Shown: one piece after another, positions 1-64,000 of the stretch
Layout of the letters: each line of letters begins with the position of its first letter
Numbering within the stretch: position 1 is the first letter of the stretch
Source: Liolophura sinensis
Lineage: Eukaryota; Mollusca; Polyplacophora; Chitonida; Chitonidae
Direction: 5' to 3'
Assembly (NCBI RefSeq): GCF_032854445.1
Contig: NC_088301.1
Location: forward strand, 31,914,402 to 31,978,401
DNA: 64,000 nucleotides
Position numbers and translations under genes: made by a program
Notes under the pieces: model-generated
The model's input: the letters and a program-made list of their open reading frames with translations, nothing else
Told to the model about the DNA's origin: nothing
Database searches by the model: none

Positions 1-832
1 TGAAATACTAAATGGTATCTCTTTCATATAAACAACGTAATTTGGTAGCAAAATTGTTTGGCATTCACTGTAGTTTTGTGGGACAGTGATTGCAAAAGTA
101 GCCAATTTTGACCTCTAAATATGTCGAGGTCAAGAACAGATTAGTTTGTGAGTTACATACGTGATGTGTTTACTTAACATAGAGATTATACCTTCTGGGA
201 TTTCAATAGAAAGCTGTGTGTGAATTTACAGCTGTGTACATGTATTGACATTTGTTAACACTAGCTGTTATTGTATACATTCTCATGAAGTTTTGGGCCT
301 GACTTATACAAGATGTGTGGCACACTGTCTAAGTCTCATTCGTCTGAAACATTGCTTATCTATTTTTGGCCTCAATTTTTTATTTTTGTTTGAAAGGCCT
401 AGAGAATAAATATGGTTGTATATAACTTTGATGTTATGTGAGGTGCTGTCTTTCAGCCAAACTAAGTTTATTACTTTATGCATAATGCTTGGTTCTTAAA
501 GAAGAAGATCGGGGTTAAGTCTTATGTTCCACAACAATGTTGAGGAGTTCCCTCATGATTTATCAGCTGGAAGCAGCTGACATGAGACTTCACTTGTGAA
601 TGAGGAGCGTACTTTGTTTTTGATGGTGTGAGGATTATTTGTAGCTGCTACAAGCAGCAGTACAGCACCACTCTGTTGGTTGGCTGGTCAATTTTGTGGA
701 CATCCTACATATATGTTTTAACATGAACTATTTGCATGTACTTAAGGGGACATGAACAAGACCTCTAAAGGGGAGATAAAAAAATTAGACCAAAAAATGG
801 CCACATTTTTGTGCATATTTTTCCTTCAGTGG

Positions 833-908
833 TCCGGTAAGTCATCTCAGTGAAACAGCACTAGATAAAAGAGCGGTGGAAATCCGTCCTGCAACAAGGA
901 GATACATT
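833..908 (+). repeat. Fragment of the SINE family seen at 40812-41155
   Basis: CCGGTAAGTCATCTCAGTG through AAGAGCGGTGGAAATCCGTC and CCTGCAACAAGGAG matches the reverse complement of the body of the 40812-41155 element. Neither end is retained. Confidence 0.65.
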
Positions 909-1599
909 ATATACCACTGTATGTTTGAAAGAAGATCCTGAGACAACACCGACTTTTTGTGGGGTGTTGCAGCAATTGCAACATGCTTAGGGTTTGTGCT
1001 CCTAACTTTATCCATATATGAGATTTTCTGGTTAGAGGATCTTCTGGGTGAAGATATGGTAATGAGTGGAGGATGTTTATGTAAGTTGCTTCAGGCACTG
1101 GCCAGTGATGAGATATGGATGTGGTTAAGATGGTATTTGGGGAGAAAATCAATGAGGCTTCCTTATTAAGGCCTTCTGCTGGGGGGCACAGATTGTAAGG
1201 AGCTCTTCTGCAAGGTCAGACCAAGAACCCACAGTCACACTGGATGTCAGGTCTTAAGGTGGGGGCCGGTGAGCAGTGTTGGGGGGGGGGGGGAGGATTG
1301 GGTATGGAGGAGAATATGTATATGTGTCCAGCATGTCAAATACAGGAGTCGTGGACTGGAACTACTGATGTACTCTTCAGCCTAAGCTGTACGTGCCCCA
1401 CTGCTCCTGCTATTAGCTAGAAAATATTTGAAAGTCTGTATCCGTTCTCAAACATGATCAATGTCTTGTGGGAGCACAGGGGAATTTCCAAAACAGCCAG
1501 TAGACACACACTCTCAAACGCAAAGATATTGTCAGCAATCAGTGTAGGTTCATGGGTTGTCATTGACTTGCTGGTAATTGCTCCAGTCTCGCTGCCATT

Positions 1600-1853
1600 A
1601 TGCTTTATGGCATAGTGGTTAGTGTGTGGTTGCAGCACAATGACTCAGGAGCCTATCAACAATGTGATTGCTGTGGGTTCAAATCCAACTGATGCTGGCT
1701 TCCTCTTTGGCCTCAGATGGGCAGATCTGCCAGAAACCTATGCATAATCATGGGTTTCCCTTAGGCTCTGCCCGATTTCGAACCATCATAATGCTGGCTG
1801 CTATGGTATAATTTCAATATTCTTCAGTGCAGCTGAAAACACCAATTCAGATA
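1600..1853 (+). mobile_element. tRNA-derived SINE (first family), diverged full-length copy
   Basis: The tRNA-like head (CATAGTGGTTAGTGTG, then a B-box-like GGGTTCAAATCC) is followed by the family body CTGGCTTCCTCTTTGGCC, GGGTTTCCCTTAGGCTCTGC and CATAATGCTGGCTGC. It ends in AACACCAATTCAGATA. It is more diverged than the 57976 copy. Confidence 0.8.
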
Positions 1854-2155
1854 TCTAGCCCCTAAGCTGTTGACCAGTTTGGTTGTGCAGTTATAATTCA
1901 GCTATGGTAGGTGGTGGTTGCAGTCTTTAATACCTGATGAGGTTTGTTGGGTACCAGGTTAGGCGTGGTGTTTTTCTTTTGGGCAGTACCTGGCTAACAC
2001 CACCACTAACCCTGATATAAAAGAAATACCAGGTAGCAGAAATGAGATAGATAATAGACTTTACTGTAAACCATTATTCAGTTTGAGTACTGAAACTGAT
2101 TATTTTGGAAGTTTCGGTAAAGAGGATTTTCTGTTCGGATTGTTTGTTTCTTGTA

Positions 2156-2399
2156 TTTATTTATTTAATTGGAGTTTCATGCCGTACTCAAGAATATTTC
2201 ACTTATACGATGGCAGCCAGCATTATGGTGGGACAAAACCCTGGGAAAGCCATGACCATCCGCAGGTTGCTGTCAGACCTTCCCACTTACAGGTGGAGAG
2301 GAAGCCAGCATGAGCATGGACTCAGTGGCTGCATTGGTGAGAGGCATCTGGTTCATTGCGCCATTCTGGCATTCTAACCACCTCAGCCACACAGGCCCC
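2156..2399 (-). mobile_element. tRNA-derived SINE, near-complete, with 15-bp target-site duplication
   Basis: It is inverted relative to the 57976 copy: (TTTA)n tail, GCCGTACTCAAGAATATTTC body, then a CAGCCACACAGGCCC head. Flanks are perfect 15-bp direct repeats TGTTTGTTTCTTGTA at 2141-2155 and 2400-2414, the mark of retrotransposed insertion. Confidence 0.93.
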
Positions 2400-4548
2400 T
2401 GTTTGTTTCTTGTAAGACAAGAATAAAAATTTCAACCAAAATAAGAAATTGGATGACTGTATTTGACCTAAAATGTTGCTCATCACTGAGTTACTCATTT
2501 TGTCTGACTTGTATCATAGAATTCAAAGGTAAATGAGGCTTGTTCGGAAGGTAGGATGATAACTTACTTGCTAAATGTAAGGTCCAGCAAGAAAAGTAAT
2601 GCTGTATTTCACCTGAAGTTTAGTATTTAAAAATGCACTTTGAGAAGCACACAAGGGCCTTAAAATCATACTTTTCATGCCAACACCTACATTTTTCTGA
2701 TGAGAAATTAATCAAACTAACCAAAAACTTGTAAGTGGCCATGTATACATGTAAGGTGGTTGAATCAGTCAGAATCAAGAAAAATGTATCCCTTGAAAAG
2801 AGCTAAACTTTAGGTGAAGTACAGTATGTAGTATTTTGTACTGTATATGGTGTGTATTTAAGCTGTTCTGTTGGAACAGTGCGAGTTACACTGTACACAT
2901 GTATATAACAGTGGTACTGGGAAATATTTGACCATAAACATGTGCTGTTCACATTAATTTAGTGTATTTTTGTCTGTATTGGGAGCATCTCATTTATCCA
3001 TGGCCCAGAGTGTTGTGCAGATCACTATTTATGGATCAGTAATATTCACTCACGTCCGCCACCCATCAAGTTTTCCCTGAACCAAGTATTGGTAATGAGT
3101 GGCCCAGTAACATTACAGCAGAGCCTGTCTCCCCGACCTATAGATATGATACAGTGTCTAGGTGCCGATGACCTGTCACTACCCAAATTCCTCAGTCTTT
3201 TCAGTGTGCATTTTTAATTTGATATTGGAAACAAAACTACATCAGTTGGATTGGCCAATTTCAGGGCTTCAGAAAAAAAGTGTAAATTTATCAGTCTACA
3301 CAGAATAATGCTTTAAATTCAGAATATATGAACACTGTGCAAACATGTGAAAAGGTTGTAGAATTACTGTAGTCACATCTTTGTTATTAGAGTGTAGCTT
3401 GTTGTGGTAAGTGTAAGGTGCACAATTTAGTGTGATTCCGCACACCACTAAGCTTAGTCCACGAGCTATGGACATAACCCTGTTAAGGAGAGTGCAGTGT
3501 ATGGTTTGTCCATTACACTATTAAGAATATCAGAGTGATTCTCCATGCCAAGCCATTCAGCAAATGGATGGCATGAGTTTGTGTGTGGCTGTATTGGAAT
3601 GAGGGTTGAGCCAGCTGTTTGGTCGGAATTGGCATGTCAGTCACCTTGGACTGCTGTGCGGCTCTGCCAGCCTTCCTGTGCTTATCTCACCAGGTTTCAA
3701 CTTCAGATTTATTGATGTGATTATTCTGGCTGGCAGACACAGGACACACAAGTGTTGTACCTATACACAGGATCTCAGGGGAGTCAACCTTATCCTAGCA
3801 GGGGAATCAGCACACAGGCACTCCATGCTGATTGTGTAATGTGGCCGTGTCTTTCTCACCTGGCTTTACATTGATACTGTAGCCAAGGCCTATTGCCAGG
3901 GCACTTTAGGTCCCATCAGCCACTGGGCAATGCCTAATAAGGACTGGCTCTGTTTGGCTGTTACATGCAGGAAAGATACCCATTGATGTATGAGGTACTG
4001 TAGCCCAGCAGGTGTATCTCTGTATTCCAGGCTATCGGGCTGCATTGGAAGAAACCACGTTTTCGTATTGGAAATATGACACTAGTACATGGAGTATGTA
4101 GTGGGATCTGTGTAAACTGTGATGTATGGATTTAATCGCTGTGCACTTAAACGGCCATGTTAAATACGTGTGCACTTTTACATAGCTTTGATATGCATTG
4201 ACAGTTTGTACATGTGTCTGCCCAGTTCCCATCTTTGTCACAGGAAACTTACTGGTACTCCAAGACAGAATTTACACTGAGATATAGTGTGCTATAAAGT
4301 GAAGTGTGTAGACTCATTTAGCATATCTTCTGACAGTAGGGTAGCTGGCTCATTGACTCCCATGGTATTATAAAAGTGACTGGAGTATTGACCAGTTCAA
4401 GTCACACCGGATTTGCCTGGGGATTAGTGACTGTACATGGTCAAACTATTTACTGTCTATCAGGTTAGCATCATTGTGTTGACTGCCGTAGTTCGGGTGG
4501 CAGGATGCTGATCAAATTGCTCTCATCAATCTGCTGCTCTCGCCGTAG

Positions 4549-7500
4549 GGTGCGGACCTCGGGGCTGAGAGGCTTACAGGGTGTGGTGCGGAAGACGGTC
4601 AGCGATGACCTCCAGGTCAACATTTGGGACTCCATGCACATGGATAAGATAGTGCCATCTCTGCTCTACAACATGCATGATCCAAGGTAAACTACCATTC
4701 ATTCCTTCATTCATTTCTCTACTTATTTGTTGCTGTTGTTTTGTGTTTTGTATTTTTTTTGCTTCCTTACTCAAAGATTCAGCTGAATCCTCTAAAACTG
4801 CATTATGTTCTTTCTTATTATCTGTTCATCATGTTTTTTACAATTTTTTAATTGTTCAAAAGCATTGTGTTATCTCAGTATATACTTCAAATTTAGAGCT
4901 TCAAAAGCAAACAAAAAGAAATACAGTATTAAGCATTTTATTCTAGGAATACTTTAGTCAGCTGTTATACATGTACATGTAACATTGTCTCTTGACTGAC
5001 TGTAGAATTAGCTGGTTTTCCTGTAGCTTAATTACAGTACCTATACACCACATGTTAATCAATACTTGTGCCTGTATTTGCATGCAATGTGTGTAGACTG
5101 TACACAGTTCTTATACAAAGATTTAGATTGCAGCAGACCAATTATGCAGATTGCATGATTTTTGTTTTCACAAGACAATAATACTAATATGTTTAGAGAT
5201 CACTATCTTGTCATGTTAAAATGTCCAAATTTTATGTTGGGGCCGGGAAGGGGGGATTATTTATGAATGATTTATTTGTATTGATCATTGTCGTCATAAA
5301 TGTCCAATATAATATTGCTGGCTTAAAATTGTTATAAGAATTGATTTTAAAGGTTACTTTTTGATATTTAGCAAAAGATTGAGCTTGTTGAGGTTTTGCT
5401 GTTTATTACTTATACATCAGTGAAAACTCAGTATTTCCTTGACTGATAAAAATGATATCTTCACTAGTTAGATATCGCTTTTGTTGTTACATTTTGCTAT
5501 TACACTGCTGGAGACCTTGACCCATGACCACAGTTGACAAGGCCGTGCCCTTCCGCATAATATATGGTTCACCAGAAAAGCAGTAGAATTTCTTCATATG
5601 CTTAATTTACGTAAATACCTACCCATTAGCATTAAGCACCTTCGTAGAATGTATCATTACTTACAGATAGCGCTTAAAACTGTAAAAAGGTTTTGGGAGC
5701 GCAGACGTGAACGAAATTGCAGCGCGTATGAATGGAATCAGAAATACGATGAAGATGGCACATTGCTTATTTTTTTCACGGATGCAACAGATAAACGAAT
5801 ATGCATTTATATACATGAGGAGTAAATGTCAGGATATAAATAATAAATTTGTGGGTTATCATTTCCACCTCTCACTCGAACAATATTTGTGGTATTCAAC
5901 CTTCACTGTGCAATATCCTCTGTATTGCAGCCTAGGAATCGTATATATGGCTGATAACTTACATGTGTACAAAAGGCAGGTGCATGTCATGGGTACCAAG
6001 TCATGGGTACCAAGTCATTAGATATCCATCATATAGCTGTCTGTATGAACTCTTATGAATCTCATTGCCTTATGGCCCTGTAACCCTCATATCATTACAA
6101 AATATCTAGAAAGTTGACTTAGAAAGTTTTGTTAATTTTGTGGTCCAGATGTTTTGCCCATAACTACAGTCCTGGAAAAAAGTTTGGAATATTGTTTTCA
6201 CTGATGATAGCATTTACCAGAAACACTTTTGTGCGCCTTACATTGAATGCACACATTCTTGTTTGGGTGGAAAATGTAGTGGATTATGTCCCCTTTCAGC
6301 TCATACACACCATTATTGCTTGTGTCACCTGAGCAAAATTACGCTTATCCTGGGCGCGGGAACGCCTGAACTGGCAGGTGGGACACTGGCGACACGTGAT
6401 ATTCAGTGATGAATCTCGTTTTGTCGTCTACCGGGAAGATGGCCGTGTGATGGTGCGTCGTCAGGCTCACGAGGCTCTGAACGAAGATTGCATCATGCCC
6501 AGAGTCCAAGGCGGGGGCGGTGGGGTCACCGTCTGGGGTGCTTTTCATAGCACTGGGAAATGCGACCTGCGCGTCTTGGATGGACACATGAACCAGCACC
6601 AATATCAACGGATTCTGGAAACGATAATGCTCCCATTTGCTCGGCAACAATTCAGGGCAATCTTTGTGTATCAGGACGACAACGCCACGCCGCACCGGAC
6701 CGAACTGATACGGAATTTTTCTGGAACAGAAGGGTGTTGAGCACATGCAGTGGCCAGCCATTTCACCGGATATGAACCCAATTGAGAACTTGTGGGCGGA
6801 AGTTTCCCGTGGGTTGAATAACCTGGATGAAGCCCCAACGAACGTGGCTGAACTAACTCGTGCTGTGCTCACTTGCTGGAGAGATATACCGGAAGAAACT
6901 TTGACTTCCTTAGTTGCCAGTATGCCAAGATGTGTGCGCGCATTGTACAATGCGAGGGGTGGGCACACCAAGTACTAAATTAATTTTCTGTATTGTTAGT
7001 GTTTTTGCATATTTAACTTACCAAGTATTGTAGACATATTTCCAATCGAATAAAAGTTACAGCTCGTAATAAAATACATGGGTTTCACTGAATTTCTGCA
7101 CTTGTTTGGGGCGCTTTCAGAATATCGTGAAAAACTCGTCTCCTATAACATTTAGAAATGTTTTGGTTTGAGGAAACTATTGATAATGCATCATAGAGAC
7201 TAGTCCAAGTGAAACCAATCGACAGATTATTGACCTGAACGCAACGAACCAGGCTCTTCGTGGAGATGGTGTGAAATTCACCAATATTCCAAACTTTTTT
7301 CCAGGACTGTAAGTTTCTCATTTTGCAGGATTTGGAGAGTTTTATTTTTCTTAGAAAGGTGTTCTGAGGTTAGTTTGAAAGTTAGGATGATATCCTGCTG
7401 GGAAAATGTAAGTTTTAGCACCAAACTTGATGTTTTAGGACATATATTTGCCACTGAAAGGGCACACTGTTGGGCGTGTTTTTAAGGCAGTAGTTGACCC

Positions 7501-10500
7501 GCTGATAATGTTTTGTTTTAGTTTCGGCACAGTGGACCCAGAGAGCCCCAAGGACGAGGACCACCCCTCATACGTGGCAGAAACCGTGTTCAGAGACCTG
7601 ATTTGTCGAGCCTCATATGGAAACATCAAACCTCTACTCAAGCCTATCCTCATGTAAGTACTAAACAGACACTCAACTATCATCAATTAACTGAGAGTAA
7701 AAAACATTACCCCAACTCCTCCACCTTTTGCATATGAAAGAGCAACTTTCAGTGCAGTTTATGCACATTTTTAGTTGTTTAGTACGGCGTAAAACACCAA
7801 TCAAATAAATAAATAAATAAAATACTATAAATTTGGTACAAGGCCTAAAAGTTTGGTCATGACTAAATGGTCCACATTTTGTCTGATTCTTAAGAATTCT
7901 ATTATTGCGGGAAAGGCGTTTGAGGTTTGTTTGGATGATATATTACATTGTCAAAAGTAATATATTAAAACATTTATATGCTTCCAAAAAATTTTGCAAG
8001 TGATAATTTAGGTCGTTTACCATATTTTCAGTAGTAAAATAAAAACTAATACAAAAACAAAGCCAATCATGCAAACGAATTAACCTACTAATGACAGGTC
8101 AGTTGTGAAGTACAGTGCTGTACTCGCTTGTACAGATCAGATCCTGTAAATCTCATCTTCGTCATGTAAGTAGCATTACATAGCTATTAATGTAGCCATG
8201 AAATCAGTTGGATTGTATCACTTGACCATCGCGCAATTATTGGATGCCAGAGAGCAGAATTTTTTTTCATATGGTACGGTAGGCTAAAAGCATAATATAG
8301 AGGGGTGCTGCAGTGTTTATCGTTTGCTCTCCACGTTTATCTAAACATTCATGAGAAAATTTTGACAGATGAACAAATTTCATTATGTGTTCATTTTAAA
8401 ATTTCCTCAAAATACTAAAGTGAAGATGAATAGGAAGGAATATTCAAGGGCTGGATATAGAGTTCCCAGACGAGAACAGGAAGATCAAAATACATCCTCC
8501 TGGCCAGCTGAATCTGTATGTGAGTCTACAATTGTTATTTATGCGGGAGGTGAAAGTCCTTGGACCGTCCTAGGTGAAAGTCCTTGGACAGTCCTTGAGC
8601 TATATCATAAAGAGGTCATTATGAAGTGTTTGTACATTATGGGGTAGTATTGTACTCATCGTGTGGTGTTGGAAATCTGCATTGGATTAATACGGATTTT
8701 CAACACACATGGACCATTAGAATACCACTCCATCATGTACAAAATCTTTCGCAATAACCTAATAATCTTGCAACATAAATCACAAGATAATGCATTTATA
8801 TGGTCATTTAATCATTTCGTATATTTTATTTGCAGGCACTTCGATAATCATAGCCTCTGGGTTCCCAACAATTTTGCTGTTAAAATCTTCACCATCATAA
8901 TGTTCTCTGTACAGGTAGGTATGAAGGTGGCCACCTTTCCACAAAGTAATTTTGGACTTAAATGTTTTAAAGTTCAGGATAATGTGTACAGTATTGTTCA
9001 GTAAGCTGAAATCGTGATAGTTTTGCCTTGATTTAGCATTTGCTAGGCTTACCCGTTTTAACTCCACAATTAACCGTTGGATTTGGGAACACTTCGTTAA
9101 TCAAATTTAGAGCAACTTTTTCCATATATGACATTGCTTTAGTTAATGCACCATAAGGCGACATCATGTACGAGAAGAGTTATGAAAAACTGATTTACAA
9201 AGTTTTGTGAAAGTGGGCCCAAAATTAAAATTTTGATTAAAAGTCAAAATCAGCTGTGTGGAATTGGCTGCTTGTACTCCTGATCTGTGTTATATCCATC
9301 ACATGTCAGTTATGTAATAGCTCCATTTAAATGTTGAACATTTCATAGCACATACAGGTACATTAATATACAACGGATAGTACAAGCCTCGGAAACTTTG
9401 TGGCCTGGTGGTTAGCTTGTTAGAGTAACATAATTACCCAGAAGCCTCTAACCATGACCACCATGAGCCTTCCAGCAGTCTGTGGATGTTTCTGGGTTTT
9501 TCGAGCCCAGTTTTGTCACACCATAATGCTGGATGGGGTCACATAAGTGAAATATTCTTGAGTACGGCTTAAAACTCCAATCAGATAAATAAACAATCCT
9601 TTTGAGGTTTTATTCCCTTTTTAATGGTGAAAATAGTTTTTGATATAGTTTGGTTGATAAAAGATGCGTAAAGTAGCTAACAATGACTCAACAATGAGCT
9701 TCAACATTGTTTTAGAGTTTCATTTTCTTTTAATTATGTACAGGTATTGTGTTTTTTCTTCAGCCCCAGTATGGTCACTTGGTGATACAAAGTATCATGT
9801 CCCACCTGGATACCCATGCCAAAAGTGACTCCAATATCAAGATCAGCATTGTGGAGGTGTTGTATGAGACAGTGCTGATAGCTGCTGGTGGATCAGTGGG
9901 TGAGTATTAGACACTCCTGTATCAAGATCAGTATTGTGGAGGTGTTGTATGAAACAGTGCTGATAGCTGCTGGTGGATCAGTGGGTGAGTATTAGACGCT
10001 CCTGTATCAAGATCAGTATTGTGGAGGTGTTGTATGAGACAGTGCTGATAGCTGCTGGTGGATCGGTGGGTGAGTATTAGACACTCCTGTATCAAGATCA
10101 GTATTGTGGAGGTGTTGTATGAAACAGTGCTGATAGCTGCTGGTGGATCAGTGGGTGAGTATTAGACAGTCCTGTATCAAGATCAGTATTGTGGAGGTGT
10201 TGTATGAAACAGTGCTGATAGATGCTGGTGGATCAGTGGGTGAGTATTAGACACTCCTGTATCAAGATCAGTATTGTGGAGGTGTTGTATGAAACAGTGC
10301 TGATAGATGCTGGTGGATCGGTGGGTGAGTATTAGACACTCCAGTATCAAGATCAGTATTGTGGAGGTGTTGTATGAAACAGTGCTGACAGCTGCTGGTG
10401 GATCAGTGGGTGAGTATTAGACAGTCCTGTATCAAGATCAGTATTGTGGAGGTGTTGTATGAAACAGTGCTGACAGCTGCTGGTGGATCAGTGGGTGAGT

Positions 10501-13500
10501 ATTAGACAGTTCTGTATCAAGATCAGTATTGTGGAGGTGTTGTATGAAACAGTGCTGATAGCTGCTGGTGGATCAGTGGGTGAGTATTAGACACTCCTGT
10601 ATCAAGATCAGTATTGTGGAGGTGTTGTATGAAACAGTGCTGATAGATGCTGGTGGATCGGTGGGTGAGTATTAGACACTCCAGTATCAAGATCAGTATT
10701 GTGGAGGTGTTGTATGAAACAGTGCTGACAGCTGCTGGTGGATCAGTGGGTGAGTATTAGACACTCCTGTATCAAGATCAGTATTGTGGAGGTGTTGTAT
10801 GAAACAGTGCTGACAGCTGCTGGTGGATCAGTGGGTGAGTATTAGACACTCCAGTATCAAGATCAGTATTGTGGAGGTGTTGTATGAGACAGTGCTGATA
10901 GCTGCTGGTGGATCAGTGGGTGAGTATTAGACACTCCAGTATCAAGATCAGTATTGTGGAGGTGTTGTATGAAACAGTGCTGATAGCTGCTGGTGGATCA
11001 GTGGGTGAGTATTAGACACTCCAGTATCAAGATCAGTATTGTGAAGGTGTTGTATGAAACAGTGCTGACAGCTGCTGGTGGATCAGTGGGTGAGTATTAG
11101 ACACTCCAGTATCAAGATCAGTATTGTGGAGGTGTTGTATGAGACAGTGCTGACAGCTGCTGGTGGATCAGTGGGTGAGTATTAGACGCTCCTGTATCAA
11201 GATCAGTATTGTGGAGGTGTTGTATGAGACAGTGCTGACAGCTGCTGGTGGATCAGTGGGTGAGTATTAGACACTCCAGTATCAAGATCAGTATTGTGGA
11301 GGTGTTGTATGAAACAGTGCTGATAGCTGCTGGTGGATCAGTGGGTGAGTATTAGACGCTCCTGTATCAAGATCAGTATTGTGGAGGTGTTGTATGAGAC
11401 AGTGCTGATAGATGCTGGTGGATCAGTGGGTGAGTATTAGACACTCCAGTATCAAGATCAGTATTGTGGAGGTGTTGTATGAAACAGTGCTGACAGCTGC
11501 TGGTGGATCAGTGGGTGAGTATTAGACACTCCTGTATCAAGATCAGTATTGTGGAGGTGTTGTATGAAACAGTGCTGACAGTTGTTGGTGGATCAGTGGG
11601 TGAGTATTAGACACTCCTGTATCAAGATCAGTATTGTGGAGGTGTTGTATGAAACAGTGCTGACAGCTGCTGGTGGATCAGTGGGTGAGTATTAGACACT
11701 CCAGTATCAAGATCAGTATTGTGGAGGTGTTGTATGAAACAGTGCTGATAGCTGCTGGTGGATCAGTGGGTGAGTATTAGACGCTCCTGTATCAAGATCA
11801 GTATTGTGGAGGTGTTGTATGAGACAGTGCTGATAGCTGCTGGTGGATCAGTGGGTGAGTATTAGACACTCCTGTATCAAGATCAGTATTGTGGAGGTGT
11901 TGTATGAGACAGTGCTGACAGCTGCTGGTGGATCAGTGGGTGAGTATTAGACACTCCTGTATCAAGATCAGTATTGTGGAGGTGTTGTATGAGACAGTGC
12001 TGATAGCTGCTGGTGGATCAGTGGGTGAGTATTAGACACTCCAGTATCAAGATCAGTATTGTGGAGGTGTTGTATGAGACAGTGCTGATAGCTGCTGGTG
12101 GATCAGTGGGTGAGTATTAGACACTCCTGTATCAAGATCAGTATTGTGGAGGTGTTGTATGAGACAGTGCTGACAGCTGCTGGTGGATCAGTGGGTGAGT
12201 ATTAGACACTCCTGTATCAAGATCAGTATTGTGGAGGTGTTGTATGAAACAGTGCTGACAGCTGCTGGTGGATCAGTGGGTGAGTATTAGACACTCCAGT
12301 ATCAAGATCAGTATTGTGGAGGTGTTGTATGAAACAGTGCTGACAGCTGCTGGTGGATCAGTGGGTGAGTATTAGACATTCCTGTATCAAGATCAGTATT
12401 GTGGAGGTGTTGTATGAAACAGTGCTGATAGCTGCTGGTGGATCAGTGGGTGAGTATTAGACACTCCAGTATCAAGATCAGTATTGTGGAGGTGTTGTAT
12501 GAGACAGTGCTGATAGATGCTGGTGGATCAGTGGGTGAGTATTAGACACTCCAGTATCAAGATCAGTATTGTGGAGGTGTTGTATGAAACAGTGCTGACA
12601 GCTGCTGGTGGATCAGTGGGTGAGTATTAGACACTCCTGTATCAAGATCAGTATTGTGGAGGTGTTGTATGAAACAGTGCTGACAGTTGTTGGTGGATCA
12701 GTGGGTGAGTATTAGACACTCCTGTATCAAGATCAGTATTGTGGAGGTGTTGTATGAAACAGTGCTGACAGCTGCTGGTGGATCAGTGGGTGAGTATTAG
12801 ACACTCCAGTATCAAGATCAGTATTGTGGAGGTGTTGTATGAAACAGTGCTGATAGCTGCTGGTGGATCAGTGGGTGAGTATTAGACACTCCTGTATCAA
12901 GATCAGTATTGTGGAGGTGTTGTATGAGACAGTGCTGATAGCTGCTGGTGGATCAGTGGGTGAGTATTAGACACTCCAGTATCAAGATCAGTATTGTGGA
13001 GGTGTTGTATGAGACAGTGCTGATAGCTGCTGGTGGATCAGTGGGTGAGTATTAGACACTCCTGTATCAAGATCAGTATTGTGGAGGTGTTGTATGAGAC
13101 AGTGCTGACAGCTGCTGGTGGATCAGTGGGTGAGTATTAGACACTCCTGTATCAAGATCAGTATTGTGGAGGTGTTGTATGAAACAGTGCTGACAGCTGC
13201 TGGTGGATCAGTGGGTGAGTATTAGACACTCCAGTATCAAGATCAGTATTGTGGAGGTGTTGTATGAAACAGTGCTGACAGCTGCTGGTGGATCAGTGGG
13301 TGAGTATTAGACATTCCTGTATCAAGATCAGTATTGTGGAGGTGTTGTATGAAACAGTGCTGATAGCTGCTGGTGGATCAGTGGGTGAGTATTAGACACT
13401 CCAGTATCAAGATCAGTATTGTGGAGGTGTTGTATGAAACAGTGCTGATAGCTGCTGGTGGATCAGTGGGTGAGTATTAGACACTCCTGTATCCATCTCA

Positions 13501-16500
13501 TGGTTGTGGATACTTTGCATGAGACTGTGCTTATGATATCAAAAAGAAAACAGTGGACTTGCTCTGTTGCTACTTTAAATTGCTGAATATGTACATCAAT
13601 AGCAAAGCTAGAAATCCTCCAGTTGTTTACTTTATTTTACTTTACACGTAAATAGATTTTCAGAGGCACACAAAGGGAGGTAACTGCAGGAGAATAAATG
13701 CACATGATCTTTGGATATAAGCACAAGATCATTGGCTACTTTACTTTACACGCAAATAGATGTCAGAGAGGCGCACAAAGGGAGCATAAGCACAAGAGCA
13801 TTGGCTATGTCATTGTGAATGTGGTATATTACTTGGTGAGTGATGTTGCTTTGCTTGACTGCGTTATCGTTGTTCACATATTTTGCAGAATGTCGTGTGG
13901 CCGTTTATTGAATATGCAAAATATGCAAGAATGACTCTATGAGGTGTAATAATAATAGTAATAATAATAATAATAAATGTTGACATTTATGACAGGTCCA
14001 TCTGTGCTGGAGGTGTTCAACACTCTGTTACGTCACCTGCGGATCTCCGTGGACAGTCCCGGATCAGACAATAGCCCCACAGAGCGGCGTTTCCAGGAGT
14101 CTGTCATTAACACTATTGGTCAGTTTGCTGAAACCGTCAAACCCTTTATCATTATGTTTTTACTTCACGTTAGCCTGAAACCAATTTTGGCCATATAGTA
14201 ATTACTATAGCCATGTGTATCCATCACCTAAACATTTTGAGAACAATTTTATGTCTCATTATTAAATTTGGTGAAACTGTTTATTTTCTCTCTCGTAGAA
14301 AACTTATAGAAAATGAGTGTTGTCTGATAATATTATACTGGTTCTGCTAGGTTTCCTCCCACCATTGTATAAGTGTGATATTCTGGAATAATACGCCAAT
14401 CAAGTAAATAAATGATGATATAACTCGAAAACTGCTTATTGTAACAGAAATATTGCCTTGCATTTCATAGAACGAATCTCTGCTTTCAGGTGAATTTGCC
14501 AACAACTTGCCAGACTATCAGAAGATTGAAATTATGATGTTTGTGATGAGTAAGATGCCTCAGTCAACAGAGGAAGACATGGAGGGGTAAGACCTTGTAG
14601 CAGTGAACCATGCATGTGGGGTAGTGGTTATCTGCCCATGGCTCCTAGGTGGCCGGTGTCACATAGAAAATAGCGCTAAAATTAAATCAACCCTATTGCC
14701 TTCAATGAGTCTGGTATGCTATAAACACTTAGAAATCATGTAATTTTTTAAAATATTTGAATCTCACAGTTATGTATATGATTGATTGTCATTCTGCAGC
14801 ATACTAAACCAAAGGTTTTTTTTAATTTGTGGCCAACCAGTCGAAACAAATTTATCTCAATAATTTTAAGGGCATAAAAGTTTCTACCACCAAAAGTATG
14901 GTTAATTGTATACGTGTTTGACATATTCCTTATGATACAGGGGCCAGATGGATGTCCAACTGCAGACAACATTACTCAAGACACTACTTAAGGTGGGTAC
15001 TACATATAGTTTTTTTATTCTTATAGCCACACCACTCTGTGTACCCTACAATACTGTATAGCCTCGCCATGCTGTGTATCCCTACTATACTGTATAGCTT
15101 CACCATGCAGTGTAATCTCCACCAATGTACTATATAGCCTCACCATGCTGTGTATCTCCACTATACTGTATAGCATCATCATGCAGTGTATCCCCACTAT
15201 ATGTATAGCCTCACCATGCTGTGTATCCTAACTGTTCTGTGTAACCTCATTATGTTGTGTATCCTCCCTATAGTGTGTACCTCAACTACATATGTGCTGT
15301 GTATCCTCACTATACTGTGTAGCCTAATTGTACTGTGTATCCTCACTACATGTGTGCTGTGTAACTTGACTATGCTGCGTAGCCTCACTATACGGTGTAA
15401 CATAACAATGCTGTGTAGCTTCACTACATGTATGCTGTGTATTCTCACTACATGTGTACTGTGTATCCTCACTACATATGTGCTGTGTATTCTCACTACA
15501 TGTGTGCTATGTATCCTCACTACTTGCGTGCTGTGTATCCTCACTATGCTGTGCAGCGTAACTATGCTGTATATCCTCACTACCTATATGCTGTGTATCC
15601 GCACTATACTGTGTAGCCTAATTGTGCTGTGTATCCTCGCTATACTATGTAGCCTAACTGTGCTGTGCATCCTCACTACACGTATGCTGTGGATATCTTT
15701 TCTACAGGTTTTTTGATCATTCCATTGCTGAAAGTGCAAATGAATTTGCAATTTGTGGTATTTTGTGTTGTAGGTTGCCACCAAGTACAAAACTGTGCTG
15801 ATGTCTAATGCCTTTCCTTCGGAGCTTCTGCGCCCCTTGTTGAGGATGTCCCTGGCCAGTGATCCCGGAATGAGACTCATTGTCCAGGACATCCTCCACA
15901 CGCTAATTGACCGACACAACAACACAGCCAAGCTCACCACTGTCCGGTAATAGTTTATAGCTATTTATGTCATGCCCAAGATTATGTATAGTTTTTAGTT
16001 CCCTGTCGGCACTGGAGAGCACTTCAGGTTTACGCCATGTCATGGACAGCTCCCATGTGCTTGTGTTATCTGGGTTGTTTGGACACCTTATGTCTTAAAC
16101 AGAACACAGTAATGCATGTACATTTTTCAGTGGACGATATATTTAGCACATTACTTCATAATGTTTGAATGTTGCCCTGAAACTTCACAACGTTACTTCT
16201 TTAGTATCGTAACATGAAAACAAAATAAGGCCTTAAAGTACTGATCTTTTTATTTGTTTGTTTGTGATTTTGTCTTGTTTCAGCATTCCCAAAGATATAT
16301 CTCAGCTTGGTTTGACAGTGGACAAGTGTTCCAGACAGGATATCATGTTCATGAAACGGGTAAGTCAAGCAACATCCTAACTCACCAAGCCAAACTTATT
16401 TACCCTATATAACCTGAAAATTCGACCACAAAAAAGCATTTTGGGAGGCAAATAAATGTCATAGGATATTACTTCTGGTGCCAAAATTTACATTTTCCAA

Positions 16501-19500
16501 ATAGGATATCATCATATCTTCCAAGCAACTTAAAAAGAACCTTTCTAAAATCAGTAGAACTCCCAGAATCTGGAAAAATGAGCAACTTAGTCATGGACAA
16601 AATTTTATGTCATTTGGGGTATTTCAGGATGTTGAAGGAAAAGACAACTCAAAACTGAGACACTACCTGTGCAACGTAAATACTACATGTAGATTTTAGT
16701 TGTAGGACATCATTTTTGTGCATCATTAATGTAATTCATAAATATTAGCCATTTCAGACGACTGTAATTCATAAGTAATAGCCAGCTTAGAGGATTGTAA
16801 TTCATAGGTATTGGCCAGCTCACACGATTGTAATTTATAAGTATTGACCAGCTCAGAGGACTGTAATTCATAAGTGCTAGCCAGCTCAGAAGACTGTAAT
16901 TCATAAGTATTAGCCAGCTCAGAGGACTGTAATTCATAAGTATTAGCCAGCTCAGATGCAGGCTTAACAAACTTGCTGGGAACTTAATCTGACCAAGCCA
17001 TGATTTACATCTTTCAATGCCACGTGACCTGTGGAAATACTGTACAAGTAGCAGTATTAGCCTGTACTATTGGACAAACCAGATTGTACAAATGGCTGTA
17101 TCAATGTGTGTATTTGTTTGTACATGTGTATGTGTTGATTGCGGCATGCTGTGCTGTCAATCTGTCTAGGTGGGGACAAGTTTCTATGCCCACCTGTATG
17201 AAAACATGGAGAAGGAGTCTAACAGACTGGAGAACTACAAGGCCCTGTACTGTACCATGGCATTGATCAGTATAGAGATGGGAGAGGAAGACATCTTGGT
17301 GGAGCTTCTGCGGCTTGCATTGGACATTCAGGTTGGTTACTGGTTATGCTTTTGGACTTAGCCTGAGAGTTTTTGTTTTTCGCTTAGGAATATTGTGTTT
17401 AGAAACTACACTGTGGTGATTTTGTACACGTGCCATTAATGTTCTTCTGTATCAAGAGAGTGTTAAATGTGATTGGCTGGGAATCGTGTGAACCTTTGGG
17501 AAGGGCTTGTCGTTGCCATTCCTTGTGCAAGACAGCTTCCAGTTGGGCCTGATTAGGCACAGGTGGATTCGTTGCTTGCACATGACGACCATCAGGCCCA
17601 GTTGGAAGCTGCCTCGCACAGGGGATGGCAGCGAATTCCCCTTCAGAGAGTATCAGGAGGCTGACAGGTAGGATGAGGAGAAATGTTGACGTAAAACACT
17701 TTAAGAGATACCAAGTGTAGAAACATTCGACATAGACGTGCACCACTTTAAGAGACACCAAATGGCATTTATCTTGAGTAATTTCAGCCACTGCTTCAAC
17801 ACTGCTCACTCCAGAACCATACTTGTATAGCCATTGTTTCACATCAAGACCAGTGACAACAGACTTAAATGCATGTGTGTTATCATTTTTTGTGTGTATA
17901 TATATATGAGGTTGTTACCCTCTAACCCTGTACCAGACAGATAGCCCACGTGTATCTTGTTTTATTTTGTAGTTAGTTTGCGCCAATTTTGTTTTGTGTT
18001 TCACACGAGAGCGAGTTTTTCAAGGCTTCCCGATCATTTTGGGATATTCCACATTTGACACAGATTAGATGATTTTCAAGTTGTATTTTATTAACTCTGA
18101 CGACCACATTGAAAGATGATTAATTGTGCTCTCAAAAACAACAGTTTAAATTGGTATGACAGGTTTTATGTAGATGTCTTATACCCCAATTTTTGCATAC
18201 CTAGGGCCAGTACACATATACTGTTACTTAATGATCAGTAGCCAAGTGAATAACATAAAGTTATTGCCGTGATCAAAAGGTGTAAGTCGGATAAAAACAT
18301 TAACATTGAAGAAATAATTTTAAGTTTTCAGTGTTGTGAGGATTATGACTTCATTGCTGTTGTTGTACCTTCAAAGCAAACCTATTGACTGGTATTGTGT
18401 GTTGTTGTTGTTGTTAGGATCTGGCCGTGAGCAGTCAGCACTTGACGGTGGCATACCGTTGTGCTATCCATGCCATGGTGGCTGCTTACCTCAACCTGAT
18501 CAGCCAGCTGACGTCCATACCAGCCCTCTACCAGTGCACAGCACAGGTGAGTAGTAGACCTAATCTCCGGGGCCGGTTTGCCGAAAGAGATCGTAGATAC
18601 AGTAGATTTTATTTATTTATTTGATTGGTGGTTTACGACGTACACAAGAATATTTCACTTATACGACAGCGGCCAGCATTATGGTAGGAGGAAACCGGGC
18701 ACAACCCGGGTGAAACCCACGACCATCTGCAGGTTGCTGGTAGACCTTCACACTTACAGTCGGAGAGGAAGCCAATAGATTGTAAACCCTACGATTGATT
18801 GCAAAAATAAGTTACGCTGCTTGCAAGAAGGAATTGAAACATGATTTTTCGTAGTGATGATCCCGATTGCCAACCAGATTTGACTTGTACATAATGTTGG
18901 TCTGTATAAATGTAAAAAGTACCAGTCAATAACTATTTCTTGCCTTCATATTCGAAAGAGTCCTGCATAATATTACTGATTCAGCTGCAAACAACACGGG
19001 AAAAATTGATTTAATCTTTTTCTGCGAAGGACTAACGGTAGGCAGTGTCCCTGCTATATCTATAGCTGTTCGATCCTTGATGTCTCACAAATGATAAAGG
19101 TCAGCTTCCCTGTAATTTTCTTTCCCTGTACGTTTTTGTTAACACACTGCTTCTGTGTAAGATATGAATATTAATTAAGATATATCAAGACATAATAAAG
19201 TATTTGAATGTCATTTGACGTCTCTAACTGCCCCAGCTGTGTATATCTCTGACTGAGTTGAGTGTCAAGTTCCCAGGATTGTAGGCGAGGCTTGATATTT
19301 AATTAGTCTTTAAAAGGATTACCCATTCAACAAGTAGTTCATACCTTTACCCCCCGGGGGGTAAAGCCTTAAACCATGTCCGAAAAATTAGAAAAATTAC
19401 AGCACATTCACATCAACTAATATAATTGTAGTCGTGTCTTAAGGTTTTGGGCTTGTAAGTAATGGTCTTTTGCAGACATGGATTACATCACTTTTTCACT

Positions 19501-22500
19501 CAGATCAGAAAAGCAGATTTCCTTGGACATAGCTAGAACTGTTAGATTCAATTGATCTGTCAAGGGTGTAACCCTCCATAATGTATATTTCAGGTTATTG
19601 AAACTCGTCAAGAGGAGGCTACTCACCTGTTGCCTGAGTTTGCCTTCAAAGAGTTTGATATCACAGACAGGTAAGTTTCACCAGTAGTCAATTCCACATG
19701 CCAAACAGTTACATTACATTTTTTCCACCAAACTGTGTTGCACGGTTTCCTCCCACCATCAAGCTGGCCACAGTCATGTAAGTGAAATACTTTTAGATGT
19801 GTGCTAGGGCAGCACAAGGATTTGGGAGCCTCTCACGAATGTGATCACTGTGAGTTAAAGTCCAGCTCATGTTGGCTGCCTCTCAGGTTGTTCATGTGAA
19901 GGTCTTGCCAGTAACCTGTGGATGGTCATGAGTTTTCCTTGGGCATCTCAGCTTCCACCCACCATCATGCTGATCGTCATCACAGATATACAAGTGAAAT
20001 ATTTTTAAGTATGATGTCTAGCACCAATCAGATAAATAAATAAAATGAATAAATGAATGAATAAATAAATCTTGGATGCTGAACAGTGCTAGTATTGTAA
20101 TTTATAACAACACCATTTGAAACAATATGTTGACTCCCTATTACATTTTACAGTGTTTCTGTTTGTGTTTCTCATTTGGCATAGTTAATGATGTATTTTA
20201 ATGATGTACTATAAACACAGTATCCTATCTTTTTTTGTTTATTTGGAATATTGATTTATGATTTTTGATGGTCCAGGCAACAGCCATTACGGTGTCAGTT
20301 GATCAAGCATCGGTTGTTTAAAGCTGTATAATGTAATGCAATAACACGGATTTAATAACCTTGCCCATCTGTACAATATCCATGTACCTATGTTTTCCCA
20401 ACAGCATGGAGTACCCCTCCCTGGATAACCTCGACCCATCCTACCTGTTTGAACAGTCTGCTATCTCTGAAGCTCTGGACAGCTCAGGATACGACATTTC
20501 CAAACTCAACACGCCGTTTTCAGAGAAAGTGGACTTTATGGGTGAGTGACGTCTGTTCCCCAGACAGTCTCAGACCAGAAATTTTGAATATCAAGCTGAC
20601 ATTTAAAATTGATCACTATATTAAAGTATTGTATGTATATATATCTAGGTAATAATAAGGCAAATAGCTGCAGTATGAAAATAAGGCAAATAGCTACATT
20701 ATGAAAATAAGACAAATAGCTGCAGTATGAAAATAAGGCAAATAGCTGCAGCGTAAGACAAAGGCAAATAGTTGCAGTATGAAAATAAGGCAAATAGCTG
20801 CAGTATGAAAATAAGGCAAATACCTGCAGTATGAAAATAAGGCAAATAGCTGCAGTATGAAACTGGCAATTCTTCAGTTGTTTACCTTTGTTATGAGGTG
20901 TAAATTTGTTTGTTATATCATCTTGTAATACATGCGATTGTGAGAGGGTATCTTCAGTTTTTTATCTCCTGTATAAGCATTGCCAATATCATACCAGTGA
21001 AAGCAGGTTTAAGGTAAATGCTACAAGCAGTACCCTTAATATTTGCATACATGTAAACCACAAAATAAAAATAAGGCGGATGCTCGATGGTTGATGTCCT
21101 ACCTGCATATAGTTATTAGTTACCATAAATTACATCACCGCTTAACCTCTTGTGTATTGGAATCAGGGTTAAGGTAATGTTAGCTGTGGTGTCTCTTAAA
21201 GCACTGCATGTGAGAAGCTCAAGATTTGCATAGTGTGAAACACAGTAACACAAGAGGATGTGCCACTGTTGATGTCTGTTTTCAAGTATGAATTATTGTA
21301 AATTACGCAATTCATTGAGGAATATTACGGCCTGTTTGAATCAAGCACCTATCAGCTTCCTTCAGAAGTTTCTTAGGCACATGTATTTGGTGAGAGCAAC
21401 GTTGTTTCCATTACCCTCAGCATGATGTACCAAATAACTGTGTATGGAACTATAATAGAATACTAATGATCCGTAGGCGTATCTTGTATTATAATCTGGA
21501 CTTTTGTACATTTCATCAAAAATAAGGCTAGATTTATTTTCATTGGTGTTAACTATTTCAGAAAATACAGTTGAGAACCAAAGGCATGCATTGGGGCTTC
21601 TGAAGCCCAACAGTTGTATGTTTGTGTTTGCTATATGATGCTTTATTACAGGGCTGGGTAGAGGCATACATAGGAGCACCAGTGACATCCACTCCATCTC
21701 TCTAGAAATAGACAGTGTGGATGCCTCTCCTACAATGGGACGGGTGAGACACACAGCAGCATGGGGGTGTTATGGTTGATCTATGTGGTGCTGGGAAGTT
21801 GAGTGGGGGTGGAGGGACAGGTTGCTGAGACAGACTGTATGACTTGTCACCTTTTCCATTCATCAGGCTTGTCAAGTAACTCAAAGCACAGGTGTTGCCT
21901 TCCAGCCTTTGGTTATTTGGAAACAATAGCAGATCATTATTATTTCAAGACATAGTGACCTAAAATAATGTTCACAATTGTTATACGTCTGGGTTTAGCA
22001 TTTGTTTGCATGAAATTTCTTAACAAATTCTTCACACATCAATATACAAAAGGCATAATTGTCTGCAGATGGTTGTTGCCAGGATCTGCTCTCAGTTACC
22101 ACCCCTCCCCCTTCCCTCGACATTGTCCAGAGGAGACAGTTATGTAGGGAGATTGTGCTGTGAACCTGTGACACTGGCCTCTGTGTGTTGACTGTTAGAG
22201 TCTAGATTAATGTGGTAGTGGGCATGGTGTATTCTTCAAACTTTTCACCTCTCAGGCTTCCTTTTTGAGCAGGATTTATGTTCCCAGCAATCTGATTGGC
22301 TTTCAAAATGGTTTGTTTGGCGTATAAATTCCACAACTTATATATAAAAATATTTCCTTCTAAATTAGGAATCATATAATAATGAAAAAAAATAAAATTC
22401 AGATCAGAAAATAAAATTTTCACTCTCTTGAATACCTCATTGTTCTAACAGCGTAATAATGACATGCTCCATTGAGTTTCATGTGCAAATGTAATATCAC

Positions 22501-25500
22501 TGGTCATGTTGGCATTGTAACAGAAGACTCTCATAAGCTTTGACTGGTAATGTATATAAGCTTCACTCATATACAGTGAATCTGATAAACTCTGTCACTG
22601 AAAGCTTGTCTTGTAAATATTATTTCCAAAATTAGTCTCTAATTTGCTGCCATCATTGTTTTGTTTTTGTTTTTTTGTTGTTTTGTTTTTTTTGCTCTAA
22701 GTAAGAGCATTAGAGAGGACATTGCGCAGCACTGATATGGGGAAAAGGTTGAGGAATGGCTGTTACTATTTTCTTGTCAACAAGCACTCTCCAGTATAGC
22801 TTGCTACTGTAGAACTACTAAATGGACTTTTTGTTGACTGTGCATGAATCTCTTGCTGTCTTTCTACCTGTCAGCAGATATAGACATCACATTCCCACAA
22901 TTGGAGAGGAGTTCATCAACTTCTTCATGTTCTTCCCTTGAGTCCTTGTTTACCATGGAGGTATTTGGCCGTATGTTTGTGTCTGTTAACATGAAGGCTA
23001 TACTAACAACCTGGCCAAACTCCTCCACTGGTCCCAATATACCATCCTTTCTCACCCCAGATATCGTGTATCCTTAACCACATTGGCAGGGGACATACCC
23101 TAATTTTCATGTATTGAACTTCTAAAGTGGATATTTTAAGAATAGTTTATGTAGTGAAATATTTGTATTATGGAAGAGCACAAAGAACAATTATTTGTGG
23201 ATAAAATTTAAAAATTGTGGTGGATCTCTCATATACTATTACTGTAATTGCTTATATGCGCATCTTATGTCTGCTGATGTCTAAATCTTGAAATATTTTG
23301 AAAATTCTTGAGAATTTCGGAAAATGATGCCCTGTATTTAAAGAACCATAAAACTATCTGCTCCTAACTAAATTACCTGTATCAAACAACCATAAAACTG
23401 TCTGCTCCTAACTAAATTACCCGTACGTAACAACTATAATACTGTCTGCTCCTAACTAACTTACCTGTATCAAACAACCATAAAACTGTCTGCTCATAAC
23501 TAAATTACCTGTATCTAACAACCATTAAACTACCTGCTCCTAACTAAATTACCTGTATCTAACAACCATAAAACTACCTGCTCCTAACTAAATTACCTGT
23601 ATCTAACAACCATAAAACTGTCTGCTCCTAACTAAATTACCTGTATCTAACAATTATAATACTGTCTGCTCCTAACTAAATTACCCATACATAACAACTA
23701 TAATACTGTCTGCTCCTAAATAAATTACCCGTATCTAACAACTATAATACTGTCTGCTCCTAACTAAATTACCCGTACATAACAACTATAATACTGTCTG
23801 CTCCTAACTAAATTACCCGTACGTAACAACTATAATACCATCTGCTCCTAACTAAATTACCCGTACGTAACAACTATAATACCATCTGCTCCTAACTAAA
23901 TTACCTGTATTTAACAACCATAAAACTACCTGCTCCTAACTAAATTACCCGTATCTAACAACTATAATACTGTCTGCTCATAACTAAATTACCTGTACGT
24001 AACAACTGTAATACTGTCTGCTCCTAACTAAATTACCTGTATCTAACAACCATAAAACTACCTGCTCCTAACTAAATTACCCGTACGTAACAACTATAAT
24101 ACTGTCTGCTCATAACTAAATTACCTGTATCTAACAACCATTAAACTACCTGCTCCTAACTAAATTACCTGTATCTAACAACCATAAAACTACCTGCTCC
24201 TAACTAAATTGCCCGTACATAACAACTATAATGCTGTCTGCTCCTAACTAAATTACCTGTATTTAACAACCATAAAACTGTCTGCTCATAACTAAATTAC
24301 CCGTACATAACAACTATAATACTGTCTGCTCCTAACTAAATCACCCGTACATAACAACCATAAAACTGTCTGCTCCTAACTAAATTACCCGTACATAACA
24401 ACCATAAAACTGTCTGCTCTTAACTAAATTACCCTTACATAACAACTATAATACTGTCTGCTCCTAACTAAATTACCTGTATCTAACAACTATAATACTG
24501 TCTGCTCCTAACTAAATTACCCTTACATAACAACTATAATACTGTCTGCTCCTAACTAAATTACCCGTACATAACAACCATAAAACTGTCTGCTCCTAAC
24601 TAAATTACCCTTACATAACAACTATAAAACTGTCTGCTCCTAACTAAATTACCCGTACGTAACAACTATAATACTGTCTGCTCCTAACTAAATTACCCGT
24701 ACATAACAACCATAAAACTGTCTGCTCCTAACTAAATTACCCGTACATAACAACCATAAAACTGTCTGCTCCTAACTAAATTACCCGTACATAACAACCA
24801 TAAAACTGTCTGCTCCTAACTAAATTACCCGTACGTAACAACTATAATACTGTCTGCTCCTAACTAAATCACCCGTACATAACAACCATAAAACTGTCTG
24901 CTCCTAACTAAATTACCTGTATTTAACAACCATAAAACTGTCTGCTCCTAACTAAATTACCCGTACGTAACAACTATAATACCATCTGCTCCTAACTAAA
25001 TTACCTGTATTTAACAACCATAAAACTACCTGCTCCTAACTAAATTACCCGTATCTAACAACTATAATACTGTCTGCTCATAACTAAATTACCTGTACGT
25101 AACAACTGTAATACTGTCTGCTCCTAACTAAATTACCTGTATCTAACAACCATAAAACTACCTGCTCCTAACTAAATTACCTGTATCTAACAACCATAAA
25201 ACTACCTGCTCCTAACTAAATTGCCCGTACATAACAACTATAATGCTGTCTGCTCCTAACTAAATTACCTGTATTTAACAACCATAAAACTGTCTGCTCC
25301 TAACTAAATTACCCGTACATAACAACTATAATACTGTCTGCTCCTAACTAAATTACCCGTATGTAACAACCATAAAACTGTCTGCTCCTAACTAAATTAC
25401 CTGTATCTAACAACCATAAAACTACCTGCTCCTAACTAAATTACCCGTACGTAACAACTATAATACTGTCTGCTCATAACTAAATTACCTGTATCTAACA

Positions 25501-27556
25501 ACCATTAAACTACCTGCTCCTAACTAAATTACCCGTACATAACAACTATAATACTGTCTGCTCCTAACTAAATCACCCGTACATAACAACCATAAAACTG
25601 TCTGCTCCTAACTAAATTACCCGTACATAACAACCATAAAACTGTCTGCTCTTAACTAAATTACCCTTACATAACAACTATAATACTGTCTGCTCCTAAC
25701 TAAATTACCTGTATCTAACAACTATAATACTGTCTGCTCCTAACTAAATTACCCTTACATAACAACTATAATACTGTCTGCTCCTAACTAAATTACCCGT
25801 ACATAACAACCATAAAACTGTCTGCTCCTAACTAAATTACCCTTACATAACAACTATAAAACTGTCTGCTCCTAACTAAATTACCCGTACGTAACAACTA
25901 TAATACTGTCTGCTCCTAACTAAATTACCCGTACATAACAACCATAAAACTGTCTGCTCCTAACTAAATTACCCGTACATAACAACCATAAAACTGTCTG
26001 CTCCTAACTAAATTACCCGTACGTAACAACTATAATACTGTCTGCTCCTAACTAAATCACCCGTACATAACAACCATAAAACTGTCTGCTCCTAACTAAA
26101 TTACCCGTATTTAACAACCATAAAACTGTCTGCTCATAACTAAATTACCCGTACATAACAACTATAATACTGTCTGCTCCTAACTAAATTACCCTTACAT
26201 AACAACTATAATACTGTCTGCTCCTAACTAAATTACCCGTACGTAACAACTATAATACTGTCTGCTCCTAACTAAATTACCTGTATTTAACAACCATAAA
26301 ACTACCTGCTCATAACTAAATTACCTGTATCTAACAACCATAAAACTGTCTGCTCCTAACTAAATTACCTGTATCTAACAACTATAATACTGTCTGCTCC
26401 TAACTAAATTACCCGTACATAACAACTATAATACTGTCTGCTCCTAACTAAATTACCCGTATCTAACAACTATAATACTGTCTGCTCCTAACTAAATTAC
26501 CTGTATTTAAAGAACCATAAAACTGTCTGCTCCTAACTAAATTACCTGTATTTAATAACCATCAAAATCCCTGCTCATAACTAAATTACCCAAGTCTAGC
26601 TACATTAAGACTACCTGAGCTTAATTAACTTACCTTTATCTAACAACCTTAAAAGTTAAGTTCTCATTACTAGGTTTCCAGTATCTACCATTCATAGAGC
26701 TGCCAGCTCATAACGACACGTAAATAACAGGGATTTGACAACCATAAAAATGCCTGCTCATAACTAATATGTAACAGGTATCTAACAAAATTTTAAGAAA
26801 TGTTCATTACTGAAAAACTTGTATCTAACAACCATAAAATACCCTGCCTCTGAATAAATAACCTGCACATAGCCATCACAAATGCCCTGTGCTAATGTAA
26901 TCATTTGGCTGTAACTATTTCATCAATTATTTTGACAATTTTTCCTTGTGTTGCATGCTGTCCTTGTCTTTATCACTTTGTCTTTCGTTTTTTGTGTGTT
27001 AGATTAATAGATTAATGGGAACTACAGCTCCCAGGTGATACATGTAAGCCAAACCCAAAGAGATTTATGTATCCAAGCTTTTTGTACACAAGGGAACACA
27101 TGTTGGAACTGGTTTGATTATACATTGTCGGCAAAATATGACTGATTGTCACTTGCTCTCAGGAAGACCATATTGTCATTATAGATTCTTTATTAAAATG
27201 ATTTGTCCTCACTTTGGTCATATCTTATTCCTGATTCAGCAATACTAATAATGGTTACTTAAATGTTTACAAAAATGCAGAAGGTCCTGGCTTTTATACT
27301 GCTGGACATCGCATACACTTGACCAATGAGATCAAGAATGAATTTCACCCTTGCACAAGTTGATTTGTTGTGTCTTTATTTGAGGTGATATGTCAGGCAC
27401 TTGGCCATATGTGGGAAAGATCTGTTAGCAACCTGTGTTTGGTGGTTGGTTTCCCCTGCGCTCTGCCAGCTTTCCTCCCACCCGAATGTTGACCACTGTC
27501 CTAGAAGTGAGATATTCTTGAATATGGCGTAAAACATCAAACAAATAAATAAGTAA

Positions 27557-27609
<53 letters not shown>

Positions 27610-29750
27610 GTATCTTTATATCTACATCTCTTTTCCTTTGTACAACACACTGATTAGTATTTTACAAATCATATTTCAGAGACAGACATTATCAGATGAA
27701 ATCACCTTTGATTCCTTGAAGAAAATGCTAGGTAAGCTGTTCATATGTAATTAAGACATTAGACTACTCAAAGATAAGCTAAACCATGCTGTTGCCCAAG
27801 GGATGTATATATTCTGTTCAACCCTGTGTGCCTGGAGTGGTTTTTCTTTGTGATATTTAGTAAGTATTAATAAATGATAAGAAACATGTAAATTTAATAC
27901 AAGAATGTTGTGACATAAATGTGCATGTAGTGTTGTGGCTCTTGCAGTAAATCATAGTAAAAGTGGCTCTCTTAGCCGTTACTGGCTTCTAGCAAAAGTT
28001 ACCACAACTAGCATTGACCAGTCGTGTCAACAAGATGACAAGTTTAAATCCTGATGGCACAGGTTAGGGCCTGCCTTTAAAGTTATACAGAATCAATGCT
28101 AATTGGCTGACATTTATCATACCCAGCTTAGGGTATTCAGCTTAGGCTGGACAAAAATCTATGCTCACTCACAGTCAGTCAGAAACGATTCTGTACCCCT
28201 TTAGTTTAAATCATTGTCTGGTGCATGTAACTGCCTGGTATCCCAGTGGAAAATTCCTGAGTACAGCATTGCAAACAGTCAAATGAATAAATAAATAAAT
28301 CTGGTGTGATGTGTGATGGTGGGAGGAAGTCAGGTCTCTGATGGGATTGTTCCATCTTCCAGCGGAGGACTCGCATGATCACAAGGAGGAGGCTCGCAAG
28401 AGGATGGAGATTCTAAATGTGTTCAAGAAGGCTCCGTTTGAAGAGATTGTGGCACGTTCAGAGGCTAAGGTAGGCAGGACTTTGTATAACCATCTTAATG
28501 GCTCAATCAAGAGTCGAGGCATGCCAGTCACATTAAAATTGGCAGTCTTGGTATATGTGTGGCTTAACAGTTTTCCAATATTTTGTGTATGCTTTCCTGT
28601 CGACTTGTTGTGGGAAGTTCTGTCAGCCATGTGGATGGTCATGGCTTCCCCCTAGGCTCTGCCTGGTTTCCTTCCACCATAATTCTGGCTGCAGTCGTAT
28701 AAGTGAAATATTCGTGAGCATGGCATAAAACCTCAGCCAAATAAACATATAAATAATATAATAAATAGGACACATGAGGTGTGGTTTCAAACCCCGCCTT
28801 GGCAAGACTATTTATTGATTCCCTGCTCTTGCTGTTTGTGGGGCCTCGGTGCCAATAAGTGGTTGAAGACTCTCTTGTGGCTTTGTGCACAGAGTAGTGT
28901 TCAATGAAGACCAGCTGTCTTGAGCACTTTTCTCCACCCTTAAAAAATCCACGTTAACTGACTGTTACTGGCATGACCAAATGTCTACTGAAATAGGATA
29001 TCCTAGCTCTCTCCAGTTGGGTCACACACATACATAAGACATAAAGTTGCCAGTTTTCTGGACCTTGTGTTCAACTTAGAGAAATACATGTAGGCCAAGT
29101 AAATTTATTAGTTAAATAAGATTTTAGTTAAATAAGAATCAAAACTGATAATAAGTTGATAATGACATGCATGTAAAGGGCCATTCAAAGTTTTTAGTTA
29201 TTTGTGACAGTTCAGATTGATACTTTCAAATATTTAAAGTGTGTCAGGTGTCTGTATCAAAAGGGTACATATTCCAATTTTGCTGTCCATAATCATTAGT
29301 TATGTTGCACCTGTATATATCTATGCTTTGTGAGTTCTGTAAGGTTTGTCTGAAGTATAAATCAAAGAGTTATTGGGCTACACCTCATCTCTCTGTCCAT
29401 CAAAACTCGGTTATGCAGCCTTTTTTTTTCATAATGTGTCAACATATTGCACTCATTTGTGTATTTTCAACAAAATTGTGGTCTTTTTGTCCTCTTTTTC
29501 ACAATGGTTGGTTATTCTGAATTGAATTCTGATACATGGCTTCAACGAGACGAGTCACTGTGTAAATCACTATTTTGTAACCGTTTGTTATTTGTTTCAT
29601 TTTCAGTCCAATTTGTTCCACAACAAGCTCAACGAAATCCTGGATAACATTTCGACAGGCACGGATTCTCCAGATTCTGGTATTCGTGTGAACGGCAGAG
29701 ATCCAGTGCCAGTGTTTCAGATGCAGTTCCCAGACCTGTTTGTGTATTGA
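4549..29750 (+). CDS. EFR3: EFR3 homologue (protein EFR3 / rolling blackout family), last 17 coding exons; 5' end outside window
   Basis: EFR3 proteins are palmitoylated plasma-membrane scaffolds that recruit the PI4KIIIalpha-TTC7-FAM126 complex to make PI4P. Exons: 4549-4686, 7522-7653, 8836-8914, 9764-9899, 13996-14118, 14490-14586, 14941-14992, 15774-15946, 16284-16359, 17170-17331, 18418-18546, 19594-19670, 20405-20541, 21652-21743, 27680-27731, 28363-28469, 29607-29750. All have AG/GT borders and compatible phases, giving 634 residues plus stop. Recognised family blocks in order: GLQGVVRKTVSDD and MDKIVPSLL (exon 1 here), LWVPNNFAVKIFTIIMFS, GPSVLEVFNTLLRHLRISV, NLPDYQKIEIMMFVM, IDRHNNTAKL, HAMVAAYLNLISQ, EITFDSLKKML, KKAPFEEIVARSEAK and C-terminal PDLFVY. 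The first base, 4549, finishes a codon begun in an unseen exon. Vertebrate EFR3 is about 820 residues, so roughly 150-190 N-terminal residues, including the palmitoylated cysteines, lie upstream. The introns are loaded with tandem repeats and transposons. Exon joins are inferred from phase and homology, not transcripts. Confidence 0.93.
6167..7309 (+). mobile_element. Tc1-type DNA transposon, internally deleted, flanked by TA
   Basis: Perfect 28-bp terminal inverted repeats lie at 6167-6194 and 7282-7309; each outer end reads CAGTCCTGGAAAAAAG going inward. TA dinucleotides at 6165-6166 and 7310-7311 form the target duplication expected for Tc1/mariner elements. The 1143-bp element holds the catalytic half of a transposase but no recognisable DNA-binding half. 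It has a frameshift, so it cannot encode its own mobility. Confidence 0.93.
6333..6978 (+). pseudogene. Tc1-like DD34E transposase remnant (5'-deleted, frameshifted)
   Basis: The open stretch begins after a stop at 6330-6332 and reads into WARERLNW, then IFSDESRF (first catalytic Asp) and YQDDNATPHR (second Asp). An extra T in the run near 6716-6720 shifts frame. The following frame carries SPDMNPIENLW (catalytic Glu) and ends at TAA 6976-6978. Allowing for the shift, 34 residues separate the second Asp from the Glu, the Tc1 signature. The N-terminal helix-turn-helix region, normally over 100 residues, is absent: only about 140 bp separate the 5' inverted repeat from the remnant. Confidence 0.92.
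7765..7822 (+). repeat. SINE 3' tail fragment
   Basis: AGTACGGCGTAAAACACC followed by AATCAAATAAATAAATAAAT is the 3' end of the first SINE family without head or body. Confidence 0.8.
9095..9221 (+). repeat. Half copy of a foldback element
   Basis: CACCATAAGGCGACATCATG through GAAAGTGGGCCC matches the right half of the palindromic element at 50015-50157 (CCATAAGGCGACGTCG ... GTGAAAGTGGCTCC). Confidence 0.6.
9398..9597 (+). mobile_element. tRNA-derived SINE, shortened copy in EFR3 intron
   Basis: Head-like GGCCTGGTGGTTAGCTTG, GAAGCCTCTAACCATGACC, a shortened body with CTGTGGATG, CACACCATAATGCTGG and AAGTGAAATATTCTTGAG, and the tail ACTCCAATCAGATAAATAAA. Part of the middle has been lost. Confidence 0.75.
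9764..9899 (+). CDS. EFR3: EFR3 coding exon whose 3' end seeds the 85-bp array
   Basis: The exon reads in phase 0 from the AG at 9762-9763 and ends one base into a glycine codon before GTGAGT at 9900. It encodes a helical-repeat stretch ending in LYETVLIAAGGSV, continued by GPSVLEVFN in the exon at 13996. Its last 64 bases (9836-9899) plus 21 intron bases form unit 1 of the 85-bp tandem array. The exonic unit carries a C at 9847 (AGATCAGC) where the downstream units have T. Reading through the donor gives an in-frame TAG within four codons (GGT GAG TAT TAG), so only the first donor preserves the protein. Confidence 0.9.
9836..13490 (+). repeat. 85-bp tandem array, exactly 43 copies, made of exon 3' end + splice donor
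   Basis: The unit starts ATCAAGATCAG and contains the end of the EFR3 exon, the donor GTGAGTATTAG and a short linker ending CTCCTGT or CTCCAGT. Starts step by 85 (9836, 9921, 10006 and so on to 13406) and the array stops at 13490, where ATCCATCTC replaces the next ATCAAGATC. Copies differ at a handful of sites: GAG/GAA ACA, GATA/GACA, GCT/GAT, TCA/TCG and the linker. Each copy keeps a donor-like GTGAGT. The array fills most of a 4.1-kb intron. Confidence 0.97.
14345..14412 (+). repeat. SINE 3' fragment in EFR3 intron
   Basis: GGTTTCCTCCCACCATTG, then GATATTCTGGAATAATACG and CCAATCAAGTAAATAAATG represent the last quarter of the first SINE family. Confidence 0.7.
15030..15705 (+). repeat. Degenerate short tandem repeat in EFR3 intron
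   Basis: Imperfect units of roughly 18-27 bp built on CTGTGTATCCTCACTA and CATGTGTG fill the stretch. The regular sequence leaves long open frames on both strands (up to 176 codons) that are repeat artefacts, not genes. Confidence 0.85.
16732..16953 (+). repeat. 33-bp tandem repeat, about 7 copies
   Basis: The unit TGTAATTCATAAGTATTAGC plus CAGCTCAGAGGAC repeats with small changes (AATAGCCAGCTTA, ATTGGCCAGCTCA, TGCTAGCCAGCTC). It is intronic in EFR3. Confidence 0.9.
17511..17633. repeat. Inverted repeat, about 40-bp arms, in EFR3 intron
   Basis: The left arm, about 17511-17553 (CGTTGCCATTCCTTGTGCAA ... TTGGGCCTGAT), pairs with the right arm, about 17591-17633 (ATCAGGCCCAGTTGGAAGCT ... GGGGATGGCAGCG). 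A few mismatches and a loop of about 37 bp remain. The transcript of either strand could form a long hairpin. It may be a small foldback element. Confidence 0.75.
18608..18775 (-). mobile_element. SINE, 5'-truncated, inverted
   Basis: TTTATTTATTTATTTGATTG, ACAAGAATATTTCACTTATA, GCGGCCAGCATTATGG and CACGACCATCTGCAGG are the minus-strand tail and body. The copy ends at GGAGAGGAAGCC without a tRNA head. It begins 62 bp after the exon ending at 18546. Confidence 0.8.
19738..20072 (+). mobile_element. Two SINE copies head to tail (first partial)
   Basis: A 3' fragment (CGGTTTCCTCCCACCATC ... GTAAGTGAAATACTTTTAG, about 19743-19800) is followed by a longer copy. The longer copy runs from the lost head through GGGAGCCTCTCACGAATGTG, GCCAGTAACCTGTGGATGG and CAATCAGATAAATAAATAAA to about 20072. 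Confidence 0.75.
20651..20865 (+). repeat. 26-bp tandem repeat, about 8 copies
   Basis: The unit AAAATAAGGCAAATAGCTGC plus AGTATG repeats between EFR3 exons 20405-20541 and 21652-21743. One unit is shortened near 20751-20765. Confidence 0.9.
23331..26590 (+). repeat. 44-bp satellite, about 74 copies
   Basis: The unit CTCCTAACTAAATTACCCGT then ACATAACAACTATAATACTG and TCTG repeats at 44-bp steps. Two main variants alternate: ACCATAAAAC versus ACTATAATAC, combined with CCTGTATCTA versus CCCGTACATA. Diverged units continue to about 26860. There is no coding potential, and it lies wholly within an EFR3 intron. Confidence 0.96.
27395..27555 (+). mobile_element. SINE, 5'-truncated, + orientation
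   Basis: TATGTGGGAAAGATCTG, GGTTTCCCCTGCGCTCTGCC, TTTCCTCCCACCCGAATG, GAGATATTCTTGAATATGGC and an AAATAAATAAG tail are family body and tail without the tRNA head. A TA microsatellite follows. Confidence 0.75.
27557..27604. repeat. TA dinucleotide microsatellite
   Basis: Nearly pure (TA)n with one G interruption follows a SINE tail and precedes the EFR3 exon at 27680 by about 75 bp. Confidence 0.95.
28245..28303 (+). repeat. SINE tail fragment
   Basis: TTCCTGAGTACAGCATTGC, then GTCAAATGAATAAATAAATA, is a diverged 3' end of the first SINE family, 60 bp before the EFR3 exon at 28363. Confidence 0.6.
28620..28768 (+). mobile_element. SINE 3' half in EFR3 intron
   Basis: GTGGATGGTCATGGCTTCCC, CTGCCTGGTTTCCTTCCACC, GTCGTATAAGTGAAATATTC and GGCATAAAACCTCAGCC with an A/T-rich tail match the body and 3' end of the first family. 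Confidence 0.8.
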
Positions 29751-30000
29751 CACCACAGACAGAATTCACAACTTTTGTCTGATACAGCCACGTGTTTGTC
29801 TTAGGTATGATGGGGAGGCAGCGTATTTTTGAATCCTGTTAGGTGGCGCTAGTGTGAAGTAGGACCTCGAGTCATTGTTACGTCAAAAATGGTTGGTAGC
29901 GTAACATGTACACAGTTTCGATGTATCAGTTTCTATTATGACGTTGTACTGTCTTTAGCATGATGTCACAAAATGAGCTGGGAGACGAACATTTGACGTC

Positions 30001-30006
30001 AATAAA
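30001..30006 (+). terminator. Candidate poly(A) signal of EFR3
   Basis: AATAAA lies 251 bp after the EFR3 stop codon (29748-29750). It is the first canonical hexamer I found downstream, giving a short 3' UTR. Later hexamers could be used instead. Confidence 0.45.
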
Positions 30007-31911
30007 ATTGGCGTCAATTGAAGGATGTGCATACGCACACACTCTTGCAAAGGTGCGCAGACTCCTTCCTTTAATATAGATAGCTATAGGAAAGATGACT
30101 TTTTATAACCACAACATCATTCTGGTTATGGCAAGATAAAGTCTGTAACCAAAGCCTTCTTCTATTTAAGTTATAACGTTAAACGCTGGAGCCTTATTCT
30201 GGCTATATTGAGTTAAGTTTAGTTACTGAAGCCTTATTTTGGATAGGTTGAGAGTTAAACTTTAGAGCTTTAATTTTGTTAGGATGTGATAGTCTGGTGT
30301 ATATTTATAAAGGTTGTTGGAGAGATTTTTTTACTGTATAGAGCATGTAAATATACTTACAGAATATGTTACTTATATGTGAATGATAGAACTGGTAGAT
30401 TGTAGATAAAGATGCCAGTGTCATCTAGTCGTTTCTTACCTGAGCTCTCTAGTCACAATGGGGTGATGAACATTATATTGGTTTTACAACTCTGGCCAAA
30501 CTATGGCCAAAACAATCAATGGTATTCATTCTGAGCTGTTTGTAGCCAGGTTTTATAAATGTATTCGTCCATCAGCTAATTTTTTGACATTGTATATGTT
30601 AATGTGTCAGTCATTCAGTTGACAAAGTCCTTAGTGCAAGATGACATAAAACCCTGCACATTCAGTACTGCAGTTTTTTTAAATTTGTCCTTGTTTCATA
30701 ATGAAAATATGTCGGATTTTAATTATTTTAGCACCTGCACAGTACAAAGTAAGTTTCTTTGGTATACTATTATGACTATCAAATGCTGCGAGTTGTGTCA
30801 AAGACAGGGTATATCCTAGCTTGTCTGGCAGCTCCATTAGCTGTGACTATCAATTTTTTACCTCCTACATGTAAGTTTCAACATGGACCACTCATTTTAA
30901 CAAGGAGCCTGAGTGCAAGACCACAGGAATTTTTTTCATTTGTTTATACTTGCAGCATGCATTGAGGCATCCTGGTTTTATAAGACTCAGCATGTATTTG
31001 TACATCTGAATTGGGTCAGTACCTTACCTGTATTGTTCTTCAGTACTATGAATTCAACAGACCCGCCCTAATTAGTACTTTAAAAAAGTTTGTGCCAGAA
31101 GAAAGCATCCATTAACTTGTACACTTTGAAGGGTTTCTTATAGCCGTCTCTGGAGTTTTATTGCATATGGAGTTATATGTAAATAGTTTTATATTTTTGC
31201 CCTACCCTATTTCCTCTAAAATTTGGAACACCTGATCTGTTCATTTTCGCCATTATATATGTAATTCCAGCAGGAATATTGAGTTTCTTTTTTTTCTCAA
31301 ATGGTTAAACCATCTAATGAACAACATACTCATATCTTTACGTTTCCAAATGGCTGGTAAAAAATCATGTAATATTCTACTTTCAACACTACTAATATCT
31401 GTCACAAATTTTAGAAGAATTAGGGTAAGTATGATATGAAATGGATTGTTAACATGTAACAAGGTTACCTGTTTAGCTTGCTTACATCTGCAGGAGTTGT
31501 TCAGGTGTTGTACTTTAGTGATGAATTGTTCATAATGCCTGAAAGAGGTAAACCTTGTTCACTTGTATGTGAATATTTTTGTTTACACAAGAGGTACATT
31601 TATGTATTCATTTATGTTCATGTCATGAAACAGAAACAAAATGTACATGTACTTCAATGTGTGCACCGATGGTCGAATGAGGAACTCTTCATTTAGCCAC
31701 TGATATGCTTTCCATTTTATATGTGTGTAGAATGTATAAACGACCACCTTAATGTTAATAGAATTTTAATGATATGAAGGAAACTTTTTGTCTGTAAATT
31801 GTAAATACATTATATGTAGTTTGCACCAGAGTATGTCTATTAAGACTCGCTTAACTTGTGTATGACTATACAAAGAAGTCAAGAGTCTTCTCCCCACCAA
31901 GCTGTAATGTA

Positions 31912-31990
31912 TGTGGCTTGTCTATACCTCTATAATGGCTTGTCTGTACATCTTCAATGGCTTGTCTGTACCGCTATAATGGCTTGGTTT
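31912..31990 (+). repeat. Short tandem repeat of about 25 bp, 3-4 copies
   Basis: TGGCTTGTCTGTACCTCTAT-type units recur (ATGGCTTGTCTGTACATC, ATGGCTTGTCTGTACCGC, ATGGCTTGG). Confidence 0.8.
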
Positions 31991-32194
31991 GTGCTGACTC
32001 TTGCAGTTAGATTTAAATATCTTGATAGATAAATTATATAATGGGTAATAATTATTCCATGTAAGAACTGAATTATCAGGATGTGTTTTTGTTCTTGTCT
32101 TTTACAGAAGTACTCCATTATGAGATGTGGCTGAAATGAATATGTTCTTTGGCAACAACATCATTATTTTCTTTGCCAAACTTTGGAAACATAA

Positions 32195-32350
32195 GTTTAT
32201 TTATTTATTGATATGATTGGTGTTTTACCCTGTACTCAAGAATATTTCACTTATACCACAGCAGCCATCATTATGGTGGGAGGAAACCGGGCAAAGCCTG
32301 AGGAAAACCCACGACCATCCTCATGTTGCTGGCAGACCTTCCCACTTACT
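32195..32350 (-). mobile_element. SINE, 5'-truncated, inverted
   Basis: TTTATTTATTGATATGATTG, GTACTCAAGAATATTTCACT, ATTATGGTGGGAGGAAACCG and CCACGACCATCC are tail and body. The copy stops at CCTTCCCACTTACTGG, so the tRNA head is missing. Confidence 0.85.
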
Positions 32351-32828
32351 GGAAACATAAGAGCTTAAACTCTTTGCAGTATCCTTCCTTATTTATTGTC
32401 CTGTTGTTCACTTACACCTTGCTCAGTGTTGTGACCAAACCTGTTGTTCTGAGCTGTTTATGTAGCATTGATCTTAGACTAATATGTTCTAGGATATAAA
32501 ATAACTGAAAGTCCTTTTTTACTAGACTTGCCAGATGCCACTGTTTTCTTTAATATAGCAAGAACACATGTGATAAAGCATAATTCAGTAAAGCTCAATA
32601 CTGAAAGTGCAGTTTACTTCATAAGAGTTGAAGTATATTGGAGAGTTCAAATCCAGTTCTTGCCATTGTTTCTGCCTGGCTGGCTATATGGAGAAGTTTG
32701 TCAGGTCCTTCATGCCGATGTAACTGCCACATCAGCCGACCATGCTCCCAGCTTAGCTTCCACATTAACATGTATTTCTGAAAGATAAACTGGAAAGTCA
32801 AGAATGAAACTGATCTTCGATCTAGCCA

Positions 32829-33042
32829 GGGACCGATTCCACAAAGCCATTTTTGACCTATCAAATTTGAAATGAGATTTTGGAGCTTACTTTAGAGCAC
32901 TATAAATTAAGATTTTCCCCACTTTATAAATGTGATCGGAATACAAATGTGTCAAAATTTCATTTTCCAATACCAGACACTAAGCGTTGTGAGGAGGTTT
33001 GAAGATTTGACTTAAGTCACAAAAGGCTTTGTGGAATCGGTC
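32829..33042. mobile_element. Foldback (MITE-like) element, GGCCGATTCCACAAAG family
   Basis: The left end GGGACCGATTCCACAAAGCC and right end GGCTTTGTGGAATCGGTCT are near-perfect inverted repeats around an AT-rich interior of about 170 bp. The related copies at 38810-39209 carry the same ends. Confidence 0.85.
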
Positions 33043-33054
33043 TGTCTGTCTACA

Positions 33055-33560
33055 TGTCTTCGGGGGAATTGTCCATAGGGAAAATTATTTTAGAAAATTG
33101 TCCACAGGGGGAAAATATCCTAGGCGAAATTGTCTAGAAGGAAAAATAAAAGGGAAATTTTCCATGGGTGGAATTGTCCAGAAAGGAATGTGTATTGGAG
33201 GAATTGGCCATATGAGAAATTAACCTTACTAGGAATTGTCCATATTAAAGCAAAATGACCCATGGGAAATTGTCCGTAGGAGATATTGTCCAGTATTTCT
33301 GAAATCTTAGCTGGGAGGAATGAAACAGATCGTGGATCTAGTTCGGCGTGTATGTTACACTTCTATGTAGGTGTCAAGGATCCAAAACATAAATTTCTAA
33401 ACATAAATGGGGATATGTCCATTGTCCACAAGGGAAATTATCCACAGGTGAAAGTGTCCAAAAATGTTCCGGAGAAATTGCCCGTAGTAGGACCATAGGG
33501 GGCAACATCCATCGTGGGAAATGTTCATGGGGGAATTGTCCATAGGGGGAAGTGTGTAGT
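33055..33560 (+). repeat. Degenerate GGGAAATTGTCCATAG tandem repeat
   Basis: Units of about 18-27 bp with core GGGAAATTGTCCAYAGG recur, with a non-repetitive gap around 33290-33400. Divergence is high. Confidence 0.75.
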
Positions 33561-34901
33561 AGGCAACACCTTCACAAACCTTGACTTGGATGACTTTTAT
33601 TCAACCTTTCATTGGGTTTGAAGGGCTGATCCCGGTTAAGTCAACCCAAGAGATGTCCAATCCTCCAATTTCCCTTGCTTCCACTGTTCTGCATGAGAGG
33701 CCTTCATTGCTGGCTTTACGTGGTCAACATCACTCGTAAGGTTGTTTGTGTGGCCTGATGTACATGTACACGAAGTTCTTTGGCGATTTCTTACGCGTAC
33801 GTGTACACCATCCACCAATATATGGTATACACTTTGAGCTCGATCTGAGAGTGAAAATCTAGGCGTCACTAGTTCCTGACTTCATGCATGGAGATCTACT
33901 CGGCAGAAGTTCAATTTGTGGTTTACTCCGGGCACTCCGATTTCCACCACCCATTATTCTGGCCGTCACCCTACAAACGAAGAATTCTTCAGGAGGGAGT
34001 TAAATATCGTGCGATAACATAAATATATGGGGTGATTTTTCGTCGCCTTGTAACAAATTACCCTATACAAACAACCAACAAAAATAGTGCGATTCAAAAT
34101 TTCAACCCTTTAAAGCATTTGCTCTCAAAAGGTTTGAAACATTTTCCTACAATTACATTTACCCTAAATATTTTAAGCTTTAGATCAGACCCCAGAAAAG
34201 TGTGTAGTTGTAATTACTATAACATTCTGAGGTTTTGTTGGATCTGTGGAGCACCATCCTCACCTAATCAAGCTGGCGATGGCCTACCTAGAGCAAGTAT
34301 CGTACTTGCTGACAGGAAGATATGAAACACAGGCTAGTTTTCAAACGCTCTTGTCGTCTTCGTCGTCTGTGGGTGATGCTTGACCAATGAGGTGGTGTTT
34401 TCGAGTCCAGCTTTCGCTGGTGTGTCTATACATTAATAGCTTTGTATTGCCTTACCGGTGTTTTGAGATGAGCGCTGTTTTCCATTGGATTCTACCAAGA
34501 TCCCTCGACCGGTATTTCTGGTCGCCGTCAAGTATTAAATGAGATATTCTTGACAAGGGCGTTAAAAATTGAACAATACATAAAAGAATCCTTTAAATGT
34601 TGCTTCGTCAATAGGCGGTCGGATATGGAGATAGACGCTACATGGGGCTCTTCTGAAACCTATGCTCATGTAAGTAATTTACGTTAGACAGAATAATTCA
34701 TTATCAGTATTGAGTTGCCAAATCATATAACATTGATTACCTCCAGATAAATTACTAAATAAATAATGACAGAGGTGCCCGGTGACATAGATTACCTGTG
34801 CATCTCCTGCAGAGCTCTGTAAAACAAGATAAAGTTGTACCCAATGCATTTTTTAAAAATAGGAATGTACAGCGTCACTTATATTTATTTATTTATTTAT
34901 A

Positions 34902-35169
34902 GGGGCCTCCGTGGCTCAGTCGGTTAGCGCGCTAGCGCAGCGTAATGACCCCGAAGCCTCTCACCATTGCGGTCGTTGTGAGTTCAAGTCCAGCTCATGC
35001 TGGCTTCCTCTCCGGCCGTAAGTGGGAAGGTCTGTCAGGAGCCTGCGGATGGTCGTGGGTTTCCCCCGGGCTGTGCCCGGTTTCCTCCCGCCATAATGCT
35101 GGGCGCCGTCGTACAAGTGAAATATTCTTGAGTACGGCGTAAAACACCAATCAAGTAAATAAATAAATA
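34902..35169 (+). mobile_element. tRNA-derived SINE, full length
   Basis: The head GGGGCCTCCGTGGCTCAGTC (A box TGGCTCAGTCGG) is followed by a B-box-like GAGTTCAAGTCCAGC. The body runs GGCTTCCTCTCCGGCCG, GCGGATGGTCGTGGGTTTCC, CCATAATGCTGGGCGCC and TGAAATATTCTTGAGTACGG, with an (AAAT)n tail. It closely matches the 57976 copy. Flanks are TTTA-rich, so the duplication is unclear. Confidence 0.93.
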
Positions 35170-35914
35170 TACTTATTTATATCTTTACACTGGTGTTTAA
35201 AACGCCGTATTCAGGAAGTTTCCGCTTATAAGAAGGCGATCAACTTGGCTTATGGGTGGAGGAAAGTGACGTACCCTAATTAAAAGAAATCAATATGAAT
35301 GAAAAACCTCCTGACTGAAATGGACGTGAGAAAGAGCGAGAACTGGATTGGATCTCTAAACCCAAGGCTCTCTTGTAAGGTGGCATCCACTTGGGATTAC
35401 TAGTTTTCGTTTTAATGCCATTCATGGCTCTCTTCCAAGGATTGGTGACATAGAGGAAAACTGTTTTCGCAAAAATGCATGACGGTACGCAATTGTATTC
35501 TCAATTATATTGGGATTTGATCACGTGAGCAATATGTGTGCAGCGAATAGGCCTACTGTTTTGTCTGTCGTGTATTTTACGACAGTGTGCAGGCTATATA
35601 TCCTTTATACCACATTCCAAGCCCATAGTAACTACTACGTGTCGGTATATATTTTATTGCCCAGCCCATTTAACCGTTACTGATTCCGGTTGAACTAGAT
35701 AGCGGTAAGCTCTACACAATAGCTATGGACAGTCAGCTGGCATGTCCACAAACCCAGGAAAGTGTAACTCCATATGTCTGGTTATAGATCACTATAGACT
35801 CGGTGCCTGTACAAAATGCATGGAGACATTCGGGTTGTTAGAACGAGACAGAGACTTATTCAATTTGTTTACTTTCGGCACATTTCAGCCGTCATTGATT
35901 CTGGGAGGACGGCA

Positions 35915-35922
35915 TATATAAA
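35915..35922 (+). promoter_or_regulatory. TATA box of the lectin/EGF receptor gene
   Basis: TATATAAA sits 112 bp upstream of the start codon at 36034, inside GGCATATATAAACG. Initiation about 30 bp downstream would give a 5' UTR of some 90 bases. The ATG context (CAGATGG) has an A at -1 rather than at -3. It is supported only by motif and position. Confidence 0.55.
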
Positions 35923-36033
35923 CGACGTTCTTCTAACATAGTCGAATCGTAGAGACGATCGCTTCCTTATTCTTCCATGGATAAAATGTCACAGTAGCTT
36001 ACATATACCCAGAGCCGACTTCCATTCACACAG

Positions 36034-38467
36034 ATGGCGGAGAATCAGGTTATCATTCTGTCCTTGCTGATGGTTACAATATTTCCTGGTATGTAATATC
36101 TATAGGTTACATAGTTACTTTTTTATGTATGTTACACAATTATTTCTTAAGTTACTGACAGTTACAGTACTCTCAGGTAAGTAACATATATTCGTTACAT
36201 TGTTACTTCTATTGTTATTGCCGGTTACAATGTGACACAAATAGGCTACACAGTTATCTCTAACGTACATAGGTTACACATTTACTTCTGTATGTACGTT
36301 ACAAAGTTACTTCTGTATTTACCTACGGTTACAGTACTCCCAGGTATGTAACATATATTGATTACAAGACCGCTTCGATGGCCTAATGGTTAGAGCGTCC
36401 TCCTCGAAGTCAGGAGACCCCACTACTAAACGCGGGGTCGGGTCAAATCAAAGACTTTGAAAATGGTACTTGCTGTTGCCTTGCTTGGCGCTCAACAGTG
36501 AGAGGTTAGAGCAAGCAAGCAGGACTGGTTGGCCCAGTGTTTGTGAAATGTGACTGTGTGGGGTGTCATTGGCGTCTTCCGCGCGATGCTTCAGTTGGGG
36601 CAGTCCTTTGGTGGCATGGGCTCGACCTGCCACAAGAAGACACAATGTATATATACACACACATATATACACACACACCTAATGACGAAATTGTTAAGTA
36701 GGAGGTTGAACCCCAAGCATACATACACACATACATATATATTGGTTATACAGTTACTTTTGTCCTTACTGGTGGTTAATATTCTCAGGTATGTAACATT
36801 TATAGTTACATAGTTACTTCTGACGTTATTCATGTCAAAGACACATGGGACTGCAAGTTGATGTATAATATATTGTGGTTTAATAGTTACTCGTGCTTTA
36901 TTAATATTTACAAGGGTTTATCCAAGTCGATGAATAATGTATTTTGAGTGAGTGAGTGCTTGGGGTTTAACGTAACAATTTTTCGGTCAAGAGACGACGA
37001 AGGAGTCCTTAGAGTACATGCAATGTGCCTCTTTGTTGCAGGACGGATTTCCACCGATCTTTTATATTTATTGCTGTTTCACTGATACGGGTCAACCTGT
37101 TGTTGCACTATCCCCTTAATGCTGATCGCCAAGCGATTAAGCTACAACTTCCTCTTTTAAGGTATTAGGTGTGACCCGACCCAGGATTGACCCAAGCCTC
37201 TCCAAGTCGGTGCATAACGTATTTTGCTTTCGTAGTTATATCTGCTGTTATTAATAGTTACAAGTCTCTCCGAGTCAGTGTATAATGCACATAGGGTAGG
37301 CCTTAAACGTTATGGAGTGGTGCAAGTCTCTCCGAATCCAGTGCACAATGTAGGCCTTAATTATAATAGATATAGGTTGCATTTTAATTATGTTACTAAC
37401 GGTTACATGTGTGTAAGGCTTAAGAAAGGTATGGGCAAGGTTTCTTCGAAGAAATTTTCGTCATTAAGATTGTGGACATCATGTGCTCCGAATACCTATA
37501 TGTCATGGCAATTTCTTTGGCCAGGGGCTTTGAGTCAAACGAGTGGATGTGTTACGGGGTTGTTTGGCCGCGGATGTCGTTATCAGTGTCACTGTGCCGG
37601 ACAGACCCCATGTGACCCCAGCAGCGGACGGTGTCCCCGAGGATGTAAGTCTGGGTGGTCGGGGATGACCTGTCAGACAGGTGAGGCTCTATTTAAACTA
37701 TAGCATTAAAGATCCACCACTAATAATAGCGTCTTTTGTGAAGGAACCTGTCTCAACTTATACTAACTGCAGTTTCCTGCATCTGTCTCACAAACGGAGT
37801 CACAAATCCCTCGTCGGGTCTCACAGCCATAGCCGTAACCCCGGAAACCGGTCTCACGTGTAATACTGTGGCCTCGAAGGAGGACGCTGGTGTTAATTTA
37901 TAATGTAGTTTCGAAGGAGGATTCTACAGTATTTTCGAAGGAGTAAATTTGCAAATAAATGTCACCGACTAATAAAGAAATGAATTTCACTTACAATAGT
38001 CCGGAAAAAGGAAACCGGTCTCGCTTGTAATAATTGCAGTCCCGAAAGAGGGACATCACTTGGGAAGCTATTTCTTTCAACTGCCATTAATGACACGTTT
38101 CACGCTATAGTAAATTCATTGCTGATTTTCTCGACTGACGCACCATCGCAAAAGTTTATAACCATATTGACTCACTCAAAGTGTTCATAATTGTGATATC
38201 TTGTTCCTTTTTCAACAGAAAATGTGGCACTGGGAAAATACTCCATACAAAGATCCACATACAGGGACAATACAGCGGACAAGGCTGTTGATTGGCCAAA
38301 CCGTGAAGAGACGTGCGCAATGACAAGGCCAGGATATCCCGGATCTTGGATGGTTGATCTAAAGCAGAGATACGTGTTACACAGGATGAATCTGAAGTCA
38401 GGTTAAAAGACATTTCTTATCATTGTCCATTAGACTGGCTGTGTTACAGAAGAGGCGTTATCCCCAG

Positions 38468-38513
<46 letters not shown>

Positions 38514-41500
38514 TCACAATTATTTGACATGTATGAACGGAACTGTCAACTGGGCTTCTCCGGTTTCCATTCGCCTAAAGAGGCGTTCTTTCTGCGATCG
38601 ACTCGTCTTTACCAACGAGTTCAAGAGCTCGAATCCAGCTCTGCTAATAGCCTCCCCATATGCCAGACCACGTGGTATGTAAGGGGCTCTGTAAAAACAC
38701 GTGCTGTGGTTAGTACAGTGTTGAAAAAAGTTTATTTACGGCTTTAAGTCTGGAATGTTTGAAAGGTATATGGCATCATAGAGCACTGCTTCTTTGTACT
38801 ACGAAATCAGGGGCCGATTCCACAAAGACATTTCTGACTTAAGTCAAAATTTAAAACATTGTCACAATGTTTAGTTTGCGGCAATTGAAGTTGAAATCTT
38901 GACACACTTGTGTTAAGATAACATTCATGATGTGGTCAAAAATTTTAATTTACAGGGCCAAAAATTAAGGTCTAAACTTAAGTCAAAACTGGCTTCTTGG
39001 AGTCGGCCCCCTTTCTGACTTAAGTCAAAATTTGAAATACAATCTTAAAGCCTATTTTGAGGCTTTGGAAATCAAAATTTTGTCCACCTCATCAATGTTA
39101 TCTTAAGACAAGTGTGTCCAAATTTTAACTTTCGGTACCAAAAAGTAAGCATCGTAGAGAGAATTTAAATTTGGCTTAAGTCAGGAACGGCTTTGTAGAA
39201 TCGGCCACAGAGGCTTAATGCTAACCAAAAATGCTATGAATATTTCACAGCGGGCATTAATATTAACTGTCCACACTTTTTTTATGCAGAGCCATCCGAA
39301 GATTTGAAGGACGTTCGGGTGTACATCGGGGAAACAAGCGATCTGGTAACTAGTACCTTGTGTGGCTCGGTCTCAAGCCATACTGACCAATCACAGCTCA
39401 TCTGCGAGTCGCCATTGTCGGGTCAATTTGTGCACGTGGTCAATACCAAGTCCCAACTTGTTCTGTGTGATGTACAAATATATGGTACGATAATATTTTA
39501 ATCCTTCTGAATGTAGTACCTGTAATACTGTACCTTGATGCCATCATGGAATAGGTCTGCAATGAATCCGTTTCGTTTAAATTTGCCTATTAACCTTGCG
39601 ACAGGTAAACTTTCTTTGGGACTCATTAGCATGTGCTCATGCTAAGAAAAAGGCATGATTCAGCGGAGACAATAAATCTCACGTAAATTTACATGCATAG
39701 GCCGATTGAAAAGTTCATTTTCTTCACGAAACATTTATTACACAAGCTGCAACAGATCAAACTGCATATAGGATGAGAAAGTATTTTTGGCAGCCAGTAG
39801 ATATGGAATTTTATAACGGACGGTTAAAATGTTGAAAAAATGTCTTTCCGGGCCTTTGCATATGTTATTTAACCAATAGATACACAGTTTTAGTTGACCG
39901 ATAAAATATATCGCTTACAAAACATCACATTATTTCCATCGGAATGATAACTTCACTGATTCACGAAACATCGTCTTCAATCAAGACATACCCTTGGAGT
40001 ACCGCTTAACAACGGCTATCTTCATAAATTATGTGTTACTATTTAAGCTAAAATATTTTTTAAAAAATTTAAAGTTAAGAAAATAAAGTAAAAACCTTAG
40101 ATGGAGCTTTTAAGTCGGCTTAAGCCTTTAATGCGAATTAAACACTAACCGGTTTATTGTTGTCATTTAAAGTTTAAACGCTATAGATCGCTGCGACCAT
40201 CAGGCCATTAGCCAATCAAGTCGCATATTCAAATCCAGCTCTCGCTGTTTCGGCGGTGGCTTTAAGTCAAGAGGTTTGTCAGACACTTGGCGACGGGCGG
40301 TGGTTTATTCCGGGAACTCACTCTCTTATGCCCATAAACGTGACCGAAATCTTACAAGTAAAATATTCTTCACAGCGTTAAGTATCAACCGATCAATCAA
40401 TCGCGTAGTCATTATTTGAAGAGATGAAACAGAACAATATAACACAGTTAACAAACTGCATAAATTTAGAAATATGTTTGAAACAAACTGTGACGTTTGG
40501 TATTTTTTAAGGCAAATATAGTAATTTTTTCTTATGTGGTATACCTAACGTGCATTTCAGTGTGCAGTGATTACCGGTTTGGTGCCCTGGATTGTGAAGG
40601 CACCTGCCATTGTCACAACCCTGACGAGATCTGTAACAAGACTAGTGGCGTGTGTCAGAGCGGCTGTGCGCCTGGCTGGACGGGCCCCGGTTGTCAAGAG
40701 GGTACACATTTTTACCACCATAATTTTGTCTACGTAGCCTTGGTTCCCTAAACAGAAAATAATGACTCAAAGAGTTTGTTTTCTGAGTGATGCTTAAATG
40801 TATTCTGCTAGGAGTGAGTGAGTGAGTGCTTGGGGTTTAACGTCGTACTCAACAATTTTTCAGTCATATGACGACGAAGGAATCATTAGGGTGCATGCAC
40901 GTGTAATGTGCCTCCTTGTTGCAGGACGGATTTCCACCGCTCTTTTATTTAGTGCTGCATCACTGAGACGACTTACCGAAGGCAAGTAAGCCGCCCCGCC
41001 CGAGCCATTATACTGATACGGGTCAACCAGTCGTTGCACTATCCCCTTCATGCTGAACGCCAAGCGAGGAAGTTACAACTTCCTCTTTTAAAGTCTTAGG
41101 TGTGACTCGACCCAGGATTGATCCTGGATCTACCGGTCTATTCTGCTAGGAATACCTTAGCTTATATGTCTAGCCATCGCAGGCTGGGGTATCGCAAGCG
41201 CAATAGCGTGTCCATGGAACTAGACATTTTGTTTCAGCTGTGACGACATTATTCTTGTGGTCTTCGTCATCATTTGACGCTGAAAAGAACCCAGATACAT
41301 CAAGTCTTACTCTATGCGATTATAACGCTAAGGATTTGAGCTTAAGTCAAATGGACCAGAACAGTTTTATGTCCCATGAACTTCAAATATGGACAGGATT
41401 TTTGTAAGTTCCATATGCATGAACCATGAGTGAAAAAATCTACTTTCATTTTCATCTACTTACAATAACCCGCAAAAGCAAGGCACCAAAGACCCATTCG

Positions 41501-44500
41501 TGGATTTCGGGTTTAGTACTAAAATGGCGCGTCATGTTTGCCATGATTTCAAATGAGAAAGTTAATAAAGTAAACATATTAGACATATTTAATACATTTG
41601 TTCTTTTCTTCTTGTTCCATTTGAGCAGTCTGCCTTGGAAGCTTTGGCCCGGAGTGCCGTACACCGTGTGGTCATTGTCGGGGTGGGGCTATATGTGAGC
41701 CTGTATCGGGCGTCTGTGTGGGAGGCTGTCAGGCCGGGTGGAGAGGGAAGAACTGTGACCAAGGTACAACTGTGGTATATCCATTTATGCTCACCCACCA
41801 CCAGCCCATCTTTTCATCTATATGAACCTTTGCATCCATCTAACCCCTGGGTCACAGGATTCACACACACACACGATCACCTGTCACTTCATTCATCAAG
41901 CCGGGTATCTATATATCATCTACCTCACGCATTAATTAATGGCACCCATATGTGTCTTGACATTTCCCCTATAGTGCCTACCGATGTCGTCGGTGACAGT
42001 CACAGATCTGTCTATAGGCTTAGATAGATCTACACCTCGTCTGAGAGTCCGTCAGTCCTCCAGCTCGTCACGAATTAGGTTTTCTGACTTTTTCTTTCAA
42101 CGTTTCAAACTGAAACTTGGTAGCCTATACCAAGTTCAATTAAATAAAACGTTGAGGTCTATTTTCAACAATTTCTGATATTTACCTGCCTCTAAATATC
42201 AGAAAAGCAGAAATTGTTGAAAATAGACCTCAGCGTGTAATTAAATTGAACTAGCGTAAACGTAGGCCTATATGTACGGTTTCACCGAGACAAATTACAG
42301 ACTATGTTCGAGTTTTGGGTCGTTTTGTCCATTTTCACCAAAATTATGGCCGTTTGGGCTCTGTTGCAAACATATGACAGCTATTATTCCGACGACCCAA
42401 ACTTCCGAAATGCTTGTTCTGCTAGTTGATTGACCCAAATGATAATCAATAAATCTTAACAGGGTCAATCTCTCACACTACATATATAGGCCTGTATATG
42501 ATTTCCGGTTTCAGCATGTATACCGGGCTCATATGGCCGAGGTTGTTCATCAATGTGTGGTCACTGCTTGCACACTTCCTGTGACCCCTTGTCTGGGGCC
42601 TGTCCCCGTGGGTGTGACCCTGGCTGGATGGGACCCAGCTGCGATACCCCATGTTCCCAGGACCGCTATGGTGAAAATTGTGCCTTTACCTGCGGCAAGT
42701 GCCGGGTCGGATCCTCCTGTGACAGCGTCACGGGGTTATGTCCCCTTGGTTGTTCTGATGGCTGGCGCGGAGTGTTCTGTACATTAGGTAATATTACACT
42801 TTTTTTCTGGGATCTTTGCTGAATATCTACCGATCGAGATGTAAGAATTCCGTTATATTCCATCTGTATACATTAGTTAAATTTTAAATGCCATTTTGGT
42901 CATCTATATAACGAAAGAGTGATAAGAACTCCATTATATCCCATCTGTACGCGCTATAGTTTCTTTTTTAAGTGCTAGTTTCACCATCTATATATCGAGA
43001 GACAATTCCGTTATATTCCATCTGTACACATTAGTTGTATTTTAAATACCACTTTGACGATCTGTATAGCGATCTGTATGACATTACTCATATTTTAAAT
43101 GCTAAATGTTTTAAATGGTTGGTCATCTATATACCGAGCGATACGCAAGGATTCCGTTATATTCAAACTACATACTCTTTTTAACAGAGTGCCGTGAAGG
43201 GACGTACGGAGCTGACTGTGCTCACAGCTGCCAAAACTGCCACAGCGGTCATTGTAACCACACCACTGGTCATTGTGGGGTCATGGGATGTAAGACGGGT
43301 TGGAGCGGACCAAAATGCAATCAGAGTAAGAGAAGTTATAAATGTAAATAATAGGGAAATAATAAAACCTTCCCGCTGATAGGCCTACCACTCCTTGCCC
43401 CAAAGGCCACATTATCAGTATAACAGATAGGGAGACATCATCGAGGCTTTAGGGATACACTCTGACCTTTCTCGTGAACCAGAACCTATCAAATACGAAC
43501 ATAGGTCAGCATTTGGTAGGCTTTGGTTCGTCAAAAAGGTCGGCAACAATCCACCCAGTCTTTCCCTCATTCCTGGGATGGTAATATTGGATGTGGAAGG
43601 TGACATAAGTAGTATTTACATGTGTAGCCTACTGCCGAAAAAGGGGTTCTGATTAAGGTGCAGATTTTGGAGGCGTCCACTACTCAAAGTTTCTTGACTT
43701 ACTGCTACAATAGAAGGAGTTGAATACAAAAAATATACCGGTACTCATTGTGGGACGGGCGAACGGACGTACCTACTGACGGACGTCCATCACCTCCACC
43801 CTCCGTCTCCCGTGTGGATGGTGGACGATAAAAACTACACTTTCTCTTTCTGGTTACTAATGCTAGATCAGTGGTACACAAAATTGTTTTATGTAACCTG
43901 CTTGCGTAGTAATTCGAATGGACGCAACCAAGGACGCTTCGATTCTGCCGTCCAAATGCATTGCTTGAAAATCCAGACACATTGTGACACAAGATGCCAA
44001 AGATGCTAAAAATGGCAAAGGTGAGATACGTTGATATAATATGCAGACGTTTATTTAGCGGAAAACACAGTACTTTAAAAAATGTTACATTTCACTCGTG
44101 CATGCTTTGCCTCTGTTGTGTGTCTTTGATTTCCTGTATGTTGATTAAATTCGAACCTTAGTCCGCCTACAGTAGTTCAGACCTAAGCTGTTAAAGACAG
44201 TGTTCATTCCTGTCTTTGCTATGAAAAATAGGTGACGTACAGAATTATGTATGTATTGCAAGAGAACAGTAGTAATTCCAGCTTAGGCCCGAAACGCTAC
44301 TGCACGGGAAAATTAAGGCAACTCTGTGTTTCTTGTTCTTCTCTAGAATGTGACCCAGGTAAACACGGTTCCAGTTGTGAAATAGACTGTGGTCACTGCC
44401 GCCATGGGGCCATCTGTGACCCCAGTTCGGGGGTCTGTTCGGGGGGCTGTGCCGACGGATGGGTTGGATCTGTCTGTAAGGATAGTAAGTGTACAGCATA

Positions 44501-47191
44501 ATGCTTCGTTTTACGTTCTTGTGGGTACTTTCATGAAGGTTTTCGCGGTAAATTTTGCTGAAGCATAAGCAGGGTCAAAATGTCATACATCGAACTATAA
44601 GAAAAATCGACAACTACGACATTTCTCTTCAGCGCAGTTTAGGGGAAGACATGAACAGTATATCAGAAATTAGATTAACCAACCCTTTTCAAAGCGTGTC
44701 TTATATCCTTTTTAATGCAAGAAAACCTGTATTGTCATGAATTCGTCTTCTCGTCGATTCTGCTGGTGGACTAAGCATCTCTGAGGCCTGGTCCTTTTGC
44801 ATTGTTTTAATGTGCTAATTAAGCATTTATATGAATAGTTCAAATAAAACCCTAACTGAGGTAAACTGACAGTATTTTATCGGGTACCTGTGATCAGTTG
44901 GCAATTTATCACACGATTACCGCTTCTCAGGTTTAACTCTCTCTGCGTAAGTCTTTTATTATATTAGTATGTCCATTACTTTTTGCAGAATGCCAACGGG
45001 GATTCTATGGAGAAGACTGTGAAGTGAAATGTGGGGTTTGTTTTGAGGGTAGGCCTTGCCATCACGTGACTGGGAAATGCCCAGGCGCTTGTACCCACGG
45101 GTATTCCGGCACACTGTGCCAAAGTAAGTTTATGAGTACCAGAATAAGATGCTTATATATCATTATGCATTTAGGCTTAATTTGGCCAATGGCCAACTGG
45201 TCCATGCAGAGTACGTCTTGAAGGTTCAACAGAAACCTTTCGCGCCTACACAAAAAGTATTTTGTTAATTTCTATAACAAACTGATACTAGGCAAAATTT
45301 CGCATTTTCGAACCATGGCAACTTACAAGTTACTGCAAAGGTCACAGTACATTCAGATCAGATATATTCTGCTTGTAACGCTTTCACAGGTGACACTACT
45401 TATCAAATCATAGGTTAATCTGATGGACAACAGGATTCAATCTAGGCGTCGTAATACCAATAGTCATCCATGGTGGACGTTCCAGGTCAGTAATCACAAA
45501 ACCCATTTCCAAAGCAGTTTTCAACATAATCTACGAAGAAACAAAGAAATTTGAACGGATTCATGCATAGAGATGCAGGCAGCAGTTTGTTTTGACGCCG
45601 CAAAGACGCAAGAAATGTATAAGGCGTGTATATTTATTCAATATCCAAATAAGATACTTGTTAAAAGACAGTTATAAAGAAAACTGGCATGCTCTTTTTG
45701 GAGACTCCGTCCAAATTTGCTAAGACGAGAATATATGTAAAGTTGAACAAATTTAAAGTGAAGACCTTCGCTGGAATAACCTTTACACGCTAGTTTTTAC
45801 AGGAATAACTGTCGAGTGACGTCGATTGCCGTCACACAGCACACAGGATCTCACAAATGTTATATGGCGAGATATGTACACGCCCGGTGAAGGACCTTCA
45901 GAACACGGATGAATAGCTATGTGAATATGCTATGTGAAGGCAGCGTAATGCAATTAAGTAAGAAACCGCTGTCTTTGTACAAATCGTCTAGCAAATGAGA
46001 AGAACCAGGTCTGATAAAGATAACTCTATAATCTACAGCATAAAGCCATATTCGTACCAGACCAGATACAAATTTGCCAAAAGGGGGCCAGTTTCATCAT
46101 CGGAGTACCTACTACACTGTTGATATCTAGTTTTCTTGAATTTCTTATAGATTTTAATAGGAAATTTTAAAAAACTCGATACACATCGAGGCGTCATTAA
46201 CAGCAAACGTTGTATGTATATGTTCCTTCAGGTAAATACGATATCTGTTGGAGTCAACTTGACCATACTTAGCCTTTATCACACGTCCACTTTGTCAGGA
46301 GGAAGAACCTATTCTTCGAGGTCACTATGGGGTTTATCAGGTGCTTTTCGTGACAGGCTTGTAGGCATATACATACACTTTCCTCTTGAAGTTTTATTTA
46401 CCTAACTTGTATCACTGTCTGTAGAAGACCGCTGTGAAAGTTATCTGACCTTGACCTATTTTTTTTCAGGGTGAACTAGGCCAGTTCATCAATTTCCTTG
46501 TGTTAACACTTTATCTTACGGCAGATGCATGTAAAACTTACTCAGGGGAAATAATTTCCAGTTACCTTGAGCTATGTTTTCAAAACTCGTCAGTACCAGT
46601 ATCTTGATTCCCTTCTACACACTATCTTTGGAACAATATAAAACACGTAGCCATGATATGGCTGCAATATCGCCAAAATGGCATGAGGTCATAATTATTC
46701 ATTCATTCAATGCATAAAACATGGGAAGCAGGGTAAAGCTTAGTAGTATGGTTCGCGACCTGGCGAACCAGTTGCTATTTACGAATTTCTAATTTCTCCG
46801 TACACCTTGTGGAGCGGTAGATTCTAAGTGTTTTGATAAGCTTTGTGGTAGTAGGCTTCTCTGCACAATTTATCAAACGTACTGCATCTTGTACAATCAG
46901 TTGATTTTTATCTTGTCCAATAGTATAAGTTAATTAGATTATACAGTTTTATTTTCTGTAATTCTGATTAAGTCGATCTGTGTTCCAGAGAAATTACTGA
47001 TAGACCCGACACGTAATCTGCTAACGTCAGTGGTTTTGGGAACAGGCGCGGTGGTTTTCGGCTCTCTGTTCGCTTTCATCATCTGCCTGGTGATAAGATG
47101 GCGTCAAGATGACATACAGGACGACGGTGAAGAGGACGAAAAGCGGACTGAGCGGCGGGCCCCTCTCCTACGACGGTTAGAGAGTCTGTGA
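36034..47191 (+). CDS. Type I membrane protein: signal peptide, EGF-like, F-type lectin domain, seven EGF-like modules, TM, short tail
   Basis: Complete gene of 583 residues. Exons: 36034-36088, 37525-37680, 38219-38401, 39290-39484, 40561-40701, 41629-41763, 42515-42787, 43188-43325, 44347-44484, 44989-45123, 46989-47191. The start MAENQVIILSLLMVTIFPG is a signal peptide. Exon 2 is one Cys-rich EGF/laminin-like module of the MEGF/SREC type (C..G.FG..C...CHC....CDP.SG.CP.GC..GW.G..C). Exons 3-4 form an F-type lectin fold beginning NVALGKYS and ending CDVQIYG. Exons 5-10 carry seven more modules, two of them in exon 7. The last exon has a membrane helix about residues 532-557 followed by an arginine-rich and acidic tail. 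Every intron is phase 1. A cell-surface recognition or scavenger receptor role is inferred from architecture. The family is not named because I do not recognise a specific orthologue. Confidence 0.9.
36366..36735 (+). mobile_element. tRNA-headed SINE, second family, + orientation
   Basis: The head GCTTCGATGGCCTAATGGTT matches an RNA polymerase III A box, and GGGGTCGGGTCAAATC matches a B box. The body then runs through CTTGCTGTTGCCTTGCTTGG to a tail ending CCCCAAGCATACATAC. The same family occurs inverted at about 54530-54960. It split the tandem series of receptor-gene intron 1. Confidence 0.7.
36948..37200 (-). mobile_element. SINE fragment related to the 40812-41155 element
   Basis: It reads GAGTGAGTGCTTGGGGTTTA at the left, then CGACGAAGGAGTC, GTTGCAGGACGGATTTCCAC, a gap, and GGGTCAACCTGTTGTTGCAC through GTGACCCGACCCAGGATTGA. 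The order matches the fuller copy at 40812-41155, with part of the middle missing. A B-box-like GGGTCGGGTCACAC lies on the minus strand. Confidence 0.7.
38219..39484 (+). CDS. F-type lectin (fucolectin/tachylectin-4/pentraxin-1) domain, two exons of the receptor gene
   Basis: Exon 38219-38401 encodes NVALGKYSIQRSTYRDNTADKAVDWPN, then GSWMVDLKQRYVLHRMNL. Exon 39290-39484 encodes DVRVYIGETSD, LCGS, a GQFVHV strand and LCDVQIYG. This is the order seen in F-type lectins: NVALGK opening, WW-VDL strand, VRVG strand, G-YV-V and closing L-LCEV-VYG. The usual Asn-Arg-x-Asp-Cys-Cys fucose-binding stretch after the VDL strand is not evident; after HRMNL the sequence passes straight into KSGEPSEDLKDV. 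Sugar binding of the classic kind is therefore uncertain. Confidence 0.85.
38462..38514. repeat. ATA trinucleotide microsatellite in receptor-gene intron
   Basis: An almost uninterrupted (ATA)n run lies 60 bp after the first F-type lectin exon. A shorter AAT run lies at 13947-13976, just upstream of an EFR3 exon. Confidence 0.95.
38810..39209. mobile_element. Two foldback elements in tandem, GGCCGATTCCACAAAG family
   Basis: The first element (38810-39010) begins GGGGCCGATTCCACAAAG and ends CTTGGAGTCGGCCCC, with GACTTAAGTC sites inside both arms. The second (about 39011-39209) starts directly with CTTTCTGACTTAAGTC, lacking the outermost bases. It ends AACGGCTTTGTAGAATCGG. They fill the intron between the two halves of the F-type lectin domain. 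Confidence 0.85.
40190..40405 (+). repeat. Diverged SINE-like repeat in receptor-gene intron
   Basis: CAGGCCATTAGCCAATCAAG, ATTCAAATCCAGCTCTCGC, GAGGTTTGTCAGACACTTGG, GGTTTATTCCGGGAACTC, TACAAGTAAAATATTCTTC and CAACCGATCAATCAATC keep the order of the first SINE family. They are strongly diverged, perhaps an older subfamily. Confidence 0.55.
40812..41155 (-). mobile_element. tRNA-related SINE, second family variant, in receptor-gene intron
   Basis: The plus strand begins GAGTGAGTGAGTGCTTGGGG and ends with GTGACTCGACCCAGGATTG near 41120. On the minus strand this gives a B-box-like GGGTCGAGTCACAC head and a GAGTGA-derived tail. A fragment of the same body (AAGAGCGGTGGAAATCCGTC) lies in the opposite orientation at 833-908. 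Confidence 0.75.
42133..42252. repeat. Near-perfect palindrome, arms over 50 bp
   Basis: The left arm (42133-42184, AGTTCAATTAAATAAAACG ... GAGGTCTATTTTCAACAATT ... GATATTTA) pairs with the right arm (42191-42252, TAAATATCAG ... AATTGTTGAAAATAGACCTC ... AATTAAATTGAACT). The centre is only about 6-8 bp. It lies in the intron before the double-EGF exon at 42515. Confidence 0.92.
42830..43165 (+). repeat. Degenerate tandem repeat of about 95 bp, 3-4 copies
   Basis: Each copy carries ATTCCGTTATATTCCATCTG, then a TTTTAAATGCCA-like stretch and GTCATCTATATA. The copies fill the intron between EGF exons 42515-42787 and 43188-43325. Confidence 0.75.
45124..46988 (+). other. Last intron of the receptor gene
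   Basis: No further EGF-like module with flanking splice sites was found in this 1.9 kb, and the flanking exons join in phase. I see no clear repeat or mobile element here. Confidence 0.5.
46989..47191 (+). CDS. Transmembrane and cytoplasmic-tail exon of the receptor gene
   Basis: After KKLLIDPTRNLL comes a hydrophobic run of about 25 residues (TSVVLGTGAVVFGSLFAFII followed by CLVI) and then basic RWRQ, the stop-transfer pattern of a type I protein. The remaining tail is about 30 residues, with an acidic patch (DDIQDDGEEDE) and an arginine-rich end (RRAPLLRRLESL). There is no NPxY, no YxxL/I pair and no tyrosine at all, unlike the phagocytic receptors Draper and MEGF10. Confidence 0.88.
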
Positions 47192-47345
47192 TACCCATCT
47201 ACTAACCCAATATGCACATCACTGATTAAATACGCAATGCATAGTGTATGCCAACGCTCTGACGTGGCACCCCATACAGCATGTCCAATGCCGGTAGATC
47301 CAGACTGTGCTGACTTTGGGTTTCGCAAAAATTTTACTCGGTAAA

Positions 47346-47622
47346 GGATGGCCCCAAACCAAAGTCAGAGTTTGCTCCATTTAAAAACCGGTTGCAGTTG
47401 CAGTGGCAGGTTGTTACCATTATGTTCCCTACTTTTTCGTCTGTCGATTTATTGTAAGCACAATGCCAGTCGACTGTTTTCTAAGCCATGTGGGCCCAAG
47501 ATTCCTTCGTCATGAAAAGCCACTCGTTGTACTGACAGCCTCGACATACTTGACAAGGGCAGGTAATAGCACCATGTTTTCAAATGAAGCGCATCTTGCC
47601 ATTGGTTTGGGGCCACCCTTGG
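47346..47622. repeat. Inverted-repeat-bounded segment in receptor 3' UTR
   Basis: GGATGGCCCCAAACCAA at 47346-47362 and TTGGTTTGGGGCCACC at about 47602-47618 are inverted repeats with a 15-bp near-identical core. A MITE-like insertion of about 277 bp is plausible. No target duplication is obvious. Confidence 0.45.
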
Positions 47623-48213
47623 CCAAACCTGTCAGAACAATCTTGGACTAACTGCCGGACTGTCAGATACTCAATTCCTGACGTTCTCAAAATCACCTGC
47701 AAAATTTGAGAAATGGTACCAGTCATAAGAAATGCCTCATGGAAACATTTAAAATGGAAGTCCCATTAACTGGCATTCTCAGGGTTTGAGACGCATAGAT
47801 ACCACATACGGTTCCAAAAGTGGCTATGCAAATCTTAAAGCATGCTGTTGAGAACTGTGCTTAATTGTGAGATAACATCCCAATATGACTGTGCTCAAAT
47901 ATCGTGATTTTGTTGTATCAACTCTTCGAATCGTAAATCAACTAGTCAAATGAAAATAGGATAACTCATAAGTGCTCACAAATTTGTAATGTAGTGATTT
48001 TTGAATTCTGTAAGTCAGTTCTGCATATCACTGTGTGAATGAACCTTAGCTAATTTGTTTTGGTGACATCATATGCAGGTATGTAATATTTCAAACTGCA
48101 GTTATAATGCCGACTGATATCCGATTTTTCAGTGTTACAGTGGGAAAACTTATAATGTTGTAAAATTATCAACCATGTCGTATAAATGACCCAACTGTAC
48201 TCTTCATCAACAA

Positions 48214-48233
48214 AATAAAGCCCAGAAAATAAA
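48214..48233 (+). terminator. Candidate poly(A) signals of the lectin/EGF receptor gene
   Basis: Two AATAAA hexamers lie at 48214-48219 and 48228-48233, about 1 kb after the stop at 47189-47191, with none seen between. This implies a 3' UTR of about 1 kb that contains an inverted-repeat insertion at 47346-47622. Confidence 0.45.
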
Positions 48234-48599
48234 GTCCAGAAATTTCAAACATTCTTTTTGTTCATATATTTGAAACCCACCAACCCAACCAATCCTCCAT
48301 CCATATGATACACAGAAGGGTTTAATGATGGAGTGTTTTTGTTAATGTACTGGTTAACAATCATAAAACAACCATGTCATGGAAACATCACATTTCTGCT
48401 GCAATTCTGTCAAATTCAAGTCCAAAAAAAAGTCAACCCTGGCATCCAATTTGGCAATTACATGCCAAAAACCATGAAGATTTTCAATAATTATTGGGTA
48501 AATTATTAAACCAGATGTCCACCAGATGTGTGTCTAACGGATATTACGCTTCCACCAGACTGGGATCCAGCTGGAATTACCACATTTGTGGTCTAAATT

Positions 48600-49560
48600 A
48601 CATTTGTGTTTAGTCACATCACTACAGATCTGTGTAAAGAGGACATCATGTCCACTAGTTTGTGTCTCGTTCTTAGGATACAAACTGATGTCCTTTGTCT
48701 TCACCAGAACTGTGTCCTTATTTGGATGATCAAGCTACCAGATTTGTGACCACTGTTTGCTCATTTGTATCTTGTTTCTACGACTGATATTTATTAGACA
48801 TCTAATCTTTACCAGAACTGTGTCCAATTTGGATGATCAGTTGTCTGCATATTTGTATCTCGTCAGTACGACTGATATTTAATAGGCAGCTAGTCTTCAC
48901 CAGAACTGTGTCCAATTTGGATGATCAGTTGTCTGCATATTTGTATCTCATCCGTACGACTGATATTTATTAGACATCTAATCTTTACCAGAATTGTGTC
49001 CAATTTGGATGATCAGTTGTCTACATATTTGTATCTCATCCAAATGACTGATATTTAATAGACATCTAGTCTTCACCAGAATTGTGTCCAGTTTGGATGA
49101 TCAGTTGTCTACATATTTGTATCTCATCCGTACGACTGATATTTATTAGACATCTAATCTTTACCAGAATTGTGTCCAATTTGGATGATCAGTTGTCTAC
49201 ATATTTGTATCTCATCCGAATGACTGATATTTAATAGACATCTAGTCTTCACCAGAATTGTGTCCAGTTTGGATGATCATTTGTCTACATATTTGTATCT
49301 CATCCATACAACTGATATTTAATAGACATCTAGTCTTCACCAGAATTGTGTCCAGTTAGGATGATCAGTTGTCTACATATTTGTATCTCATCCGTACAAC
49401 TGATATTTAATAGACATCTAGTCTTCACCAGAATCGTGTCCAAGTTAGACAATCAGGCTACCAGGTTTGTGACCAGCAGCCATCGTCTGTCCAACACATT
49501 TCGTTTCCAAACATCACGTGTCCACAAAATTTGTGTCTAGTTTGGACGACCAGTTCACTA
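48600..49560 (+). repeat. 88-bp tandem repeat between the convergent genes
   Basis: The unit contains TTGTCTACATATTTGTATCT, CGACTGATATTTAATAGAC, TAGTCTTCACCAGAATTGTG and CCAATTTGGATGATCAG. Six to seven good copies lie between about 48770 and 49450, with decayed units on both sides. Confidence 0.9.
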
Positions 49561-50014
49561 AGTCATCCACCTCAGTCTCCCATGGCTCCTCTTTCATGAA
49601 AACTCTTTCCACTGTCTCTACTGAATTGTTTGGAACAGGAGAAGCTGAAATGTGACAACGTTTTGTAAAAATATTAATTCAATAAATATTGGTCTAACAA
49701 ATTCATCTGCAGTGGAATATATAATGCATTAAGGTGTACTCGGGATGTCAAGGACAGTGGCAACAACTTTAATGCTGTATTTCAAATGGTGTATTTCGCC
49801 CAAAGTTTAACACTCTTTGATTTCTTCATCAGCTTAAGGGCCACTTAAAGAGTTTCTGGGAAGTTTAATCAATTTCCCATCAGAAAAAAAAAAAAAGGGC
49901 TGGAATCAAAAGTACGATTTTAAGACCAGTACAATTTTAAGACCTTTATGCTCTTCTGAAAGTGCATTTTTGCATACCAAACTTAAGGTGAAATACAATA
50001 CCTGACCAACCAAG

Positions 50015-50157
50015 GGCCACTTTCATGAAACTTCCTAAGTCACATTTCTCATAACTTTTCGTAAAAGACATTATCTAGGTTCCAGTGCCATAAGGCGACG
50101 TCGTTTACAAGAAAAGTTATGAAAAATTGATTTACGCAGTTTTGTGAAAGTGGCTCC
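50015..50157. mobile_element. Foldback (MITE-like) element, GGGCCACTTTCATGAAACT family
   Basis: The left end GGGCCACTTTCATGAAACTT and right end AGTTTTGTGAAAGTGGCTCC are inverted repeats, and the interior halves also mirror each other (CATAACTTTTCGTAAAAGAC / AAGAAAAGTTATG). Partial copies lie at 9095-9221, about 53755-53830, and at the right window edge from about 63945. Confidence 0.8.
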
Positions 50158-50532
50158 AGATATTTTTGTAATGAATGTCTTTATAGGTGAAGGGGTTATG
50201 TCCTACACGTTATTATCAGAATGGTAAAACTGTTTTCTCAACCTTGCTATAAACTCCATAACAGAACCTTGCTTTTTTGTACTGAATAAAATGGGAAGAA
50301 AAACAAGTGTTTTTGAAAACATGTGGTCTTCAATAAATGTAAGACTGCACAAAACAGACTTAGGAGCATAGTCACATAGGCCTCAATTAATACTGAGAGC
50401 TGAGAAGTCTACAAAATCCTTTTCAAGACTGGGATTGAAACCCACCTAGGAGTTACTTTATGGTCCATTTTTGACATGATCTGCAAATCTGATTTAAAGA
50501 GAGAGTATCTTTTGGGAAATATTGCCGTTTGT

Positions 50533-50538
50533 TTTATT
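50533..50538 (-). terminator. UBE2U: AATAAA overlapping the UBE2U stop codon
   Basis: On the minus strand the transcript ends ACG TAA TAA AAC, so an AATAAA begins inside the stop codon. Used as a poly(A) signal it would leave a 3' UTR of only about 10-30 bases. No other clear minus-strand hexamer was seen before the 88-bp repeats near 49145. Confidence 0.3.
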
Positions 50539-53500
50539 ACGTACACTCACACGCTTTATGATTTACTGACTGGAGATTACACACATCCTCAAATTTTGGG
50601 ACAATCCGACACTTACATAGTGGTTTTCTAGGAGGCAGGTAAATTTTCTTCATTCGGTTGAGTTTCTCCAATTTTGCAGCCTTCTCCTCGTGCTCTGTCA
50701 GCTTATTTGTAAATCTCCCATAGATGAGAATGTTATGTCTGCAGAACAAACAAGTGCACAGTAATATTTCAACACCATACTTTAATATTCAACATAAAGA
50801 AGAGATATTATCCTGTATATTAACTCTCTTGTGCATTACTGCTGGTTTATCTACTCTTCATGTTGACTTCCTAAACAATAAAATAGTTCATCTATTCTTT
50901 TGATAAATAAATATATATGTAAATGTATCTCCTGCAAAAAATACGTGTACACAACTGTGTACATAACTACCATAGCAACCAGCATGATATTACACCGTGT
51001 ACATAACTACCATAGCGATCAGCACGATGTTACACTGTGTACATAACTACCATAGTGACCAGCATGATGTTACACTGCGTACATAACTACCATAGCGACC
51101 AGCATGGCATTATATTTTGATTGTGATTTCAAGCCCATAACTATGGATTAGCATGGCATTAGACATCCATCATAATTACATGTACTTGCACACAACACTA
51201 ACTCATACATACTCCTCAACCTGTCGATTTATCTGCTCTTCTATTTCTTGTTCAGTTAACCCCATGTGCCTGTTTCTTGCAGCTTGGTTCTCTTTGATGG
51301 ATTCTAAAACTGTTTCACACAAATAAAATTGATTCAACATAGTAAAACAAGAAGGTTTAAATTAAAGAAGCATTTGGTTTACAGTTATCAGAAAAATACC
51401 TACGTCAAAGTCCACAACAAAGCAAAAATGGCCTTTAATTTTGTGGAAAATTGATCTGCATCTTGTTATGGTGAAGTAATGTACCCAGTTTCAATTCAAT
51501 ACAATGAACTATCCAGAAAAAAAATTCTGGAAAACTGTAAGTCCCAAAACTTGGCCTGTAACTCTTTATGGTTAAGACATGTACCAAGTTTCAATCCAAT
51601 ACGCAGAACCATTTTCAAAACAAGTCTCAAACTAATAAAATGTCTTTTGACCACAAGACTTCCTACTCCACTCTTGCAGTATACTGATTTTGAGGCATTA
51701 TTTTGTTTAATTTATTATTTGATTTGTGTTTCATGCCATATTCAAGAACATTTAATTTATCTGACAGCAATATACTGGGAGGAAACTGGGGAAACCCACA
51801 ATGATCTGCAGGTTGCTGGTAGATCTTCTCCAAAGTGACTGGAGATGAAGCCAGAATCAGCTGGACTTGAACTCATGGTTCAAGTCAATAACTCTCTCTT
51901 AGTGAGAGGTTCTTGAGTCATTCTGCTATGCTAACACACTATAAACCTCTTTGGCAACGAAGGCGCCCAGCGTCATTTTAAGTACTTGTAACTAGAAAAG
52001 GTAAGATGCACTGGATTGGAAGCTTTGACTTATTTATTTATTTGACTGCAGTTTTATGCCATACTCAACAATATTTCACTTCTTTTACTTTGATGCTTAG
52101 ATGATTTGGAAATATCTAAAACAGATTAGATCATCTGACTAGAGCACTTGATAAATTGCATAAGTTACATGTACTCTTTAGCCTATATTTTAATCGGCAT
52201 TGTGCAACTTCATTCCTGCACACACATGTACATGTAATTATACAGTATAAATACATAACGGCAACATATTACCCTATTAATATGAAAACATGAACATCCC
52301 AACTTGCAAATATTTTTGTCAGGCAGAAAAACATCTGAAAGGGACTTGAAATTCTCACATGATTTCAGCCAGTTGAAAGATTCACCCTCAAGGTGTTAGC
52401 TCAGGTTTTCTACCTAAACATTAGAAATGAGGAATGTCTCACATTGTATCGTGTCAGGACTTACATGTATTTTTCGCTCCTGGTGCTGTTTTTGAGGTAG
52501 CAATGCCACACCAAGTGCTGTGATAATCCTCAAAGGAGAGGCGTGAGACTTTTGTGGGGGCTGTTGTGACATTCCTCACATATGTTGTCGCCTTGGGGGC
52601 TGGGACGCAATGAACCTTACTTGACTGTTTACCCAGCTCTGGGGTAAGCCCAGCTGTGGATGTAAAACAAGGATCATTTAGTACAGTACAGATTAGCATT
52701 ATGCAGCTTCAAATACAGCTCTTTTGGCCTCCTTTTGAGTCCAGTAGTTTGGGAAAAAACTGAGAAACTATACAACTCCTATTAGGCTAATTTATGCAAG
52801 TTAATAACCAGAATATGGATTAAGTGATACTTAAGGGTAGGAAAAATTGCCTGCATTTGACCCTATCATGACACGCAAACGTGTTCAAACATACATACGA
52901 CTTATATCTTCACAAAAAAGAAGCAGTTTACAGCGCAGATCCAAAACTTAAAAATCCAAAACTGGGATCCATAAAGATGCATTGTCTTGCATGATTTTTC
53001 GCAGTTTGTGACTTAATCAGTACACAATTATACACTAGAAAAATCAATCTTTCTATTCTATCAGCAATTACACATTATTATGATTAATTTGAATGCAAAA
53101 AGTATCTCAAGAAAATTTGTGCAGAATATGCCTTTTGGGGCCCATCTTATGAAGCAACTGCAGCTTGTCACTGATGAAATGTCCACTGCAACCTTTAATG
53201 AAGACATTGTTCATCATGGCAAATGCATGTGCTCAATGCAGTCTTGCCCCAGCTTTTTATTTATTTATTTATTTATTTTATTGGTGTTTTACGCCGTACT
53301 CAAGAATATTTCAATAATACAACGGCGGCCGGCATATTGGTGGGAGGAAACCAGGCAGAGGCCGGGGGAAACCCACGACCATCCGCAGATTGCTGACAGA
53401 CCCCCCAGCTTTTAAAGATGGGTCCCCAATATTCATATCTAAATGTGATCAGAACCAAGGGCTATATGCTACCTATCTAAATACATACCCTCCAGCATCT

Positions 53501-56500
53501 GACTGGCTGAGACGCAGTCTAAGACCATCTGCCTGTAGGAACGAGGTGAGCGCTTTAGTAAGTCTGCTGCCTCAGTGTTCACAGGGTTTTCCAGACCAGG
53601 GTTTGACAACAGGCTCTGAGCAGACAGAAAACACAGCAATGTATTAGGCAGAGAGAAGATATGGCCAAAAATAGTCTTGTCCATTCACTTATCTATGTGC
53701 TACCATACTCAAGGATATAGAATATACTCAACAGGATATTTTCAGGTCCTTTGGGGCAACTTGCATGAAACTTAGAAGAGACATTAGGTGATCACATTTC
53801 TGCAAACAAAGTTTTGTAAAACTGCATTCTGTCCCCCCCCCCCCTCCAACCCCACCCCATGGTCATGTTAATGTACTCCACATGTAGAAGACTTGACATG
53901 ATTTATTTATTTATATATATATATATATTTATAACGGTGAAATGTCAGGATTTCCTTCACTGATAAATATTACGTTTTGATATTTCACACCCGGACGCCA
54001 TCTTGTCAAAAAGAGAATGGTGTCAAGACACAAGTCTGGTCAACTTTTAACATTCCTACATCACATAATACGACTGCTCTCTCTGTTGTACGTTATCAGC
54101 TCCACCTCTCACTAGAGCAATACTTATTGTATTCAACCTTCATTGTACAATATACTCTACTAATTTTATGGGGTCTAATGCTGTAATGAGGGGTTTTACA
54201 TGACATCAGTCATTTGAGTGAATAAAACCAGGGTATTCGGGTGTAAAGCAATGTACCTTACAACCCTTCCACCTTAAAGCAGCCAAATCATTACTGGATT
54301 TTTCATGCCTTCAATGTTCAGACAATTCACCCAAATGAGTTAATAAGAGTCCTCAGCGGACTTTAGAACTGCTCAGTAGTAGCACAATATGTTGTGGATA
54401 CAGACCATTAAACTATTTAAAACATAGTATGACAGAGAATCTTCAATGAGTCATCCTGCAGTATTAAGTTATTGAAAAGAGAGTGAAAACTATAGTTGTT
54501 TCTTGTTTCTGGTAAGAGTATGCATATATGCATGCCTGGGGTTTAACATCGTACTTGACAATTTTCAGTCATATGACGACAAGGAGTCATTTGGTGTGCG
54601 TACATATGCTGTGTCTTCTTGTGGCAGGGAGCAAGTGGTTGTCACTGACATATCTTTCCCAAGACTACAGACATTGCATCCCACCCAGTCACAATATACC
54701 AGCACAACCAGTTTTGTTTCCTTGCCCTAACTTCTCAGTGCTGAGCACAAAGCAAGGCGGCAGCAAGTACCATTTTTAAAGTCTTTGGTATGATGCGACC
54801 CTGCGGCTTTGCTTTGATGCTCTAACCACTAGGCCCCGAAGTGGTCTCTCCTGACTTTGAGGTGGATGCTCTAGCCATTAAGCCTCCAAAGTGGGCTCTC
54901 CGAACTTCGCGGGGATGCTCTAGCCGTCAGGCCATCAAAGCTGTTTCTGCCGACTTCCCCAACAAAACAAAGTAGTTTGCCACACAAATACTGACTGGTT
55001 GATTTTAATGAATGAACTGCTAAAATAGACATTTTATTTAGGCTTACCTGAATAGTCAAGAGGACATAACCTATGGAGAAGCATTCTTTCCATTCCTCCC
55101 AGTTGTCCAGTATGTCTACACAAGGCTGGCCTGTTATCATGTCCACTAGCAAAGTAAATCACAGAGCGCAACATAAAATGGAGTGGAAAGCCTGATGTGT
55201 CAGTAAGTATGTAAATAAACTGTCCTTCATAATTATATTTCTTTAAATACTCTATGTGAAATACAGTAACCTGAAATGGAATGTAGATTTAGAATTTCAT
55301 CCCCTCCCCACCAAGCTTGAAATAACACAATGGGAAAGTTATGCAGCTTATATGTACATACATGAACATTAAAAACAATCCCAAAAAAAAAATTATTCAA
55401 CCGTGCTGAACTCAGTATTCCATCAAAAATGTATTTAATGATATTAAAGCAAGGCTATAAATGTAACATACATCTTGTGCATTGTGGTAACTTTCATACA
55501 CTCCTACAAATATATTTATAGGCATGATCTGGTCATCCCTACTCACCATTTGGGTGGAATGGAATTGTGTGGAAACAGATTTGTGGAGGACGGAGATTGA
55601 AGTTTTCATCAAACTTGATGTACAGCCAGAAAATTCCACCTGAGAAAAGAGCAAATTCAGTATATGTAATAGTAGATATGAGCCAAAGTCAACGTGTAGT
55701 ACACATATGTGGTTGCTGATAAAATGTGTACTCATTCCAAATCGTACTCAATCCATGTCATGTATTTTATACACTTAAACAACCAATATAATTTTCTCAG
55801 AATATAGCCCATTTCTCTACTATATAATATGGATATATAAAATTTGGGCAATTCCTCATCTACTAATGAATGCTGGTAAAATTTAGAAATGGCATGACTT
55901 TGATGGCCAGCTTTACTTTAAATTCCCAAGCTTAACACCATACATACATGCATACATACATACATACATATAGAAGACAAAGCCAATAAGTAACACATAC
56001 CTTCCCAAACAGTGCCCCTCAATCCTTTGATTTTGGCACCCCATTCAAAGATAGAGTGGTTTAGTGGAAATGCATCTACACCCTGTGACATGAAAATATT
56101 CAAAAAGATATTAAAACATGTGATGTCTTCAAGTATAACATTAAATCTGGATAAAGCATCTGCTTATTAAGTCAATGCTTAAAATCATTCAAACTTAATG
56201 GAAATGTTAAAAATCAGAAATAAATTTCAAGTGCATGAAAAACACACAAAGCTTTTAAACCAAGCATATAGTATAAGCAGCTGCTACCAAAATGCTGACT
56301 AACAAAGAGTGTGGTCTACCTGGTCTGAAAGAAAAATAATGGACCTGTTTAATGAATTGATCCCTCTGAAATTTTGAATATTCGATTCTTTGGGCGAGAG
56401 GGTCTGAGGGAAAAGCTGGTGTAAAATTCCATATGTAAGCTGTATGCAGAATATGTTGTGTGGCTGCTACATGTGTTTTCTGAGATTCCATATATGCAGC

Positions 56501-56856
56501 TAGATATGTGTTTTCTTTCTTTTACTGCTGATTGTCTTTGCTCTGTTTTATGATTGTAATGATCATTGCCATGAGATATATATGCTATTGCAACGCTCAT
56601 TATTAAAATAAATGTAGAGAAACAAAACACCACAACTATTTACTGTAAACTCACCATAAATTGAATGAATTTACATGTTAGATGTACCGGCTCTGGTATT
56701 TGATAGTCATGTGTTGGACAGCCGTGTGATCAAAACTCGTATCATCATACAGAAAAGTTTACGCAGACTTACCCATGGTGGATCTTTCTTAAAATTCCTA
56801 TATTCTTTCTGAATTAGCAAGTGGGCTCGTGACAACATGGTGTGCTCTGAAGTCAT
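50537..56856 (-). CDS. UBE2U: Ubiquitin-conjugating enzyme E2 U homologue, complete, 8 exons
   Basis: The enzyme would carry ubiquitin as a thioester on a catalytic Cys. Exons in transcript order (complement): 56773-56856, 56001-56082, 55547-55639, 55048-55145, 53489-53615, 52465-52653, 51213-51309, 50537-50738. All phases agree, giving 323 residues; as I recall, human UBE2U is of similar length (about 320). The start is MTSEHTMLSRAHLL; a second Met lies six residues on. UBC-fold blocks are FEWGAKIKGLRGTVWEGGIF, TIPFHPN, TGQPCVDILDN with the active-site Cys, and LLSNPGLENPVNTEAA. The HPN-to-Cys spacing of nine matches UBE2U. The C-terminal extension contains LSFEDYHSTWCGIATSKT, resembling the UBE2U tail, then a charged helical part (HEEKAAKLEKLNRMKK) and a Cys-rich end. 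It is convergent with the receptor gene. Confidence 0.9.
50954..51112 (+). repeat. 40-bp tandem repeat, about 4 copies, in UBE2U intron
   Basis: The unit GTGTACATAACTACCATAGC plus GACCAGCATGATGTTACACT repeats between the UBE2U exons at 51213-51309 and 50537-50738. Confidence 0.92.
51700..51915 (-). mobile_element. Diverged SINE, inverted, in UBE2U intron
   Basis: TTATTATTTGATTTGTGTTT, CATATTCAAGAACATTTAAT, CTGGGAGGAAACTGGGG, TGATCTGCAGGTTGCTGG and AGCTGGACTTGAACTCA match the family in reverse, including the B-box region. A tail-only fragment is at about 52028-52082. Confidence 0.75.
53258..53402 (-). mobile_element. 5'-truncated SINE with target-site duplication, in UBE2U intron
   Basis: (TTTA)n tail, GTTTTACGCCGTACTCAAG, CGGCGGCCGGC, GGTGGGAGGAAACC and CCACGACCATCCGCAG. 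It stops before the tRNA head. CCCCAGCTTTT occurs at 53247-53257 and again at 53403-53413, giving an 11-bp target duplication. It lies 87 bp from the exon ending at 53489. Confidence 0.9.
54525..54960 (-). mobile_element. Second-family SINE, inverted, with triplicated tRNA-like head
   Basis: The left part (TGCCTGGGGTTTAACATCGT, TGTGTCTTCTTGTGGCAGG) is the tail and body of the family seen at 36366-36735. The right part has three consecutive head-like units on the minus strand. They contain GGCCTAGTGGTTAGAGCATC, GGCTTAATGGCTAGAGCATC and GGCCTGACGGCTAGAGCATC, spaced about 50 bp apart. Confidence 0.75.
55048..55145 (-). CDS. UBE2U: UBE2U exon with the catalytic cysteine
   Basis: The exon encodes VDMITGQPCVDILDN, then WEEWKECFSIGYVLLTIQ. 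The Cys of GQPC is the thioester-forming residue by comparison with the E2 family, nine residues after the Asn of HPN encoded at the end of the previous exon. Acceptor CTAG and donor GTAAGC on the minus strand frame the exon. It begins two bases into a Val codon. Confidence 0.9.
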
Positions 56857-56968
56857 ATAATTGGATTAACACTGAATGACCTTTTAATTATAAACCAGAA
56901 GCTTCTCATTTAATACTTACTTAGTTTCACAAAGTGCATATCACAGTGTATAAAATGAACGTCTACCT

Positions 56969-57697
56969 ACCAACATTAACTCTGTAACCTCAGCTGTGTG
57001 CTAGGTAGCATCAAAATTTGCTACTAATTTGTCTCCTAATATTTTAACAAATCACCTGTTCACTGTTTGGATACCAACATTAACTCTGTAACCACAGCTG
57101 TGTGCTAGGTAGCATCAAAATTTGTTACTAATTTGTCTCTTAATATTTTAACAAATCACCTGTTCACTGTTTGGATACTAACATTAACTCTGTAACCACA
57201 GCTGTGTGCTAGGTAGCATCAAAATTTGTTACTAATTTGTCTCCTAATATTTTAACACATCACCTGTTCACTGTTTGGATACCAACATTAACTCTGTAAC
57301 CACAGCTGTGTGCTAGGTAGCATCAAAATTTGTTACTAATTTGTCCCCTAATATTTTAACAAATCATCTGTTCACTATTTGGATACCAACATTAACTCTG
57401 TAACCACAGCTGTGTGCTAGGTAGCATCAAAATTTGTTACTAATTTGTCTCCTAATATTTTAACACATCACCTGTTCACTGTTTGGATACCAACATTAAC
57501 TCTGTAACCACAGCTGTGTGCTAGGTAGCATCAAAATTTGTTACTAATTTGTCTCCTAATATTTTAACAAATCATCTGTTCACTGTTTGGATACCAACAT
57601 TAACTCTGTAACCACAGCTGTGTGCGAGATAGCATCAAAATTTGCTACTTATTTGTCTCCTAATATTTTAACAAATCACCTGTTAACTGTTTGGATT
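56969..57697 (+). repeat. 104-bp tandem repeat, 7 copies, upstream of UBE2U exon 1
   Basis: The unit ACCAACATTAACTCTGTAAC, CACAGCTGTGTGCTAGGTAG, CATCAAAATTTGTTACTAAT, TTGTCTCCTAATATTTTAAC, AAATCACCTGTTCACTG, TTTGGAT repeats at exact 104-bp steps. The array starts 113 bp before the UBE2U start codon (transcript sense), so it sits in the likely promoter. Confidence 0.95.
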
Positions 57698-57867
57698 TGC
57701 AAGTTTTAGGTATGTCATTTATAATTAACTCTAACCTGTATTAGCTCATGCATCTTTATCCTTTATAAAAAAAAACAATTTAAACCATTTACACATTAAC
57801 TGATCAAGATGTTATAAAAATTACTGACATGCTCACAGACACAGATCACATGGTAGCCCAGAAAGAC

Positions 57868-58552
57868 TCCAAATCCTTTTCTTATACTGGCCTAGCGAGG
57901 TTGGAGTCTTGGCGCTAACAGTGTTAAAATCGTACTCAACAAAGGTCCATGCTGATTCTCTTTCTTATGGAAAAAGGGGCCTCCGTGGCTCAGTTGGTTA
58001 GCGCGCTAGCGCAGCGTGATGACCCAGGAGCCTCTCACCAATGCGGTCGCTGTGAGTTCAAGTCCAGCTCATGCTGGCTTCCTCTTCGGCCGTAAGTGGG
58101 AAGGTCTGCCAGTAACCTGCGGATGGTCGTGGGTTTCCCCCGGGCTGTGCCCGGTTTCCACCCACCATAATGCTGGCCGCTGTCGTATAAGTGAAATATT
58201 CTTGAGTACGGCGTAAAACACCAATCAAATAAATAAATAAATCTTATGGAAAAAGTCTCGTGCAAATTAAAAACACCAACCTAAAGATCTGCTTTCCACA
58301 TCTACCACACCGCCACTATCTGCCTTTACTCGCTTTAGGAAGGATTTATTATAGCCATGAAGGTTTCCATCCCACACACAGCAGCCCCATGATGAAGCAG
58401 GGCACGTGTGTAGCTGCTCAAGATGGTGGAAAGCAGTTGGGTTGGTGTCGCCCTGGGCCTTCATTGAGTACGATTTTAACACTGTTAGCGGCGAAAGACG
58501 CCAGCTCCCTTTTTTATACTGTCCTAGCGTTGTTGGAGTCTTTCGGGGCTAA
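57868..58552. repeat. Palindromic element split by a SINE
   Basis: TTGGCGCTAACAGTGTTAAA, ATCGTACTCAA at 57910-57942 is inverted at about 58460-58491 (TTGAGTACGATTTTAACACT, GTTAGCGGC). Just outside, TATACTGGCCTAGCGAGG, TTGGAGTCTT (57884-57913) has a direct counterpart TATACTGTCCTAGCGTTG, TTGGAGTCTT (58516-58542). The SINE at 57976-58241 lies inside. Confidence 0.7.
57976..58241 (+). mobile_element. tRNA-derived SINE, full length, 13-bp target-site duplication
   Basis: This is the reference copy of the first family. Head GGGGCCTCCGTGGCTCAGTT (A box), B box GAGTTCAAGTCCAGC, body GGATGGTCGTGGGTTTCCCC and CATAATGCTGGCCGCTGTCG, 3' end TACGGCGTAAAACACCAATC and tail (AAAT)n. TCTTATGGAAAAA at 57963-57975 and 58242-58254 is a perfect target duplication. 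Very low divergence from the 34902 copy suggests recent activity. Confidence 0.97.
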
Positions 58553-58559
58553 TCGCATG

Positions 58560-61500
58560 AGTGAAAACAATGAGAATGGAATTTAAAAAGAGTCGATAAA
58601 TAGAGCCAGCTGTGAAGTGAAATACTCTTTTTGACTTTTCGTCACTGCAGTCAAGCATTAAACTAAAATTAAATATTAAAATTAAAATTTCTTCATTCTG
58701 GTTGTCTGGTAATGAACACAAATGACTAGCGAGGGCTCAGTTTTCGAGTGTAAAGATGCGGCAACTACAATTATTTTTTTGACACGTCGTTTTCAAGAGA
58801 AAAATGACAAAAAAACATCCTCAATACATATATTATTCACAATTCATCGACTCTTTTATACTCACAATGTGTTCCTACAGCAGCGAAAACAGAAGACAAA
58901 CTATCATTCCTCTTCTTGAGGCTTATAATGCCTTGTTTGTTATTCTTCACAACGGCCATAGCGCATGCGCAATGAGGTCAGTCGAGAAGTGACACGTGCT
59001 CCAGGCTGTCAGTAAGATCTGTCAAACCATGATTCAGATTGAGAAGGTTTGGTGACACGTGACACGTTCATCACTCACAGATGTGCTAAACGGTCTGAAT
59101 AAGCTTCATTATAACACTAAACGTTCAGTGTCAGAAAATGTATTGTCTTATCTGAGGCGATTTAGACCTGTTGTTATTGCCAGAGGAACGAGATCGAGTT
59201 GTTAGTAAACAAATAGTTATTCAGGCAGCAAACTGAAAAAATAAATGTAACATACTGGCCCGGGCATACGCCGACATTAGCGTAGCCTACATGTTATATA
59301 ATTTCATTCTTTGATAAGTCCCCTACTCTCTCGATTGCAGTAAACTTATAGCGACCAGAAAACCAGTAAATTTAATACGGTAGCGTCTTGCACATTGAAC
59401 TACAAACTTTATCAAAATTAGTCAATTTTTCAAACTTGTACCAGTAGTAATTGTCTTGCAATTGTTTCCCATGCATGCAATCCTCCCTCCATTCCCAATA
59501 TTCTCTGTCTGATAGCCTCTGATTTCTTTTTTTTTTTTTAAATTATCCCCCCCCCCGCCCTCCCTCCCAAAGGGTGGCGGTGACCCCCAATGTCATTTGC
59601 GCACCGTACTTTTTAATTGATGGTCCATACTCATTTAATACAGACTTCAGATGTCTGTCTTTATGTAGACTGTCGGACACGTTATAGGGGATGAGGGAAG
59701 GGGAACAGGGGAAAGGTCAGCGCATTGTCAGCTGGTCTTCAGTTACAGGCCGAAGCTGTAGGATCTGGGCGTCAAAACGGACATTCGCATACCAGTCGTC
59801 AACCATGATGAACGTTCAGAGTCAATATACTCACAAGACCAATTTCCCAAACAACAAACCAAACAACTAAGATAGCATATACAAAGTTGGATCAGGGAAG
59901 TTTCGTGTAAAGAGAAGCAGTCAAAAGTTTTCAGTGAGGATAGGAAAAACGCGAGGAATATGTGCTAAGCGAATGAATTACCTGCAAATCGTGTACCGTG
60001 TTATAGTGTGTTGGGTTACTGTCAATAAAGATATATCTCAGTGGCGCTTTAATTGCAACCGCTAATTGGCCTATATCCAATGTGGCGATCTCACAGTGCA
60101 TTCAAGATGAAAATAAGCCTCAGATAGCCAGATTAAGATGCATGAGCAGGGTTCCAGAGATTCTGCACGTATCTTAAAGGCGTCTGATGGAATATTCTTG
60201 CTGCACGAGTTTTGAGAGTAATAACAAACTGGCGTATTTGCATAAAGCCATATAAACGTCACAACCAGTCAGTCCCAATCGGATTCATGAGACAATTATA
60301 GGCATGACTCTTTAACATTGTATGACCTTAAATAGCGAATATATATGTTTTAAATCATGACGGCACTATGCGATGATACCCTTTGATCACTCCACTTGAG
60401 TTACTAACTCAACTCAGCTCAGTTGTTATTGTGTCTGGTCGCTTGTGCATGCGAAATAACGACACTACTCGGCTGGAGTCGTGAAGTGTATGTCGATCTG
60501 TTGGAAAGTCGTTGCGCTGCAGTTTCATTTATCCATCTATACCTGCCCCCATCGTGTAAGTATCGAATTCTTTAATTAGCACAACGTTAAAGGTGGAGAC
60601 AATATGAACATGACAAAGTTCAGATGAAAGAATGCGAAAAGTTTTTCCTAAATGTGATCTTCAATATTTTTTCCCATTTTTCCTTAAGGAGAAAAAGACA
60701 ATGGAAAATAATTTTTCTATGGTGGTTATTTGGGACCACCTTTTGGCATTTATAGTCTTTGTTTAATAATGTCATAAATGAGGATGTAACACAGGTTTAA
60801 TAAATATTTATAACTAGAATTTGTTCTTTTCAGCTAACAAATGTATTAAACCTCAATTTGGATCATATCTGTATTTTTAATATGTTCATAAATATTATCG
60901 TAATTTAGGTTAAATGCATGTGTCGATATAAACAACAAATTTACATTCAAATAGATTTCTTAGACAAGCATCAAATCCTTATTCAGAACATTATTATGCA
61001 CGCATAACGACAAATACCACACGTTGGTCCCAAATACTCACCATACAAACATATTTTCAAATACGCTTTTCTCTTGAAGAAAAAATCCCCCAAAATATTT
61101 AAGATCATATTTACAATAAGTTTTGACGCTCTTTCATCTGATTTTGGCATCATTTTTATGTTTTCTTCTCCTTTAAACACCTTCGCCACGATATGGCTGA
61201 AATATTACTGATGTGGCGTTAAGCCATAATCATTCCTTCCTTCCTTTAAACACCCATCAAATGAATAAATCAACGAAAATTAGCCTTGATTTCATGCAGG
61301 TTGGCTTTATGCCGTGAAATTATCTTGAGTATAGGGCCTACATATATTGTAGAAATAAACACCAGTGAAAAGAATTAAGCATTAAAGTCGCCATCTGGGT
61401 AGCGTTTTAGCAAGGTTTATGTATAGAATAGTAATGTATTGTAGCACATCATGGTTTAGATTGGATATTGTGAGGTTTATCTATTATACATGCATGCATG

Positions 61501-62520
61501 TACCCGCTTGACGTCAACAAAACGTTTTTGTATGCTTGCTCTCCTATGCAGACGAAGATATTATTACAATTGACTGAAACTGAATTTGTAATATTTGTAG
61601 TTCAATTTATTTTCACTTTCGGTTTATCTAGCATATTTTTGGTCTCACTTTCCAACGTCTTCTTGTTTACATTTATTCTTGGATTCTACATTGTTTATTT
61701 CGCTCAATCCTGAACGTCGTTATGTAAGTGAAATATTCATGGCGATGATACATGCATAGCCCTATAAATGGACAGTCAAATAAATAGACACACCAATTCC
61801 TGGGTAGACAGGTAATTATTTATCTGTAGCGAATTGCTGTCATCTGCCAGCTTGAGAGTGTTACGTTACACTCAAAACTGTTCATATGCAATTATATCCT
61901 TTCCAAACCCCAAAGCTGTATCGCAGAAGTTGAGGACGAGTCCAATGATGCACACTTACAGGTGTAGAGGGAATCTTTACTTCGCTGCAGCTCATGTTCC
62001 CGCATGAAAACTTGCCTCGTGTGGTAATAGGAGCCATCTTTTCAATTTTAATCAGCTCGCATGGAAATGGGGCAGAGCCAAACACTCGCAACCGTCTGAT
62101 GATTGAAATGATTATACGATCACAACAGGATATATACATATATATATATAATCTATATAGCAGTATACTGTTACGTTTGACTATATACATACACTGATTT
62201 CCTCAGACAATATTGGAAGCTATTGTTTGATACATAAAATTGAAAGACAAATGTATATAAATAACACAGGTTAAAATATATTTATGTCAGTAAAATCACA
62301 CATACGATAGAAATATGGTATGTTGATAAAAATAACAATTCCTTGTCACCCCTGGCGCCATTAATTTCGAAGGTCCAAGGGGACGCTCACACGGTTTGGC
62401 TACTGTAATCATTACACTTTCTTCATATGCAAATGAGAGAGAAAACGACAGGTTAGAAGCTGTGCGGATCAATTATAGGTCTGTGGCACTGCTGAGGTTG
62501 TTGACGTCTAGTTGTCACCT
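58560..62520. other. Intergenic DNA, no gene recognised
   Basis: I see no exon with family signature. There is a T/C-rich stretch at 59528-59570, and a consensus donor GTAAGT at 60556 after a GC-richer segment could close a non-coding first exon. Short AT-rich foldback sequence lies at 60770-60860. A 71-codon hydrophobic open frame at 61498-61713 has no support as a gene. Confidence 0.45.
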
Positions 62521-62524
62521 GGTC

Positions 62525-62805
62525 TATAAAGGTCACGACAGATGGGATTTTGGCTTTCTTATAGAGAGGTTTGATCAAAATCATCCGATGGATACATTGA
62601 GTTTAAAGAGGGAAAATTATGCTAGATTGATTGATATGGAGACTGAGGTTCGGTTAAGTGTGAAGCCATTGACGCACACTTGTGTGGAAATAAACACCAA
62701 CCTCTCCATCAGTCGGCCAGCTGCCCCCACGTGCTCCGAGACGCCCACGTCTAGACTGGTCGAGCAAACCCCGGACGGTCAAGAAAAACATGATCGGTAT
62801 GTCAG
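62525..62805 (+). CDS. Possible first coding exon of an unrecognised gene, with TATA box
   Basis: A TATAAA at 62525-62530 lies 58 bp before an ATG at 62588. The open frame from that ATG reads MDTLSLKRENYARLIDMETE and so on, with no stop until a consensus donor CAG|GTAACT at 62806. This would give about 72 residues plus a split codon. The frame is also open upstream back to 62396. The product is hydrophilic, Ser/Thr/Pro-rich in its second half, has no signal peptide, and I do not recognise it. Any further exons would be outside the window or unseen. It could be a chance open frame. Confidence 0.3.
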
Positions 62806-63056
62806 GTAACTTTCGTTCGTTATCTTCTTGTAATATTTTATTCCGCGAACAGTTTTAAGTGATCGGGGACGTTTTATCATGATAAAGATTGAAATGAATG
62901 AATGAATGATTATGGTTGAACGCCAATAAAGATTCCATTTCAAACGTGTTCGTTACATTCCCTAGTCATTGGGTAAAATTTCCAGTGTAGATCATATACT
63001 GTAGCAAGCTAGTAACGAGTTCCTGTAAACTTGAAGATCATTAAAGCTCCAAAGTC

Positions 63057-63275
63057 AGTCTGATGCACAGACAGGCGTAGAACACCAACGCAACGCGGTT
63101 CAAGTCCAGCTGATGCAGTCTTCCTCTCCTTTCGTACGTGGGAAGATCTGCGAGTGACCCGCGGATGATCGTGGGTCTCACCAAGGCTCTGTCCGGTTTC
63201 TCCCACCACAGTGCTGGCCGCCGTAGTGTAAGTGAAATATTCTTGAATACGGCATAAAAAAAATCATTTAAGAAA
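63057..63275 (+). mobile_element. SINE, diverged, shortened head
   Basis: GGTTCAAGTCCAGCTGATGC (B-box region), CTTCCTCTCCTTTCGTACG, GACCCGCGGATGATCGTGGG, CAGTGCTGGCCGCCGTAG, GTGAAATATTCTTGAATACG and a short A-rich end. Confidence 0.85.
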
Positions 63276-63654
63276 TAAAGGGCAATATATATTTTTATGA
63301 AGGCACAGTTTCAAATGGTCATATACTGGACTTCCGCCTGTCAGGCATAACTATTTTAATTTTTGTCAGCGATTAAATGTCGTAAGACATATAATTTATA
63401 ATTTGAACTGCAAGATTTACAAAATGTTTAACATGGCGCGCTAAAGAATACTGTATGTTACAAAACGTACACACATGGCAATAGAAAGTTACAACATGTA
63501 AAACAATATCTTTTGTAACGAAATGGATATTTTCAGCAATGAGCAGTGAAAATATATCGGTTCTGACCGTATTCATCGTAATGAATGATTAGTGTTTACG
63601 CCACAATGACAGTATTTCAGCCATATCGTGGCGATGTATTTATCGCGGGCTTTA

Positions 63655-63881
63655 CAGGTAATGACCCGGGAGCCTCTCACCAGTTCAAGCCAAGCTCATG
63701 CTGGCTTCCTCTCCGGCCGTACGTGGGAAGGTCTGTAAGCAACCTGCGGATGGTCGTGGGCTCCCCCCACCCCACCCGGCTCTGCCTGGTTTCCTCCCAC
63801 CATAATGCTGGCGGCCGTCGTATAAGTGAAATATTGCTGAGTACGGCGTAAAACACCAATAAAATAAATAAATAAATAAAG
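63655..63881 (+). mobile_element. SINE lacking the A-box half of the head
   Basis: It starts at CAGGTAATGACCCGGGAGCC and continues through CAGTTCAAGCCAAGCTCATG, GGATGGTCGTGGGCTCCCCC, CATAATGCTGGCGGCCGTCG and the (AAAT)n tail. GGGCTTTA at 63647-63654 recurs right after the tail (63882-63889), a probable 8-bp target duplication. Confidence 0.88.
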
Positions 63882-64000
63882 GGGCTTTAGTGAGTTGTTT
63901 CCCCATGCATTTTGTTATAATTTTTACCTTATGTAGTTTCCAGTAACGGCACCATAAGGCTGCGAGATTTACGAGAAAATTTTGAATACCTGCAATACGA

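What the first reader, a model, noticed from the sequence alone, without database searches (positions are those of the whole stretch)
9836..13490. A coding exon's 3' end and splice donor amplified into 43 tandem copies inside the following intron
Seen directly: 43 units of exactly 85 bp, the first of which is the last 64 coding bases of an EFR3 exon plus its GTGAGT donor. The intron therefore carries 42 extra donor-like sites embedded in exon-identical sequence. Reading past donor 1 hits TAG within four codons, so use of any later donor would give a truncated message. How the spliceosome picks donor 1 is the open question. Decoy-donor competition, regulated nonsense-mediated decay or intron-length polymorphism are possible; these are inference.
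Basis: partly seen in the sequence, partly recalled or inferred. Interest (0 to 1): 0.8.

Follow-up and report, generated by a model that had tools for sequence, protein, structure and literature searches.

The report
Splice-donor mirage minisatellite in chiton EFR3
In a chiton, the end of one exon of the gene EFR3, with its splice signal, sits 43 times in tandem at the start of the next intron; it is a large example of a repeat type known from lancelets, and the same genome holds others like it, which makes them natural tests of how cells choose the right splice site.

Summary
In detail: 43 head-to-tail units of exactly 85 bp at 9836-13490. Unit 1 is the last 64 coding bases of an EFR3 exon plus its donor; the 17 bp around the donor are identical in 43 of 43, and every match found in the genome lies at this locus. 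New: a decayed, in-register 44th unit (31 of 44 bases), repeated multi-unit blocks, and changed peptides in 25 of 42 intronic copies, while copy 1 differs from consensus only synonymously. The assembly matches the chiton Liolophura (published as L. japonica, corrected to L. sinensis). The array is not unique: Pfam-supported arrays sit on exon 3' ends with donors (prominin, DNA-PKcs, GH31, an EGF exon; 4 of 23 examined) and on exon 5' ends with acceptors (DEP, YjeF_N, CCDC97-like; 3 of 25). The kind is known from lancelets as "mirages", reported not to disturb splicing. Best reading: minisatellite growth that ran across an exon edge and is tolerated because donor 1 is chosen by position. In GH31, 13 of 18 later donors score higher than donor 1 and the frame stays open for 92 codons, so neither donor strength nor stop-sensing explains that choice. 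No RNA was examined.

The parts
9764..9899 (+). EFR3 exon (136 nt), translation PQYGHLVIQSIMSHLDTHAKSDSNIKISIVEVLYETVLIAAGGSV + G of a split codon
   Evidence: acceptor TTTTTTCTTCAG before it
9828..9899 (+). part of the exon probably taken into the founding duplication (72 nt); unit 1 proper starts at 9836
   Evidence: TRF start 9828; backward comparison; inference
9900..9905 (+). donor 1 (GTGAGT), the donor that restores the conserved protein
9836..13490 (+). 43 x 85-bp array; units 2-43 (9921-13490) lie in the intron, each with an identical donor
13491..13534 (+). decayed 44th unit in exact register, donor lost
   Evidence: 31 of 44 identical to unit 1; sequence
9900..13995 (+). intron, 4,096 bp (526 bp without 42 units)
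13996..14118 (+). next EFR3 exon, (G)PSVLEVFNTLLRHLRISVD...; 3' end approximate

Best explanation
A mirage-type minisatellite. A tandem duplication spanned the exon-intron junction (about 72 exon and 13 intron bases) and then grew by slippage or unequal exchange, partly in blocks of many units; the donor is carried along as a passenger in each unit. The mature mRNA uses donor 1, because it is the first donor after the real acceptor and gives a short exon (136 nt); later donors would give exons of 221 nt or more that contain TAG three codons after donor 1. The array is a tolerated passenger that makes the intron about eight times longer. Shown: anatomy, register, decayed end copy, peptide drift in the copies, similar arrays on other exons, and that joining at donor 1 restores the conserved protein without a gap in EFR3, GH31 and DNA-PKcs. 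Inferred: the way it grew, use of donor 1 in RNA, and choice by position.
For: Array and register. Copy 1 differs from consensus only at two synonymous sites, 25 of 42 later copies have a changed peptide. Junctions at donor 1 are gapless against recalled human sequences, with matching intron phase, in EFR3, GH31 and DNA-PKcs. Pfam-supported exons at the array edge: 4 of 23 donor arrays and 3 of 25 acceptor arrays (one of the three just below its Pfam cut-off); 4 of 40 isolated donor octamers have one, Fisher p 0.45. On C1, 23 donor-octamer arrays against 20 for the reversed octamer, 5.65 against 4.63 per 1,000 octamers. Later donors are equal or stronger than donor 1 in several arrays, so strength does not decide. 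Lancelet mirages are reported not to disturb splicing (PMC3087553, PMC3902484, passages).
Against: No RNA was examined. Genome-wide, donor-octamer array rows are twice those of the reversed octamer (1,088 against 535), which the C1 array counts do not show and which is unexplained. The comparisons have little power, and the 40 baseline sites come from the first 2.3 Mb of C1. All 43 donors are intact, which retention by selection would also give (though 74 of 85 columns do not vary at all). The block repeats are only moderately beyond chance (58 of 2,000 shuffles as good).
Confidence: 0.8

Rival explanations
1. Functional poison-donor ladder: the 42 extra donors compete with donor 1 and yield stop-containing EFR3 mRNAs for decay, perhaps under stress, so that copy number tunes output.
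For: All 43 donors are identical and a stop follows donor 1. In human cells intronic donors behind an in-frame stop are widely activated by heat shock (PMC3510495, abstract).
Against: Lancelet mirages are reported not to give aberrant mRNA (PMC3902484, passage); similar arrays sit on unrelated genes; donor octamers enter arrays on C1 at about the control rate.
Confidence: 0.08
2. Nonsense-linked suppression: later donors are ignored because an in-frame stop precedes them, not because of their position.
For: Stops follow donor 1 within 3 codons in EFR3 and within 1-22 codons in the other exon-end arrays examined except GH31.
Against: In the GH31 array the frame stays open for 92 codons, about seven units, past donor 1, while 13 of 18 later donors score higher than donor 1; joining at donor 1 still gives the conserved protein. 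Whether GH31 in fact ignores its later donors is not known.
Confidence: 0.06
3. U1 landing array: the row of donor sites recruits U1 snRNP to protect the long intron from early polyadenylation or to hold unspliced RNA in the nucleus (idea recalled from the literature, not looked up).
For: 43 U1-matching sites in 3.7 kb.
Against: Without the array the intron would be 526 bp and need no such protection; recurrence on unrelated genes at about background rate.
Confidence: 0.03
4. Assembly artefact.
For: Tandem arrays are prone to it; coverage is 14x (PMC11068029, passages).
Against: Mean HiFi read length exceeds the array; 21 distinct unit types; other arrays of the same build.
Confidence: 0.03

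Closest known systems
Lancelet 'mirages': Adh3, globins BflGb6 and BflGb9, TnC, and imperfect ones in PGBD5 (PMC3087553, PMC3902484; passages read)
   Same: Minisatellite-like tandem duplication across an exon-intron boundary; copies carry splice signals; both exon edges can be hit; homogenised interior with edge copies left out
   Different: Mollusc, not lancelet; 43 units here and about 141-143 at the EGF exon against 3-6 units stated for BflGb6; no RNA evidence here
Human internal tandem repeats at exon-intron boundaries in segmental duplications (PMC2812944; passages read)
   Same: Minisatellite copy number at an exon-intron boundary
   Different: Those are short (about 4 units of 30 bp on average) and are tied to new introns or alternative transcripts; here the protein-restoring exon is unchanged
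Latent donors behind in-frame stops, suppression of splicing (PMC3510495; abstract read)
   Same: Intronic consensus donors preceded by an in-frame stop
   Different: Here they are exact copies of the real donor with its exon context, and the GH31 array lacks the stop for about seven units
Duplicated-donor reporter experiments (recalled; not found)
   Same: Several identical donors compete for one acceptor
   Different: A natural case with 43 donors, in a gene

Membership tests
Mirage minisatellite | Tandem repeat units span an exon-intron boundary | tested here: met
Mirage minisatellite | Copies carry splice signals | tested here: met
   43 of 43 donors intact
Mirage minisatellite | Interior units homogenised, edge copies left out | tested here: met
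   unit 44 decayed; unit 1 has a private base at column 12, 42 of 42 others share T
Mirage minisatellite | Regular splicing undisturbed (RT-PCR in lancelets) | not testable with these tools
   no RNA; only the gapless protein at donor 1
Mirage minisatellite | Length instability between haplotypes or cells | not testable with these tools
   one assembly, no reads
Mirage minisatellite | Both exon edges affected in the genome | tested here: met
   donor arrays and acceptor arrays with Pfam-supported exons
Latent donors under nonsense-linked suppression | In-frame stop between the real and the latent donor | tested here: met
   EFR3: met; at the GH31 array not met for about seven units
Latent donors under nonsense-linked suppression | Unused normally, activated by stress | not testable with these tools
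   no RNA

The most novel reading that the evidence does not exclude
In this chiton, exon-edge arrays form a natural series of multi-donor genes in which the first donor after the acceptor is chosen whatever the donor strength, copy number or reading frame; and at some loci (EFR3 as a ladder of stop-containing forms, GH31 as an in-frame 13-residue ladder) leaky use of later donors makes a copy-number-dependent set of transcripts.
Probability: 0.12. Interest if true: 0.8.

Novelty: new member of a known kind. Interest (0 to 1): 0.58.

Why it matters
How the spliceosome picks one donor among identical or stronger neighbours has mostly been asked with two-site constructs (recalled). Here are natural arrays of 6 to over 100 donors on conserved genes, of differing strength and with closed and open frames, in an animal with deposited RNA-seq and long reads. 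The finding also takes exon-edge minisatellites from lancelets to a mollusc and suggests that extra donors downstream of the real one are tolerated.

Tried and rejected
Genome-wide satellite: rejected. An EFR3 paralogue without the array: none among the 44 matches. Copies as cassette exons: 17 of 43 units end in AG; such exons would be 65 nt, shift the frame and, by eye, lack a pyrimidine tract. Unit 44 as a second coding exon: differences fall 5, 2, 6 on codon positions 1, 2, 3, no sign of constraint. nhmmer alone ranks unit 44 only at E 0.27; the in-register comparison carries it. Donors as favoured seeds: C1 array counts do not show it (23 against 20), row counts genome-wide do (1,088 against 535); left open. 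Acceptor octamer arrays are rarer per octamer than donor ones (1.1 against 5.65 per 1,000), but equal their own reversed octamer in rows per octamer (0.0053 each), so no depletion is claimed. Pfam gave one sub-threshold hit for the joined EFR3 pieces (Med17, E 0.013), taken as chance. L024 looked ARFGEF-like and L025 SELENOO-like from memory; no support in PDB (L024) or Pfam (L024, L025). Rfam: nothing in the window. Paper searches without a molluscan case: no paper held the terms; 15 of 73 listed; 8 listed, all on Theileria by title; 3 listed, lancelet papers and one spider genome. One search did not find the duplicated-donor experiments. The C. elegans minisatellite paper (PMC4039745, abstract) concerns motifs near alternative exons, not donor arrays.

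Full report
The array. Window 9836-13490 holds 43 units of exactly 85 bp without an indel. Eleven of 85 columns vary (12, 19, 33, 44, 47, 50, 60, 78, 79, 81, 83); there are 21 unit types and a mean pairwise difference of 2.5 bases. Columns 61-77, with the donor, are one sequence in 43 of 43. With 74 of 85 columns unvarying, that is no sign of selection on the donor. Unit 1 is the end of exon 9764-9899. TRF starts the array at 9828, so the first duplication probably took 72 exon and 13 intron bases (inference).

The gene. Across the junction the chiton reads IAAGGSVG|PSVLEVFNTLLRHLRISVD and the recalled human IAAKGSIG|PTVLEVFNTLLKHLRLSVE. Pfam and PDB give no support for the name. The intron is 4,096 bp and would be 526 bp without 42 units.

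History. Directly after unit 43, in exact register, lies a decayed unit: 31 of 44 bases match unit 1, next best of 120,354 placements 25; its donor is lost. Units 19-22 recur as 32-35 and 26-31 as 37-42, suggesting block duplication; 58 of 2,000 shuffles did as well. Copy 1 differs from the consensus by two synonymous changes; 25 of 42 later copies have a changed peptide. Copy 1 looks held by selection on the protein and the rest drift.

The organism. G000 has 632 contigs, 609,464,459 bases and a longest contig of 96,433,062. A published chiton assembly has 632 scaffolds, 609,495,693 bp and a longest scaffold of 96,433,062 (PMC11068029, passages), since renamed Liolophura sinensis (PMC12441733, whole text). 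The totals differ by about 31 kb, perhaps withheld stretches.

Other donor arrays. Three AGGTAAGT with 52-82 bases between them: 457 + 631 matches, reversed octamer 278 + 257. The output lists only the first rows. For the donor octamer they reach C1 93.4 Mb and form 23 arrays; for the reversed octamer C1 90.4 Mb and 20 arrays (grouped by eye). Single octamers number 26,582 and 29,090. So on C1 arrays take up a donor octamer about as often as a control octamer (5.65 against 4.63 per 1,000). The twofold excess of rows in the whole genome is unexplained.

Which sit on exons. I fetched 23 of 23. In 4 of 23 the first donor ends an exon with Pfam support: prominin 6.1e-9, DNA-PKcs 5.4e-16, GH31 3.5e-13, calcium-binding EGF 1.1e-8 (DNA-PKcs also in PDB). 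Eight more (L011, L012, L013, L023, L024, L025, L026, L030) have an exon-like frame by eye without Pfam support; L013 has a sub-threshold PDC10_C hit at 0.065. L012 and L026 are the weakest; for L026 one search found only 2 copies of the exon end. In 11 of 23 I saw no exon. Baseline: of 40 isolated AGGTAAGT from the first 2.3 Mb of C1, 32 gave frames of 20 residues or more, and 4 of 40 match Pfam at 0.01 or better (guanylate cyclase, C2H2 zinc finger, calpain, tetraspanin at 0.0067; families assigned to loci by eye). 4 of 23 against 4 of 40: p 0.45, little power.

Acceptor arrays. TTTTGCAG triples: 88 + 108, reversed 56 + 62; singles 36,967 and 22,208. The listed rows cover C1 to C8:34.9 Mb, about 375 Mb, and form 25 arrays; 25 of 25 were fetched. 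In 3 of 25 an exon with Pfam support follows the last copy: DEP 1.8e-13, YjeF_N 3.5e-6, CCD97-like 7e-6 (just under its cut-off) (five frames scanned, chosen by eye). So both exon edges are affected, as stated for lancelets.

Choice of donor. In EFR3 the 43 donors are equal, so strength cannot decide. With a recalled weight matrix, later donors that beat donor 1 number 13 of 18 in GH31, 13 of 22 in L023, 10 of 17 in L030, 23 of 30 in L012, 3 of 7 in L024, 1 of 7 in L013, 3 of 140 in the EGF array, and none in prominin (0 of 17), DNA-PKcs (0 of 5), L011 (0 of 5) or L026 (0 of 1). Joining at donor 1 gives the conserved protein without a gap, with matching phase at the acceptor, in EFR3, GH31 (SIPG ILNFQLFGIPL) and DNA-PKcs (IPYR VVYEQF). 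Past donor 1 a stop comes within 1-22 codons in the other exon-end arrays, but in GH31 (period 39) only after 92 codons. So in GH31 a stop-sensing mechanism cannot single out donor 1 among about seven. The rule that fits these cases is position: the first donor after the real acceptor, giving a short exon. This is inference from sequence.

Known kind. Lancelet globin, Adh3, TnC and PGBD5 genes carry tandem repeats over exon-intron boundaries, called mirages; the papers say they do not disturb splicing and, for Adh3 and a globin, vary in copy number (PMC3087553 and PMC3902484, passages; the first Adh paper was not held). Human minisatellites at exon-intron boundaries are also described (PMC2812944, passages). 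The EFR3 array meets the structural features of a mirage; the two behavioural ones could not be tested. Added here: a mollusc, high copy numbers, a sample over one chromosome, and the GH31 case. My searches found no molluscan mirage, in an open-licence library only.

Noticed in passing
window 23344-26654: A second large array in the EFR3 gene: 75 units of 44 bp, 89% matches, lying between exon matches at 20418-20603 and 28383-28469 and overlapping neither.
   Followed up: no
window 48779-49443 and 56968-57696: Arrays of 88 bp x 7.6 and 104 bp x 7.0, downstream of the last EFR3 exon match.
   Followed up: no
L021 with L105 (C1:26352200-26358500): GH31 gene: 19 x 39-bp donor array with frame open 92 codons; the next exon is present twice, 203 bp apart, each copy with its own acceptor: a possible mutually exclusive exon pair.
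   Followed up: partly
L037 with L022 (C1:31595400-31601900): EGF-exon donor array of about 141-143 units of 32 bp over 4.6 kb; GT kept in 105 of 141 copies.
   Followed up: partly
C1:2078113-2083981 (end of it in L013): Long 54-bp array whose unit holds an acceptor-like TTTTTGCAGGTATG motif, upstream of the 61-bp donor array.
   Followed up: no
G000, whole genome: Donor-octamer array rows are twice those of the reversed octamer although array counts on C1 are alike; perhaps a few very long arrays elsewhere.
   Followed up: no
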